From Hyphochytrium catenoides (lineage: Eukaryota; Sar; Hyphochytriomycetes; Hyphochytriales; Hyphochytriaceae), in assembly GCA_900088475.1 (NCBI GenBank), contig FLMG01003999.1, positions 1-64,000 of the forward strand: 64,000 nt of DNA, given 5' to 3'. Made by a program: the position numbers and the translations under genes. Shown in pieces: positions 1-64,000 of the stretch. Under the pieces are notes generated by a model that was not told the origin of the DNA, did not search any database, and saw only the letters and a program-made list of their open reading frames with translations. Every line of letters begins with the position of its first letter. Within the stretch, counting starts at the first letter, position 1.

Positions 1-163
1 CCCCCCCCTTTCTCTGTCTGTCCATCATCATTATCCCTCCTGCGGTGTGCTGGCGGGACAGACGGCAGAGCTGGCTGCTGATCGCTTCTGCGAGCTCGCT
101 CCTCCTCTTCCTGCTTCTCTCTCCGTCCTCCTCCTGCTCTCTCTTCGTCCCTTCCCTTTCCAG

Positions 164-466
164 ATGGTTCAGGGTGGTGGCGGCCTCCTCATCATGATCT
201 TCTCCCTGTGATTTGCTGCTGCTTCTCACGACTCCGGTCATGCACCTTCCTCTGCTCTCCCTCTCAGATCCGCCGGCTTTTATATCTGTTGGTACCTGTT
301 GCTGTCATCGTCAATGGCAGCGTGCCTTCTTCCTACTGTTAGTAGGTCCCATCTGCGTGATCTTCTCTACCAACTCGTCTCCTGGCACTTCCCACTTTTA
401 CGCTTTACTTATGATTGGCACTGGGGTCTTTTTATCCAAGCCCAGCGTGAGCCTGCGGTTCGATGA
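164..466 (+). CDS. possible small membrane protein (weak model)
   Basis: I do not recognise this. An ATG at 164 opens a short hydrophobic frame (MVQGGGGLLIMIFSL). An intron from a GTGATT donor to a CTCTCAG acceptor (about 208-267) leads to a second frame running to TGA at 464-466. That frame carries one hydrophobic stretch and then an aromatic-rich tail. There is no family match I can name, the donor is not a strong consensus, and the upstream 160 bases are almost pure pyrimidine. It may be a real short gene, or untranslated sequence of the following gene. Confidence 0.22.
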
Positions 467-852
467 ATAATATTTGTGCCCTCTCCGATGAAGTGGTAAG
501 GGAGGCAGAATGCGACGCAACGCGGCTGCTAGTCTATTAGTGGGTGTTTGATAAGGGTCGCAGCTGGAAGGCTTCCGAAACCTATTTCTTCCTCATCTAA
601 CAACGAGCTATCTATACAATTACAGCTTTCCTGCCATTCCTTGCTGCTGGAACTCGTTCTGTGGGCTTGAAAAGGGCTACCAGCGAAGTCAACGAGTAGC
701 CTGATGAGGATAGATTGGCATCTTCTGCACTCAGTCCGGCCATTAGAGCCATTCCAGTCACCTCTTTTCTGAACATTAGTTTATGAGTACCAGCAGTGTC
801 ATCATATTGGAGGAGCTCTGAATAACTTTCCACTTCCAAGCTTTTCCAAAAG
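467..852. other. intergenic / 5' region of the RCC1-type gene
   Basis: No supported coding exon on the plus strand here. A minus-strand frame of about 90 codons (612-890) has an ATG but overlaps the first codons of the next gene and shows no family features, so it is treated as non-coding. The stretch probably holds the promoter and 5' UTR of the gene starting at 853. Confidence 0.4.
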
Positions 853-3800
853 ATGACGACCAATCGCCAACTTCCTACAAGATCATCCATTATCAACGCA
901 GAGAAGGCTCTTGCAAGCGGGACTGGAGGGCGAAAGCGTTCTTCAATTATGCAGGCTCTTGATGATGCGCCGATTGCCCTTACCGAAGGGATGAGAAGAA
1001 ATCGTGCGGCGAGGGTGATCCAGCGAGCGATTCGCAGATGTTATGCCCGGAGAAGACTATCTTATCAGCGCTTTTTGCGACAGAAAGCCTTCAGTATGCT
1101 CATGGAGTATCGCAAGCTCTCAGATCGCCAAGCCTTAAGATCCATCAATCTGCGGTTGCTAAAACGGCACGAGCTGGTTCAGCTCTGCTGGAAGCTGGAC
1201 TTGGTTCCAATCGGCAAGAAATCTGATCTCATTCTTGCCATTGAAAATTGGATCAACCTGCCACAAAGAGCCCACGATGTTGGAGTCTTGGCTGCTGCCA
1301 AAGCGATGGAGACTGTGGAGCACGGTAGGATTTCCAGACGGTCAAGGTTAGCAGTCGTTTCATGACTAATGAGCTTCGGGTCTCTCCATGCTGCCCCGTC
1401 TTCTATAGGATGGGCGGTGTATACGTTACCAGAGGACTTTGCATCGCTGCGTGAGAGCTGGCAGCCGCAGGAGGTAAAATCCTTACGGGACCTCCACGTT
1501 ACACAGATCATAGCGGTGCGTCTGGCTGGGGCAAAAGAGAAGATTTCTGCTCATCATAGTGGTTACTGGAGCAACAGCTCCAACATATTTTAGACCTAAC
1601 CACCCTCCGCATCACGCAGAGCTAGAGCTAACCCTAGCGTCACGCAGAGCTATCACACTGGTGCCATATATACCATCGTAGGGGATACTGGCGACGTCCT
1701 ACTTTCTCGAACTGGCGGTGCTGCAGGAGACCCTCATCTCTGCCGCTCATCTTACTCTTACCAATGGGAGGTGGCTCCTTCGCAGGGCAATAGCTCTCCA
1801 AGCAGCAAACCAGATCTTCCCTGTAGTGAGTGGCTATTGGAGCCCTTGGCCGTTGCTAATCTGAAGAAGATCGCCATCATCCAAATGTCCATTAGTCATA
1901 TCGTGGCTGCCGCTGTATCTAAGGTGATTGTAGGGCCTAGAAAAACTGTCTTACCATCAGGCCCCTGTTGCGAGGTCCAGGTCCAGAAGCCTTCCGCTCC
2001 TAATCGTCTAAAACTCCATGCACGCCCTGCCTTCTCAACTAATGTCGTAGGATGGTGATCTCTTTACATGGGGTGACAGCCCTCACGGGGAGCTGGGTAC
2101 TGGCACTGGAGAGACATTGGAAAGCAGCCCCGTTAATAAACACAACACCGCATCCCGTGGCGCAACTAGTGCTACCGCTAACAATGAAGGTCGCCCAAAC
2201 AGCAGCTATAGCAGCGCAAGACCAGCTACGCAGGCCTCTGTCGTTTCAGGTGATTGTTCTCCTTAGAGAGGCCTACAACGAGCAAGACAAGGAGATAAAG
2301 AAGTGGGATGCCAAGGGAGTGACCAAGAGAGTTAGCTTCCGACTCTTACCATCCTGCTATTCTTCTCCTCATCGCTTGCCACCATTTATTAAGGTTCAGA
2401 GGACTTAGCTGGGCGGAAAGGAGCCACGACGACGCAAGAGCGAAATCCACCTTCAGCTGTACATAATCTGGCCCACTATCGCGTACGCCAGGTAAAAAGA
2501 CACCCCGTCCTGCGGAGGAACATAGGAGCAGCTTGATGTAGGATGACGGGACGGCAGAGGCTACTAAAGAGTAGCTAATAATCTATTTAATATCTAAGGG
2601 TTCCTCCTGCGATTTCCTCTCTTTAGGTGTCGGTCGGGCTTCACCACGTCGCTGCCGTCTGTGACAACGCGACAACGCAGGAGACCGGTGAGCAAGCGTT
2701 GCTTCGTCTTATATCTTTAAGATCCTTCGGTCATGACCGTTAACCTATCACGTGTCTCTTCGTACCATCGCCGGTCTGTCCTGGTCTCTAAAGGGCTTCT
2801 GATGGCCTGGGGCAACAATAATGTGAGACAGCTGGGGCTAGCAACAACTAAAAACCCGGATAACGGCATGTCGTACTTTCCTAGGCCAACAAGAGTCCCA
2901 GGTACCCTAGTCTTTCTAGCTTGGAGCCAAGCCTTCGTCGTCATTCTGTAAAGCTCATTGAAGGTATCCTTTGTCTTCCTAGGGCTCGGAAAGCCAATAA
3001 TCAAGGTCTCCTGTGGATCTGCGCACACTCTGGCACTTTCAGACACTGGATTGGTCTACTCATGGGGCTGTCCAGATGGAGGTAAGGGAAAGTATAATAG
3101 TAAGTTAGAAGCCTCTTTTGTTGCCGTATGTTACTCACTTTGCAACAAGACAACGGGTCCAAATGGAGGTCGCGTTAACGTGTCAGCCCTCCATAGAAAG
3201 TCAAACTTACCCACTCCGCGCTCTCACCATTCCACAAATAGGGAGGACCACTGGGAGCAATACTGACAAGGAAGAGTCAGTAGTCCACGACAATCCGGTT
3301 AAGCCAAGTCCGACCGCAGGATTTGTCACTCTTGTCGTTGGATTTCCTGCTGGCGCAACCGTAGTAGATATTTGCTGCGGAGCATGGCACAATGTAGCCA
3401 TTGTATCATGTCCCGTACGGACATCATTGCAAAATCCAGCCAGGGCAAGCAAGTCGGTTGATGCTCGTCAACCGGGAGTCGCCTCAAAAGGCGTGTGTCA
3501 GCTCGACTATCCTCCTCCTTCGGCCTCTTCTGTGGTGGAACGTCGCGTCTACACATGGGGCGCTGGGAGGTTTGGGCAGGTAGTTGGGATAGTGCAAGTA
3601 CTTTGTTTCTTAAGGGTTAACAACCGCCGCAACCCTGTATCCGTCCTTGCGGGCTGAGATTTGGTTTCCCCTATTGATATAGCTGGGCCAGAAGAACCTT
3701 CAGAGATCCGAGACTCCGGGAGCAGTGCAGTTTTTCACCGAAGCCGGCACAGACTATGATGAGGTACTCTTGCTGCTTATAATGATAGTCATCTCTTTGT

Positions 3801-6800
3801 TTCTTACTACGACCATATCATTAGCTCTGAACACTGTCACTCGACATTCAGAGAGGATAAACCAACACGTCTGTCGTAGGCAGGAGTCGCCGAGATTGTT
3901 GCTGGAAAGTATCAAACGGCCTGTGTGACCGCAAGTGGTCTCCTCTATGTTTGGGGCTCGTCTGCCTCCTTCGCACCTAGACCCAAAGTTGTAGAGCTTG
4001 GCGTAAGGGCGAGGACAATAGACATCTGCTCAGGTGGGTATATTGACTATCTAGACATGAATGTTGCTTTACTAGCCTACTCGAATCTACATCTTCTTCT
4101 CTGCTTTGCCGATGCCTTTCCCGCAGTGGGTTGCAGCTCCACCTTTGTAGCATTTGCAACCAAACCGCGAGAACAGAAAGCTTCGGACTTTGCCAAGAAC
4201 AAGCTTGGAAAGCAAGCTGCTCATATCAAGCGAGTGCTCCCTCAGCTGGATCTGTCAAAGTTAGTAGAAAGAGTGCCTCAACTAGTTCTTTTGTTGTCGT
4301 GTTTGTTCCTCGACTGATGACTTTTCTGTCGTCATTGTAGAGCCAAGAAACCGGAGGCAGAGCAGTTCATGGGAAAACTTCCGGAACGCCTCTACCCTCA
4401 CGCCGAGCAGTTAGCCTTAGCGAGGGAGGCCGCACAGGCTGAGAAGGAAGCAGAAGATACTCTTCTTGAGAAGCTTCGACCTCGCTGCAGGTGCTCCCCT
4501 CACTCAGACTAGCTGTTTCTGTTTATCTTAACTCGTAACTGCACCTCTACCCATTAGAGTGTCGTGGAAATGCATGGGATTCCTCTCCTCTCTCGAGAAC
4601 CCCTATGTCTGTCATGCATGTGGTTTTCACAGGTTCTACCATGGTACGTTAAGAGTGACAGCAGATCTAACGGGTGTCAAGCCCAAAATGCCATGAGCTT
4701 GTCGTCATCGTTCTTTTTAAGATTGGTGTTCATCACGATCACGATAGCTACCTCTTTAAAAGTGTCTGAGACTAATGTACACGGTAACTAGTTGCTGCTC
4801 TCTGAGTTCAAAAAGTAACAACAAACAATTCGCAGGCAAACGGACGGAGCCTTACACGGAAGGCGAGGCAGCACTTGTCATAAAGAAGGTGATGCTCATC
4901 GCGAGGGGGAAGAGGTAGGGAGCGATATTGAAACGATATTGAAACGACACCTTCCTTCCGTCACTTAACCTCGAATGCTTCTGAATGTCGACGAAACTAG
5001 GACGTTGAAGCGGATGATGGAATCGCGCTTTGAGAGGGTCCAGGATGGAGATACTGGGCGGGTCTTTTACTATGACACAATCAGGAATCGCGCATCTTGG
5101 TATCCCTTTCGAGAAATAAAAGATTCTGTGAGTACATCCTTTGTCAAGCTGGAGAGCACCCTTCTAAGGATAATAGGCAAGCATCTTAGCCGCATAGCAC
5201 GCCCTTGTAAGAGGGTTTATGCCGCTGAGTTTTCGCAAGGCGCTCCTCGCTTCGGTTGCTGTACAATGTCGATTTTCATCTCTCCCAGGATCAATTGAGC
5301 TGTTATCCTTGGTCCATAGGAAGTATCTCATCGGTAGCAATCGCGGACGAGGAGCCCCCCCAACACTATTTTCGCTCTGACAACTCGTGGGACTGCTCTT
5401 AACATTGCTCATCCTGCTGTTCCACTCCGTATTCAGGCCGCTCTCAAAATTCGGGACGCTTCTCTTCCTCCGGTAGCAGCACCATTGACTAATGAGCAGG
5501 TCAAGAAAACGCATTCCACTTTGTTGTTGATATGCAAAGGAGAAGGGCTTCATGCTTGGTAGAGGATACGTAGATAATGTAGACAGCGCAAGAGTACACT
5601 TCGCGGGGCGTTCACTTGAGAAGACATATTTACAGTTAGCGGTGGTGTCTCCAAGCTCAGACGTCCTTGGTTCCTTTGACGGTTCCCAGCTGAGAAGTGT
5701 GCTCCTTCTAAAATGGCTACTCCCTTTCGTGGCTTCGTAGGGCTCTTTGACACTGCAGTGCTTCTACCGAGTGCATCTGGCGAGGAAACGCTGCATTCAG
5801 GGGCTCATAGAGACGATAGACAAAATCATTGACGGAGATTCTGGCAGGTAAGGCGCGGGCAGCGATTAGCCTTAGGGCCAGATTCTGACTTTCCTTTTCT
5901 CCTTACTTGCCGTCGGTAGTAGAGTGTTTTATATTGTAAGACGAACAGGAGAGCGTTTCTTTCAGAAGCCTCACCTAATTGCCAAGTATGGAGACCATTT
6001 CCTCCACAAGGTGACGCTAAACCTTCAATCGAGGACAAGGAGGCACCCTTCTGACAAAGGGGGTGACTACTACGTCTTTGAGGACGAAGACGAGGCAGCA
6101 GAGATTATTCAAGGCCTATGGAGGATGAGGATCGCCAGAATCGAGTGCAAGCGGCGCGCCAGAAAGAGATTTCTTAGGATCAAGAGCTCAGACGAAGCGG
6201 GAGACTTTGTCTTCTACTACGATCCGGTCTACAGAGTAAGCACGATTGTCTTATGAAGCACTATGGTCCTGAACTTCACTCATTTATGGCATTCCTGGTC
6301 AACCATTTTCACTCTGTTTTTTTGTTTGGTGGTGCTCGGATTAACCTCAAGCTATCTAGCTCGTTCCATGCCCCCAACGTGGCGAAGACTTTCTTAAAGA
6401 CCCGCTGTTCGCTCTTTCGGGAAAGCTTATGACTCAATGCATCCTCTTTGGTTCTCATTGCCTTCTGACTCCACGGACCCGTGACACTTTTTCTGTACTT
6501 CTATACCTATCTCGGGTTCCTATACATTGCGCAGTGGAGACAGTGGGAGAAACCAAAGATATTGGGTGATGAGGAGGCTCCCGATGCTACGCCAGAGCTT
6601 CTGCAATTGCTCTCAAAGCAGCGAAGCGGGCTCAGTAGGCCCCTTTCTTCCTCCTCTTATGGCATGGCGCGCAGTCTCAGTGCAGACGTACCACCTATGA
6701 TGGCGGTTGAGGCTTCTGTTACGCCTCAGGGATTTACGAACTCGCAAGCGGAGAACGTTGCGTTGCATTCTGAAGGTCTGTCGCGGCCCACCTATTGGGC

Positions 6801-7501
6801 AAGTTCTTCTCTCTCAGGTTGCGCGGCCTCTTAAGTACACCGTACCTCGCGGCTGCGGCTTGTGTATATTCTTATTTTTGATCTAAGAAGGATTAGTCTC
6901 CTCTCTCACAAAGCACATATATTTTGAATTAGATATGACCGCAGTCGGACGTACTAAGGGCAACATTACCGAGTACCCTCAGATTGACAGCGAACGACCA
7001 ACGGAACTTCGTGTAAGTGAAGATCCGATAGTGGCGGCGACAAAAATTCAGAGCTACTGGACTATGGTCAGGACCAGAAGGTAAGCAATGACGTGGGACA
7101 ACTGACGCGCCTTCACTCGACATCTGCGGTTCCTGACCCAGCTCGTTCCGATCCACTTCTTTTCACAATATATTCCCCTAGACGAGTCAGACAGCAGTAT
7201 TGTGTCCGCTTTCTCAAGGTGTTTCATGAAGCAGCTGGCAGGTAGGAACAGAAAGTTGGATAGGAAGATTCATCGAACGAAAGCTTGCCACCCCCCCAAG
7301 CAAAGAGTCTTTACTTACTCCTAACGCTACTGCTTCCTGACCTAGCGCCTGATTGTCTAATTGCTCTCACATAGGTTCTACTTCTATGACAAGGAAAGAG
7401 GGGAGAGTCACTGGTACAAGCCCCCGTTTATAAGAGAGGAAGACATACAAGATGCTATGGATGAACAAAACGATGCGATCAGCTACCATTCTGGCCAGTA
7501 A
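853..7501 (+). CDS. multidomain protein: SAP-like, IQ motifs, RCC1 repeats, WW-like modules
   Basis: A long multi-exon gene. Exon 1 (from ATG 853) has an IQ motif (ARVIQRAIRRCYARRR, about residue 53) and a SAP-like helix-turn-helix near residues 97-137. Later exons give at least six RCC1 blades: LFTWGDSPHGELGTG at about 2060, VSVGLHHVAAVCD at 2625, LMAWGNNNVRQLGL at 2798, SWG at 3062, YTWGAGRFGQ at 3551 and YVWGSS at 3945. A charged helix (about 4343-4490) precedes a C-x2-C element. Three WW-like modules follow (VFYYDTIRNRASWYPF near 5068, FVFYYDP near 6205, FYFYDKERGESHWYKPP at 7377), with further IQ motifs (6105, 7040). The stop is TAA 7499-7501. RCC1 propellers bind GTPases or chromatin and IQ motifs bind calmodulin, so a Ca2+-linked scaffold is a reasonable inference. 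I do not know a named orthologue. The 5' and 3' halves could be separate genes, but IQ motifs occur in both and I saw no stop, polyA-like break or new promoter between them. Confidence 0.7.
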
Positions 7502-7628
7502 CCGTTCTGTTATCTTGCCACACACTGATATAAATAGACAAGGAAGTTGCAGGAGGTAATGCGGACGCTATATAAGAGCAGGAACAGGAGACACGCCGTG
7601 GTACTTTGAGAGAAAGGGACTGTCATTA

Positions 7629-10600
7629 CTATTCTTCTTCCGGTTCTGAGTTGAATGAATCTTGATAAAGAGTCCCTGAAGCTTCAACAATATCCAGAGA
7701 TTGGACCAGCGTCTGCTGAGGGTCTGAAAGAAGATCATGTCGACCGCAAGCGTAGTGGGCCTAAATTCATGCACCATTAGATGGCCGGTTTGACAGGGTT
7801 TTGAAAGGCGGAGAGAGAACTACAATCCTACCACAGTTCCACTAGGAAAGCAGACAATTGGACCTCCATTTTCCATATTGCGCTTGCAAAAGTGGCAGGA
7901 ACTGCTGCCAGAGATCCTCACTGACCGTCGTTGGTGTCGGATAAGGCGATCGTGCATCTGGCCCAAAGTTACAAGAGAAAAGTAAGAATCTCCGTAAGCC
8001 ACCGCCCAAAACTGCCATTTCTATCACCAGAAAGTTCTCAAATCTGAGGAGGTTTTTCTTGACGGAGAGCTCCCGTTTCTTTCTCAGTAATAAGCCCATA
8101 ACAATCTCAAAGTATTCTTGCACCAGTGAAGGCTGAACCGTGCCTGGGATAGCTAGCAAAGCCTAGAGAGGCCAGTTAGAGAGAGCGCTCATCCAGCGGC
8201 ATTAGGCGACTTACATTCTTTACGTCAAAGCGTTGATGGTAGCGCACCAACATTTGCTTAGCCTGAAGAAGATGTCTGCCATAAAAAGGGAAGTCATAGT
8301 CTGATTGAAGAAGCACTTCCGTCCCTTTCACAAGTCTGTGTCTTCAGCTCCTTGTCACTCTTGTCTCTAATGCACTCCAGAATGGCCCTCCTTCCGATGG
8401 CGCTCTCTCTGGGTAGAGCACGACATCTACCCATTTTCCATTGTTCTTACGTTTCGGTTCCGACTTCAAAAAGAAGCTTGATAAGCTCAGTATAGATCTT
8501 CCCAACGTCCTGATCCTTCTCCCTTTTCAAGCAAACAAAGTTTACACAGGAGACATATAATCGTCTTAGAGTTGGATTAAGAGTGACTTACCGGCGCTCC
8601 TCGTAGTAGTCATCGCAATAACGGCGACAGCCCTCAAAGTCCTCTAATTCGCAAAGGAGTATGCTTAAGACCTCCCGGTGCCTTCCTAGCTTGCTAAGGA
8701 GAAGAGTCCTGCCATGAAACAGATAAAAAGAGAACTGAGAAACTGTAAGACATCTAATATGACACCTGGTAAACCTTTCAAGCCTCAATGAGTCTTCAAT
8801 CATCGCGAGAAGGTGCCCGGCTGAGTACAGCTTTGATCTCCGGAGGAAAGAGTCAAATAGCACACGAAGGGCTTCAAACCGTCTACGATGAGGAGTCTTT
8901 AGGGTTAGCTTTGAAACGCCTTCGTCCAGTCTTCCCCTCCATCATATACCTACTTGTCGTGCGGTTGTCGGCCTGGCAAGAGATTCTGCAAGCAGTCGAG
9001 GTGCATTATCCCGAAAGCTGTATGGAAGGGGGTATCCTTAGCGTAACCCCTAACAATCTAAGAGCCTCTCAGAATCTGCTTTTAGGAGATTAATGACGGA
9101 AGACTGCTCGCTAACCAGCTCATGTCCGAGAAGGACAGCCAAATCTTCCCCGTCTTGAAGTAGCAGAACCGCTCTCTCCTGTGCTATCCCTTCGAGTACA
9201 ATTTCTACAGAAGCTAGTCACTAATAGGATTCGATTGAAACAAAGAGGAGTCCTGACCTTGGGGAACTTTGACATCACAACTTCTCAAGAACGACAATAC
9301 TCCTTTCAGGCCGAGACTCTTAGTCAGAAGCGGTAAGGACGCCTTGTCTAGGGTATCAGTCCCAGTCTGATGATCTCTTTCTGACTCCTTGTGATCACTT
9401 AGCTTCTCTCTGACGTCTCTCGAAAATATGTCGTCATCTATGAAGTGTAGCACTGGTGCATATGGGGAAATGTTTCCAGCAAATACAGCGAGTCCTAGAA
9501 GTGGCCTCCTGGCTACTACCAACCGCGCGAAGTCCAGTGCGACCGCATTCTCAGTTGCGTCAAGAAGCTACACAGCTCGAAGAGTTAGCGCAACATTGGT
9601 GTTGCGTTACTAACGGAAGGCCGATATACCTGGATGTAGCCACTTATGCGGGCGATGTACTTCTCCTTTTCCTGAAGACAAGGTCAATAAAAATATATGC
9701 TGTTGAGACCTCTACTATGCGCACCGTCTCATTCTGCTCGCGCTCCTGTAACTGAAGGAGTAGTCCTAAAGCCTTACTATGTAGTCCCTGCATACGTAAG
9801 GTGAGCGCCAGGAGCTGGCGTTAGCAGCACGCGGTCCCTGCTGCTTACATGAACTACGAAAAAGAGAAGTAGCTCCTTCCATTTCCCTGTTACGCGCAAG
9901 AGCATTTCGCATTCCACAATATTGCACTGCCTTGTCGCGCTGAATGGGAGAAATAATTTCAGCGTCGGGTTATAGGCCCAGGGTGACTGAATATCGTGCC
10001 TTACGATAATGCGGGTGATAGCGGTTGGTTGAGCCGCTAGCACGGCGCACTTGACTAGTATAGTCTCCACCGTGCTGTAATCTTCCCGGGGTATTTCCTA
10101 AACGCATTTCCTCTTAGCTCCAACCGTGAGCTCGAGTCGGCTTTCGAGAGAAAGGTCCTACCGCCTCTAACAGCATCTCCAGATAAGGGAGAAGCGCTTT
10201 AACAATATCCATCGTAGCTTTGCTATCCAAACCTTCATTGCGCAAAAGACCTGCTGATCTACGGGAACGAGGAACGTGACAAGGATGTCTGCAGACAGGA
10301 GCATCTTCCCCCTACCAAATAAACATGTGCAAGATGAAGAGATTCCGGCTCGGGATCTTCTCTTACCTCGAGGAATAACCACTGGGAGCTAACGTACGGG
10401 GAAGCCATAAGACCACTTCGCGGAACGTTCTGGGAGGGCAATGCATCAAGTTGCTTACAGCCTCTTCAAATTGACCCTAGGGCTTCTTACGTTAGGTGAA
10501 TACTCTATAAAGATAACGAGAGCTATACCTTTTGAAAGAGTTCCTCTGCACGCTTGAAGTAGAGCTGCTGGGCCTCGGCCGGAGAGATCTGGCCAGCGAA

Positions 10601-12185
10601 ATTCATGCTAGTAAAGTAAAAGATATATCCGGCTTATAGAGGACCTACCCCTGTGGCATTTCCATGCATGGAGATCAGAGCAAGTGCTTCGGGAAGATTT
10701 CCTCTTGCGATGAACCTGGAGACCTGGGCAGACCAGCTCAAAAAAGTTCAACGGGGAAAGAATCTTGTTGGTATACCTTACCACTTCGCTTAGGTTGGAC
10801 ATCTTCAAGGTAGTGATGCCCTCAGAGCCGATCAGCAGCACCTCACCAGAGGCTGGCAAGGTGGTGCATGTGGACGGAAGCACATTGACCCTTTGTATTC
10901 GCTTCATACTGATAGCACTATGCACTTCTATCCCCTGAGCTTGCACAGTTATTACGTATGGGTGGGAGTATGTTGCACACGTTGGGGGACTGGAGAATGC
11001 CATTGTCGCTCCGGAGACGACGGACGTGGTCCGCAAGTTGAGAAGGAAACCTAAGAAGGTACGGGTTGACATTTTAACCTTCATAATAACTGCAAACTCC
11101 GGTTCGAACCTTTTCGCTCTACGCCTATAAGCAAGGCATTAATCCCTTGGGACGTAGCGGACCCACTTTCTATGGGCAAAATGAAAGACGCTGCAGATCC
11201 GCGTTGGATCTCTGGAGGCATCTGGTTCATAGCAAAGCAAGTTGCTTAACCAACGAGAAGCCCTCGGACAGAGTACGGACATCTTACAGCTATACTGACT
11301 CCGTCCTCGACAGCAATAGCAACAGTATCACGCTTCACTGAGAGAAATAGGGAATTCTGTGCCGCAACCATAAGCTTTGGCACGTCGTTCAGTGAATATT
11401 CCTGCCGACACACCGGGTAAGCCCCACATCCCCTACCGTGCCAAAGACTATTGATTACCTTGACTGGCACGAAGAGCCTACCATCAGATGTCCATTGATA
11501 TGCCTTCACGTGCTTTGCCCTTGCAACGAAGAGAAGGGCCGGGCCTAAGAGATAAGCCAGAGTGAGCTTAAAGTGTGGGGCGTGTATCAAGAAATGCATT
11601 CCACCTTCATCGATGCAAAAGATATCAACATCCTTCGCCTCAAAATCTGGCTGTTCTATAACCTCATGAGTCTGCAGGTCAAGGACGAAGAGGTAGCGAT
11701 CTTCCAACGGATTTGAGGGTAAATTTATGATGGCTACATTTATAAAGAGTATAGGTATTTACCGGCACGGGCAAGAATAACTCCCCAATTGGCTATCACC
11801 TGGATCTGCGATACCGTGAGGCGCTCCTTTGACAGCTTGATGCTGCCAGTAGGCCAGATGTTGTCTGAAGCTAGACTCAGTAACAAATAGTGTTCGTCCA
11901 TGTGTGTCGCCTATCTGACTTACCATCAACCAAACTCTCTTCAGAGTGCTTAGAGCTGTAGGCATATAGTAATATTTCCCCATTCTTCGTGCCGAGATAA
12001 AGTGTACATGGGCTAGAGTTTGGAGGATGAGCTCTTGCTGCCACTGCCGTCACTTTTCTGTTGAGGTCTGCGGCTACCTTGGCTGGACGGAAGATCTCTA
12101 CCTTCTTCCCATCGTCAGCGAAGCCATGTACCTCCTGTCCACTGGGAGAAGCGCTTTGGCTCCTATCCCCTCTCCATTGGAGCAT
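7629..12185 (-). CDS. VPS39/TGFBRAP1-family endosomal tethering subunit (HOPS/CORVET)
   Basis: Multi-exon minus-strand gene. The N-terminus (ATG 12185) carries a CNH beta-propeller with the family's landmarks: LYLGTKNGEILLYAY, LTVSQIQVIANWGVILARA (about 11770), LFVARAKHVKAYQW (about 11500), a DVPKLMVAAQNSLFLSV strand (about 11370) and a HPYVITVQAQGIEVHS strand (about 10940). The C-terminal half has the clathrin-repeat helices, including LLLSKLGRHREVLSILL (about 8680) followed by CRRYCDDYY. The last exons encode the zinc-binding tail CHFCKR...VCFPSG, spliced to VAHYACGRH, ending at TAG 7629-7631. This order (CNH, VPS39 domain 1, VPS39 domain 2 with a Cys-rich end) is that of VPS39 and TGFBRAP1/VPS3, which recognise Rab GTPases on endosomes or the vacuole. 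I cannot tell which of the two paralogues it is. It converges on the upstream gene with 127 nt between stops. Confidence 0.82.
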
Positions 12186-12873
12186 TTTCAATCTAATGGA
12201 GTGACTGCTGTAGCCTGCTATATCAGCATCTCTTTCTCAGCGATCTGCCTTGCGACTAGTAGAATGCTGAGCTCAAAATGCCACTGTCTCCCGCCTAACT
12301 CATACAGCTTGGCGCTTCTTCCCACCCATCTTAAGCTACAATCACTCAGATGGTAGCTCTAACAACAATGAGCAAGCGTACCAAGGTTGCGAAGTCAATG
12401 CCTTGTCTATATTATCTCTACTTGCTGTCTTTGCCCTTCCTCTTCATATAAAGGCAATCGCGCTGGCACGCTGGCAGGACAAGGCCATCTTGCTTGCAGC
12501 TTCATCCATCAGGGCGAAGCTCCAGCTTGTGAGCGAAGGGAAACACATCAAAGTCCAAGATCTTTCTTAGGCACCTGCAGAACTCCCCCCTGACACACTG
12601 GCTTTCAGAACATTAGGAAAGAAAGGGGCCAAAATCCACTTCCCTCCTCCCTCCCTCTCTCCCTCCAAGCTTCAGATTCTCATCAGATCCAAGAAAGATC
12701 CTTCTTCGGTCAACAGTCATCATCAGCGCCTCTCATCTCGACACTTAGCGACTTCCAGGCTTCAGCAACAACTGTGTACCTTCGAAGACGTAGCAACCAG
12801 TCAAAGACCTAGTCAAGAGGTCGTGCTTAAGTTGAAGGTTGTCGCCATCGTCTAGGGACCAAGCGATCTCAGA
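12186..12873. promoter_or_regulatory. divergent intergenic region
   Basis: 688 bases between the start of the VPS39-type gene (minus) and the start of the paraoxonase-like gene (plus). No supported coding exon. A pyrimidine-rich block of CCCTCC units (about 12640-12665) lies some 210 nt upstream of the plus-strand start. The interval must carry both promoters, or one bidirectional promoter, but I see no clear TATA element. Confidence 0.45.
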
Positions 12874-14086
12874 ATGCTAGGTAGAAGCATTGCCGTGGTA
12901 CTCTTCGGAGTTGTTGCAGCCTATGTCCTCCACATAATGAATCAGGGCCACTTCTTCGAGAAGGCAGTGCCGTTTAATACTGAGAATTGCCACCTTATGA
13001 AAAAAGGTACGTTCCATCATGACCTACTCAATGTCAAATGTATAGCTTATATGGATTCTACCTGTGTAGGTGCTGATGCGTGTGAGAGCCTAGGGCTTCA
13101 CAAGCCTTCAGGTACCGTCATACTGGCATGCAGCAGCAGAGCAAAGCGCACAAAATGGTGGCCAGCTGTAGCATTCTGGGGCAATGGCAGTGCATATCAT
13201 TTGGAAAACGATGGGTTATTCAAATATGATCCCAAGGTATCCTCCTAGCACCTGCAAGGCTGTTAAATGTGCTTTGGCTTAAGTACCTTGTAACTCACCT
13301 ATTACACTCCGTTCCCTCACCCTTTCACCCTTTCTGTGTCAGAATGATAAGCTTGTAAAGCTTGATATGCAAGGATTGAAGGGCGAGTTCCACGCTCATG
13401 GGATAGGCATCCTAGACGATGGAGATCAGGATGAAGTCACAATCATGGCGGTGAACCACAGGACCCCTGGGTCAGTCATTGAAATCTTTACCCATCGGGT
13501 GGGCACCAACACTGTGAANNNNNNNNNNNNNNNNNNNNNNNNNNNNNNNNNNNNNNNNNNNNNNNNNNNNNNCAACGTTGTTCTGCGAAAGCCTAGTGGC
13601 GAGCTGCAGGTGGTGGCAAAGAATATCAAGTATGCGAACGGAATCACTCTTTCCTCAGGAAGAGACCTGCTATTCGTCGCTTCTTCGACAGCACCCGAGG
13701 TCCTAGTATATGCCAGGAATGAGCGAACTGGATCTCTAACCTACAAGGAAGCTGTTCCTTTGGACTTCATTGTGGACAACTTGTGGACTGAACCTGATAC
13801 TGGAGCTATCTTTGCCACCGGGATGTGGCATGCATTTGACTATCTCTGGTTAGAGATGAACGCAAGTGATCCTTCTCGGGTTGTCGCAAGCAAAGTGGCC
13901 AGAATTGTTAACAACACTGAAGAATCTCGCTTCTTTGGCAAGAACTTTATGGTGGAACCCGTCCTGTTGACCCCTGGCAGCTTCTTTTCGGATGCCGTGA
14001 CCACCGTCTATGACAAAGCAACCAACAAAGCTATTATGGGCAGCATTTATAATGACGGAATTCTAGTTTGCGACAAATTTCTGTAA
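12874..14086 (+). CDS. paraoxonase/arylesterase-like beta-propeller hydrolase
   Basis: Three exons: 12874-13006, 13070-13236 and 13343-14086. The donor GTACGT and acceptor TGTGTAG of intron 1 restore the frame NCHLMKKGADACESLG, matching the family's conserved Cys plus acidic segment near the N-terminus. A signal peptide or anchor covers residues 4-24 (SIAVVLFGVVAAYVLHI). Family signatures follow: FHAHGIG...VNH...SVIEIF, then IKYANGITLS and NLWTEPDTGAIFATG. Paraoxonases are six-bladed Ca2+-dependent lactonases/arylesterases, secreted or ER-lumenal. The Asn and Asp/Glu ligands expected in NG, VNH and DN contexts are visible. A 54-base assembly gap interrupts exon 3, so 18 residues or a different number are missing. 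The stop is TAA 14084-14086. Closest alternative: a strictosidine synthase-like propeller. Confidence 0.8.
13519..13572. other. assembly gap (N run) inside the paraoxonase-like CDS
   Basis: Fifty-four N bases. The reading frame happens to continue across them because 54 is divisible by three, but the true gap length is unknown. The missing part follows the VEIF-type strand and precedes NVVLRKPSGEL. Confidence 0.99.
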
Positions 14087-14342
14087 GCAGCACTAGGCTA
14101 GAGCCGTTCACCCGAATGCTCTACTCCGAGTATCCCTCTAATGGAATCAATTAACTGCATCTCTCGCTAAGCGACGGTTTCTGAGCGACTTGTCTTCTTC
14201 AGTCAGATATATTTACAGTTTATCTGTGTGTATTCAACACTAGCTCTCAGTCTTGGCTCAATCTTGCTTAATTTGAACTTTCGGCCGCAACAGGGGTTGG
14301 TCCACAGAAAAGGATACTTCGAAAGATGTTGGTGTCCGCCGT

Positions 14343-15522
14343 TTAAGGTCCTCTTGGTGGCATGTGCATTCCTGGAGGAGGCATTCCTCGACCCATCATG
14401 CCAGGCGGAGGTGGCCCACGTGGAGGCATTCCTGGAGGTGGCATGCCAGGAGGTCCCTAGGCCAAAGGTAAAGTAAGCAACTTATAGTGGGGAAGCTTCT
14501 GAAAGATTGATCTTACCCGCGGCAGAAGGCCGGGTCCAGGCATACCCCCAGGTGGGGGCATCGGCATACCGCCTGGCGGAGGCATCGGCATACCTCGCCC
14601 TGGCATGCCTTGGGGATGTGGTGGCATTCCCGGCATTGGGGGTCGAGGTGGGGGCATTCCCCTGCCATAGGCCTGTGGCACTGCCTGCGCCGCGACTACG
14701 AGAAACGGTCAGCACACACCGTTATAGTGTCATGGAGACGTGCCTCCCAATACCACTAGCTACGACAGCCTTCATAAGCTGAGACCACACACTTAGCCCA
14801 GGATATAACGTAGCGCGGGCCAAAGCGTTCCCAACTATCGTCACTAAGAGTTCGGATATCTGCTCTAGCATCACTAGGCGTCGCCAAATCAACTCCGCAG
14901 TTCGGCCTCTCCTGCCGTCTATACTATGCCTCTGACTAAAAGTCTGATTGCCGGCAAAAAGTGCTTACCTTGTCCCATAGGCTGCATTACAGATGGAGCT
15001 GGACCACCGACGCCACGCACTGGACCTGCAAGACCAATCGGTGCTGCCCCAAGGGGTGCGGCGGGCAGGCCTCGCCCTGCAGCGCGTGCCACGCCTGGAC
15101 CCCCTTTTCCTGCTTTGGCGCTATCCTGAAAAAGGGTTAGCTACAAAGATGACACTTTCCATCAAACAAGGACAAGCATACATCTGGAGGTGGAGGACCC
15201 TCTATGGTAAGGGACACGACGTTCTCCCCTCGCAGTAAAACGAGGCCTAGGACCCGTTTTTCTTCTCTTTCTTCCGCTAGTCCTAAGACAGCATTGTGAG
15301 TCAGGGAAATCGAGGTCAATTCAATAGTGTTCCCCCAATCAACTCACCTAATCCCTTCTTGGATTTGATTTTGCGATATTCTTCGCAATCTGCCAGCACG
15401 AGGTTCATATGACGGTCAAACGCCATAAACCTGCCCACTAGCACGCGACTATCTTGGATGGTAACCCTCATCCGGTAGTTGATATAATTGAGCATCTTAC
15501 TGCTCTTTGACATAGACTTCAT
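14343..15522 (-). CDS. SNRPB: small nuclear ribonucleoprotein-associated protein B (SmB)
   Basis: Five exons join cleanly. Exon 1 (15522-15348) gives [15 protein letters not shown] and the Sm1 motif [21 protein letters not shown]. Exon 2 gives Sm2, [20 protein letters not shown]. Exon 3 has [14 protein letters not shown] and [11 protein letters not shown], typical of SmB/B'. Exons 4 and 5 encode the [12 protein letters not shown] proline-, glycine- and methionine-rich tail, ending at TAA 14343-14345. SmB is one of seven Sm ring proteins on U1, U2, U4 and U5 snRNAs. Its Arg-Gly tail is usually dimethylated, and RG/GRG elements are present. The start may be the Met at 15522 or the one at 15513; the family pattern M-x-KSSKML favours 15513. 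All essential Sm-fold features are intact. Confidence 0.95.
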
Positions 15523-16204
15523 GGACGATGTTTAGTTAGCCTGAGCTACAGAGAGCGAGATGTGCATATCCTTACCATTTTTCCAACAGCTGCTGCCCGA
15601 CAAACTTGCTACAAAGGCCGCTGACTACAACTAGTCTAAAGGCGGTAGCTGCACGCCTTTCCGAGCTGAATCGGACAGAGAAGGTATCGTGGTGAGATAG
15701 CTCTATAACTGCTGACAGTATGTCGATCTACCCCAGAGCTAAGAGCTGAGAGTCGACTGCAGAAAGCTTCGCAGTTCATGTTGAGCTCTGCTAGATCTCA
15801 ATTTGACTTTCTCCAGCGGGGGTGTGCGGTTGTCAAACAATGGATTGGATTCAGACCTCACTATATATCACGGATAGGAAACAATTTATATCGCAATCCG
15901 CACGGTCATATTCTGGTTCAATTAGAAAATGGTGCTTTGAGGTTATCGCACTGATGAAGTTGCAGTTATTTTTCCTCTGAAGAGACATCATCAGAATCAG
16001 AAGAGCATTCCCCCTCCCGCAAGAATGAACATTGGCGCCGAAATTAGCTTTTGCCGCCGTTGCCGTGAGCGAAACACGAGGCATCTGCTCGCCCATACTG
16101 ACCTTCAGCAGCTTCTTGCCTCTGTCATGAAGATTTGTCACCTGTTTGGTCATAGGCAGACGAGCTTGGACCCAAGGATCGTTTTTAATAGCTTTTGTTA
16201 TTAG
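15523..16204. promoter_or_regulatory. divergent intergenic region SmB / coiled-coil gene
   Basis: 682 bases between divergent starts. A minus-strand ATG frame of 100 codons (15851-16153) lies here. It begins MTKQVTNLHDRGKKLLK and reaches a GTCAGT that could be a splice donor, but it shows no recognisable domain, so I do not call it a gene. The rest should contain both promoters. Confidence 0.4.
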
Positions 16205-17243
16205 ATGTCAGTAATAGAATCCTGTTTAGCGGGCCTTGAAGATCTCAATGAAGAGGCTGCACAAGTCTCCAACTTGCTGCAGAAGCAGGAAGCGGAAAAA
16301 CATGAAGTTTGGGCATCTGTTCAATCGACATTTGAAACTGAAGAAACTCTTCGTGACGAGATTAAGGACCTTGGGCTCATTGCGGCAGAAGCGGAGTACC
16401 GTCTAATAGAAGTCACACATTTGCATCGTCATCTGGGCCAGGTTAACACGAGCAAAGAAGCAAAAATGTTGTCATTAGAACAAGAGACTATTCAACTTCG
16501 AGGCGAACTGTCGTCCTATCGTGGGAACTTTGTTGCTGAGACATGCAGCTTGACTGAGAAAATCAAGGAGGCAGAAAAGCAAATAGCTTTTGAGCTCATT
16601 CAAAAACCTCTGGCGACCGTTGGTGAGGAAGAAAGAGCCTGTTTTGCATGGTTAGCATAGCTCAACACAGGACTACTCAATCAGGTGAGCTTCATGCCTG
16701 TCAGGCCAAACTTACAGAAGAGGAACAAAGCCTAGATATGTGCCGTAAGAAGTTATTGGCGCTAAAGATCGTTCGTAACAAGAAGAGCCAGGTCTTGCTA
16801 GGACTAAACCAAGAGGCAAAAGGTGGGCTAAGAATAACTGCTTTGCTCAGTTGCAGTGACTGACCCTAACAAAATGGCAAGCTCTACTTAGTACTGAAGC
16901 CTCATTGTATGAAAGGTGCAAGTCTCTGGAGGAAGAGCTAGCTGCACTCGAGAATACGTGTGAATTGACTGAGGTCAGCAATTTAGCCACTTGTAGCTAG
17001 TCAATACTAACTCTGTTCGGTACAGCGAAACAAGCTGAAGAGAGAGGTTGATATGGCAAGAAGAGAGCGCGGTAAGGAGCCCGCCTATCGTATCATCGTA
17101 GCACTCAATAAGATGTCTCACACTTCAACTGGAACCCCTTCAGAACTCCTCTTGCTACAGAGGCGGAATCTCCAGCAGAGCTGAAGATACAAGTTATTCA
17201 TTCAACAACACCAGAGACCGGAGCACCTAGCAGGCCATCCTAG
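16205..17243 (+). CDS. coiled-coil protein, unrecognised
   Basis: ATG at 16205 opens a long heptad-rich frame (CLAGLEDLNEEAAQVSNLLQ, then many E/K/L/Q repeats). The best model removes a 38-nt intron (16623-16660, GTGAGG...GCATAG), continuing into AQHRTTQSGELHACQAKLTE. Later exons give YERCKSLEEELAALENTCE and NKLKREVDMARRER. The last exon gives EAESPAELKIQ... and ends at TAG 17241-17243. The junction near 16820-16900 is unresolved: a frame-consistent splice to the YERCKSLEEEL exon was not found. The protein is almost entirely predicted coiled coil without a signal or membrane segment. Given the flagellar genes nearby a ciliary or cytoskeletal role is possible, but that is only inference. Confidence 0.6.
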
Positions 17244-18812
17244 GAAGGGATGTTGACAGTGCCCTTGCACATGGCAAGAAGCTTTGTCAAAATGGCCTCA
17301 CCATCCTCCCAGAGCTACAGTGGAAGAGAAGTGATGAGCTCAGATCCCGAGAGCGTAAGAGGACACCATGGGAGCACTCACCCCGTTGTGCTGGTACTCA
17401 TTGGTTACAAAGACCTTGCAATTGATAGTCTTGGCTAGCTCTAAAGAGAACTCAAGATCGACGTACATGTCCGTGAAGTAGACGGCGGCTGCGCATGGGA
17501 CTTGGGAACTCTTGAGAGTGTCTATATCGTAGAGATGGCCCCAGCTATTGTCGATAGCAACGAGCTCAGCCACAGCCTTTAGCTTGCCTAGCTCGCCGTA
17601 AGCTCCTTCAAACATCCACGGATAGACCATTTCGCCGGTAAAGAAAAGTGGTTGATCTGGATTGCCTAGTCTACCTCCAATTTGAAATTCTGGGAACTCG
17701 GTCTTCACCCGTTCAGCTGACCAGTTGGAAGCGCAACCTTCATTGTAGATGGATTCATGGAGCACGCTGTATATCCTGGTGCGAAGATCGAGTTATTATG
17801 TGGCAAATTTACAGAGATCTTTGGGTACGATAACTTACGGGTTGGTGTCCCACGAAGCCTGGTGAGACTCTATTTTGCGAAGAAAGTGATAGCTCAAGCC
17901 ATCTTCAGACTCCAAAAAAGCGTCCTCCAGGAGATAATGTAGCGCCTCGAAGCCTGATTGACTGCCAAGCATAATCCCTAGCTGCAAAAATCTTTGAGGG
18001 GAGAGAAACCCGCCGCTTGGAAGCTTTACGTTGTTTGACACCAGATACTGCACAATCCTGTCTACCCTCGAGACATCTTCGGGATAGCGGCCATAGAAGT
18101 TCTTGTTGCGCTCTATGACCCTTTTATAGGTGGCTCGATAGACCTCATCAGGGAGCTTTTTGATCGGAGGTAGGCCTCCAGTAAAGAGACCGAACTTGAT
18201 AGAGGAAGGGGCAAGGGAAAGATACGTTGTCAAGCAAAAGCCACCATAGGATTGTCCTAGCACCTGAGATTGTCATTTGGGCAAGGATCAGCCGAAGGAA
18301 AGATTAGCGCCAATTGAATGCTGAAGTCGTACCACCCATTGTCCATCTTTGCCCAACAGTGTTTCGCGAATTACTTCACAGTCCTTGACAATCGATGGGG
18401 CCCTGAAGTTCCTCAGGTATTGCGCTTGCTTCTCCGGTGTACCAAGAAGCAGGAGAGCCGCCGCGGTAATTGGAGTGCTCAAGCCAGTTCCTCTCTGGTC
18501 AAGTAGGATTACTCTGAACTCAGCCAAAGCCCTTTTGATCCAACCTGATGCCGCTACTGGTCGTGGAGAGGCAAAGCCTGGGCCACCTTGTAGGAAAAGG
18601 AGAAAGGGCAAAGATTCTTTCTCTTTTTGGGGATCAACGAGCTCTCGACAAAAGACCCGGATCGTCTTTCCTCCCTGATCGGCACTTTGCGGATGGTCCC
18701 AATCTAGCGGGACATTAAACCAATGCTCCGTCAGAGTCAGACCAGGGATTCGGCTCGTCATGCCGCGCCGGTGTCCCATTGCTCCGCTAGACGATTGCTC
18801 AGCGCCGCGCAT
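17240..18812 (-). CDS. prolyl aminopeptidase (proline iminopeptidase-type S33 alpha/beta hydrolase)
   Basis: Four exons: 18812-18333, 18263-17839, one beginning at the CGCACCAG acceptor near 17780, and a short last exon ending at TAG 17240-17242. Family features in order: HWFNVPLDWDHP near the N-terminus, the oxyanion region FLQGGPGFASPRP, LLDQRGTGLSTP, and the nucleophile elbow VLGQSYGGF (Ser in GQSYGG) created exactly by splicing TGGGTG to GTGCTAGG. The C-terminal part has YFTDMYVDLEFS with the likely catalytic Asp and EYQHNGLWEDG with the catalytic His, again assembled across an intron. Such enzymes release N-terminal proline from peptides in the cytosol. The start at 18812 is the first ATG and no targeting peptide is obvious. 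The classic HGGPG is QGGPG here. Its stop overlaps that of the convergent coiled-coil gene. Confidence 0.88.
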
Positions 18813-19079
18813 GGCTAAAGGCGGTCCTTAATTGGAGCTAAGGAAGATCAGAAGTACGGCAGCTTTTCTGGAGCTTCTTGGAGTTGAAGCTGCAGATTCT
18901 ATGATGATTTGTTCGCCTCTCTTTACAACAGAACTTGAGTTCTGATTAGCTGGCCTGCATCCCTCTCTACTTCCCACCAACTTGAACAGCAGACAATCGT
19001 GGGAATCTTTGAACCTCAACCTCCATTCTGCTTCTGACGATCTCGTAACTGTCTATCTTCCGAAAAAGACGGTTTGAGG

Positions 19080-19274
19080 ATGAAAGAAACGGTCAATAAA
19101 GAGGAAGCAACAAGACCAAGACGACAAAAAGGAAGCGACACCAAGCCTAGCTGCACAATAGTGGAACAGCGCTACTCACAATACGGCCCACCTCCCGCCT
19201 CAAGAGCTTCACATGCGAGTGAAGCACTCTCCGACAGCATTGCAAGCAGCTACAGCTCAATGGCTTCACTGTGA
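19080..19274 (+). CDS. short ORF upstream of CFAP299 (uORF or small protein)
   Basis: A 64-codon ATG-initiated frame rich in Lys, Arg and Ser, ending SSYSSMASL, 53 nt before the CFAP299 start. It has no recognised domain. It may be an upstream ORF in the CFAP299 leader, an independent small protein, or chance. The region 18813-19079 on its left shows nothing coding and must hold the divergent promoters. Confidence 0.25.
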   Translation: MKETVNKEEATRPRRQKGSDTKPSCTIVEQRYSQYGPPPASRASHASEALSDSIASSYSSMASL

Positions 19275-19327
19275 AGGTGAAGGTTAATCTCATCATCAGT
19301 CAGTAGGTCAAAAGCTCAGCCGTCAAA

Positions 19328-20254
19328 ATGAGCATGGTGTCGGATGAGGCAACGAAGACGCACGTGATGCCCTTGGCGGAGGCTAATGACTCGCTATTAC
19401 GATTTGCCACCTATGAAGATTACCTAGATTCCCATGTCAGCGAGAAGGATATTGCCTATCTGGAGGTCAGACTAGTGGGTCTCTGCACCTTGATGTTATT
19501 ACTACTTAATCTCTTATTGATCTGATAAGCAGGACGAGGATTTAGCTAGGCAACTTGTTGAGCTGGGATTCAGAGGCAGCAGTAAGGCACTCAGTAGGGA
19601 AGAGTTTGACATCCAAAAGAAGGCGGAAATAGAACGACATCAGCCCAAGAAAGATGACCCCAAGCCTTTGGCAAGCGCTGGATGTGATCTTCTGGGCTCA
19701 CCTTTCTATCAGTGCCTTGCAAGTAGAGAGGAGCTAGTGCGAACAGGAAAGCTCAGTGTACGTGACTGGAACTCTCACCCGCCCACAATCACTCGCTGAG
19801 TCTGGCCCTTTAGACTATCATCTTTCTCAGAACTCACAATGCGAAGGGTCAAGAAGTAAGCGGCTATTTAGATTATGGTGCCAGACTGGAGTCAGACCCC
19901 TTTGAGCAATATTTCCAGAAAAAGAAAAGGCTCATGCCACGTCCGAACGATTTGAGCTATTATAACTGGGACTCCCAGACGTCGACATCTAACTCCACGG
20001 AGAACTTTCAGGTACTAGTTGATCCAGAGCACGGTCTATTATTCAAGAGCAAAAAGGACAGAAAGGTTATCAATGTCGACCCGGAGGTACGCCGCAGCAT
20101 AACTAGACAACAATATGCCTTCAAGACGTTGCTAACCCTCGCCACCTTGGATTGATAGGAGGACCCTGGAGACAATACGACTAGATCCGAGATAAAGACT
20201 CAGGAGTATGAACAAGTGGTCATTTACGACCACATGACCCGGAGGAAGGCTTGA
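19328..20254 (+). CDS. CFAP299: cilia- and flagella-associated protein 299
   Basis: Four exons: 19328-19465, 19533-19757, 19814-20086 and 20159-20254, all in phase. The protein matches CFAP299 (formerly C4orf22) throughout: FATYEDYLDSHVSEKDIAYLE, then DEDLARQLVELGFRG, the segment EVSGYLDYGARLE, then KKRLMPRPNDLSYYNWDSQT, LLFKSKKDRKVINVDPE, and the conserved end VVIYDHMTRRKA before TGA. CFAP299 is a small conserved protein of organisms with motile cilia, with no enzymatic motif. Length (about 240 residues) is normal. It converges on SF3A2 with 52 nt between stops. Its presence implies a flagellated life stage. Confidence 0.92.
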
Positions 20255-20306
20255 CTGCAAACAGCTGTATATTTATGTGAAGCATAGGAATAAAGACCAT
20301 GACGAG

Positions 20307-21678
20307 CTATTGAAATGTGAGCTTTGGGCGAGGTGGCGGTGGTGGAGGCGCTTGCGAGTCTCCAGGACCCTTGAAATAAAGCTGAAGCTGTGCCATGAAA
20401 AGGGAAGACGATGATGAATGCCAATGCAGGTCAAGACATCCAAGGAGCTTGTGTGGACCTACCGTGAATAGTCGATTCTCGCGGTCCCAATTTGTGAAGA
20501 ATCTCCCTTCAGACTTATCCACCTCCATGTTTGGCACCTTGAACCCAATTGTCTCATAAGGCTCACATGCGAAAAGCACATACCTGACCACCTGTTAGTC
20601 TACATGATGATGATACGCAGCAATGGATAGTGTACATACTGGAAGTTCTTGTCCGGTGCTTCCACCCGCTGTTCATAGGCCGACATGAAGCGATGCCGTG
20701 GCTGAAATCCCTCATTGACCTCTGGATACTCGATTTGGAACAGAAGGCTTCTCGCTCCTGATTCAGGGTCTCTGGATTTGGTCACCTACGGTTGAAGCTG
20801 TCAGGACACAATCGGAGTGAACCACTGATGTCTCTAAGCGGCAAACCTTGTAGCCTGGACGGCCAATTTTGATAGTCTTTCTCACTTGAACCTTCGGGGC
20901 CCTAGAAGGGATGGGTTAGCAATGTTTCCCTATGAGCTCGGGGTAGTCATAGGATTTCTCTTACAGGCTTGGGGCAATATTTGCTTCCGCAGCTTCCTTC
21001 GCCGCTATAATTTAGGACCAACAGATCATGAGTATCATACTAAGACATCAACGTAACCACCAACGTACCTCGTCTGGCCAGATTTGTTTGATGGCGCTTT
21101 CCTTGGGTATGGGCTAGGTAATTCCCCTCGTTATTGTGGAGAGTTAAGCAGAGCTTGCACTCAAAGGATCCAAGGTGATTTTTCATAAAGTAGGGATCCT
21201 GGATATAACAGCCAGGTCAGATTGCGGATCATCGTAAGGTATGACAGAGAGGTCGTTACCTTGCTTAGGTCAATTGTTTCCATAGCTAGCTTTCTAAGGC
21301 GCTCTCTTCTGTCAATATTTGCCTGCTCTGCAGACATAACGCCTCCTGATCCAGGCTTCGAACCTACTCTATTTTGGAAGTCCATCCCTCCCCTTAACCT
21401 AAGGACAAGATGAAGAGTGCTCTCCTTGCCAATGTCGTACTCATAAAGGGACCGTCTATCCTCGAGCTGCTTTGTTCCGAAAATGAGTCTCTGCTGATCT
21501 AGAGGAATGCCCTCTCTGCTCATGAGCTCCATTTTCACAGAGCTGATTGTGTCAGCTGGGTCAACTTCCAGTGTCGTGGTCCGCTCTGTGGTTCAGAGCA
21601 ATCGGGTTTTAGTACACGGCCAATTGCAAGGTAGCGTGCGAAGGACGTACCATCTATATTTCTGACAAAGATCTGCAT
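20307..21678 (-). CDS. ubiquitin-SF3A2 (Prp11/SF3a66) fusion
   Basis: ATG 21678 opens with MQIFVRNID. Exon 1 (21678-21651) splices through GTACGT...CACAG to exon 2 (21585-21260), completing a 76-residue ubiquitin that ends [13 protein letters not shown]. The next codon (21385-21383) is the Met of SF3A2: [16 protein letters not shown], then [17 protein letters not shown]. Following exons give the U1-type zinc finger ([17 protein letters not shown]...[16 protein letters not shown]), [29 protein letters not shown], then [10 protein letters not shown] and a short proline-rich end, stop TAG 20307-20309. SF3A2 is a U2 snRNP subunit needed for prespliceosome assembly. Ubiquitin K27, K48, K63, I44, H68 and V70 are kept; K6, K11, K29 and K33 are lost. 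The exon-internal junction makes an annotation artefact unlikely. Cleavage after GG by deubiquitinases is inferred. Confidence 0.92.
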
Positions 21679-22510
21679 ACTGCTTTACGTGGGCCGCTTT
21701 TTGCCTTGCAAACACACCAGGAAGCTAATGGTTCTGGAGGAAGCTCACGGAAAGCTATTCAGCTAGACACTCGCCAAGTCCTCCGTTGCCCGCACTTGCG
21801 CAACAGACTTTCGTGGCACTTGAACAACCTTCTTCACACTCCGATGCTCATAAATCGGCAGCACTGATGCTCCAGATTTATTCAAGTTGTAGCTATCTAA
21901 TAATGAACGCAAAGCAAAACAGAGGAACCTCGCGGAATCTCCATCTGCAATAGCAATACAACTCTGCCATTGGGGCCTCCAATCTCCTGGGAGGGTTCTG
22001 GCGGTCTGTCATTGAGTTTCTATGTGCAGAGATTCTGGTACAACAACCTTTTTGAGTACTGTACAGAACCTAACAACAACAACTGCGTACGGGGGGGTGT
22101 CGACGGCAGAAGCTCTTGTGGAGTTCTGTAGCCAAAGCTTCAGTGAGAAGAAGGAAAGGAAATCTACAATCTGATCAGCGATCATTGATCAACATCACAG
22201 TCACGGGCAAGCCCAAGGGTCAAATTGTCCTTCTCCAGACTTGCGCGTCCAGTTGAGGTTATTGAGTTGAGATTGAGAGGATTGTAGGAAATCGTACTCA
22301 CAGAGACACATCATGCAGCTGGCCATCCAGTGTGTGGAGTTTGGAGTGTCGAGATAATCAACGGCGGTGCAGGCCACCCCGCTCTTTACTTCATCCGTGC
22401 CTTGCCTATAGTCAAAAGAGTTGCCCCTTTAGCGCTTCCCCTTGCCTTTGAGCTTCACATTCTTTTCTTGGCTTAACATACAAGGCGAAGGGTTAATTCT
22501 ATTTGGTCCA
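21679..22510. promoter_or_regulatory. divergent intergenic region SF3A2 / UGDH
   Basis: 832 bases between divergent starts with no supported coding exon. Contains a C/T-rich stretch before 22440 and several direct short repeats of CAACAAC (22060-22085). Presumed to hold promoters and 5' UTRs for both genes. Confidence 0.4.
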
Positions 22511-24775
22511 ATGGAAGACAAGAAGTGGACTACTGTCATCTGCTGCATGGGCGCTGGGTACGTCGGAGGGCCGACAATGGCTGTCATTGCGTGGAAGTGT
22601 CCCGACGTGAGTCACAAGTTCTATTTATTCAACATAAGCGTCTGGTTCCTAAGCTTGCCCTCTAGATCAAGGTAATTGTAGTGGATCTCAACCAGCGCCA
22701 AATAGGCAGATGGAACGATAGCTCTAATCTTCCGGTCTATGAGCCTGGACTGCGCGAGATAATCGATGAAGTGCGAGGAAGGTGAGTTGACGAATGACAT
22801 GCCCTTGGGTCTCGACGAAGCTGTTGACCGCTACTTGACACTAGAAATATGTTCTTCACTACCGACATCGATGGCTCTATAAAAGAGGCGGACATAGTGT
22901 TTGTCAGCGTTAACACGCCAACAAAGCTTAAAGGTATTGGTAAGGGCGTAGCCGCGAATCTAAAGAACTGCGAGCTCGCCGCGCGTAAGATTGCTGAGGT
23001 AGCAACCACACATAAAATAGTGGTATGTGTCGCGCGCGGAGGCCGTCAAGGACTAGTACTAGTACCAAATCACAATCTGACAGCTGCCTTGTCGCTCCAG
23101 GTTGAGAAGTCAACGGTGCCAGTCCGCACTTCCGAGTCTATCGAAGCTGTGCTCATGGCGAACAGTAAGGGGTTGCAGTTTGACATACTCTCAAATCCAG
23201 AATTCCTGGCGGAAGGTGTGATCATTGCTGTCACTATTTTTGCTAACTTGCTAAAAGTTAGCGACAGGCACGGCGATAAAGGACTTGCTGAACCCAGACC
23301 GGGTACTTATAGGAGGCAAACAGACTCCAAGTGGACAGGCAGCCGTCGAAAAGTTAGCTAACATTTACAGCAGATGGGTACCTAGAGGTACGACCCTGCC
23401 GGTCTTTATGGTACCCACCACTCTAAACGAGAACTGTATACCACTGTTGAGCAGAGAAGGTCATCACGACCAATTTATGGTCTAGTGAGCTCTCCAAGCT
23501 CGTTGCCAATGCCTTTTTGGCGCAGAGAATAAGCAGTATTAATTCAGTCTCCGCCCTTTGTGAGGCCACCAGTGCGGATGTGCAGGAGGTGGCTCGTGCC
23601 ATCGGCGCCGACTCCCGCATAGGTAGTAAGTTCTTGAATGCCGGTGTGGGCTTTGGAGGGTCATGCTTCCAAAAGGTGACTGTTATCTGATATTTGAAAC
23701 CTCTACCCCTTGTAACGAGCCAACGTCTTCCTACCTCACAGGACATTTTAAACCTAGTCTATCTCTGTGAGCAGCACAACTTGGATGAAGTGGCAGATTA
23801 TTGGCGCCAGGTCGTCCTAATGAACGATTACCAGAAGACGCGTTTCGCGGAAGTCATTGTGCAAAAAATGTTCAACACAATTACAGACAAGACGTAAGTG
23901 CAAAGTCTACATCCGTAGTCCAATCTCGACTGGTGCTCAAGACGGACTACATATAGCATTGCCATTATGGGATTCTCCTTCAAGAAGGACACAGGAGACA
24001 CACGTGAGACCCCAGCTGGTCTGGTCATCAAAATTTTACTGGAGGAAGGAGCAATACTGAATATTTATGATCCTAAGGTCAGCTCTTATGCGCCAACAGA
24101 AAACAGGGACTTCCCGCTTCTAACCCTTTGTCCCCTCAGGTCGAGCAGGAAGATCTCATCAGGGAGTTGGAATACCAAGGGATCAATGAATCAGACTATC
24201 CTAACTGGCAGGTAAAGTCCTATTTGTGGTACGACTTGTGGTTGCCGCAACCTGACAAGGACCTGCACTACTTCCTAGAATTCAGTGCACCGTTGTAAAG
24301 ATCCGTATGCGGCCGCGGAGGGTGCACACGCCATTGTAGTTTTGACAGAGTGGGATGAGTTCAAGTCTCTCAACTACCGCAAGATTTATCAATCCATGGT
24401 GAAGCCTGTAAGTTTGACGATGTAGCTCTCTCAGACGTCCATAATCCTTCGGTAACTTTACCTGTACGGGGTAGGCTTTTGCCTTTGATGGCCGACTCAT
24501 CCTTTCGCGGCAAGAGATGGAGGCATGCGGATTCAGCTTCTTTGCCATCGGCAAGCCGGGAAATAAGCCTTTGAAGATCAGGTAAGCTAAAATGTAAGGT
24601 GGCCACCGCTCCATCCTCAGCACGTATAAAGTAACAATTGTTTCTCTCCAGCAGAAGCAACCCTCCCTCTCCTGCAAGCCATTCTGCCGGAGCAGGCAGC
24701 CAGGGTTTTGGGATGCGGCCACCTGCAACAATCCGCGTCCATTCCGTGCCAGGTGGCGGCTCTGTAACTCGCTAG
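22511..24775 (+). CDS. UGDH: UDP-glucose 6-dehydrogenase
   Basis: Multi-exon gene from ATG 22511. The Rossmann motif [18 protein letters not shown], then [13 protein letters not shown] and LPVYEPGL are typical. SVNTPTK and STVPVRT mark the first domain, and [19 protein letters not shown] is restored by splicing. The active-site cysteine is in [12 protein letters not shown] (about 23660-23750). The C-terminal nucleotide domain has [22 protein letters not shown] and [10 protein letters not shown]. The enzyme oxidises UDP-glucose to UDP-glucuronate with two NAD+, feeding wall, matrix and mucilage polysaccharides. The coding end is ambiguous: unspliced reading stops at TAA 24583-24585, but that TAA lies inside a consensus donor (AG|GTAAGC). 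Splicing to a CTCCAG acceptor adds a Ser/Pro/Gly tail ending at TAG 24773-24775. Confidence 0.92.
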
Positions 24776-24892
24776 ATTCATAGATCAAAGGGACAGAGAT
24801 CGCACCAATAAAGATAGAGTACATAAACGCTTGTCCGGTCGGGAGAGGAGGAGCTAAAGCGGCGGCCTTGAGCCTGGCCCCGCTCTCTCTCT

Positions 24893-25319
24893 TTAGTGAC
24901 CCAGCAAGGCGCGTCTTCTTCCATGACCCAATGGTAGACTAGTTCTATTGATCCAGTTGCTCCAGCAGTATCCCTGTGTATGTGGCTTTACAAAACCCGG
25001 GGGAGGTCTGAGGAGTGGTCCGTTACAGAAGTTTATTGTACTGTAAAAGGTAGTTCCAGCCGCCTCAAGGGAGTTCCCAGAGCTGAAGAAATATCGACGG
25101 CACCCTCTCAACCAACAGCTTTCTGGAGGCGCAATGACGGACCGCCATAGGTCGAGGATATCTGTCATTGCGCGCATCTCTTCGCATAATTGGGCTAGTG
25201 TCTCCACTGCCACCGGTTTCTTCTTTCCATTAGACAAGGGAGATCCTTGCGTTTTTGTCAGTATTGGTCGTTGTCCATTCTTCTCTGCTTCCTCTGCTTT
25301 CACTTCAACAAGCTTGGGC
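24893..25319 (-). CDS. hypothetical ORF, weak
   Basis: A minus-strand open frame of about 140 codons without an ATG near its 5' end; a CATCTAG acceptor just upstream could make it an internal or terminal exon. The sequence holds KKKPVAVETLAQLCEEMRAM and DILDLWRSVIAPPE, helical in character, then a Cys/Arg-rich and low-quality stretch. No family recognised. It occupies the gap between UGDH and IQUB and may be only a chance frame. Confidence 0.22.
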
Positions 25320-25403
25320 TAGATGGAGGAGGGATGTAGAGGTCTTCACTTGGCATAAAAAGCTGATAAGGCTGGAACGGCATCACAATCTTGTCCTGGA
25401 TCC

Positions 25404-27424
25404 ATGGAGGAAGTCCGGAAGCCTGACGTCACTGAGGCTTCTCTTGCTAATGAAGGCGATCAAGCGCTGACTGGCGACTCAAAAGCACATGAAGATAGTC
25501 TTGGGCGTTCTGGCAAGGAGCATGATCTTAGTGAAACGGTTCTAGTTATTGCTGAGTTCATCCCGGATAGCCTCATACACCGTGCGACGCTGCATGCGAC
25601 TGACTCTCTACAGCTGATTGTAGAAACAACGGCGGCTGAGCTTTCGTTAGACCCGACTCTTTTCAATGTGGAGGAGTTCTACCAACGTATGGACATTTCT
25701 GATGGCATAAAGCTTATACGGACTTGAACTAACTCGCACCTGTCCTATAGTTTACAGAGAGGGTCGATCGCTCTCGGCAGTGCAAATCAAGGACAGCCCT
25801 ATAGAACGCACTTTTACAGGTGCAAGAAGTAGCGAGCTCCTCTTGCACATTCGCTATGGAGAGCCCCCGCCCCGGTCCCAACCGCCAAGCAACGGCTTGC
25901 CCGCAAAGATCTCCGTCTCTGTCGATCGCGGCGACGGGCAGCAAGAAGTGATTGATGTTGCTATCGAGCCCTTTACTGGTAGAAAAAGGTATCTGGGTGG
26001 TTATAAGAACAAGAAGAACAACCGCCTTTTCCACCACGCAAGCGCACAGGTATGAAGTAGTGCCTTCGCGCCTTCAATGCATTGTGCGAAGGTTTGTCAG
26101 CCGTTATACCCGTTGCTAACTCTTGCGCTCGCATGGTAGACTGATGTAGTCCGGGAAGTCGGAAAGGTCAAAGATTATAGTCAAAGAGTGACACGAGAGA
26201 CTCAAACGGTGCATATAAGCTCTCGTTCGCAGCAGACAAAAAGAGAGAATGGCAGTCAAATGCAGCGGAAGGACCTTGTGATCGACTCATCGCATGACCG
26301 CGTGTTGCATCCGCGAGGCTACTTCACCTCAGAACAGCACAACCTACGAAAGATAGCGAAGACCATTGTTATACAAAGATATTGGAGGAAGTACAAAGCA
26401 ACATGCTTAGTAGCAGCAATTAGAGCAGAACGACAAAGGAAGCAGGAAGAGTGGAGACAGAGGCAGGCAGACAAACAGAGAGAGGTTGAGGAAAAGAGAA
26501 AGGTAAGATCAAAGAACCGACAAATGATTTGCGACAACTCATACTTGGCGCCAATGTCCTTCCGCCAGATTGAACTTGAACGACGTATAAACCCAAGGAC
26601 GAAGGAGGACTTCCAGCTGCTCTATAACGAGTTAGAAGAATGGAAAGAGAAAGAACAAGCCAAAATCAAGGCTGAAGGTGTCCTATGCCACCTCTATAAT
26701 GCGTCTCGCACACCATCAGACTGATATAAGACTGGTCCGCACGCTATACCAGGTTTATCACGCGAGGAGACACATGAGAAGCTCGAAAAGCTCCTTCATG
26801 CCGAGACTAGGCTGTTACAAGAGATTGACAGGCTGAAAATCGAGACTAACAAAAGTAATCGGGATGAGAAGGTGCTAGAGCGAATGCAGAAGCTTGCGAA
26901 GCCCAAACAGTGGCAGTTGGGAGACGGTAAAACCGTCGATATCCATACGCCCACAACCATCCGAGCACAGGTAACTTCTAAATATTCCTGGCTGATTCTT
27001 CAATTTTGCTAACGTGATTGGCCCAAACAACAACACATAGGAGCTCCTAGAGCTCCATCGAGCCCTTCTGGCTTCGAGTTTGACCGTAGACGAGCGCCTT
27101 GAAGTACTACTGAACATCAAATGGACCGTACTAGAGTTTGAGTGCCCGCTGACAAAGGAGATAGTGGAGCTTGTCGAAAGGGAAGCGGACCTTCTGAATA
27201 GGGGAAGATCACAGAAGAGCCTTGACGGCCTGCGAAAGCGTATTGGCTACCTTTTTCAACAATTTGTGGAAACCCCGGAGTTTAACCCCGAAGCTCGTGT
27301 ATTGATAAAGGTGAGTCAAGGCTACTCTACCGTCTCACTTGCAAGCGCTGCTAGCGGGATGTCACCTCTGACGGATGGATTATTACGACTAGATACCCAG
27401 CCAACGTTAGAAATGAAAAGGTAG
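25404..27424 (+). CDS. IQUB: IQ motif and ubiquitin-like domain-containing protein (axonemal)
   Basis: Exons 25404-25686, 25751-26049, 26140 to about 26678, then two more, in phase. Exons 1-2 encode the ubiquitin-like domain (residues about 48-140). Then comes the family segment RKRYLGGYKNKKNN...FHHASAQTD with RETQTVHIS, the IQ motif IVIQRYWRKYKA, a charged coiled coil, RRINPRTKEDFQLLYNELEEW, WQLGDGKTVDIHTP, and the highly conserved end DERLEVLLNIKWTVLEFECP, then READLLNRG and LDGLRKRIGYLFQQFVETP. IQUB is a radial-spoke-associated axonemal protein of motile cilia, and the IQ motif should bind calmodulin. The last codons are uncertain: a strong AAG|GTGAGT donor at 27310 suggests one more splice to IPSQR with TAG 27408-27410; otherwise the stop is 27422-27424. 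It ends about 20-35 nt from the convergent NRAMP stop. Confidence 0.9.
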
Positions 27425-27444
27425 CCAGTAACATGTTTCAACCG

Positions 27445-29712
27445 TCAACCATGTCCCGAACCACAGCCAGACCTGATATAAGTTACCAGGGAGGTTATCC
27501 TAGCTCTAAGAAGATAGAAGATGAAGAAAAAGTAGGCCAAACATCCCACAGTAAACAGGAGTATCTGCCACCAGTTTAGCACAGCCGAGGATAGGAATTT
27601 GAAGGCAAGGTAGATGTTTGATATTGTGACCAATAGTCCAAGAGCGTACATTAGCGCCTGGGAAGACGAAAGTAATCCGGAAGAGATATCAGTAAATGCC
27701 CCAAGCGTGAGAATTGTGCAGATGTCATACCTGAGTTTTTCCACCGTTGGAGAAGCGCCCCATGAGCTTTTCATCTCCAGTGAACTGCAGAAGCGGAATC
27801 AAAGCAAATGGCAGTTGAACACTCTGAAGAATGTTAAGCCACTCATCCATACGGTCGCTCTCATCCGCATGCTTCTTAGACAAAGTGGCGACGAGGACAG
27901 CTGGGCCTAGAGCAAGTAAGCGGGTAGAAACTGTCCGTACCCATGGAGAAACTTTTATCTGCCAGAATCCTAAACATGTTGCCGTCGGTTACTAAGTTGA
28001 TATTGGTACCAGACGGCTCCCGTGTTCTAACCTTCCATCACAAATTGTCCGGCATAAGTTCCTGTCATGACGGATGCTTGGCCAGCAGCCAAGAGTCCTA
28101 CTGCCCACACTGTTCTGGCTACGTTACCGTAGAGACCATAAAGCGCCTCTCCAGCGTCCGAAAGGCCCACAGGTGTGCAAAGGCCAGTACTCGAATTAAT
28201 TGTACATCTATCACAAGGACCTACTATGTGACCGTCCTATGGGGTACAGTCAGTCAAACTGAAGCGACGACCTCTTGAAGAAAGGCATGCGGTTACCTCA
28301 ATCACACAGGCTCCCTTGTCGCCAAAGTTGTAGACCTCACCGCCTGACGCGAGAGCGACTGCGACTGGCACACAAGCCGTGTTTACCGCAGCCACAGCGG
28401 CACATGGCTCATAATAAAAGCTCTTCGCAAAGACGGATACTACTGCCAAGTTGATGATAAACGATACCGCTAGGGCCAAGGTTGCTTCTATAGTGAAATA
28501 GAAGATAGCCTGCTTCACCTGAGCTTGGCTCCCTTGATCGATCTTGCGAGACTTTAAAGTAAGAAGAGGAGGCAATCAGCAACCTTAGCTTTCCTGATGA
28601 AACGCGCCCTTGTGGTTTATCTAGGTTTCTTACCTGTACTAATGCAGAGTGCAAATAAATATTATGCGGCATGATGATCGCCCCCAGTATACCCACAGCT
28701 TGAAGAACTGCATAGTCAGAAACTTCAGGAAGAAATCCTCCGATCACTTGGAATGGATCCGGCTTGCTGATGCCAAAGTCCACTAAGAAGCTGAAGCCCA
28801 TTATGGAGACCAAGAGACCAAAGAACATTTCCAAAGCTCTGATCCCTGCCAGATGGACTCCTAAAAATGTGAAGGTGTCTATGCCTGTTACCAAGCATCC
28901 TACCCAGAGGGGCCACCCAAAAAGCAACTTGAAGGCAATGGCTGAGCCGATAACCTACGTCAGAAAAACTGATTTAGAAGGGAATGAACGAGTCGCTAAC
29001 TGGGCAACCGGAAATAGTTTTCACCTCTTGTATGTCACTGCCGATAATGGCAACCTCCGCCATTAACCAGAGCGCTGTAGCCGTGGCCCGTGAATACTCC
29101 TGCCGACATAGTTGAGCAAGATCGCGTCCGGTAACTACGCCTATAATGGGATTGGTAAAGAGGGAGGACTGAGCCTCTCATCTGTTTAGGTGCTAGCTCC
29201 ATATTGTTTGCTTCTTTACCTAATCTTGCAGCCAATATTTGAAGCAATAGCCCAATAACAGTGCTAACGAACAATACCCAGACTAGCTGGTAGCCTCCAT
29301 ATGCTCCAGCTTGTAAATCACTTTCAAGATTCCCAGGATCCAAGAAAGCCATGCTCTACGGTCGTGACACTTTAATCAAAACGTGCGCCAGACTGAGGCA
29401 GAACCAGCGACCAAAGATTGACCAGTCCTTACCATCAGCCATCCTGGTCCTGTATACGCCCAGAGAGTCCTAAAGCTAGGGCGTCAGCATCCGGGGTAGA
29501 GGGTAAATAGCGTCAGACTCTCCTAACTTCGTTGCTTTGGTCAGAGTCTCATACACCTACCTGAAGCGATGAGAATCTTCCTCTTCCGGAGGGAAGATCA
29601 CTGATTTGTCGCCAACCCCGTCCTCCTCCGCATGGTGTACTGGAAGGAATGGCTTGTATTGAGATTTGTTTTGACCAGTATCCTCAAGCTCCCTGTACTC
29701 GATCTCTTCCAT
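27445..29712 (-). CDS. NRAMP-family divalent metal transporter
   Basis: Multi-exon minus-strand gene. The acidic cytosolic N-terminus ([14 protein letters not shown] 29712) splices to [12 protein letters not shown], then [17 protein letters not shown], giving the metal-binding DPGN motif of TM1. Next come [20 protein letters not shown] and later [17 protein letters not shown] with the diagnostic MPH motif of TM6. TM7-TM12 include [20 protein letters not shown], the family's GQSSTITGTYAGQ-like signature, and the final hydrophobic pairs ending HG*, TGA complementary to 27445-27447. NRAMPs are proton-coupled Mn2+/Fe2+ importers of the plasma membrane or endosome/vacuole. The DPGN and MPH motifs predict a functional transporter. 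The start could lie further upstream, since the frame is open 5' of the ATG. Confidence 0.9.
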
Positions 29713-30725
29713 GATTTCTTTTGTTGGGAGAATCAAAATCTCAGGAAAGCGGTGGACCAGCACAAGACTCTGTGCTACTGGCGCCGTGTAGCTGAGCCCA
29801 TGCGTGCAACAAATCTTATGAACGTGCTTACTACGTGACGATCATTCACCGCAATAATAACATAAATTGCCACACAGGAGAACTACACCTTCTTCGTGGA
29901 GCCCTTCCTCTCAATAGATAAAGACGGGATGCTTCTGTCTACAACGCTCAAAGTAACGAAGCGCGACGTTGAAGCGTCTCAGAGTCTGCCAATCTGAGGT
30001 AGTCGCGACGTTGGGAGAGTGTCTTCATCTGCTGGTAACGGTGCAACAAGGGCGAAGGGCTGTGAGGAGGAGGAGGACCAGGAGGAGGAGCGATCCTGAC
30101 GAGAGAGGAGAGGATGACGCTTGAAGGAGCAACCATCATCTGAGCCCACGCCCTTCGGAACGAAGCTTCAGGGGGAGTTCTGAGTCTCGATGTGGCTTTT
30201 TTCCCCTCCTCTTCTTGACATGACAGGAGTAGTTAGTTGCATCACCACTCTCGAGATTCATTGCTGTTGTTGTTTGAGGCGTCCGCCGCCGCTTTTCAAA
30301 GTAATCGCAGTGAAGGCCTTTTCTCCGAGGTAGTCCCCTTGTTTGTCCCTCGATATCGCTTTCTCTGAAGCAGCCAGACACGAGATGACTCGCGAGGTTT
30401 GACGAAGGACGTTCCGCCCAAGGTCAGGGGAAGTATAACTATGATCTATCATTGTGCGCTAATGCGAATAGGAGTGAGGAAAGAGCAATACGACGCTTGT
30501 TGACAAAGCCTCGAAGGACTACTCGTCAATGCATTGATGGTTATGCGGCGTGGCCAGGGAGAGAAGTGAGGTTTGACGGAGGTCCTACTACCCCTGATCG
30601 CTTGCTACCGATCGAGGACGAGGAACCACATGGAAAAGGATTTGAAGCGCTGCTCGATGAGCCAACGTCTGATAAAAAGCACTACTGCCCAGAATAGTAG
30701 TTCTGGCTCGTTGAAGTTTTCCTCG
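29713..30725. other. intergenic region, no supported gene
   Basis: About 1 kb between the NRAMP start and the 3' end of the next minus-strand gene. It contains short frames on both strands without family features and a GGAGGAGGAGGACC purine run (about 30065-30090). It probably holds the NRAMP promoter. Confidence 0.4.
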
Positions 30726-31443
30726 TCAAACGTAAGGATGTTTAAGTGGTGCCTTCGCATGAAAGCACTGGATGTGAGGGTTGTGTGACGGCGAAGAACC
30801 CAAAGAGATAATAACCAGCAGTCTTCCCTGTCAAGGGAGTTTGCAGAACTTACCTGGTTGTGGCCCCACAGACATTGTCCCTCTACAGGGAGGCTCTTCT
30901 GCGGCGCTTGACACCAATCCAAAGAACTGCAATAAGCACGATGGCCGTCATGGAAAATGACACAAAAGAAAGGATCGGGCTTGCCACCATTGACAAGTGT
31001 TTTTAGCTGTCCAGAAGCGATTCCCAAAAACTTTTCAATGCAGTCCACTGGTGTCTAGACGGCAACAAGCATTATACGAGCACCCACAATAGGGTGGTGT
31101 ATCGTCAACAGCAATAGTATTCTTTCTGTCGCATTCCAGGTACGATGATAGACCAGGTCTTCTGCTTTTCAAAATCTTCTGGGTCTCAAGGGGCTGGAGT
31201 TAAACACCCTTGATCTACCATATAATAATAGCCTTACTGATGACATCTTACCAAATGTCGGCGAATTAAGAGCTGTATCTTGGTGTGCCCGAAAGCTCTG
31301 AGCTCGGGCTGAGATAGGCCTACGCTCTCATGAAGAAGTGTCAATGATAAATAGTGGATTAGCATAATAATAGCTACTTCATGACAAGAAGCCATGATGT
31401 CTCCGAAACGTACTGTGGACGGAACCCCAACACGCGCGCTCAT
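30726..31443 (-). CDS. unrecognised protein (multi-exon model)
   Basis: Not recognised. Exon 1 (ATG 31443 or earlier, since the frame is open upstream) reads SARVGVPSTVRFGDIMASCH then a hydrophobic helix, ending in RRHL before a GTAAGA donor (about 31252). Exon 2 follows a CTCCAG acceptor with PLETQKILKSRRPGLSSYLE. Exon 3 gives DCIEKFLGIASGQLKTLV and PDPFFCVIFHDGHRAYCSSL...GQCLWGHNQ up to a GTAAGT donor (about 30853). A last short exon after CATCCAG ends at TGA 30726-30728. Cys and His are frequent in exon 3 (C, H, H, C, C, C, H), which could be a metal site. Splice signals are good but there is no homology I can name. Confidence 0.4.
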
Positions 31444-33345
31444 GTCTGGCTGATTATAGCTATTCCCAAATCCTATTATGTGGCAAATATACAAAGATTG
31501 GTAGTCCTAGGGCTGCCCAAAGCTTCGTCTTATGGTCGTTCGTCGAGGCCGATTTAGCTTTGGAATACGATGACGATAAGCAGCACACCTTTCACTCTCA
31601 TCCGTCTCAGTATTCCAGTCAGAGTCGTCTGAAGGAGATGTATTCGTAGAGTGTCATGCTGAAGAGGCAAAAGCCATCCTCTGGGACCCTTGTAATAATC
31701 TCACTTGCTTTCGTCTGCCACCTTACCCGTTGTCACGCTTTTGCTTTGGGCTGCAATATTTCAACTTGAGACCTTGGATGAACTGTACCTTATTAGCTTA
31801 TTATAAGCTACGCGCCAGTACTGTTCACTCTTTCTTCCTGCTGCCCCACCCGCAGTAAATGTGCTTTGCTCCGTCTTTAATTATTGAGCAGAGTTGCCCA
31901 CCGTATCCTGACTTACTATGGTATTGTCCTCGGGAAGGAGGAACGATTGGGGCCACGGCTCTCGTCTCGTCATCGGGGATCCCCCGCACCACCAACCGCC
32001 GCCTCTCGACAATCGACAGCAAAAAAAGCGTTGCGAAGCAGCGGCACTAGAGGAGGTACGACCAGTCATCATATCAACCCTTCGCCCGTTGTTCCATCAG
32101 CAGTGCTAACAATTCAATAGCCGGCGCCCGACAACAAAAAGGGGGTCCGACTATGTAGTCAGTAAGCAGCGACATGCGAGCTACGTCCGGAACCCGATAC
32201 CTGCATCTTACCCACAGTACAGCTCACAGTACGCTAGGTTCTCTTGCTACTCCCTTCCATGTGGAAGCCTTCTTCCCACCAATCCATCTTCCATAGAACG
32301 ACAGTACTTGGTAATAACCCTTCACCAGTCTTTTTGTGTACAAAGAGCAATACAGTCTACAAATACTAAAACTGCTACTCCCTGTCAAGGTGCGCCGAAG
32401 GGTACGATCATCTCTAACACAGCTTGAGGCCCTGGAACATCTACTGTAGCTTCTATGTCATCAGCATGTCTGTTCCTGTGGGTACATAAAGTCAGTAGGA
32501 TAGCGTCAGGGCTAAGACCAACCTAAGATTACTTGTCAGCAGCCTTGAGGTTGTAGGTTGTACAGCCATAGGTAAAACAGTAGAATGACTGATGGGCATA
32601 AATCATGCTTCTTAGACTTCTCTGTATATTCCCTCCAACTCTTTCTTATATAGTCATAGACCTTTCACATGGATAGCAGCTGTATGCAGGCTTCTTAAAT
32701 TTTCAAGTGTAAAAGGACAAACTCTTATCCATCTACCCAGCACTTATTTTGCTTTGCTCAGTTGAGCGCTGCGACACAAGTAAAACAGGTTAATGTCAGA
32801 ACGATACCGCCTGTCCCACTTCCCATCAACGTCGTCATTTGTAGTTGAAAGAGTAAGAGAGAGCGGGACTATCCATGGAAGTAGCTGCTTATCAGAGCCA
32901 TGCTGACAACTGTATCACCGCTTCTCCTTGGAATGGCCACAAGGATAGAACTTCTCCTCAACTCGTCTTTATCCGTTCAAGTCGTGAGGGGAGAGAGAAG
33001 AGCTCCTCTTGTTGAGTAGGTGAGCAGCGACGGCCTGTACTACTGCTACTTGTAGAACTATACCCTCTTTAAAAGATACAATCGCTTTAACTAACAAAAC
33101 CTCTGCCTTTGCTTTCATCAGTTTGAGGGTTCAAACGTCAAGCTGATGCACTTCGGTCGGGACGTCCATAACTCTACTAGCAGACGGTGAGACGCCAAAT
33201 AAACGTAGCTGTCTATTCATCTGTCCTCACTTTGCATTTGTCGCGTTGAGACTCGAACCAGCGGGTAGAACTTGGCTACGCTGCAGCCTTTAGTCCTTGA
33301 GGTGTCGGCATACTCTACAGGCGATCGTGAGAGGACAGCGCAGCA
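31444..33345. other. 1.9 kb gene-free interval upstream of tyrosinase
   Basis: Several short overlapping frames (for example around 31825-32120 on both strands) but no exon chain with a family signal. The last few hundred bases presumably contain the tyrosinase promoter and leader. Confidence 0.4.
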
Positions 33346-35049
33346 ATGGGTTCTACCGTACATGCAGGCAGATGGAAAGTTCTCCTACTTATAACACTAT
33401 GGAGTGTCTTCGCCTTGGAGCCAGAGGCGAAGGATCCTTCCCTATCCAATAACTTTAGCCGAAGGCAGCTAAGCCAGGTGTACACAGGGGTTCAACAGGT
33501 CGAATGCGGCAATCTCGGAAGGCTAGTAGATTACATGTTCCAACACTTCTTTGACCGTCCGTCACCCTGTCGTCAGAGCGAACCTCCTACTAGTACTAGT
33601 CCTACACCAAGCCCTCCAGTTCCTACGCCAAGCCCTCCAGTTGTGGCGTCATCTAATGGCGATTCGGGGTATGATAATCTGCCAGATGGTAGCCCTGCTC
33701 CTCCACTTGGCTCGCCGCCAGCCACGCGGAAACCCAACCCGGATTCTACCGCTCCTCAAGCCCCCGCGACGCCTACACCTCAACCTGGAATACCAATACT
33801 CTCTCCTTCTCCTGCAAATAGCCCTCCCAATGTCCCCACACCAGCTCCAGCAAGCTTCGCGCCAACTCCGGCAGTGACTGTGGCTCCGTCAGCCCCTGCA
33901 CCCACACAACCTCCTACTCCAGCACCCAGTCCCCAGCCAACTCCTTCACAGCCTCCGCCGACGGTAGACCCATCGCGTGTTGATTCTGTTCGGAACTGCA
34001 AGCAAGGAGTTCGCCAGCGGAAGGAGTACAGGGAGCTCTCTTCAGCCGAGTGGGATTCGTTTAAGGCCGCGGTCATGAGGCTGCTCAAGGTTCCCTCGCA
34101 GAGAGGGCACAACTCCTTATACGAGGAGTTCTGTCACGACCACTTCAACTATCGAGAAGACTCGCATAGTGGGTCTCAGTTCTTACCGTGGCATCGCCTC
34201 TTCCTGGCAAGGTTTGAGTCGGCCCTTCAGTCAGTTGACCCCAACGTGGTGTTGCCTTATTGGGACTGGACGAAGGATCTCCCTGATCCTCTTAATATTC
34301 CGCTCCTCAAGGATGACAAGTATTTGCATCTGGGGAACGACTGCCCCATTAAAGTGAACAGCCCGTACGCATCCTTTGGTCCCAATCACTGCGTCTTCAG
34401 AGAGCCCGGCACACGAAACACTACGTGGTACGCACCCTGGAGAATTGACTCGCTAATTAAGACGGAGAGACGGTTCTGGAAGTTCTCTGAGGTGGTGGAA
34501 TTAACCATTCACAATGTGGCTCACGTCCAGGTTGGAGGAGATATGTATTATAAGAGTAGCTCGGCCTGCGATCCTCTCTTCTTTCTCCATCACGCGCAGG
34601 TGGATAGGCTCTGGTACTTGTGGCAAGCCCGGGAGGGAAATATGAACAGCTATGATGGTGAGCACTTCCATGGCACCGAGAAGCAGATGACTGTTGCCCC
34701 CTCGGACATTCTCATGCCATTTGATGTATCGGTGGCCAGTTCTCTCGATACTGCAAAGCTCTGCTATACTTACGGTTCTCCATCTTCGTCGGTGTCTTTC
34801 TCGTTAGTTGCGGAACACACGGAGCAGGAAGATACCTTTCAAGGTATTGACGAGGACTGGGTCAAGGAAATGGGAATGAGTATTGAAAAAGTGCGAGAAG
34901 CAGAAGCCTTTATGCTAGCGCTCACGCCGCCCAAATTAGAGAACAATAAGGCGTCTTCAGGATCACGGGCTTCGAGGTCTGTCGAGGGCATTACGTGTCT
35001 GGTAGCGCTGCTCAGCTGGTTGTTGACTTGGGGAACATTGTCTGCTTGA
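33346..35049 (+). CDS. secreted, probably GPI-anchored tyrosinase with proline-rich stalk
   Basis: Uninterrupted 567-codon ORF. An N-terminal signal peptide (residues about 10-25, KVLLLITLWSVFAL) precedes a short conserved segment and a Pro/Thr/Ser-rich stalk (about 80-210, TPSPPVPTPSPPV-type repeats). The type-3 copper domain follows. CuA has H264 (or H266), H274 and H283 in FLPWHRLFLARFE; CuB has H389 and H393 in IHNVAHVQVGGDM and H416 in DPLFFLHHAQVDRLWYLWQ. YWDWTKD is also typical. The C-terminus has a small-residue/Ser site and a hydrophobic tail (CLVALLSWLLTWGTLSA), as expected for GPI attachment. Tyrosinases oxidise phenols to o-quinones, used in pigment, wall hardening or adhesion. 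All six copper histidines are present. The absence of introns contrasts with most neighbours. Confidence 0.95.
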   Translation: MGSTVHAGRWKVLLLITLWSVFALEPEAKDPSLSNNFSRRQLSQVYTGVQQVECGNLGRLVDYMFQHFFDRPSPCRQSEPPTSTSPTPSPPVPTPSPPVVASSNGDSGYDNLPDGSPAPPLGSPPATRKPNPDSTAPQAPATPTPQPGIPILSPSPANSPPNVPTPAPASFAPTPAVTVAPSAPAPTQPPTPAPSPQPTPSQPPPTVDPSRVDSVRNCKQGVRQRKEYRELSSAEWDSFKAAVMRLLKVPSQRGHNSLYEEFCHDHFNYREDSHSGSQFLPWHRLFLARFESALQSVDPNVVLPYWDWTKDLPDPLNIPLLKDDKYLHLGNDCPIKVNSPYASFGPNHCVFREPGTRNTTWYAPWRIDSLIKTERRFWKFSEVVELTIHNVAHVQVGGDMYYKSSSACDPLFFLHHAQVDRLWYLWQAREGNMNSYDGEHFHGTEKQMTVAPSDILMPFDVSVASSLDTAKLCYTYGSPSSSVSFSLVAEHTEQEDTFQGIDEDWVKEMGMSIEKVREAEAFMLALTPPKLENNKASSGSRASRSVEGITCLVALLSWLLTWGTLSA

Positions 35050-35374
35050 ACTAATGGTGATCAAGGTCGTCTTTCCATCGTTCAAGTCTGGCGGGGAATA
35101 AGTGAATTTGCAGTTAGAAGCCTAGCTCTCTTATTCACTTACAAGTGGAACGGGTGCCCGCGACATGGTTGTCGAGAACGACGCAGTATCCTGACCGTAC
35201 TCCTAGGTGCTTCAATCAAGCCCTTGTCAGAATCGTTGACAGCTCACTCCTCCAGACCAGCTCTGGCCCGACAGTAAAAGGGTGTCACGGCAATGCTCAT
35301 GGAATTCAGCCCGTGCATCAAGACACCTCAGAGGGCCCTCGTGGAGCTGTACGTCTATATTCCGATCGTTTGAA

Positions 35375-35390
35375 ATATATATATATATAT
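35375..35390. repeat. (AT)8 microsatellite
   Basis: Perfect dinucleotide run about 330 nt downstream of the tyrosinase stop, followed by GTGTATG. Likely in the 3' flank. Confidence 0.9.
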
Positions 35391-35475
35391 GTGTATGTTG
35401 TCTCCGCGAGGTCTGTCGTAAGACCTTGGTTACGGAAACCACTATCTGTACCTAATAATAAACGGCTTATCAAGC

Positions 35476-36273
35476 TTAGCCGATAAGTTCCAAAACATCC
35501 ATTGCTGCGTGCTTCTCATTGACATACATAAGGCGAGCTCTGGTTCTCTTGTCCTCATACTGAACTCTCTCTTCACTGTATAGTATTTTTCTGACAATGA
35601 ACAGCCCCAGCAAATCGAGACGATGGTAGGTAGGTATGCGCACCGAGGAGAGTGCTTCGGATGGGCCGGGAGAAGCAAGTGACGAATAGAGACCCGAACG
35701 GCCATTGATCATTTTAGGCTCATGGCGGAGCAGCTGAAATAACCTAATCCAGACGACTCTGTGAGATCATCATCCTTTCACTCTGATGATGAGCCTTCTG
35801 CAACTAAGTCAAAGCATGGTGGGTTACTACAATACCTCTCAATCTGTGCGTCCGGTGTTAGCAATACATTTGTCGGCAAACGGGGCTGTGGGCAACTGTC
35901 TAGAGGGGCTGCGGGTCATCATCAGCAATTGCTTCTTTCTTGGAAAGAGCTTTTCGTTCTCTTGTCAATGGTGTCAGTCCATCGCCCCCGCCACCTTTGA
36001 TCAGGGAATAGAAAGCTACTTATGGTGGTGATTTGATTCACCATGAGTCTGGCAATGCTTAAGAACCTTAGCAGCGGACGGTAAGGATACCTGTAGACCT
36101 GCCACGATAAAGAAGCAAGCTTCTTCCGTCATCAGATGGAGAGAGCGTGTGCGATCAACAGCAGCATCAACATAAATAATTATAGAGACCCAGGTGGGGC
36201 GGCCGAGTGATCTCAACAGAGACAGAGACAGAGTGTGACCTTTGATGACGGGCGGCGGGGTTACAACCTTCAA
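35476..36273 (-). CDS. unrecognised protein, incomplete multi-exon model
   Basis: The clearest exon is 35733-35476, after a GGTTATTTCAG acceptor. It begins LLRHEPKMINGRSGLYSSLA and runs through ALSSVRIPTYHRLDLLGLF and RARLMYVNEKHAAMDVLEL to a TAA at 35476-35478. Upstream open segments that look coding are DGLTPLTRERKALSKKEAIA (about 35975-35905), LPTNVLLTPDAQIERYC (about 35880-35830) and RSLHLMTEEACFFIVAG (about 36150-36090). Exact joins are not resolved and I cannot assign a family. The LMTEEA element vaguely recalls N-termini of tRNA-splicing endonuclease subunits, but the C-terminus does not fit, so that identity is not claimed. Confidence 0.35.
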
Positions 36274-36720
36274 CTGGCGAACTACGCAGGTACGACTACA
36301 ACAAGATTGAAGGGGATCAGAAGCTTCAACTTGTCACCCTAGAGCCCCACCCACCCATCCAGGATTACTAATAATTAATAGTTGTGGCGGGCCGGGTGGG
36401 CGGCGCAGGCGAGCCATCATTCTTTTTGAGTAGATGCGAACTCTGCGGTGATGCGGAAGGCGCTGAGAGAGCTTCATCAGCAGCGTGTTATCAATGAAGG
36501 CTATTGGGACATCTTGAGGTCATTAGGACATCAGCAGCCACATGACCAAGGTCTAGAGGCCCACACACAATACACTTCTGCCTGAACAGTGAAGAAGAGG
36601 TTATCGCAGCGCTGCCTTGGACCCTTGACTGTTGACGCAGCGCCTCAAGAGATTGGAAGTGGCATACAGATTAAAGAGACATACGGATAATATAGACTGA
36701 GTTCGCCTGCCGCGATCAAG

Positions 36721-38685
36721 ATGTCAGGGTACGTGAGGACGAAGTGAGATACAGTGTGCATATCCTCATAGTGTGTCGTCTGGTTGCTAAGAATGTGTTT
36801 TCCATTAATTTTCAGGAAAAAGCTAGAATCCTTCATCAAGGTCCCAGAGACCTCTGACTTCTCCGTATACAATCTTCCATATGGAGTCTTTTCAGCTGCA
36901 TCTCTCAGGCCCAGAGTTGGTGTGGCCATTGGAGAGCAGGTACGGATAATGGCTGCATGTCTTGGTCCGCCTTACGTTGACGATCCTGTCCCTCCAAGGT
37001 CTTAGACTTATCAGTTATTGCATCAGCGGGGCTCTTCAAGGACTTTGATGCTTCATGCTTTGGCAGAGTAAGCTAGTCGATTTTGAGGCACACGCTGGTG
37101 GGCTCTCATACTAATAACTTTCCACCTAGGATTCTTTAAACGAGTTTATGTCAAAGGGGCCGCGAGTCTGGAAAAGTGCCAGGGGCACCATCCAGCAACT
37201 TCTGCTAGCTTCGAACCCCACCCTAAGGGACAATGAGGAGCTAAGACGCGCTGCTTTTCATCCACTATCATCGGTAAGCGCTCTCAGCACCCCCTTTCCA
37301 CTCTCATTCATGTACCCTAACGAACCAGGGATAATCAAAAGGTAACGATGCACTTGCCGGCCACGATTGGGGATTACACCGATTTCTACGCATCTAGAGA
37401 GCATGCCACAAACGTTGGAGTCATGTTCCGCGGGAAAGACAACGCCCTTCAACCGAACTGGTATGTATCACATGTGATATTAATCACTGATACTACCTTC
37501 TCACTCCGTCGGCTGATGTACGTCAGGCTGCATCTCCCTGTTGGCTATCATGGCCGCGCTTCATCAGTCGTGGTCTCTGGAACTCCTATTCGTCGTCCCT
37601 GTGGCCAGCTGCAAAGGGATATCAAGGATCCCAGCCAAGGGTCCGTCTATGGCCCGTCAAAGCGCCTTGACTTTGAAGTCGAAATGGTAGTTGCGGTTGT
37701 ATGTTGTTAGTCCCGAAGGCCTTTTCGCCCTGAACAGCTGTGGACTTCTCATAGGGTGTGTTTGTTGGCACTGGGAACTCTTTAGGGGAGCCCATCAGCA
37801 TGGAGAACGCAGAGGATCATATTTTTGGTCTGGTCCTGCTGAATGATTGGAGCGGTAGGCTCTTATTCCTCTATAACACCTGTGAGCTATCTTTTCACTT
37901 CACACTTACTTTCTTTTTGCAGCCCGAGACATACAGAAGTGGGAATATGTCCCTCTTGGTCCATTTGGGGCAAAGAATTTTGGTACAACGATTTCACCGT
38001 GGGTGGTCACACTAGAAGCCCTTGAGTCATTCCGCTGTGAAACCAGCGCCGGGGCAGTACAAGATCCCGAGCCTCTTCCCTACCTGAGGGACCAGAATTA
38101 TTCACGCAGCTCATACAACATCAACTTAGAGGTCAGAAGCTCGGTCCCTTAGTTTACGATGGTCGATGTCTTTAATCAAATGTTCCACGTTGATACCGCT
38201 TAGATTGGCATCAAGCCTGAGGGTGCATCGGCCTTCTCGACAGTCTCCCGAACGAACCTTCGCCACATGTACTGGAATATCAAACAGCAACTGGTGCACC
38301 ACACTGTCACTGGTTGCAACATGCGGCCTGGCGATCTCCTGGGCACTGGGACTATCAGCGGAGACGTAAGTAACTGCCAGCCGTCGCATCAACAAGGATC
38401 GCGTAACTCTAATTTAAAACTCGGATCTTTCAGCATGAAGGCAGCTATGGATCAATGTTAGAGCTTTCCTGGAGTGGTCAAAAGCAGGTAGAACTGGGAG
38501 CCGGCAGCTCACGCACCTTCCTGAACGATGGTGATGACGTCTTGCTTCGAGGTAGGGCTATAGCATGGTGCCGTTCTTGTGTGCAAGATGTTAACCTTTG
38601 CAATCCAGGATTCTGCCAAGGTGATGGCTATAGAGTTGGCTTCGGTGACTGTCAAGGGCTCATTCTTCCGGCCAAGCCCGTTTAA
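36721..38685 (+). CDS. FAH: fumarylacetoacetase
   Basis: About ten short exons. The ATG at 36721 is separated from the main frame by an intron after eight bases (ATGTCAGG|GTACGT; acceptor TTTTCAG at 36815), giving [28 protein letters not shown]. Family landmarks follow: [18 protein letters not shown] (metal Asp and catalytic His), [27 protein letters not shown] (two metal-binding Glu), [22 protein letters not shown] (metal Asp, Arg), [30 protein letters not shown], then GSMLELSW and the end [18 protein letters not shown] hydrolyses fumarylacetoacetate to fumarate and acetoacetate, the last step of tyrosine catabolism. Length (about 420 residues) and all catalytic residues are normal. It converges on the methyltransferase gene with 33 nt between stops. 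Confidence 0.95.
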
Positions 38686-38718
38686 GTAGTGGCCAACCTC
38701 GTTTTAATCTCTCCTGCT

Positions 38719-39534
38719 TTACTTTTTCACCAAGAGGTAAACCGAGGCACGACCCCAACTCATCTATCCAAATAGAGCGTTAGATATTCTAGGGTGAGGA
38801 GACTGCTTTTAGGATATTACTAACCTGGTGCAGCCCTAAATCAGTGACATGGAACTCATCTTCATCACCCTCCAGCAGCTTTAGGATGAGAACCTTTGCA
38901 CCTGTCTTGAGGTCCATGCATTTATCTCTCATTCGCCTAACATGGCAACTTCAAACCTACTATTATTTCCGTAAGCGGTAGTGGTCTTGTGCTTACCGAA
39001 GCAGATCCTCGTCAAAACAAATGGAGGATGTATAGATGAGATCGGCATCCCTCCAATCTACCTCAGTGAGATCCCCTGTCACTATTTGACACTCTGGCAG
39101 ATCTGCAGCATAAAGTGTCATGGTTTGAACGACCTGCGCGGCTGTCGCAGCCAAAGCAGGAAGAAGTTCCACGCCATAGCACTTAGAAAATGGAAGCCCA
39201 CTGAGGGCGGCAGCGCAAACTGCCTTCCCAATGCCACAGCCCAGGTCATAGAAAACAGCACCTGCAGAAGAAGTGAGGATGGTGGCGGAGTCCTTCTACT
39301 ATCAAGCTTGGTAGGCCCACTACCTGGCTTGGGGCTTGCGAGGTGAAGAAGCTTGGAAAAGGACAAAAACTCTATCTCTCCATAAACAAATGAGCTGTCC
39401 TTTTCGAGACCATGGTCAATGCGGTCCTCGTGGGATAGCTTTCCACCGTCAATCTGTCCGAAGAGAACATTGAAGATGTTGAAGGCAGATCGAGCGCTCT
39501 GCGGGACCAGATCCTCCTCATTGACTTCCTTCAT
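38719..39534 (-). other. DOT1-like methyltransferase domain region
   Basis: Part of the preceding gene, listed separately because the domain is certain even if the fusion is not. It would start at ATG 39534 as a stand-alone protein of about 240 residues. Exon joins: PKPG restored across an intron ending CTTCTGCAG (about 39263), ...CFDEDLL to KCMDLKTGAKVLILKLLEG, and LHQ to MSWGRASVYLL through GTTAGT...GGATAG. Confidence 0.78.
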
Positions 39535-41258
39535 ATAGAGCTAAACTCAATGCAGAAAAGATGGCCCTCAAATCAATTCTTACCATGACGAACAGACCAT
39601 ACGGACGTTCAGGTGGAGATTCTTGAGAATACGCGGGGCCAGCACCTCCGTCAAAATGTAGGGGTGGTATATGCACGCTGAAGTAGCATCTGGTACTATG
39701 GCGTGGCCATTCTTCTGTCTCAACAAGAATCTCCACGTTGCCGTTCGGAGCCTCGACCTTCCACCTGTGGTCAGGACTGGTAGGATTTGCATCGGCCTCA
39801 GAAAGGTAGATTCCCATGCAAGAGTCGTTGTCCGTTGTTGATGGAGAAGAAGTACGGATTTCATCAACGAAAGTGCAGACAGTACTGCCGGACCAACCCT
39901 GGGATCCCTAAGCGACGAAAACGCTATGGCTTGACTAGTGCTGCATGTAAGATGTATGGTAACTATCACCCACCACTCGATGCAGGATATTCTGGCGATT
40001 GGAAGACTCGCCCTCCCGCAAGCTCGCTCCAGAGAATAGCTAAGGGTTTTCATTTATGAGAATGAGTCAGTTCTAGCATGCGGAGGATAAATAGTAACTT
40101 CCGTACCCCAATGTAGAGCTTCTTCAACTTTTCATCTTTGAGCGCGACATCAAAGAAATGGTACTGGCCACGTCTCAAACTTCCATGGTGCCAGACTCCT
40201 TCAGGTCTTGCGTTTATCCTTGTAGAAGGCATAGGCCGGCGAAGGATCACCTCTAGATCGAACAGGTTCCTCTCTGCATAGCCATAAATCCCAATGATGA
40301 AGCTGAACACGTATTGCCGTATATGTAAAGTGTGAGTCAAGTGCATGTAAAATGATTAAGCTGGTTACCTCCTTGAAGCCCTCAACCTAATGTCGTCAGG
40401 ATAAATATCAATACGATCCGCTCCAATGTTGGTAGACTTCCACTGGTATCTGTCGGTATCCGGCGCAAGATTACCATCCAGGAGGTTGTTGACGTATATA
40501 TCAGGATCTCCAATCTCCTCTCCATCATCACCAAGGACGGGAGCGACCTTCAACTAGGCCTTTCGTAAGCATCCTCTCTTTGACAATTGCACAGACCCAC
40601 GACAACACCATACCGTTAATACATCCTGCGGATCTGCTCTCTCAAAGCTATAGTATTTGAAGCAGTTCATCGCGACCTCGGCCCTTATGACTACTCCAGG
40701 CTTAAGTTTCTCTTTCTGAACTGGCTGAATAAGTTCACATATCAGTCGGAAGTAGATAGACTTCCCCGGAACCTGAGTAGAGCACCAGGCTAAGGGTAAG
40801 TTTAAGGTGATCCTAACGACAGCAAAGCTGCATACCGTTGATGAGAGTCCGAAGAAGATGCTCTTAGCTGCAGGGTACTTGGCCAGCTTGACTCCAAGGA
40901 GCCTCTCTCCTTTCCCACGGATATCCATTCCGTCCCTCCAAGAACCATCACAATGGTTCAACGTCGGAAAGGCATTATCAATGCCGTAAAGAGCGATGAG
41001 ATCTGAAACGGCACCCTTCTGAGATGAATAACCCGGATGAGTCTGGTCTCCGATTGGGCCCTTCAGAAGCTCACTCTCACCATCGTCAGAATAATATAAA
41101 GCTTGAAAGGCAAATAGTAGTAGGGCATCACTGGTCTCTGCTAGGCTTTCTAGAGATAAATGGTAATAGACATAGCCTTCAAAGGGACAAGAGCCGTAGA
41201 TAGTGCTGTTAAGACTCAATTCAGCCGGAGCAGCTATAGAACTATGACGAGTCCGCAT
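38719..41258 (-). CDS. PPC-like repeat protein continuing into a DOT1-like SAM methyltransferase
   Basis: The 5' part (41258 to about 39590) encodes several beta-sandwich units like bacterial pre-peptidase C-terminal domains: GDPDIYVNN...YQWKSTNIGADRIDIYP (about 40530-40400), RGQYHFFDVALKDEKL (about 40160) and YLSEADANPTSPDHRWKVEA (about 39800). A GTAAGA donor after YGLFVM and a GAGTTTAG acceptor, 43 nt apart, join this in phase to LYMKEVNEEDL and the methyltransferase. That domain has SFVYGEIEFLSF, then the SAM motif FYDLGCGIGKAVCAAALSG, GVELLPAL, VDWRDADLIYTSSICFDEDLL and the end MSWGRASVYLLVKK before TAA 38719-38721. The catalytic region resembles a widespread protist family related to DOT1; its substrate is unknown. 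The start may be further upstream. If the 43-nt intron is not used, these are two genes. Confidence 0.6.
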
Positions 41259-41435
41259 CTCTGCCTTAGTTATGGAGCTTTATCAAAAGTGGGAGGCTCT
41301 TGTATTGAAAGTAAACGATCCGCAATGGTACTAGTACGACCCAGCGCTAGCCATGGCCATGCAGGGTTCTTGAACGCCACACGCATCAACGTGATGCTTT
41401 TGGGTCTTAGCAACCGAGCTGGGAGCTTTCTTCAA

Positions 41436-41463
41436 TCTGTGAATCTGTGAATCTGTGAATCTC
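41436..41463. repeat. 8-bp tandem repeat (CTGTGAAT, three copies)
   Basis: Three consecutive copies of an octamer just upstream of the 5' end of the PPC/methyltransferase gene. May be a promoter element or simple slippage product. Confidence 0.8.
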
Positions 41464-42057
41464 ATGGGTCTCTGGACTGGACAAGAGATGAATTTCTCTT
41501 GAAACGACCAAAGCTCTACATTCGTACAAATACTAGAAAGAGCTCAATACTACAGATAGCGTTAGGCGGTTATCGATGCCATGGTTATCAGAAAGAGATG
41601 AGGCCGTTACCGGTGCTTCAGATCACTTTCGTTCGTTACTTCTTGACTTTTTGGTGTTCAACACCATGATGAGGCTCTCAGCATCTGTCGACCTTGGCAA
41701 ACAAACCTCTTGCCTTTGACGCCGCGCTCTCTTGAATGTAGTGCAGATTGACGGTGCTGAAGGCCGCAGGACTTCCAATGAGCAAACGTGCCCGATAAAA
41801 GCAAGAGCTCCTTTCCTACCCCAAACAGTTTTAGGCACGGTATCATAGTCAAAAGGGTTCTTCGCAGACAGGAGACTCGGAAAGTTCACGAGTAAAATGG
41901 TCAAATAGCTCTCCCCATAAAGACGTCGAAGCTATATCTCTTCTTCTTTCATCATCACGTCTCTGGCATGCCAGCTGCTGCTTGGACGCTGCGACTTCCT
42001 TCTTGCTTCTAGCCTCATGGTTACCCTATTTCACTGAAAGCAGCAATTAGTCCAAAC
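41464..42057. other. intergenic region with an ambiguous minus-strand ORF
   Basis: A 93-codon minus-strand frame (41623-41904) contains SAKNPFDYDTVPKTVWG and KGALAFIGHVC, which look protein-like. It lacks an ATG, and two candidate upstream exons give incompatible frames, so no gene is called. The rest is the leader and promoter of the GTPase at 42058. Confidence 0.35.
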
Positions 42058-42717
42058 ATGGGGACATGCCAGTCCCAGCTGGAGGCTGTGAAGATCTTCC
42101 CGGCTGATAGCAATGGCGAGCTTTCAGCAAACTATGTGCCTACGTCTAAAGTCAAAGGTGGATATAAGGTCCTCGTCTCTGGACTTGCCTCTTGCGGAAA
42201 GACAAGTCTTATCTTAGCGATGGTTGCGTTTTTGGCCGAAGGGAAGCCAAGAGGAGATCAGGAAGGGAGGACGTTAGTGGTCCCAACGCCTCGGCCGTCA
42301 GAAGCAGTTCGATTTAGCAAACTGACTTATAGAGGAGCAACTTTATATGTAGGAGACCTCCCGGGCAGCATGCATCTCAGAAGAACGTGGTATAAGGACG
42401 AGGTGCTCAATGACACACGGCTCATCGTGCACTTAATAGACTCTCAAGATGAGGCGAAGCTAACGCTGTCTCTAGTAGAGCTCGAGAGGTTATGTGCAGT
42501 GTGCAAAGACAGAACGAAGCGCTTCAACTTGCTCATTGTCGCCACTAAGCAGGATGCACGGCACCCTATGGACCAGCTCTGTATCAAGGATCGCATTCAC
42601 GAGGCCGGCTTCAACCCTATGGTACCTTGGGATATCTTCCGCTGCTCAGTAAAAAGCGGGGAAGACTTGCTTCACATCTTGCAGTGGATAATGAACAGCA
42701 TCACTGGCAAGTTATAG
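42058..42717 (+). CDS. Arf/SRPRB-like small GTPase with N-terminal acylation motif
   Basis: Single-exon ORF of 219 residues. It begins MGTCQSQ: Gly2 with Ser6 fits N-myristoylation and Cys4 fits adjacent palmitoylation. G1 P-loop GLASCGKTS (42-50); G3 DLPG (100-103), as in SRP receptor beta rather than the WDxGG of classic Arfs; G4 TKQD (163-166); G5-like CSVKSGE (196-202). The fold order and the hydrophobic C-terminal helix fit the Arf/Arl/SRPRB class. There is no N-terminal transmembrane segment, so it is not SRPRB itself. It probably acts at a membrane via its lipid anchor, but cargo and effectors are unknown. The G4 Asn is replaced by Thr, a substitution seen in some Arl proteins. Confidence 0.82.
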   Translation: MGTCQSQLEAVKIFPADSNGELSANYVPTSKVKGGYKVLVSGLASCGKTSLILAMVAFLAEGKPRGDQEGRTLVVPTPRPSEAVRFSKLTYRGATLYVGDLPGSMHLRRTWYKDEVLNDTRLIVHLIDSQDEAKLTLSLVELERLCAVCKDRTKRFNLLIVATKQDARHPMDQLCIKDRIHEAGFNPMVPWDIFRCSVKSGEDLLHILQWIMNSITGKL

Positions 42718-43399
42718 GTAAAGCGATCAGGCTACTGGCTGCCTTGGCCTAGCGCTACTGCCTGAGGCTCTGCCTTGGGCTTTCACTCAGGATCTGCCCC
42801 CCACATTCTGGAGCTAGACAGCAGTGCAAGTATCCCGCTTCAGTACTTACTTACGTCTAGAGGAAGCCATCAGCCCTGCCAGCAGCGAGACATAGCCTGA
42901 TAGCGCTTTAAGTGCTTTAAGGCCTAGCGATCTATCTTAGCCTTCATTATTCGCACTGCTTGCCTACATCTGACTCTATGTATGAGGTACTGATGGGAGT
43001 GAGAAAGGCTGTAAACACTAGAGGTCGACATATTCCCGACGTGATCTGTGTGGTTCGTGATATCTAGCGTATTTGATACTAGATTCATAATCGGAACGAT
43101 GCGTGGTCCTTTGCAATTCTCATCGTGTTGGCTTCTGATTCACCATCAAATCATCCAGTGTTACCCTTCAGCTTCTTGCTTCTTCTTATCGACTCATTTT
43201 AAGTTCCTCAGCTCCTCCAAGGCATTGTCACTAGTGAGTGAGGCCACGAGCGAGCTATCAGCGCGTGCAAGTTAACTGTACGACTCTGTTTGGTTGTGAC
43301 ACAGCGCTAGCTTCCTTGGAGACGCTCGTGAAGTGAGCGCTGTGCCTACTCCTGCGCAAGACTAGGACGGGACTAGTTCCTGCCTTTGCATTAGAAAAG
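42718..43399. other. intergenic region
   Basis: 682 bases without a supported exon. Short frames only. A GACTAG acceptor-like site at about 43370 stands just before the first exon of the next gene, so that gene may have an unlocated upstream exon here. Confidence 0.35.
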
Positions 43400-45586
43400 A
43401 TGTACCTTGAGGACACTGTCCGCACGGGGCGCTTGGACTACTACCTATTTTTCACAGAGCAGGTGAACGACATTGGTGAGATTGGGTCACCCTTTCGCGC
43501 CACAGCAACAGTAAGTGCGTCAGCCCTTAGGGTATCGCCTCTTTGCTCCTGAATCGAGAGCTTGTCTAACTCACTGCACCCTTGCGATATACCTGATGCT
43601 TCCCCAGTCGCTACTGGCCGGGGCCGTCAAAGACGCAAGTCATGGAGTAATTGAAAGGGACGATGCTAAGCGTGGCCCCAAAGGCAATGGTTTAAGGTCC
43701 AAGGAGCCGTCATCGTCAGCCTTCACCTCTAAGCCCTCTGGTGAGGCTCACGTCACTTTTATAAAGACGGCTAACTGTTTTGCCTCTTGACTAATTTTTT
43801 GTTTCATACATGGTAAGCAATGAAGTTTCTCAGTTCTGCTTTTGTGTCAAGCATGTTTGCTGATGGAACCCAGTCAGAGCAGTATGACCCTAGTCATCTA
43901 TCAAGGTGTGAGTCCGAAGAGTTATGGCTTTCGTTACGTTTGATGTGTGGATTTCTCTTCAAGGCTGACTACTTCCATTTTCAATGCAGTTCTGGCCAGA
44001 GCGAAAGTGACCGCATCATTAAGGCACTTCAAGATATAGTCTCGGGAAAGCTAAGCACTGAGGTATAGATGACATAGACTGTCTGGTACAGTGCCAAAAT
44101 GTGGAGCGAGCTATCGTGTTGAGTGGCGGATGGTGTACTCAATGTCCTTGTGACAGGAACTTACCAATCCTGAGTACTGGCTTGATATTTCGGATGAGCT
44201 TTCTGTGGAGCCCTCCAGCCGCAGATCCATCAGAGTAGATCCGTTCATGCAGGAAGAAAGTGCTAAATCGGAGCTGAAGGTTGGAAGAACTTCACGTCGA
44301 AGCCAGTCTTTCCTATGTGACGCCTATGATACAGGCACAGGGCTATTTTACTTTGGAGAATATCTTTATAGACGCAGACTTTGAAAAGATCTCCACTACC
44401 ATTCGTCGTCTGAGAGCACGAGGGTGGCCACCTGTAAGACTCCTTCGTTTGTGGTTCTTGTTGTCTTTCATGACGACTTATATGTGCTGTCATCATGTCC
44501 GTGTCCGTAAAGGTGTTTGCCCTTATGTACAATGAGACTTGGGACCTTCTAGAGAAAGTATGGGGTATGTATGTTCTCAACCCTGTCAAAATCAGCTCAT
44601 ATCAGCTCCGTCAGACTAATGCTGGAAGGTAGACTTCATGATCCCTTTGCTAGGCGAAGACCCTGTCCTGGAACCCTCAGTTTTCCTCTGGGCTCTTTCA
44701 CCACGGCAAGAAGCTCAAAAGGCAGGAGAGGTGAGACCATGCTCCTTTTTGGCGGAGGTTGTGAGAGTCACGGCATTATATTCCTTGGCAGCGGACTCAG
44801 GGCGATGAGATAGGGAACAACTTTGGACTGCCACACCGGGACTACCCCTACACTGAGTGTCACTTTGAGGACGGGGGATACAAGGTAAGCTACGTGGATC
44901 ACCCTTGTAAAGTTCTATGCTCATTTGAGCTTGCAGATTCTCAATATTTGGATTCCCCTGACTCCTGCTACCCTGGATAACGGCTGTCTTTACGTGCTCC
45001 CTAAAGAGTTTGATGAAGATTTTGATAAACCGGACTCGGAGACACATATGGTAAGGGAAAGATTGGCAGTCTGTTCGGTTTGGTCCGGCAGCCATGATAC
45101 GGTCTTATTGTCCTCTCGTATGAACGCAGAAATGTGCGACTCCAGCTCTTGGCGGAGCAACGAAAATCCGATTCGACATCCAAGGTTCAAGGCCAGTCCC
45201 TGGCCCGCCAGGGATGCTCGTTTGCTGGGAAGGCAACCTCATTCACTGGGGATCGCGGTAAGCTTTCAAAACTCTAGACCTACTCCTATCATTCACCGCA
45301 TATCAAAGTGTAACAACATGCAACGTCTAGCTGTAGCCGCAACGCCAAGATTCCTAGGATCAGTATTGCTTGCACATTCCGTCATCCCACAGCCACTGAG
45401 ACTCATATAACCGCCGATGGGACACTGCCTCCGTTGTCCCGCTCCCTTCTCCAGCAGCGGCTGAGCTTAGCCGACCGCATTCGCTTTATCTCGAAGTCCC
45501 TTCTTATCTACAAGTTTTGGTACCCTATGGAGAGATCAATGTTTCCGGATTTCTTCTTTCAGTCACTGGGTCTAAGGGATCTGTAA
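43400..45586 (+). CDS. phytanoyl-CoA dioxygenase (PhyH)-like 2OG-Fe(II) oxygenase
   Basis: At least nine exons. The N-terminal exons (MYLEDTVRTGRLDYYLFF..., ATG 43400) and a Ser/Lys-rich linker precede VEPSSRRSIRVDPFMQ, YFTLENIFIDADFEKISTTI and LMYNETWDLLEKVW. The oxygenase core then appears: NNFGLPHRDYPYTECHF with the HxD iron ligands, LNIWIPLTPATLDNGCLYVLP, and after an intron PPGMLVCWEGNLIHWGSRCS, where splicing through GTAAGC...GTCTAG rebuilds the distal iron His and the Arg that binds 2-oxoglutarate. RISIACTFRH follows, then TAA 45584-45586. The substrate is not predictable; the family includes phytanoyl-CoA and small-molecule hydroxylases. The frame is open 5' of the chosen Met, so the start is provisional. 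It converges on DapB, 34 nt apart. Confidence 0.82.
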
Positions 45587-45620
45587 CATTCAAAAGCATA
45601 GGTGTAATTGTCACTTCCTT

Positions 45621-46488
45621 CTACTCCTGGCCAAAGAGTACATTGTTCATCGTATAGTAGCCAGCAGGGCGCTTTGTGAGCCACTTCGCCGCTCTTAGGG
45701 CTCCACTGGCAAAAACATCCCTTGTTCCAGCACGGTGGGTCAGCTCGATGCGTTCATAATCGCTGGCGAAGTAAGCTGTATGTAGTCCGACCTCGCCGCC
45801 CATCCGCAGCGCATGCACTCCAATCTCCTTCTTGGTTCGGGCTCCCACTTGACCCTCTCTGCCGTATACCAGGTCGCTGCGAATATCCCTTCCGGTTGCT
45901 GCGCACAACGAGTCTGCAATAGCCATTGCCGTGCCTGATGGAGCGTCAACCTAGAAAGAACCACGTCAGAACGTTGCAATGGTGCAATAAGGTTGTAAAG
46001 AGGGGCACCTTTTTATTATGATGCGCTTCCACGACCTCAATGTCAAAGTCTTCGCCTAGAGCTTTGGCAACATCAGCCGCGACCTTGAGGATAAGATTTA
46101 CTCCCAGCGAAAAATTGCCTGCATGAATCATGGGGACGCTGTCAGATAAGCGTCGTAGCTCCTCCTTCCATTCAAAGTCCTTCGCGGTAGTCCCGATGAC
46201 AAGTGCTATCTTCAGGTCCTTCGCTTGACTGGCAATCCAAGTACAAGCCTCTGGTATGGAAAAGTCAATTACCACATCGGCCCCGGGTGCTAGGCGATCG
46301 GTGAGCGGAATGCCCGCGGCTGTCCCCTCAACTTGAGGCTCTAACTGGGAGATTGGCTTTCCTATCAACGGATGGCCAGCATATTCAATGGCCTGAACCA
46401 ACTGTAGCTCAGGATCCGTGCTAGCGAGCGCCAGAAGTCGGCGGCCCATGCGCCCACCTGCCCCATGTATAGCTACCTTGACAACCAT
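45621..46488 (-). CDS. dapB: 4-hydroxy-tetrahydrodipicolinate reductase
   Basis: Two exons, with one intron at about 45952-46007 joining HHNKK to DAPSGTAMAIADS. The N-terminal Rossmann motif is VAIHGAGGRMGRRLL. VIDFSIPEA and IGTTAKDF are family signatures, and EAHHNKKVDAPSGTA is the catalytic His-His-Asn-x-K motif. The protein ends in YTMNNVLFGQE before TAG 45621-45623. The enzyme reduces the cyclic intermediate of the diaminopimelate route to lysine using NAD(P)H. The domain layout is of the bacterial/plastid type. The first ATG (46488) leaves no transit peptide, so either the enzyme is cytosolic or a leader exon lies upstream. Animals and most fungi lack this gene. Confidence 0.95.
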
Positions 46489-47406
46489 TGGAAAGGAGCT
46501 CACCAAGGTAAGAGGTGCCGCTCGATGTGTCCTAACTCAGCAATAGCCCACCTTCCGTTGCCCTACCTTTCGCCTACTGATTTGAAGGATAGTAAGCAAA
46601 CTCGGTCCCAAAAATGGGTGGTGGCCTATGCTCGCGCAGCTAGAAGTATCTTATCAATGTAGAAGAAAGAAGATCCTAGGGCGCAACAGCTGCTCATCTT
46701 CTTCTCCCCACCGACGACGAGAGCACCGGCAGCACGGCTTCCATTGCCGCTTCCCTCTGCAGCCTGCCGTCGCTACAAGGGACAAGGGACTAGAAAAGTT
46801 CACCTTCAACAATTGCAGCAACAACACAACATTCTGACATGCAACACTGAGGATCCTAGCCGTTAGCCCCAACAGAAGCACATGTAAAACGGTAGTGATC
46901 CTCTGGGCTGTTGACCGAGAAGAGATGGGCAGGCAGGACTTTGTCCCTCCGAGTTCCTACCATTTGACCTGCCTCAATGTCTCCACGTATCTGAAAGTCG
47001 ACACCGAGTGCAGTACCCGGGAAAGTGTAGCAGTAGCGCAGGATGAGAAGCTGGCGACTGAGTGATGTCCACTTTCCTTATCACCCTCTCTGCATAGCTT
47101 CCCGTTGATGTATTAGAAGTATGGATGAATAGCCCGAGGCTCAAGTCACTGAGCTCCATGTTCAGCCCGCAGAGTGACGTCCGATGATCATTCGCAAAGA
47201 GTTTATAACATTGAGTTGACGTTTTCTAACGAACTGGATGCTAATCCTGACTAAACTATATCTCCCACATAATCCAACTGTCTCGACAAGTGGTGTCCGT
47301 CCTCATATCCCTTTATACATAGCTAGATCTTTCCCTTCAGCTCCGCACCTGTGGCTGCAGCTTCTGTACCGCTACTGTCCTCTAACAAGAGGTGAGTCAG
47401 TTACTA
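46489..47406. other. intergenic region
   Basis: 918 bases between the DapB start and the Sec63 stop. Nothing coding is supported. A GCAGCAAC-type repeat stretch occurs near 46800. Presumed DapB promoter and Sec63 3' UTR. Confidence 0.4.
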
Positions 47407-50400
47407 TTAGGGGTCCGAATCGGAGCTTGTGCCAGCCTTATCACCTGGGCTATCCGCAGCCTGCTTCTGCACGTTTTTATCTTTCGCAATAGGTTTTTCA
47501 TCCTCTTCGTCGAACTCTACCTCACTGTCCGTATCTTCATCCATATTACCGCCAATCTGTACACAAAGAGAGTCAGACACAAGCCAAGCGCTATCAAGCG
47601 AATTCTTATGGCGTGGTAACTCATCTTACCGGATCAAAGAGACCAGGCTCATCGTCGAGAGCAGCATCCTCGGGGTGAATCTCTATCTTGGGAAGCGAGT
47701 CTGCTGCGATGACTGTGAACTTGACCAACTGTCGGACATCCAAGCCCAGGTAACAGTCACTCTTTACCAGTACATCTACGCCCCACTCTCCAGGTTGAGG
47801 CGGAGATGGAATGTTCACTTTCTCGATGACCTGTGCAGCGTTGAGTAAAGCAAGAAAGGCATATGAGCGTCATAACCAATCATCAAAGGAGAGTTATAGC
47901 AGTTAAGGGAGATGACATAGGGGAGTGTGGAACGAAAATGGCTGATGGGGATCAGAAATCTCATGTAGAAACCTTCCAGCGAGTACGATGTAATCGCTCA
48001 AGTTGGAGATTATCATCACGTTCCGGCCAGCAGTAGGGAAAGACGCGACATTAGAGACAAACCTTTCAGAACGAGAAAGAAATAAAGACCACAGATACTT
48101 GATAATGAATGCCAGAAAATGGCTGGAGACGACCTCCCTCTTTAAACATACCACTCTGTCCTGGTTGGCCACCTTGTGAAATGTCATGAGGTTAAGTCCA
48201 GCGTCTCTAACAAAAATAAACCATCTCTCTTTGCGCTCTAGAGGATACCGGTCCGAATATACTGGAAGCGCCTGCTCGCCCTCCTTCACATTGTTTCTTG
48301 TTATTTTCACGGTCAGGGTCATTAAATCACCAACCGCGATGTTAGGTTCGTCCTCGACTCCAACAGAGCACTTTACCCGGCACGCACGTCGTTGTTAGAG
48401 AGAGCAGATAGTCGTTAGTCCTGAAATATTACTGAGGATCGAGGGTATCGTCCTAATCCATCTCCTGAGTCAACCTACCTCTACGGTGATGTCAGGGAAA
48501 ACCTTCAGTGCATTCTCTACGTCCTGAATCTGCTCCTCGCTGAAATTGACCATCCCTTTCCGCTTCTCTGGTTCAAGCTTCAGGAACTGCTGCAAGCTCT
48601 TTACGCCATTCTTTCCCGACATAGCATGCTTGACCTCATACTCTAAGAAGACAATCAAGACGACAAATAAGAAAAAAATTTCCACGGCCCGATGGCAAGG
48701 GCAAAGGGCAGGACGGGTCGTCCAGCGTGGGTCATAATAAGGGAGCTTCGTACAGGAAAAAAAGCCTGACCAGTAGACAACGGACAATCCAAACAGTTGA
48801 CAACAAGAGCAAGCATGTGGTACCAGTAAAATGCGGAATCTGAAGGAGGCTCGAGTCCTTGGCCCAAAGTCCTTGCACCAAATATTGGCTCATGTCCAGC
48901 ACAGCGTTGGCCGTCTGCATCCAGTTCCTCATAGTGCAGATGTCAAGCATGGCATCTACCAGGCGAACTGAGTCCTTTAAAATGAACTTGAGGTCTTTCT
49001 GCAGAAAGTTATCGCTAGCTGTTAGATTATTGACATGCATTCGGCAAGGATTAAGGTGACGAAAGATATGACGGAGGTCTGGCACCTATTGACCGAGACA
49101 ATTGGTTGCAGNNNNNNNNNNNNNNNNNNNNNNNNNNNNNNNNNNNNNNNNNNNNNNNNNNNNNNNNNNNNNNNNNNNNNNNNNNNNNNNNNNNNNNNNN
49201 NNNNNNNNNNNNNNNNNNNNNNNNNNNNNNTGATAAGGTTGGTCCTTAACACGGCGGGGTGGTTGTACTTGGGTTTATTCATCTGCTCTCCCTTCATTTG
49301 CTTCATCAATGACCTCAATTCCTCCTCAGTAGAAGGGTTCTGGAAAGAGAAGGAGCCAAAGGTTAGTGCATGAGGGCTTAACCACTACCATGGCGGTACA
49401 CACCGCTGGCAGCTTCCTGAACTCTGCTGCTCCGGCAAGAATCTCTGGCATAAGCTTCACGTGTGTGTTCTCGGACAACGTAAAATTGAAGAAGCCATAC
49501 GTGTCATACAGGATGTTGTTATCGCCATACTGCTTTGACTTCGAGTACCTTAGAGTGTAAAGACATTGTTAGGAGCAGTGTCTCTTTAAGATGAAAAGGA
49601 TTTACTGAGGACAAACCATAGTGCGACGACAGACGGGACCACGATGCACAGGCCCATCAGGTAGATGAGAAGGATGAGATTGTGGGTGCTCTTGTCCTCG
49701 AAGAACACTGGCAATCCAAGAGAGACCTGAAGAAGCAGTAACGTTACTCCAAGACAGTTGGGCCCATTGATGACTGCCAGTCCAACTACCTACCTGCAAA
49801 GGTTGTCGACCATCAGGATTTCCATACTTTTCAAAGTTCTCCCGAGCTGCGTCGTCAGTCAGCGCTTCGTAGGCCTTGGCTATCAGCATGAACTTCTGTT
49901 CCGCGACGGGGTCATTAGGATTCCTATCGGGATGGTACTTGAGACTCAACTTGCGATAGGCTCTTTTGATAGCTTGCTCAGGTGTCCCTACAGCAATACC
50001 TAGAACCTACAACGGAGCAGGAGCGGCACAGGCAGATAGCACTTAGCAGAGCCGAATGCCGCCGAGCATGAGGGGTAGAGTTATTACCGAGTATGGATCA
50101 AACGACTCAATCTCTGGAACATCCACGACCAAGGTGATCAGCTTCACGAAAAGCAGCCACGTCAACGCCAGAAGGATGAGATGGATCATAAACCCAACTG
50201 TGAAGACATTGTGCATTGCTTTGTTTTCTTGCTCGATCTCTTTTATCTTGCTCCGTTCAATCTTTGTCCGAGCCTAAAATAGGAGCCCAAGGAACCGTCA
50301 TTATTGTTTCTAACGCAGCGGCTGCGTTACATCAAACTTACCGTAAGATGTTTCCGCGACCCAATGATAAAATCCAGAATCCTGCGGAAGGCTACCCATG

Positions 50401-50473
50401 TTCCCGGTATAAGGTACAGCGTGCACATACTCAGTGCAAAGTAGTAGAAGGCTGTATTGTCGTACAGCGCCAT
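47407..50473 (-). CDS. SEC63: Sec63 translocon J-domain protein
   Basis: ATG 50473 opens MALYDNTAFYYFALS with two N-terminal transmembrane segments. The DnaJ domain follows (DPYSVLGIAVGT...AIKRAYRKLSLKYHPDRNP with the HPD motif, AKAYEALTD, NFEKYGNPDG), then a third membrane segment (LIYLMGLCIVVPSVVALWF). The Sec63/Brl region is recognisable in INKPKYNHP-type segments, and the C-terminal Ig-like strands include PQPGEWGVDVLVKSDCYLG (about 47790). The end is acidic: DEDTDSEVEFDEEDE, stop TAA 47407-47409. Sec63 recruits BiP through its J domain for post-translational import into the ER and contacts Sec61 and Sec62. The acidic tail is the Sec62-binding region in yeast. A 119-base assembly gap removes part of the Brl helical domain. 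Confidence 0.92.
49112..49230. other. assembly gap (N run) inside SEC63
   Basis: 119 N bases within the helical region of SEC63. Exon structure across it cannot be judged. Confidence 0.99.
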
Positions 50474-51566
50474 GGTTGGTGCTGTTGAAGCCTTCCAGGC
50501 TCACTCTTCCACGGTGATCAAGTCGCTCTTTCCACTTATTAGCAAGATTGGCTTACTGTTGGCCGTATGATTGAGGACAACCCTTTCCAGCGATAGTGAG
50601 AACCTGGAAGGACCTCGCTCACTACGTCTGCTCAGTTCTCAACAACCCTCCACAAGCCAAGACCCCTTAGAGGCAGTGCTAATCTTCATTCACAGAGCCC
50701 ATCTATTCAAGGCACGGTAGTCTGGGGTCGACTGGAATCTCTGTGTGGCAGAGCTTGGAAGAGCATTAGAAGGCCATCAGACAGTAAGGGTGAAGGGCAA
50801 TCAATGACCAGCTCCACCACACAAACCTCTGATTTGGCTGGCTCTCATGTATGATTCCCGATATTACAAAGTATTGACGGGGATATATCAACCGAATCGT
50901 TTGATATTCTGGAATAAGTTATGATTCTGGGTTTGGCGCTTGTGTTAGAGCTGGAGAAAGGCGCACTTCTCCACGTGGAAGGACCCAGAGAATCAGATCT
51001 CTCCAATGATAACCGTTATTTTGTAAGTATCACATATTGTATAAGTGTATAAGTACACTTTTCAACAATAGTTTTTGGAATTAGATTTGCTATTGTGATG
51101 AGAAGACGAAGTTTACGCTTTGACTCGAAATGGATAATGGTTACTTGCTGCATAGGATTTAGGGGAGGATAGTTTGTAGTAGGAGTACGCTGCTGGAGTC
51201 ATCATTCAACCTTAAAGCTGCGTTGTCGCCGATCCGTGACCATGTTCAGTGGCTCCTTGTCTGAGTGCCATCCTTTGAATGGGCCACCATACCTTGCTGC
51301 GCAGCAACGCCATTCCGAACTTCATTAGCAAGTGCTCGTCAGATATGAGATGCAGGAGCTCATTACAATGTGTTATCAGAGGTGCTCTCGAGCGGTATGT
51401 TATATTTTACATAGAGATAACACTTCCTGCACAAGACAAAGAACGACGACAACAATAGACTTTGAGGCACAGTGATGCCCCCTGTCATACACATAATAAT
51501 GGCCACAGCGCAACACATTCGAGCATCTCTCTCCCTTTGTAAGCAAAGAGCAAAGGAGGAGAACCG
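50474..51566. other. intergenic region
   Basis: About 1.1 kb between the SEC63 start and the HSF stop. No coding frame of note. Somewhat AT-rich at 50860-51100. Confidence 0.45.
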
Positions 51567-52469
51567 CTACTCGGTCAAAAGCGGTCCTAGATGCTCCAGA
51601 AGGATGGCTTTGTAGGACGCCGTCGCAACGTCATCTGGATTCTGCTTCAATCGCAGATCGCATACTTGCAGCTCTGACTCTATTTTTGCTCTTTTGTTCG
51701 TGGACCTTGAGAGCTCCTTACGTGGAACCGCAGATGTTGCTGCCTTCCCTTCATCTCTCTCAGCCTGACCTTGTCGAGGTTGCAGCAGGCTGGGGGCCTC
51801 AAACAAGCTGCCTACAAATGGTTCTGGACCCAAGTCAGCCATAAAGCCCTCAAAGTCCGGCGGTATACCAAAAAATGCGCTTGAGTAATCAACCTCTTCC
51901 GTCACCGGCGGAGCGGTCTCTAATTTTCTCTTTTTGGAAGCCCCGTTTACGTCCAGAAGGGATTCAGTGGTTGTTGAGGCCGAAGGTGTAGCGCCTCCTC
52001 CAGATGTCATCAACTGTGACAGGCTTGTAAGAGACTGAGTTAGCTCCGCAACCTGCGTTTTCAGCGCCTCCACATCGCTTCGAAGCCTTTCCATTTCACT
52101 CTTGTCATCGTCGCTATAAGTCTTCCGTTTAATCTTGGAGAGAAGTTCCCGCTTTCCTCTTTGGAAGTACTCGTGCTTGAACTCCCACCATCCTGTTTCC
52201 TGCGTTTGATCCAGCTTGCCGCTGCTCAAGGTCCCAGTTTCGTCAGTCCGAAGCTTATGGAAACCATAGAAGTTCAGCTGTCTGACAAAGGAGCTAAACT
52301 TGCTGTGGCGGAAAAACTTAGGCAGCACAGTCTCTGAGAACTCCTTGGGTCTCTTGACAATGAAGGTTCTCCCGTCCTTCGTCCAGTCAACAATACCATC
52401 TGTCTCGGGAGCAGAGATGAGCTTGAAGGTTTTCTCTAGAAACGCTGAGACTACGCGACCACTAGGCAT
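51567..52469 (-). CDS. heat shock factor-type transcription factor
   Basis: A single long exon. From ATG 52469 the DNA-binding domain follows at once: VVSAFLEKTFKLI, IVDWTKDGRTFIVKRP, the recognition region LPKFFRHSKFSSFVRQLNFYGFHKL, then WWEFKHEYFQRGKRELLSKIKRK. A leucine-zipper trimerisation segment (ERLRSDVEALKTQVAELTQSL) follows, then a Ser/Thr-rich linker, a basic KKRKLE element that could be a nuclear signal, an acidic/aromatic stretch (YSSAFFGIPPDFEGFMADLG) that may be an activation domain, and a short tail to TAG 51567-51569. HSFs bind nGAAn repeats and control chaperone genes. A TCTTTACAG acceptor at about 52532 suggests a 5' UTR or short coding exon upstream. Confidence 0.93.
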   Translation of the reverse strand: MPSGRVVSAFLEKTFKLISAPETDGIVDWTKDGRTFIVKRPKEFSETVLPKFFRHSKFSSFVRQLNFYGFHKLRTDETGTLSSGKLDQTQETGWWEFKHEYFQRGKRELLSKIKRKTYSDDDKSEMERLRSDVEALKTQVAELTQSLTSLSQLMTSGGGATPSASTTTESLLDVNGASKKRKLETAPPVTEEVDYSSAFFGIPPDFEGFMADLGPEPFVGSLFEAPSLLQPRQGQAERDEGKAATSAVPRKELSRSTNKRAKIESELQVCDLRLKQNPDDVATASYKAILLEHLGPLLTE

Positions 52470-52531
52470 CTTTTTGGTATCCGTCGGTCCAACAAGATTC
52501 GAAGTGGCGCCTTTAGCCTGTTGGGCTTGGC

Positions 52532-53460
52532 CTGTAAAGACTAGAAATGATAAAGGCGCAGACACGCGCAGATTGGGTGTCTTGCAGATGAAGGGTTGAG
52601 ATAGACGATTCAGCAGCAGAGACCAACTGTTCGCATACTCAACCTGGCTAGAGTTTGTGCTCTAAAGTCAGAGATGGACCCGCATCATCAAAAACCACTC
52701 TCTTCCACGCATCGACCGAGGAGATTGGCAATAACAAGTCTTCCTTTCGAGTTCTTGCAGCCATCAGCAACCTTGGCAACAAGGTGATGACGGTCGGAAG
52801 CTGGATAAACAAACCCCTTGACCGACCTGGCCTGGAGCCTGGAGGGATGATTGTTCTCCTGCTTGCTGTGGCAATGATCAGCCTCATCATCATAGATACG
52901 TCACTTGCTTCCCCTGCTCTCTATAAGGACAGCAGCGCCATCACTCTGCCGCTTTAGGGGTTCTCCACTCCAAAAGCGATTACCCTAGGGTTGTGATTCC
53001 CACATGTTCAGTCTTATTCTGAGATGCAGTATTTCATAGAGATATTTCGACCGGTAGCTACAGCTCTTTGATGACGTTAATCGGGGCACACCCATTAGGG
53101 CGAGTATATCTGGACAGGTAGACGTGGATGCGTCTATACCGGGGTGGGTAGGACCCACCCATCCTGGCTTGCTGGTCATGACAAGGTTATGGAAACCGAG
53201 TAAACCTTACTCAGGAGGGTCGGTCGGCACTGCTGGTGAGGTGTAAGCTAGAGTTAAACACGGGAAAGCCCTTACACTAACTTGATGGGGCGGGCGAATG
53301 CGTAGCTTTCCTACCTGCCCTTTTGGTGATGAGAGCAAGGGAGCGAAAGGGAAAATGTCGACATAGAGGGCTACGGAGTCCTCCATCCTCCTTCCAGCAC
53401 ACAGCAGAGCCACACGGAAAGATCTCAAGAAGCTAGGATGATTGTCAAGCTCCCTTCTTG
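52532..53460. other. HSF upstream region with opposing ORFs
   Basis: Two overlapping frames occupy 52648-52957: an 81-codon minus-strand ATG frame ending LTLEHKL and a plus-strand frame with a membrane-like helix (GGMIVLLLAVAMISLIII). Neither has a family match, and at most one can be real. The interval should include the HSF promoter. Confidence 0.35.
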
Positions 53461-55632
53461 ATATTGAGAGAGGAGAGGCCTATGATGGAAACTGCAGGAG
53501 CGATGGAGCGATGCGGCGCAGCTTGTTGTTGGAGGTCCATCAGGCAGATTCACAGTAGAAAGAGGCTACTATCTATCTTCCACCAACAAGCATGGACGAC
53601 TAAAGGACGTTTTCATTCTTCTTCCCACATTAGTTCTAGCTCTCTTTGCGCGTTTATCCTTTACTAACTACTACTCCTATTTGATGTAGAACTAGCTGCG
53701 TGGATGGGTGTGACTCATCTTGAGTGCATGCTGTACTGAGACAAAAGTCCTTTAGCGGTGGCAAGAAGAAGGGGAACCACTAGAAGAAACAAAGTAGGGA
53801 GTAAACTACCCTTATTTTTTAGTAGTTCATTAGTAACGATCACATCCTGCTGCTGATAGTTCGTTCTTGTCCCCTCATTCATCCATGACCATTCTCAATT
53901 AGGGCCTTCGAAACGTCATGCGGACCGTATATTTATTTGCTTATTACAACTAGCTATCCTACTACACTACATATAACGGCGACTCAGAAGACGACGACGG
54001 ACCTACTACGAATCATAAAAGAGTGCGAACAATCCTCCATCTTCATTTTTATTTATCTTCTTGTTACAATAATGATACGCCGCCGCTCGTCGACTGACAC
54101 CACCAGCAGCAGCAGCTCTCCTTAAAAGACGAAGATCTGCTGCTGTGTTTAAAAGCTGGCTGCAAACTACCGCAGCAGTTGCTATTGTAGTGTTAACACA
54201 ACCGAACGAGAGCAGCCATAACAACATCATATCACTGTCGCCTTTTTTCTCTGCTGCTTGGTTTGAGGAGGAGGTACTTTTTTCTACTACTTTTCTCCCT
54301 TTGTTGGCGCTAGGTAGTAACAACCCATGATGCCCTAGTACTATAGGAGGAGGAACGCCGGGACGCAGCGAGCAACTCCCACATCATGCCGGGAGCTGAT
54401 AATACGTCTTGGCTTTATTTACGTCTTTGTTTCTTCACTCGGCCTACATCTCTATTCCCATAAACTCCTCGTCGTGCACTTGCTGTTATAGAGTTGAATT
54501 CTTTTGTTTTTGCTGCGTCGTGGCTTCCAGCAGACTACTTCTACTCCGAAAAATCTTACAACAACATCAATCTTCGTCAAAATTGTTGTAGCAAATGATG
54601 ATGCTTCACCGAGTAATCACCGAGCTATAATCCTAGCCCTATGCTAAACATCTCTAGTCTTTGCGCAAAATCTATAGTATTTATGAGGTAAGTGAAGGTC
54701 ACAGTTGGTTATTAGAGGACGCAAAACGCTTTATTTCAATGCAAAGGCACTAATGTTATGATGGGAGGATTGACAACAACAGTAGTCGTCGCCGTCATCA
54801 TCATCCTGATCATTGGTGCACTCTATACTCCTTCACCGCGTGCTCTTCGGAGGATCGTCTAGAGTCCATCACATCCACCACTAAAACAGCAGGCCAGCAG
54901 CGCCAGCTGACGGGAGAGATGGAGGAAGAAGGAAGGCAACAAGTGAGGAGCTACACCAGGCTAGTCATCATTATTCATCATCATCAATTATCATGGCAAG
55001 AGTTAGTAGGTAAAAGGCCCAGCGGCTAGGCGGTACCGGCTAGCGGTTTAGTTCTTCCTTCAGTATCACTCAGTACTACAACTGTACTACGGACTACGAA
55101 CGCACGGGAAATGTTCAGACGTCTTTTACTGCGAACTTCTGGTTTGGTTGTCCGCTTCACCTCTCTTCTAGGTCGCTAGAAACCGATACTTCTTCTGGGC
55201 AAAAAGAAGCAGCACATGATGCTGCTGCTGCTGCTCACGGTGATCAGAACTCGGGAGCAAGAGCCTGCTATTGTCAGGAACACGGACGTGGAAGAGAGCC
55301 TCTTTATTTGTCCATCATCACCTGTCTCTGACTTTTCCACCAGTCTCACGTGTACCCTGGACTCCTCCTCCAAGCAACGCCAACAACCATGAAGTCAGGT
55401 AGTAGTTCCTAGGGAGGTCATCAATTATATTCTTAAGTGATGGCAAAGGGCTCCCTGCTGCGTCTGCTTGCTCGTTCACACTTTTCTAAAGCGTTTCTGA
55501 GGCGAGATGTGCACTCTCGAGAAGTTCCACCTTGTTCCAACTCCTTGCCGTAAGGATGACTTTTGTGGGACGGCCTTTCGCACGTCTTGGAAGTGTTGAA
55601 GCTGTTATATTTTGGTGCCCCGGTAAAGAACC
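53461..55632. other. 2.2 kb gene-free, microsatellite-rich interval
   Basis: No exon chain supported on either strand. Contains trinucleotide-type repeats such as CAGCAGCAG (about 54103), ATCATCATC (about 54795 and 54970) and a CTG run at about 55220-55235. Codon-like bias is absent. It includes the promoter region of the STK19-type gene. Confidence 0.45.
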
Positions 55633-57616
55633 ATGCCACCTCGAAGGAGACCACACCTTTTCGATGATGCTGCCCTCAACCTACTAAACAAAAAGTCTAA
55701 GGCGGCGGAGCACATTCCCAAGAAGGTATCATATCTCGTTAGATCGGTTGCCTGCCCGCCGAAGGTACAGAGATTGACTCTCTCGGGCCCCTCCCTCAGC
55801 CGTCGACAACAGGAACACGAAGTCCACACCAGGATCGCATTTTCTCGGCAGACGTCAATCTTTACGGAGCGTTAGCGGAAGGGACTGGGCCCTTGATCAA
55901 GGGAACCCGTCGGGATAAAGAAGATGCGATTCTGTTATCAGATACCTACGCAGCGATTCTGCTTCTCCGAACCTACTTCGTAGACTATTATGAGCGTGGA
56001 AGCAGTTTGGCGCCATGCCCTGTTATCCTCCTGCATCAAATGTGTGAGCCCATGTTTATCTTCTTCACACTGTTTGTATCACACTTTTTAGAGTCTTCCT
56101 ATTACTCTTACTTATCTCCCCCAGTTCATTCATGGTCGCCCGTCCCCTTTCCCCCGTCCTGCAGCTAAGGTTGTCCTCGAAAATGGCTTTCCTCCCTCTC
56201 CTAACGTTCCATGGTCACCGAGACCTAGTGCAGCTAAACTCTCCTGTTCCTTCCTCTGCCGCCTCTTCTCCATGAATAGCTATGCTATCGTCAAGAATAG
56301 AACTGAGGTGGATCGCACTGTTGAGGACATGAGGCTTAATGGGCTGATCGTTACGTTGCATTTCCAAAGCAACCGGATGGACGCAGTAGTGCTGCTACAA
56401 GACTACTTAGCGCTGGTATGAGCTAAATCCCTGGAGTGACCGTTATGAAGAGATTCGAGTAGAGTAATGAGAACAAGACTCCAGAGGAGAACCGGGGTGG
56501 AAGTGAGCGTATAAATGAACATCGGGGAACAGGCGCAATGAGAATGAGTGCTTCGCAGGTGTGAAATGACAGGAAGGAGGGATGTACAGGAGTGAACGTC
56601 CGGGACACCATGAAGGCAATGTTGGTGGCAAACACAGATAATTGGCAAAATTTAGTCTGCTGGGAGCTAAAGTCCGCTAGATGTCATTGACTCAGATCCG
56701 AGCACTCTTCCATCCATACTCCTTTATGCATTCCGGTCCAATCTAAACCCACCTTATTGTCCTTAAGGTTGACTCCCATCTTGAGATCCTCACTACGCAA
56801 TCGCAGCATGAGGAGAATCTTGGCAAGGCAGAAGCACGACGTCAAGCTTTGGAAGCCATTAGGGCTTATCGTACATGCATTCCATTATTCTTAGGACAAA
56901 CAAAGCTTGTTGGAGAGTTCATCCAAGAGGCTCTTAGCAGTGAGTTCCCAGCGGACTCATGCTTGACAGAAAGAACGGAGGCATTAGAGTAAGTGAAGAT
57001 CCAATATCGTTCGTCGTTGATGATGCTCATTGATACCTGTCAGTATTCTACAGAGATCTCGCTTTCTTATTCGGGATAACAGGGAGCTAAGCAGCTTAGG
57101 AGCTCCTACTTACTATTTAGCAGTACCGCAGGTTTGTTATGTCCCAGCGAGCAACTGTCTCCGCCTTCTACTTCGTCCATAAAACTGGAGAACATTTTTT
57201 ATTCCACTTGGTTCCTTCCGTTCGTCGGTCCCACTTAGACCTATAAACTAACCTAAAGGGTAGGTGGGAACTTTCCTTTCTAGCGCGCAGGCCGGGAGAA
57301 AGGAGTTGCTTCGGATCCTTAAGGTTAGGGTCACATTCTCTCTTTATCGCCATATACTTTCCCTTACGACACGGGGTTGGTTCAGAGAGCGCGCTTCCAC
57401 GAGGTTCTTTTGAAGGAATTGCTGAAGAGAAAGCTGAGTTCTTCCCATCTAGGGATGCTCTTTCACGTGCGAGAGGGGCTTGGGGCGGATCTCTTGATGG
57501 AGTAAGTGCCATGGAGCTCATGTCGCAGACCGCACCCTCGAACTCACTGAAGTCTCCGCCTATCAGGGTTGCAACGCCAAATGGAACCGTTATTAGGCTT
57601 GCTGAGGAAAAGTGAT
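55633..57616 (+). CDS. STK19: STK19-type winged-helix protein
   Basis: ATG 55633 (MPPRRRPHLFDDAALN, basic start). An exon ending LAPCPVILLHQ joins, through GTGTGAG...CATGAATAG, to IYAIVKNRTEVDRTVEDMRL, then HFQSNRMDAVVLLQDYLAL. The next exons give DSHLEILTTQSQ..., then SRFLIRDNRELSSLGAPTYY and LAVPQVGTFLSSAQAGRKEL, LLKELLKRKLSSSHLGMLFH, and a last exon VATPNGTVIRLAEEK with TGA 57614-57616. Each block follows human STK19 in order (LPPIVLRSQVYSLVPDRT, WLAVPGAG...GRQ, RELLLSELLGRR...LGLTYHV, SGTLLRL). STK19 has tandem winged helices; it is now viewed as a DNA-binding factor in transcription-coupled repair rather than a kinase, and no kinase motifs are seen here. Exon 1 to exon 2 joins are the least certain. 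Confidence 0.8.
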
Positions 57617-58237
57617 CCCTTCCGTAAGAAGGCCACCCTCGCCATATCTTACGTCCCTTGTCCCTTTCAATTATAGTATATCCTGCAGCGTAGCAAGTGC
57701 AGAGATATGGAAATGAAGCGCGGGACGAGGACCGTAGAGTGTGACCATATCCCTACCGAAGGCAGTACACGAAGGAGCAAATCTAGATGCGGTATTGTGC
57801 ACTAGGGAATGAGTTTTTGCAGTTCGCTGATCATAAAATGTGCTTTTGGGGCCTCCCAATCTGAAAAGCTGCTCTCAGCTACAGCTTGGGCTGGCTTCAC
57901 GTACCAGCCTATTCTCGGACTCAACCACACCTCGTCAGCTCCCTAGTACTTCCAGCTCTGCCGACGGCACGCACTTTTCATTGCGTAGCCACAATCCTTC
58001 GCAACAAAATCCCTATCATCTATTGCAACTTCCAATTTTCCTGGAAGGACGCTTTTCAAGTGTTCTGCAGTGCACCCTAGATTTCCTTTTCACTCTGTGG
58101 CCAGGCACAAAGTAACGATAGAGCAAATTATGGACTCTCAGAGAGCTCCGATAATTACGTGTAGATGGGACATCAGGGAAGTAACTTGACCAGCCAAAGA
58201 TCTGATGGTCTTCTGCCGTCTAGAGTGAGGTGTCAAG

Positions 58238-58601
58238 AGACGATTGGAGCTTTTGAGATTAGGTTTAGCTATTGTTAGCCCTGTCTCCACCCCTTCTGGC
58301 CCCAAAACTGAACTCCTTAGTTTAACCGTGCACGGGAAGAAAGATAACATCCCCCTGACGAAAGACAAAGATTAAATGGCGACCTTTCTTGCGACATCTG
58401 TAGTGATCTGTGACTCACCGAAGAGAAATTTATAGTGGATTCTCTGGAAGTGTGGACGTTATTCCAGATCTCTACCCATTGCTAATAGCGAGAAGAAAGG
58501 AGCAAGAGAGTCAACAAGGAGCAAAAGTCATAAGCCGAGTAAATCCCTGGTTCAATGATGAAGGCTACTTCTATGCACCTACCGCGCAAACACTCTGCTG
58601 A
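58238..58601 (+). CDS. hypothetical exon pair, weak
   Basis: Two plus-strand frames look coding: RRLELLRLGLAIVSPVSTPS...TELLSLTVHGKKDNIPLTKD (58238 to about 58374) and, after a TTATAG acceptor, GFSGSVDVIPDLYPLLIARR...VISRVNPWFNDEGYFYAPT to TGA 58599-58601. A clean donor between them was not found, and an alternative frame in the second block is also open. Product unknown. The flanking 57617-58237 and 58602-58963 show only Ser-rich or short chance frames. Confidence 0.25.
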
Positions 58602-58963
58602 ACTTCTCTCTGGCAGGAAAGACATTTGCTAAAATGGTGACCCATAACACAACCTCTATGTGGACAAAAGTCATGCCGTGCTAAAGACTCGAAATGACAC
58701 GGCATCTCATTGTCTACCTACCTTCTCTGTGTACCGAGGACTTCGAGGCATTATTGATGACCCTGGGCGACCTAGGAAACCCTCAGCTGACTCCGGGCGA
58801 TGATGCTAGCGGAAAGAAGGAGGAATCGTGAGGTTAGTGCGGGAGTCGAATAGGGACCAGCATAGCAAAGTCATATGAGGTTAGAGCATTGGTACCCTGG
58901 TGAAAAAGTGGACTTCATTCGTGCGCCAGTCGGAGGACCTACAGAGGTGCCCTTCTCCTATCC

Positions 58964-60694
58964 CTATGGCTCCAACTGATTGCTCCCGTAGAGAGCTCTC
59001 GTCTTGATACGGTGTTCGTTGTCACTTGCATCCAGTGCGGCCCTGGACAGGATCTCAACAAGCTCCAGGGGGGAGGAGAATGACGGTACAGCCGCCCTCA
59101 GCTCTACAGCACTCTTAGCCTTGGTGTAGTAGAGCTGGAAGGAACAATGGGGAGGATCTCATCATTATTGGTACAGATGCGGATGCAGGAAGGTCCATCA
59201 TGATGTAGTGGATATAAAGAACAAGCTACCGGCCTCGTACCGATGCTCGTCCGTAGTGTCTTGCCATCGCCAAAGGCGGAAGACCCCCCTGACTGGCCTT
59301 ATGCCATTGACGGGAAGCTTTTGCTTCCGCTCGTACACATTGCTTGACTAGACATTTGCTAAGATTGAGAGTCAGCAATGAGTTTTGACATCACATAAGG
59401 ACTAAGGGCGGGAAGAGACAGCGCGCAACAGCATTCCATAAAGAAGAAGAGTTTCTTGAGGAAGAACCATTCAAAAAGACCATCGCACACAGGATACAAG
59501 CTGACTTGCCACGTACAGAGCTAATCGCTTAAGTGCCTGAGTATCCGCCTGTTCGAGCCAAGCTCTAGCCTCCGGAGAACGTCCTTGTTTATAGAGAGTC
59601 TGGATGGTCGGAGTCATACATGACATTAGTAAAGATGGAACAACGAAATGAAGTAGCATGGCATTAGGGTTACTACGGCTTTTGATGGTAGAGAAGTGAG
59701 GGGAATCACTTTCGCATACATCTCTGCTCCACCAATCAAGAACTGACGGACTGATCGGAAGGAGCGGTCGGTAAAGAGTTGCGTGTGTGAACACAGGTGG
59801 TATCTATCTTTTGTCGTACCTTCAGGTGTGTCACATAGAACATCATCATCAGCTCTTTCTCAATGATGATAGTAGGTTTCTTCATATCGCCATTATTTGT
59901 GCTTGACCAGGTGTCTCTTTCAAGTTCCCTAGCAAGAAGATATGCTTGTCTAGAGGTCAAGGGGAAGTGAATGGGTAATACGTGAAAGAAGTTGCGGGTT
60001 ACCTCTACTTGCAGATTAACGCCACCATCGTAATAACTCTACTTATTATTACCTGGCGTCTGACGCTGTCATGTCGCGGCGATATTCCCCCAAAAGACTT
60101 CTGGCTCTGCATCTCTCCCAGTAAAGTAGCCCAAGGACGCGTTGCCTCGACATCCACAACGCTTCTTCTTGTTCGTCGCTGGGTATCTTGGTAGTAAGAA
60201 TCTCAATACCTTCATTAAAGTGATCCTAGACGACGAACGGGTGCCGCAAAGAAGACCACCAAAAAGAATTCAAGAAGAAGGTGAGCATCACTCATGATAG
60301 GGAGCTTTGTTATGCTGCGATACTCTTCTTTTGTTGCCACCACAAGCAAGAAGCCTACCTTTGCCTGGCTGCACATCTGGTTGTGTGTCCGCGCGTGGTC
60401 GCCGCGACGAGCACTTTCTGCTATTAAAAGCAACTCACAACCAAGTTTGCGCTTATAGTCGGCTTCTGCGATAAGTTGTTCTATTTTACGCCGTCTCATA
60501 TGCCTTGATAAGGAGGAGGATGGAGAGTTTAATCTCACGTAATTTGATTGCTCTTTCTCTTCCTGTTCGTGCGTCTGTGGTGAACCCACTGTGTGGCATA
60601 GTTGACCTGGAGTAGTAGTTTTAGAAATGCCACCACAGATAGCCAAAGCGAAGCCCAGCAAGTGCTGACTTGACAGGTGAGGAATGAAAGGCAT
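58964..60694 (-). CDS. TPR-like helical-repeat protein, unrecognised
   Basis: Chain of minus-strand exons. Exon 1 from ATG 60694 ends in MRRRKIEQLIAEADYKRKLG...NQMCSQAK at a GTAGGC donor. It joins (CGTCTAG) to DHFNEGIEILTTKIPSDEQE, VLGLLYWERCRARSLLGEYR and DASDA-like residues, then QAYLLARELERDTW. Then come FRQFLIGGAEMYAKVIPL, TLYKQGRSPEARAWLEQADT, ALKRLALKCLVKQCVRAEAK, and the last exon LYYTKAKSAVELRAAVPSFS to TAG 58964-58966. The spacing of Ala/Leu/Tyr/Gly (A..HF..GI..L...W......Y..R...LG.Y..A) is TPR-like. No signal or membrane segment beyond a weak N-terminal hydrophobic patch. Function unknown; TPR proteins scaffold complexes, including ciliary ones. Confidence 0.5.
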
Positions 60695-60812
60695 AAGGCT
60701 CTCCTGGACTTCACCTGTCAGTGATAAGACGTGTTAAGGGCATTTATGCCAAAAGTTGGGATTAGACGGAAGAAATGACGATGAGCAGGGAGAAGGTCGA
60801 GTATACCTTCGC

Positions 60813-61265
60813 CTAGGATTGCACAGACAACTTGTTAGAAGAACTGCGCAGGACTTCCTCCTCCTCTCTATCATCAACAGCAGACGAATGATGCAAGTCT
60901 GATATAACATTGTTCTCAACATTTTTGGGGGTTGGACCTTCTCTGGTGAGGCTCCTCATAGTGGACTCCGTGTCATCATCTACATCATAGGCCGTGATAG
61001 TTGTTGCGGTGGAATCATCACGTTGACCTCCATTCTTACTTCCAAAGTCTTCGCCATGTTGCCAATCCGAAGGTACATGTGTATAGTGGACAAAAGGAAC
61101 AACAGTAAGGCCAACCACGAAAATATGTATAATGCATCTGTTGCTAGACATTGACAAATGGTATGCAATGGTGGACGAATTACCAGTTTGGCCTAGTACG
61201 ATTGCACAGGAAGTCGACGGTACGTCCTTCTTCACTGGCTGATATTGAGGCACAGCAGACTCCAT
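60813..61265 (-). CDS. hypothetical single-pass membrane protein
   Basis: Open frame of about 150 codons from an internal ATG (61265) reading MESAVPQYQPVKKDVPSTS, a hydrophobic stretch CIIHIFVVGLTVVPFVHY, and an acidic Ser-rich tail (AYDVDDDTEST...DDREEEEVLRSSS) to TAG. A splice variant (GTAATT donor, TGTCTAG acceptor) would shift to ALYIFSWLALLLFLLSTIHM, a better transmembrane helix, but then loses the acidic tail. Which is right cannot be decided here. No family recognised. Confidence 0.33.
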   Translation of the reverse strand: MESAVPQYQPVKKDVPSTSCAIVLGQTGNSSTIAYHLSMSSNRCIIHIFVVGLTVVPFVHYTHVPSDWQHGEDFGSKNGGQRDDSTATTITAYDVDDDTESTMRSLTREGPTPKNVENNVISDLHHSSAVDDREEEEVLRSSSNKLSVQS

Positions 61266-61313
61266 CCTTTCAGAAGGCACCGATGACAGCGAGTCTTGGT
61301 GAGCAGCCCCCAC

Positions 61314-62440
61314 ATTAAGCCTTGCAGCAAAAAATCCAGCAGTGCCTCTTTTCTACTGTGCGGAACAGGGCTCTGCCGTTTCTGCCAAAAAGGAATGTTG
61401 ACGGGTTAGTCCAAAAGCAGTCAGGGTCGCGCACAAGGCCTCAAAATAGGCACCTTAACCCTGGTTCTCTGCAGCGCGATAGAGTTCAATGTAGTCTTAA
61501 TTGGTGGTTGATCAACAGTTGTGGGTGGAGGTAGTACTTGGATTCGGCTCGCGAGTTGGCAGTCGTCAGATACGAAGCCGCTGCGAGCTCTTCCATTCCA
61601 AGTGTTCAAGAGCTTGAAGTTATCCAGATGCTTCATCCCGTCAGTAGTCCTCCTCTCGCTTTCTGCTGCGCACCTATTGCCTGTTGCCGAGTTGGGCTTT
61701 CCACAAGAACCGACTCTTTTCCAAGATAGCAGTGATGGAGGGGACATGTCATTCAGCTTTCCTAAAGCCAAAAAGCTCGGGGCTGGGCGAGTAGTCGTCT
61801 TTGGGAAGCCGGCGTTAGGTCTTTCTTTATTACCGTTGCCCCAAACTCGGCAAGGGAAATTGGTTGAGGTTGAGATCCAATTGAATGCGGCGTTTAACAT
61901 ATTGGCAGATGCAGCTCTGATGATCGATGACAACAAGTTGCCACAGGCCACTAATTAGTTGTCTCGTCAATGACCAATCACTTGTTTCTGTTAGACGTTT
62001 TTGTAGAATGGTGACTGCGGAGACGATAAGGAGAGCAATTACAGGCAGTGATTCGTGGGGGCGGCGCCCGGCTATATACGGACGGGGAACATTACAGGCA
62101 GCTTTATTACCGAGGCCAACGAAAGGTCCTCCCTGCTAGATTATTGATTGAAGAAAATGAGTCAGGAGCGAGAATGAGGGAAGAAGAGCACCACCACGCG
62201 GCTACTAAAGCACTCCCTATCGCTCAAGCTTGGCCTTGGCTTCAGAGTTTTAAAATGCTCACGCTGCCAACGCATTGTAAGGCACAGAACATTGTCCCAC
62301 GAACAAGAAGAGAAGAGCCGAAGCGAGCGACCTTTCCACGGATAGAAAATGCGGAAGAGAAGGCTCTTCATCAAATGTCATATGAGTGTGCAGGGGAACT
62401 GCTGAAGAGTCGCAAGAACACCCATGTAGCTCCCTAGCAT
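61314..62440. other. region with overlapping open frames on both strands
   Basis: A 177-codon minus-strand frame (61421-61951) and a 146-codon plus-strand frame (61521-61958) overlap almost completely; both lack an ATG at the 5' end. A further 130-codon plus frame (62048-62437) starts without ATG. No family features, so none is called as a gene, although one of them may be a real exon. Confidence 0.3.
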
Positions 62441-64000
62441 CGGCTACATCCGTATCGTTTTGTTTCTTTGACGTATGTCAATCCTGTTGTTCCTCTCCTC
62501 TCCCTCCACCTCATATTCCTTGTGTGTGTCTTCCATCCCTCTGTCTCTCTCGTGGTATTATTACTCGCTCTCTGGTGTTCCCGTCCCCTCCCCCTGCCGC
62601 CAGCAATAAAACAGTAGTGGTAGATGCCGGTTGCAACTCCAACGACCGGTAGTAGAACTAGTAGTCACGGATGGTTTCTCTTCTTTCCGATGACATCTCC
62701 GCCAGCAGCCTCTAAACGGCTTCGTAGGTGTTAGTCCTTAGAGTCTGCGACACCACCACCACCAGCAGCAGTAGAACAATGGGCCCAGCGGGCAGCGCTG
62801 TACACCTAGGACTAAGAGTGCACGAAAAGGGGGGCTGAAGGATGGCCCCAGTGACCGCCCAGTGACGGCACTGGCAGAATAAAGCGCAACAACAACAACG
62901 AACAGCGGGTTTGGTCTCGGGTCTTCTCTATGAAGTGGTGGAGTACAACTCACCAACATTGCACATACACAATGTACACTACCGTTTTATAAAAGGCACG
63001 CTGTTGCATTATTGGAAGTAAGAGAAGAGAGAACAAGAGAAGAGAGAGACAGACAGGCAGACAATTCTTCGAGAGACAGCAACCGAGAGAAGAGAAGAAA
63101 AGAGGAGAGAAAAAGACGAGGAAGAGAGACAAATAGGCGGCAGACCGACGGGACAACACAGAGAATAGGAGGAGGAGAGAGGAGGAATAATAGAGGAGAC
63201 AAGACAAGAGAGAGGAGAGACAGGCGACAGATAGAAGTCTAGCAAAGAAAGAGAAAGAGGAAGAGAGGAGAAAGAGAGAGGGACAGAATCGTAGCAATTT
63301 AGTTAGTGTGCATTATTACCAGCAAAAGGAGCAGCGGAGGAGTGGCCATCCGAGGCGGAAGAAGGACGACTTTGCGGAAGGTGATGATAGAAGACTCTTC
63401 TCTTCTTTACTACTTTTTCATTTTACTATTACTGCTAATGGTAATCAAAGAAGGACGACGAGAACAGTCATTGCTCCTTCGACGGCAAGCTCGCTGTGAT
63501 GAGAAAGGTACAGAAAAGATCATCCCTCCTCCTAGTATGGTCATTCTTCCTCTTCTCGGAAGATAGTCGACACGAGGACTACAAGAAGTCCGGCAATTCA
63601 CATCTGCAATCTTCTTTTTCCTCAACACTGCCGCCATCCCGCAGTCCCAGTTAAAGCTGCTCCTTTCTTTATTCTCCATCTCCAACACTGTCGTGCTTGC
63701 GTCATTCCTTTCCTCCTAGTAGCTTCTTTATCACGAAAGGTCGTATCCTATTGCGCGCAGAAAAAAGTAATAGACCTTATCTTCTGCTGTCGACCTCGTA
63801 GATACAATTTTTCTTGGAGCAGCTCTTCTTCTCGCTTCCTTATTGTCGTTATTTATCGTTTCCTTACTAGTAGGTGGTAGCCTGCGGTAGATCATCAGGA
63901 GCCGCTATGATGCCCCAGCTCCTGCGAGGTTCAGAGCCCTCTGAGCTTTGCTACCAATAGGAGGCTTGGGTGCTATTGCTCAGTCAATCACAACGCCGTC
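62441..64000. other. gene-poor low-complexity end of window
   Basis: Simple-sequence rich: pyrimidine-rich 62450-62600, CACCACCACCACCAGCAGCAG near 62750-62771, and a long purine tract (see repeat entry). The minus-strand ORFs over the purine tract read as Leu/Ser-rich and are artefacts of composition. Nothing coding is supported. Confidence 0.5.
63012..63295 (+). repeat. purine-rich (GA) tract of about 280 nt
   Basis: Almost continuous G/A on the plus strand with GAGA, AGAGGA and GAAGAG units and few interrupting pyrimidines. Such polypurine-polypyrimidine DNA can adopt triplex structure or serve GAGA-type binding proteins in other eukaryotes; here no function is shown. Confidence 0.85.

Follow-up and report, generated by a model that had tools for sequence, protein, structure and literature searches.

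The FUBI-eS30 (FAU) precursor is an RNP core protein with a diverged domain of the ubiquitin type at its N-terminus, and this domain ends in GG. Its cleavage, according to PMC8354635, is needed for 40S maturation. The partner, eS30, lies near a working centre, the A-site decoding centre (PMC8354635; PMC10611586), and FUBI is described as 36% identical to ubiquitin (PMC10611586). SDE2, a splicing factor that acts on selected introns, has a precursor whose ubiquitin-type leader carries a GG site and is far from ubiquitin in sequence. As reported in PMC9508853, SDE2 joins the spliceosome once this UBL has been cut off, ubiquitin can stand in for the UBL in a chimaera, and the cut leaves an N-terminal Lys, an N-end rule substrate. 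In Ub-RPS27a and Ub-RPL40 a single N-terminal ubiquitin, normally canonical, is attached without a linker to an essential RNP component. Two protists, Bigelowiella natans and Guillardia theta, are described as having ubiquitin on many unrelated proteins, e.g. actin, P1, NiSOD, HMG box, RING and others (PMC6332867). The two tables of that paper name no splicing factor as a partner, some partners being hypothetical, and its main text has no mention of splicing, the spliceosome, SF3A or Prp11. A domain census gives 114 other domains combined with ubiquitin, and by its stated procedure drops ubiquitins under 80% identity (PMC8122580), so it would miss the sequence described here.

The locus lies in a window of 64,000 nucleotides from Hyphochytrium catenoides (contig FLMG01003999.1, positions 1 to 64,000). 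The gene is on the minus strand at positions 21678-20307 and has eight exons and seven introns; the introns are 56-75 nt long and 7/7 are GT-AG. The coding sequence of 927 nt encodes 308 amino acids followed by a stop codon. The product consists of a 76-residue ubiquitin that ends in LRLRGG and a 232 aa SF3A2, with Gly76 of ubiquitin joined without a linker to Met1 of SF3A2. Exon 1 (21651-21678) encodes residues 1-9 of ubiquitin plus the first base of its codon 10, and there is an in-frame TAA three codons upstream of the ATG of ubiquitin Met1. Intron 1 (21586-21650, 65 nt, GT-AG) splits codon 10, and read-through of this intron meets a stop (open reading frame 21535-21684). The junction is inside exon 2. 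The 5' part of this exon (21386-21585) encodes the rest of codon 10 to Gly76, i.e. ubiquitin residues 10-76, and an own-genome search gives 71.9 bits at 21392-21589; the 3' part (21260-21385) encodes SF3A2 residues 1-42 (MDFQNRVG...DLSK), as placed by alignment with human and yeast SF3A2. The ubiquitin codons are therefore at 21678-21651 and 21585-21386, the SF3A2 Met codon is at 21385-21383, and the predicted cleavage junction, Gly75-Gly76/Met1, is at 21383-21391.

The other exons, on the same strand, encode the remainder of SF3A2. Exon 3 (21069-21198) has the zinc-finger region (CKLC...H), exon 4 is at 20965-21004 and exon 5 at 20847-20901, exons 6 and 7 (20640-20785 and 20463-20583) encode the PF16835 domain, and exon 8 (20307-20387) encodes the SF3A2 end with a short proline-rich tail and the stop. 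These were placed from the sequence, exons 3, 6 and 7 also by Pfam, and all of them except exon 4 also by assembly search.

Pfam analysis of the 308 aa protein finds the whole ubiquitin model (PF00240) at residues 3-74 (E = 1.3e-21), the SF3A2 domain PF16835 (E = 3.5e-38) and the zf-met finger PF12874 (E = 4.5e-7). These E-values exclude a chance match for the domains. A misplaced neighbouring gene is excluded at the level of the sequence because exon 2 is shared between the two parts, intron 1 is within ubiquitin codon 10, and an in-frame stop is found upstream of the ubiquitin Met. The initial annotation had described a complete ubiquitin in frame before a full-length SF3A2 and had argued, from a first intron inside the ubiquitin part, against a misplaced neighbour; the gene model, with its split codon 10 and its zero-linker junction in exon 2, bears out both statements. 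As judged from this gene model, the locus genuinely joins a diverged ubiquitin to a core splicing factor, with no linker between them.

The SF3A2 part aligns from residue 1 with human SF3A2 (E = 6e-101; residues 1-227 on 1-224), with 71% identity over a 213-column alignment, and also from residue 1 with yeast Prp11 (E = 6.3e-15). Thus Gly76 joins directly to the ancestral Met1. The SF3A2 domain and the C2H2 (zf-met) finger are both present and colinear with the human protein from residue 1, and by these alignments the partner is a normal SF3A2/Prp11 orthologue. All SF3A2 matches in the assembly (42,489,369 bases, 1105 contigs) are at the fusion locus (6/6, contig C698); no separate unfused SF3A2 copy was found in this 42.5-Mb assembly, which may be incomplete. 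In human and yeast, the N-terminus of SF3A2 is described as reaching into the Bact active site, where it helps hold the 5' splice site G1, and the N-terminal domain as absent in early Bact and present in mature Bact (PMC5835773).

The ubiquitin leader differs clearly from other ubiquitins. It is identical to canonical ubiquitin at 50/76 positions, and to the genome's own polyubiquitin at 49/76, i.e. with 27 substitutions. The earlier figure of about two thirds identity agrees with this count; the word "complete" is right for the length (76 residues), but the sequence is clearly divergent (about 65% identity). The residues K27, K48, K63, I44, H68 and V70 are kept, as are R72 and G75-G76. The changes at lysines are K6R, K11R, K29E and K33R, i.e. 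four of the seven lysines are lost, and every residue that had been listed as kept or lost is correct in the sequence. K29 is a lysine used in the ubiquitin-fusion-degradation route. The divergence is unusual for ubiquitin, a nearly invariant protein that is given as 96% identical between human and yeast (PMC8122580).

A comparison of the leader with the genome's own polyubiquitin by the NG86 method gives a dN of 0.29 and a dS of 2.5 (saturated and rough), and a dN/dS of about 0.12; with the ubiquitin of Ub-RPS27a, dS is undefined. These estimates are rough, as a dN of 0.02 is given for polyubiquitin and RPS27a ubiquitin although the two proteins are identical; the dS between these two is 1.2, so that their synonymous sites are also far apart. 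The saturated synonymous sites, together with limited protein change, point to a probably old leader that has been maintained as a protein, although saturation alone does not date the fusion. The GC3 value of the leader is 0.55 and that of the SF3A2 part 0.51, compared with 0.78 and 0.67 for the ubiquitin genes.

The substitutions are unevenly spread. There are none in residues 63-76 (0/14, P = 0.001, for a set chosen after seeing the alignment) and nine in residues 20-34 (9/15). A figure legend in PMC10611586 labels residues 4, 36, 42, 44, 49 and 70-74 as the patch and tail of ubiquitin engaged by USPs, and none of these ten is substituted in the leader (0/10, hypergeometric P = 0.0086). When the core residues 13 and 15 labelled in that legend are added, 1/12 is substituted (I13T, P = 0.028). 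Weaker support comes from sets of our own choice: an Ile44/Ile36/tail set has 2/15 substituted (P = 0.039) and a core set 2/14 (P = 0.058). This pattern fits selection for recognition by ubiquitin proteases, but the same surface is largely used by other ubiquitin readers too, not by proteases only.

Other ubiquitin-type genes are present in the genome. A polyubiquitin gene on contig C1046 is cut by the contig end and shows one full unit and part of another. A Ub-RPS27a gene on C589 has a canonical ubiquitin that is identical in protein sequence to the polyubiquitin unit. The genome's canonical ubiquitin has D16 and Q28, which are common in stramenopiles and alveolates. Neither PF01020 nor a typed consensus (the latter search run without a positive control) found a ribosomal L40 gene in the assembly, and this may be due to a gap or to splitting by introns. 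SF3A1, on C720, keeps its C-terminal Ubl (PF00240 E = 1.7e-9, with the Ubl exons joined by eye). Many CT/GA microsatellite runs were seen by eye in the introns and flanks of this SF3A1 gene (L018), in contrast to the compact introns of SF3A2. SDE2, on C992 (L050 1162-1590), has its own leader, MQVLVQF...LLGGKGG, with a GG-K site; the yeast-type model PF13019 gave no match, which does not show absence. Thus two splicing factors of this genome, SF3A2 and SDE2, are encoded with GG leaders.

Three possible sources of the leader were rejected. A recent copy of the RPS27a ubiquitin together with its intron does not fit, since the RPS27a intron splits codon 35 and that of the leader codon 10. A relocated SF3A1 Ubl and a relocated SDE2 leader are rejected since both domains are still in place, the Ubl on SF3A1 (C720) and the leader on SDE2 (C992).

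A further open reading frame on C1041 (about 40923-42665; L021 2924-4666) encodes two ubiquitin-like domains followed by a RING finger (PF00240 E = 6e-30; zf-RING_2 E = 4.3e-7), and the second ubiquitin-like domain ends LRLRGGGGGFPFADV. It resembles the ubiquitin-RING fusions described for B. natans and G. theta (PMC6332867).

In the window, the tail-to-tail neighbour of the SF3A2 gene (19307-20155, plus strand) has a DUF4464 match (E = 3.7e-26). We take it to be CFAP299, a cilium/flagellum protein, and its presence suggests a flagellum. Two other open reading frames were noted by eye: a 572-aa frame at 33331-35049 (plus strand), tyrosinase-like with a proline-rich N-terminal part, and a frame at 51567-52661 (minus strand) that resembles a heat-shock-factor type DNA-binding domain. 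Genes inspected in the assembly have several introns each. A search of the assembly for a light-harvesting protein gave no match, with a positive Synechococcus control, and split exons could escape this search.

The fusion protein has the layout of a ubiquitin fusion precursor: one N-terminal ubiquitin whose GG is immediately followed by the partner, in one reading frame. Its ubiquitin moiety is not canonical or nearly so, as the 49/76 identity to the genome's own polyubiquitin shows, and the protein is also a case of a UBL leader, i.e. a diverged ubiquitin fold with GG at the N-terminus of an RNP factor. It is not of the SDE2 family, as Pfam lists no SDE2 domain and the partner is SF3A2.

The likeness to FUBI-eS30 is in the diverged GG-ending domain and in a partner that acts near a working centre. 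The differences are that eS30 is ribosomal and SF3A2 a splicing factor, that FUBI is further from ubiquitin than the SF3A2 leader, and that cleavage of the SF3A2 fusion is a prediction. With SDE2 the locus shares a splicing factor behind a leader with a GG site; however, the SF3A2 leader is a recognisable ubiquitin, the released SF3A2 would start with Met-Asp, and SF3A2 is a core U2 snRNP subunit. It resembles Ub-RPS27a and Ub-RPL40 in its single linkerless ubiquitin, but has 27/76 substitutions in that ubiquitin. SF3A1, another SF3a subunit, also has a ubiquitin fold; this Ubl is C-terminal, more diverged, and still on SF3A1 here, and thus has not moved to SF3A2.

The fusion is probably a cleavable ubiquitin-type leader on SF3A2, cut after Gly76. 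According to this proposal, the gene would make SF3A2 as a precursor behind the leader, and a ubiquitin protease of the ordinary USP or UCH classes would cut the precursor after Gly76, freeing SF3A2 with its native Met-Asp-Phe N-terminus. The leader may be an aid to folding or expression, or a lock on the SF3A2 N-terminus, and uncut SF3A2 may be unable to complete activation of the spliceosome. Since the SF3A2 N-terminus enters the Bact active site, a 76-residue fold retained there without a linker should clash, as extrapolated from the human and yeast structures. Once released, the leader would probably not count as normal pool ubiquitin. In the assembly, 46 segments on 24 contigs match the USP-type peptidase family (PF00443), 45 of them over the cut-off, and the genome thus has many candidate proteases for the leader. 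The initial annotation had proposed that maturation of SF3A2 may need cleavage by a deubiquitinase. The zero-linker junction, the place of the SF3A2 N-terminus in the active site and the conservation of 10/10 of the residues labelled in the PMC10611586 legend speak for it, and of the readings considered, deubiquitinase maturation with its predicted cut asks for the fewest assumptions.

It is unlikely, in comparison, that the ubiquitin fold stays on SF3A2 as an interaction module of the U2 snRNP, in the manner of the SF3A1 Ubl. The diverged leader does keep I44, H68 and V70, a usual binding surface, and a Ubl is not foreign to the U2 snRNP, SF3A1 having one at its C-terminus. There is also a precedent for an uncut fusion, Ub-eS31 of Giardia, although that case is attributed to a changed GG site (PMC11354881; PMC8122580). 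An intact LRLRGG and a zero-linker Met1, however, are not needed by a permanent module. The earlier suggestion that the domain stays attached as a spliceosomal module is weakened by the Ubl that SF3A1 of the same genome still carries (PF00240 E = 1.7e-9) and by the part that the N-terminal end of SF3A2 plays in the active site of Bact (PMC5835773).

It is quite improbable that most SF3A2 is made from transcripts that start downstream or are spliced differently, the fusion being minor or accidental. The SF3A2 Met has a G at both -3 and +4, a fair start context, and it is the first in-frame Met of any transcript begun within about 135 nt of the end of the ubiquitin part; transcripts begun upstream of codon 28 or 31, on the other hand, would reach the in-frame Met at those codons earlier. 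A pyrimidine-rich stretch shortly before the SF3A2 Met contains an AG at 21400-21399 (TCTTGTCCTTAG), an unscored candidate acceptor. The GTs between 21520 and 21406 would pair with this AG as introns of 54, 42 or 8 nt, compared with the 56-75 nt found in the gene, though a separate non-coding first exon could be spliced to it, or transcription could begin near the SF3A2 Met. On the minus strand, this AG is part of the AGG codon for R72, which is CGC in Ub-RPS27a. The constraint on the leader (dN/dS about 0.12, rough, with dS saturated) and its unchanged tail also argue against this explanation, since neither would have to be preserved in an exon that is untranslated or of minor use.

The suggestion in the initial annotation that the fusion couples the supply of free ubiquitin to U2 snRNP assembly fares poorly. 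As an extra source of normal ubiquitin, the gene would tie this supply to the making of U2 snRNPs, as Ub-L40 and Ub-S27a tie it to that of ribosomes, and R72, G75-G76, K48 and K63 are indeed kept and the assembly search found no L40 gene. Yet 27/76 positions of the leader are substituted with 4/7 lysines lost, canonical ubiquitin is already encoded by the polyubiquitin and Ub-RPS27a genes, and the GC3 of the leader resembles that of SF3A2 and not that of the ubiquitin genes; this role is thus very improbable. With its 27 substitutions and only three of the seven lysines the leader would be odd as a pool member, and to judge from its residues it is unlikely to be a normal one, although E1 charging could still occur as R72 and GG are kept. 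It is hardly credible that uncut ubiquitin marks SF3A2 for degradation by the ubiquitin-fusion-degradation route, limiting SF3A2 unless a deubiquitinase rescues it: K48 is kept and ubiquitin stably fused to an N-terminus is known to signal degradation (PMC3564756), but K29 is lost, and with GG intact and Met as the P1' residue cleavage should win.

The cleavable leader may have a more specific form, put forward tentatively and with little confidence, in which the ubiquitin cap is a timing lock. Capped SF3A2 could join the U2 snRNP and early complexes, where the SF3A2 N-terminal domain is not yet placed, and the early-to-mature Bact step would need a spliceosome-linked deubiquitinase that cuts the cap. 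Removal of the cap would be needed when the SF3A2 N-terminus enters the active site beside the 5' splice site G1.

No report of a ubiquitin-SF3A2 fusion was found among the best-ranked papers in searches of open-access literature. Related loci were not found in viral contigs (0 relatives; 13 and 27 pattern stretches) or in prokaryote genome contigs (0 relatives; 36 and 34 pattern stretches), and none were expected there. Beside the ribosomal fusions, SDE2, and the scattered algal and zinc-finger fusions in the sources cited, a core splicing factor as a ubiquitin-fusion partner would be new. Expression of the fusion would make a core U2 snRNP subunit dependent on ubiquitin-type processing for its native N-terminus, and structures place this N-terminus in the active site of the spliceosome. 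The parallel with FUBI-eS30 suggests a common logic, i.e. to cap an end that must enter a working centre until the assembly is ready. Should the timing lock be true, protease activity would license splicing in this lineage.
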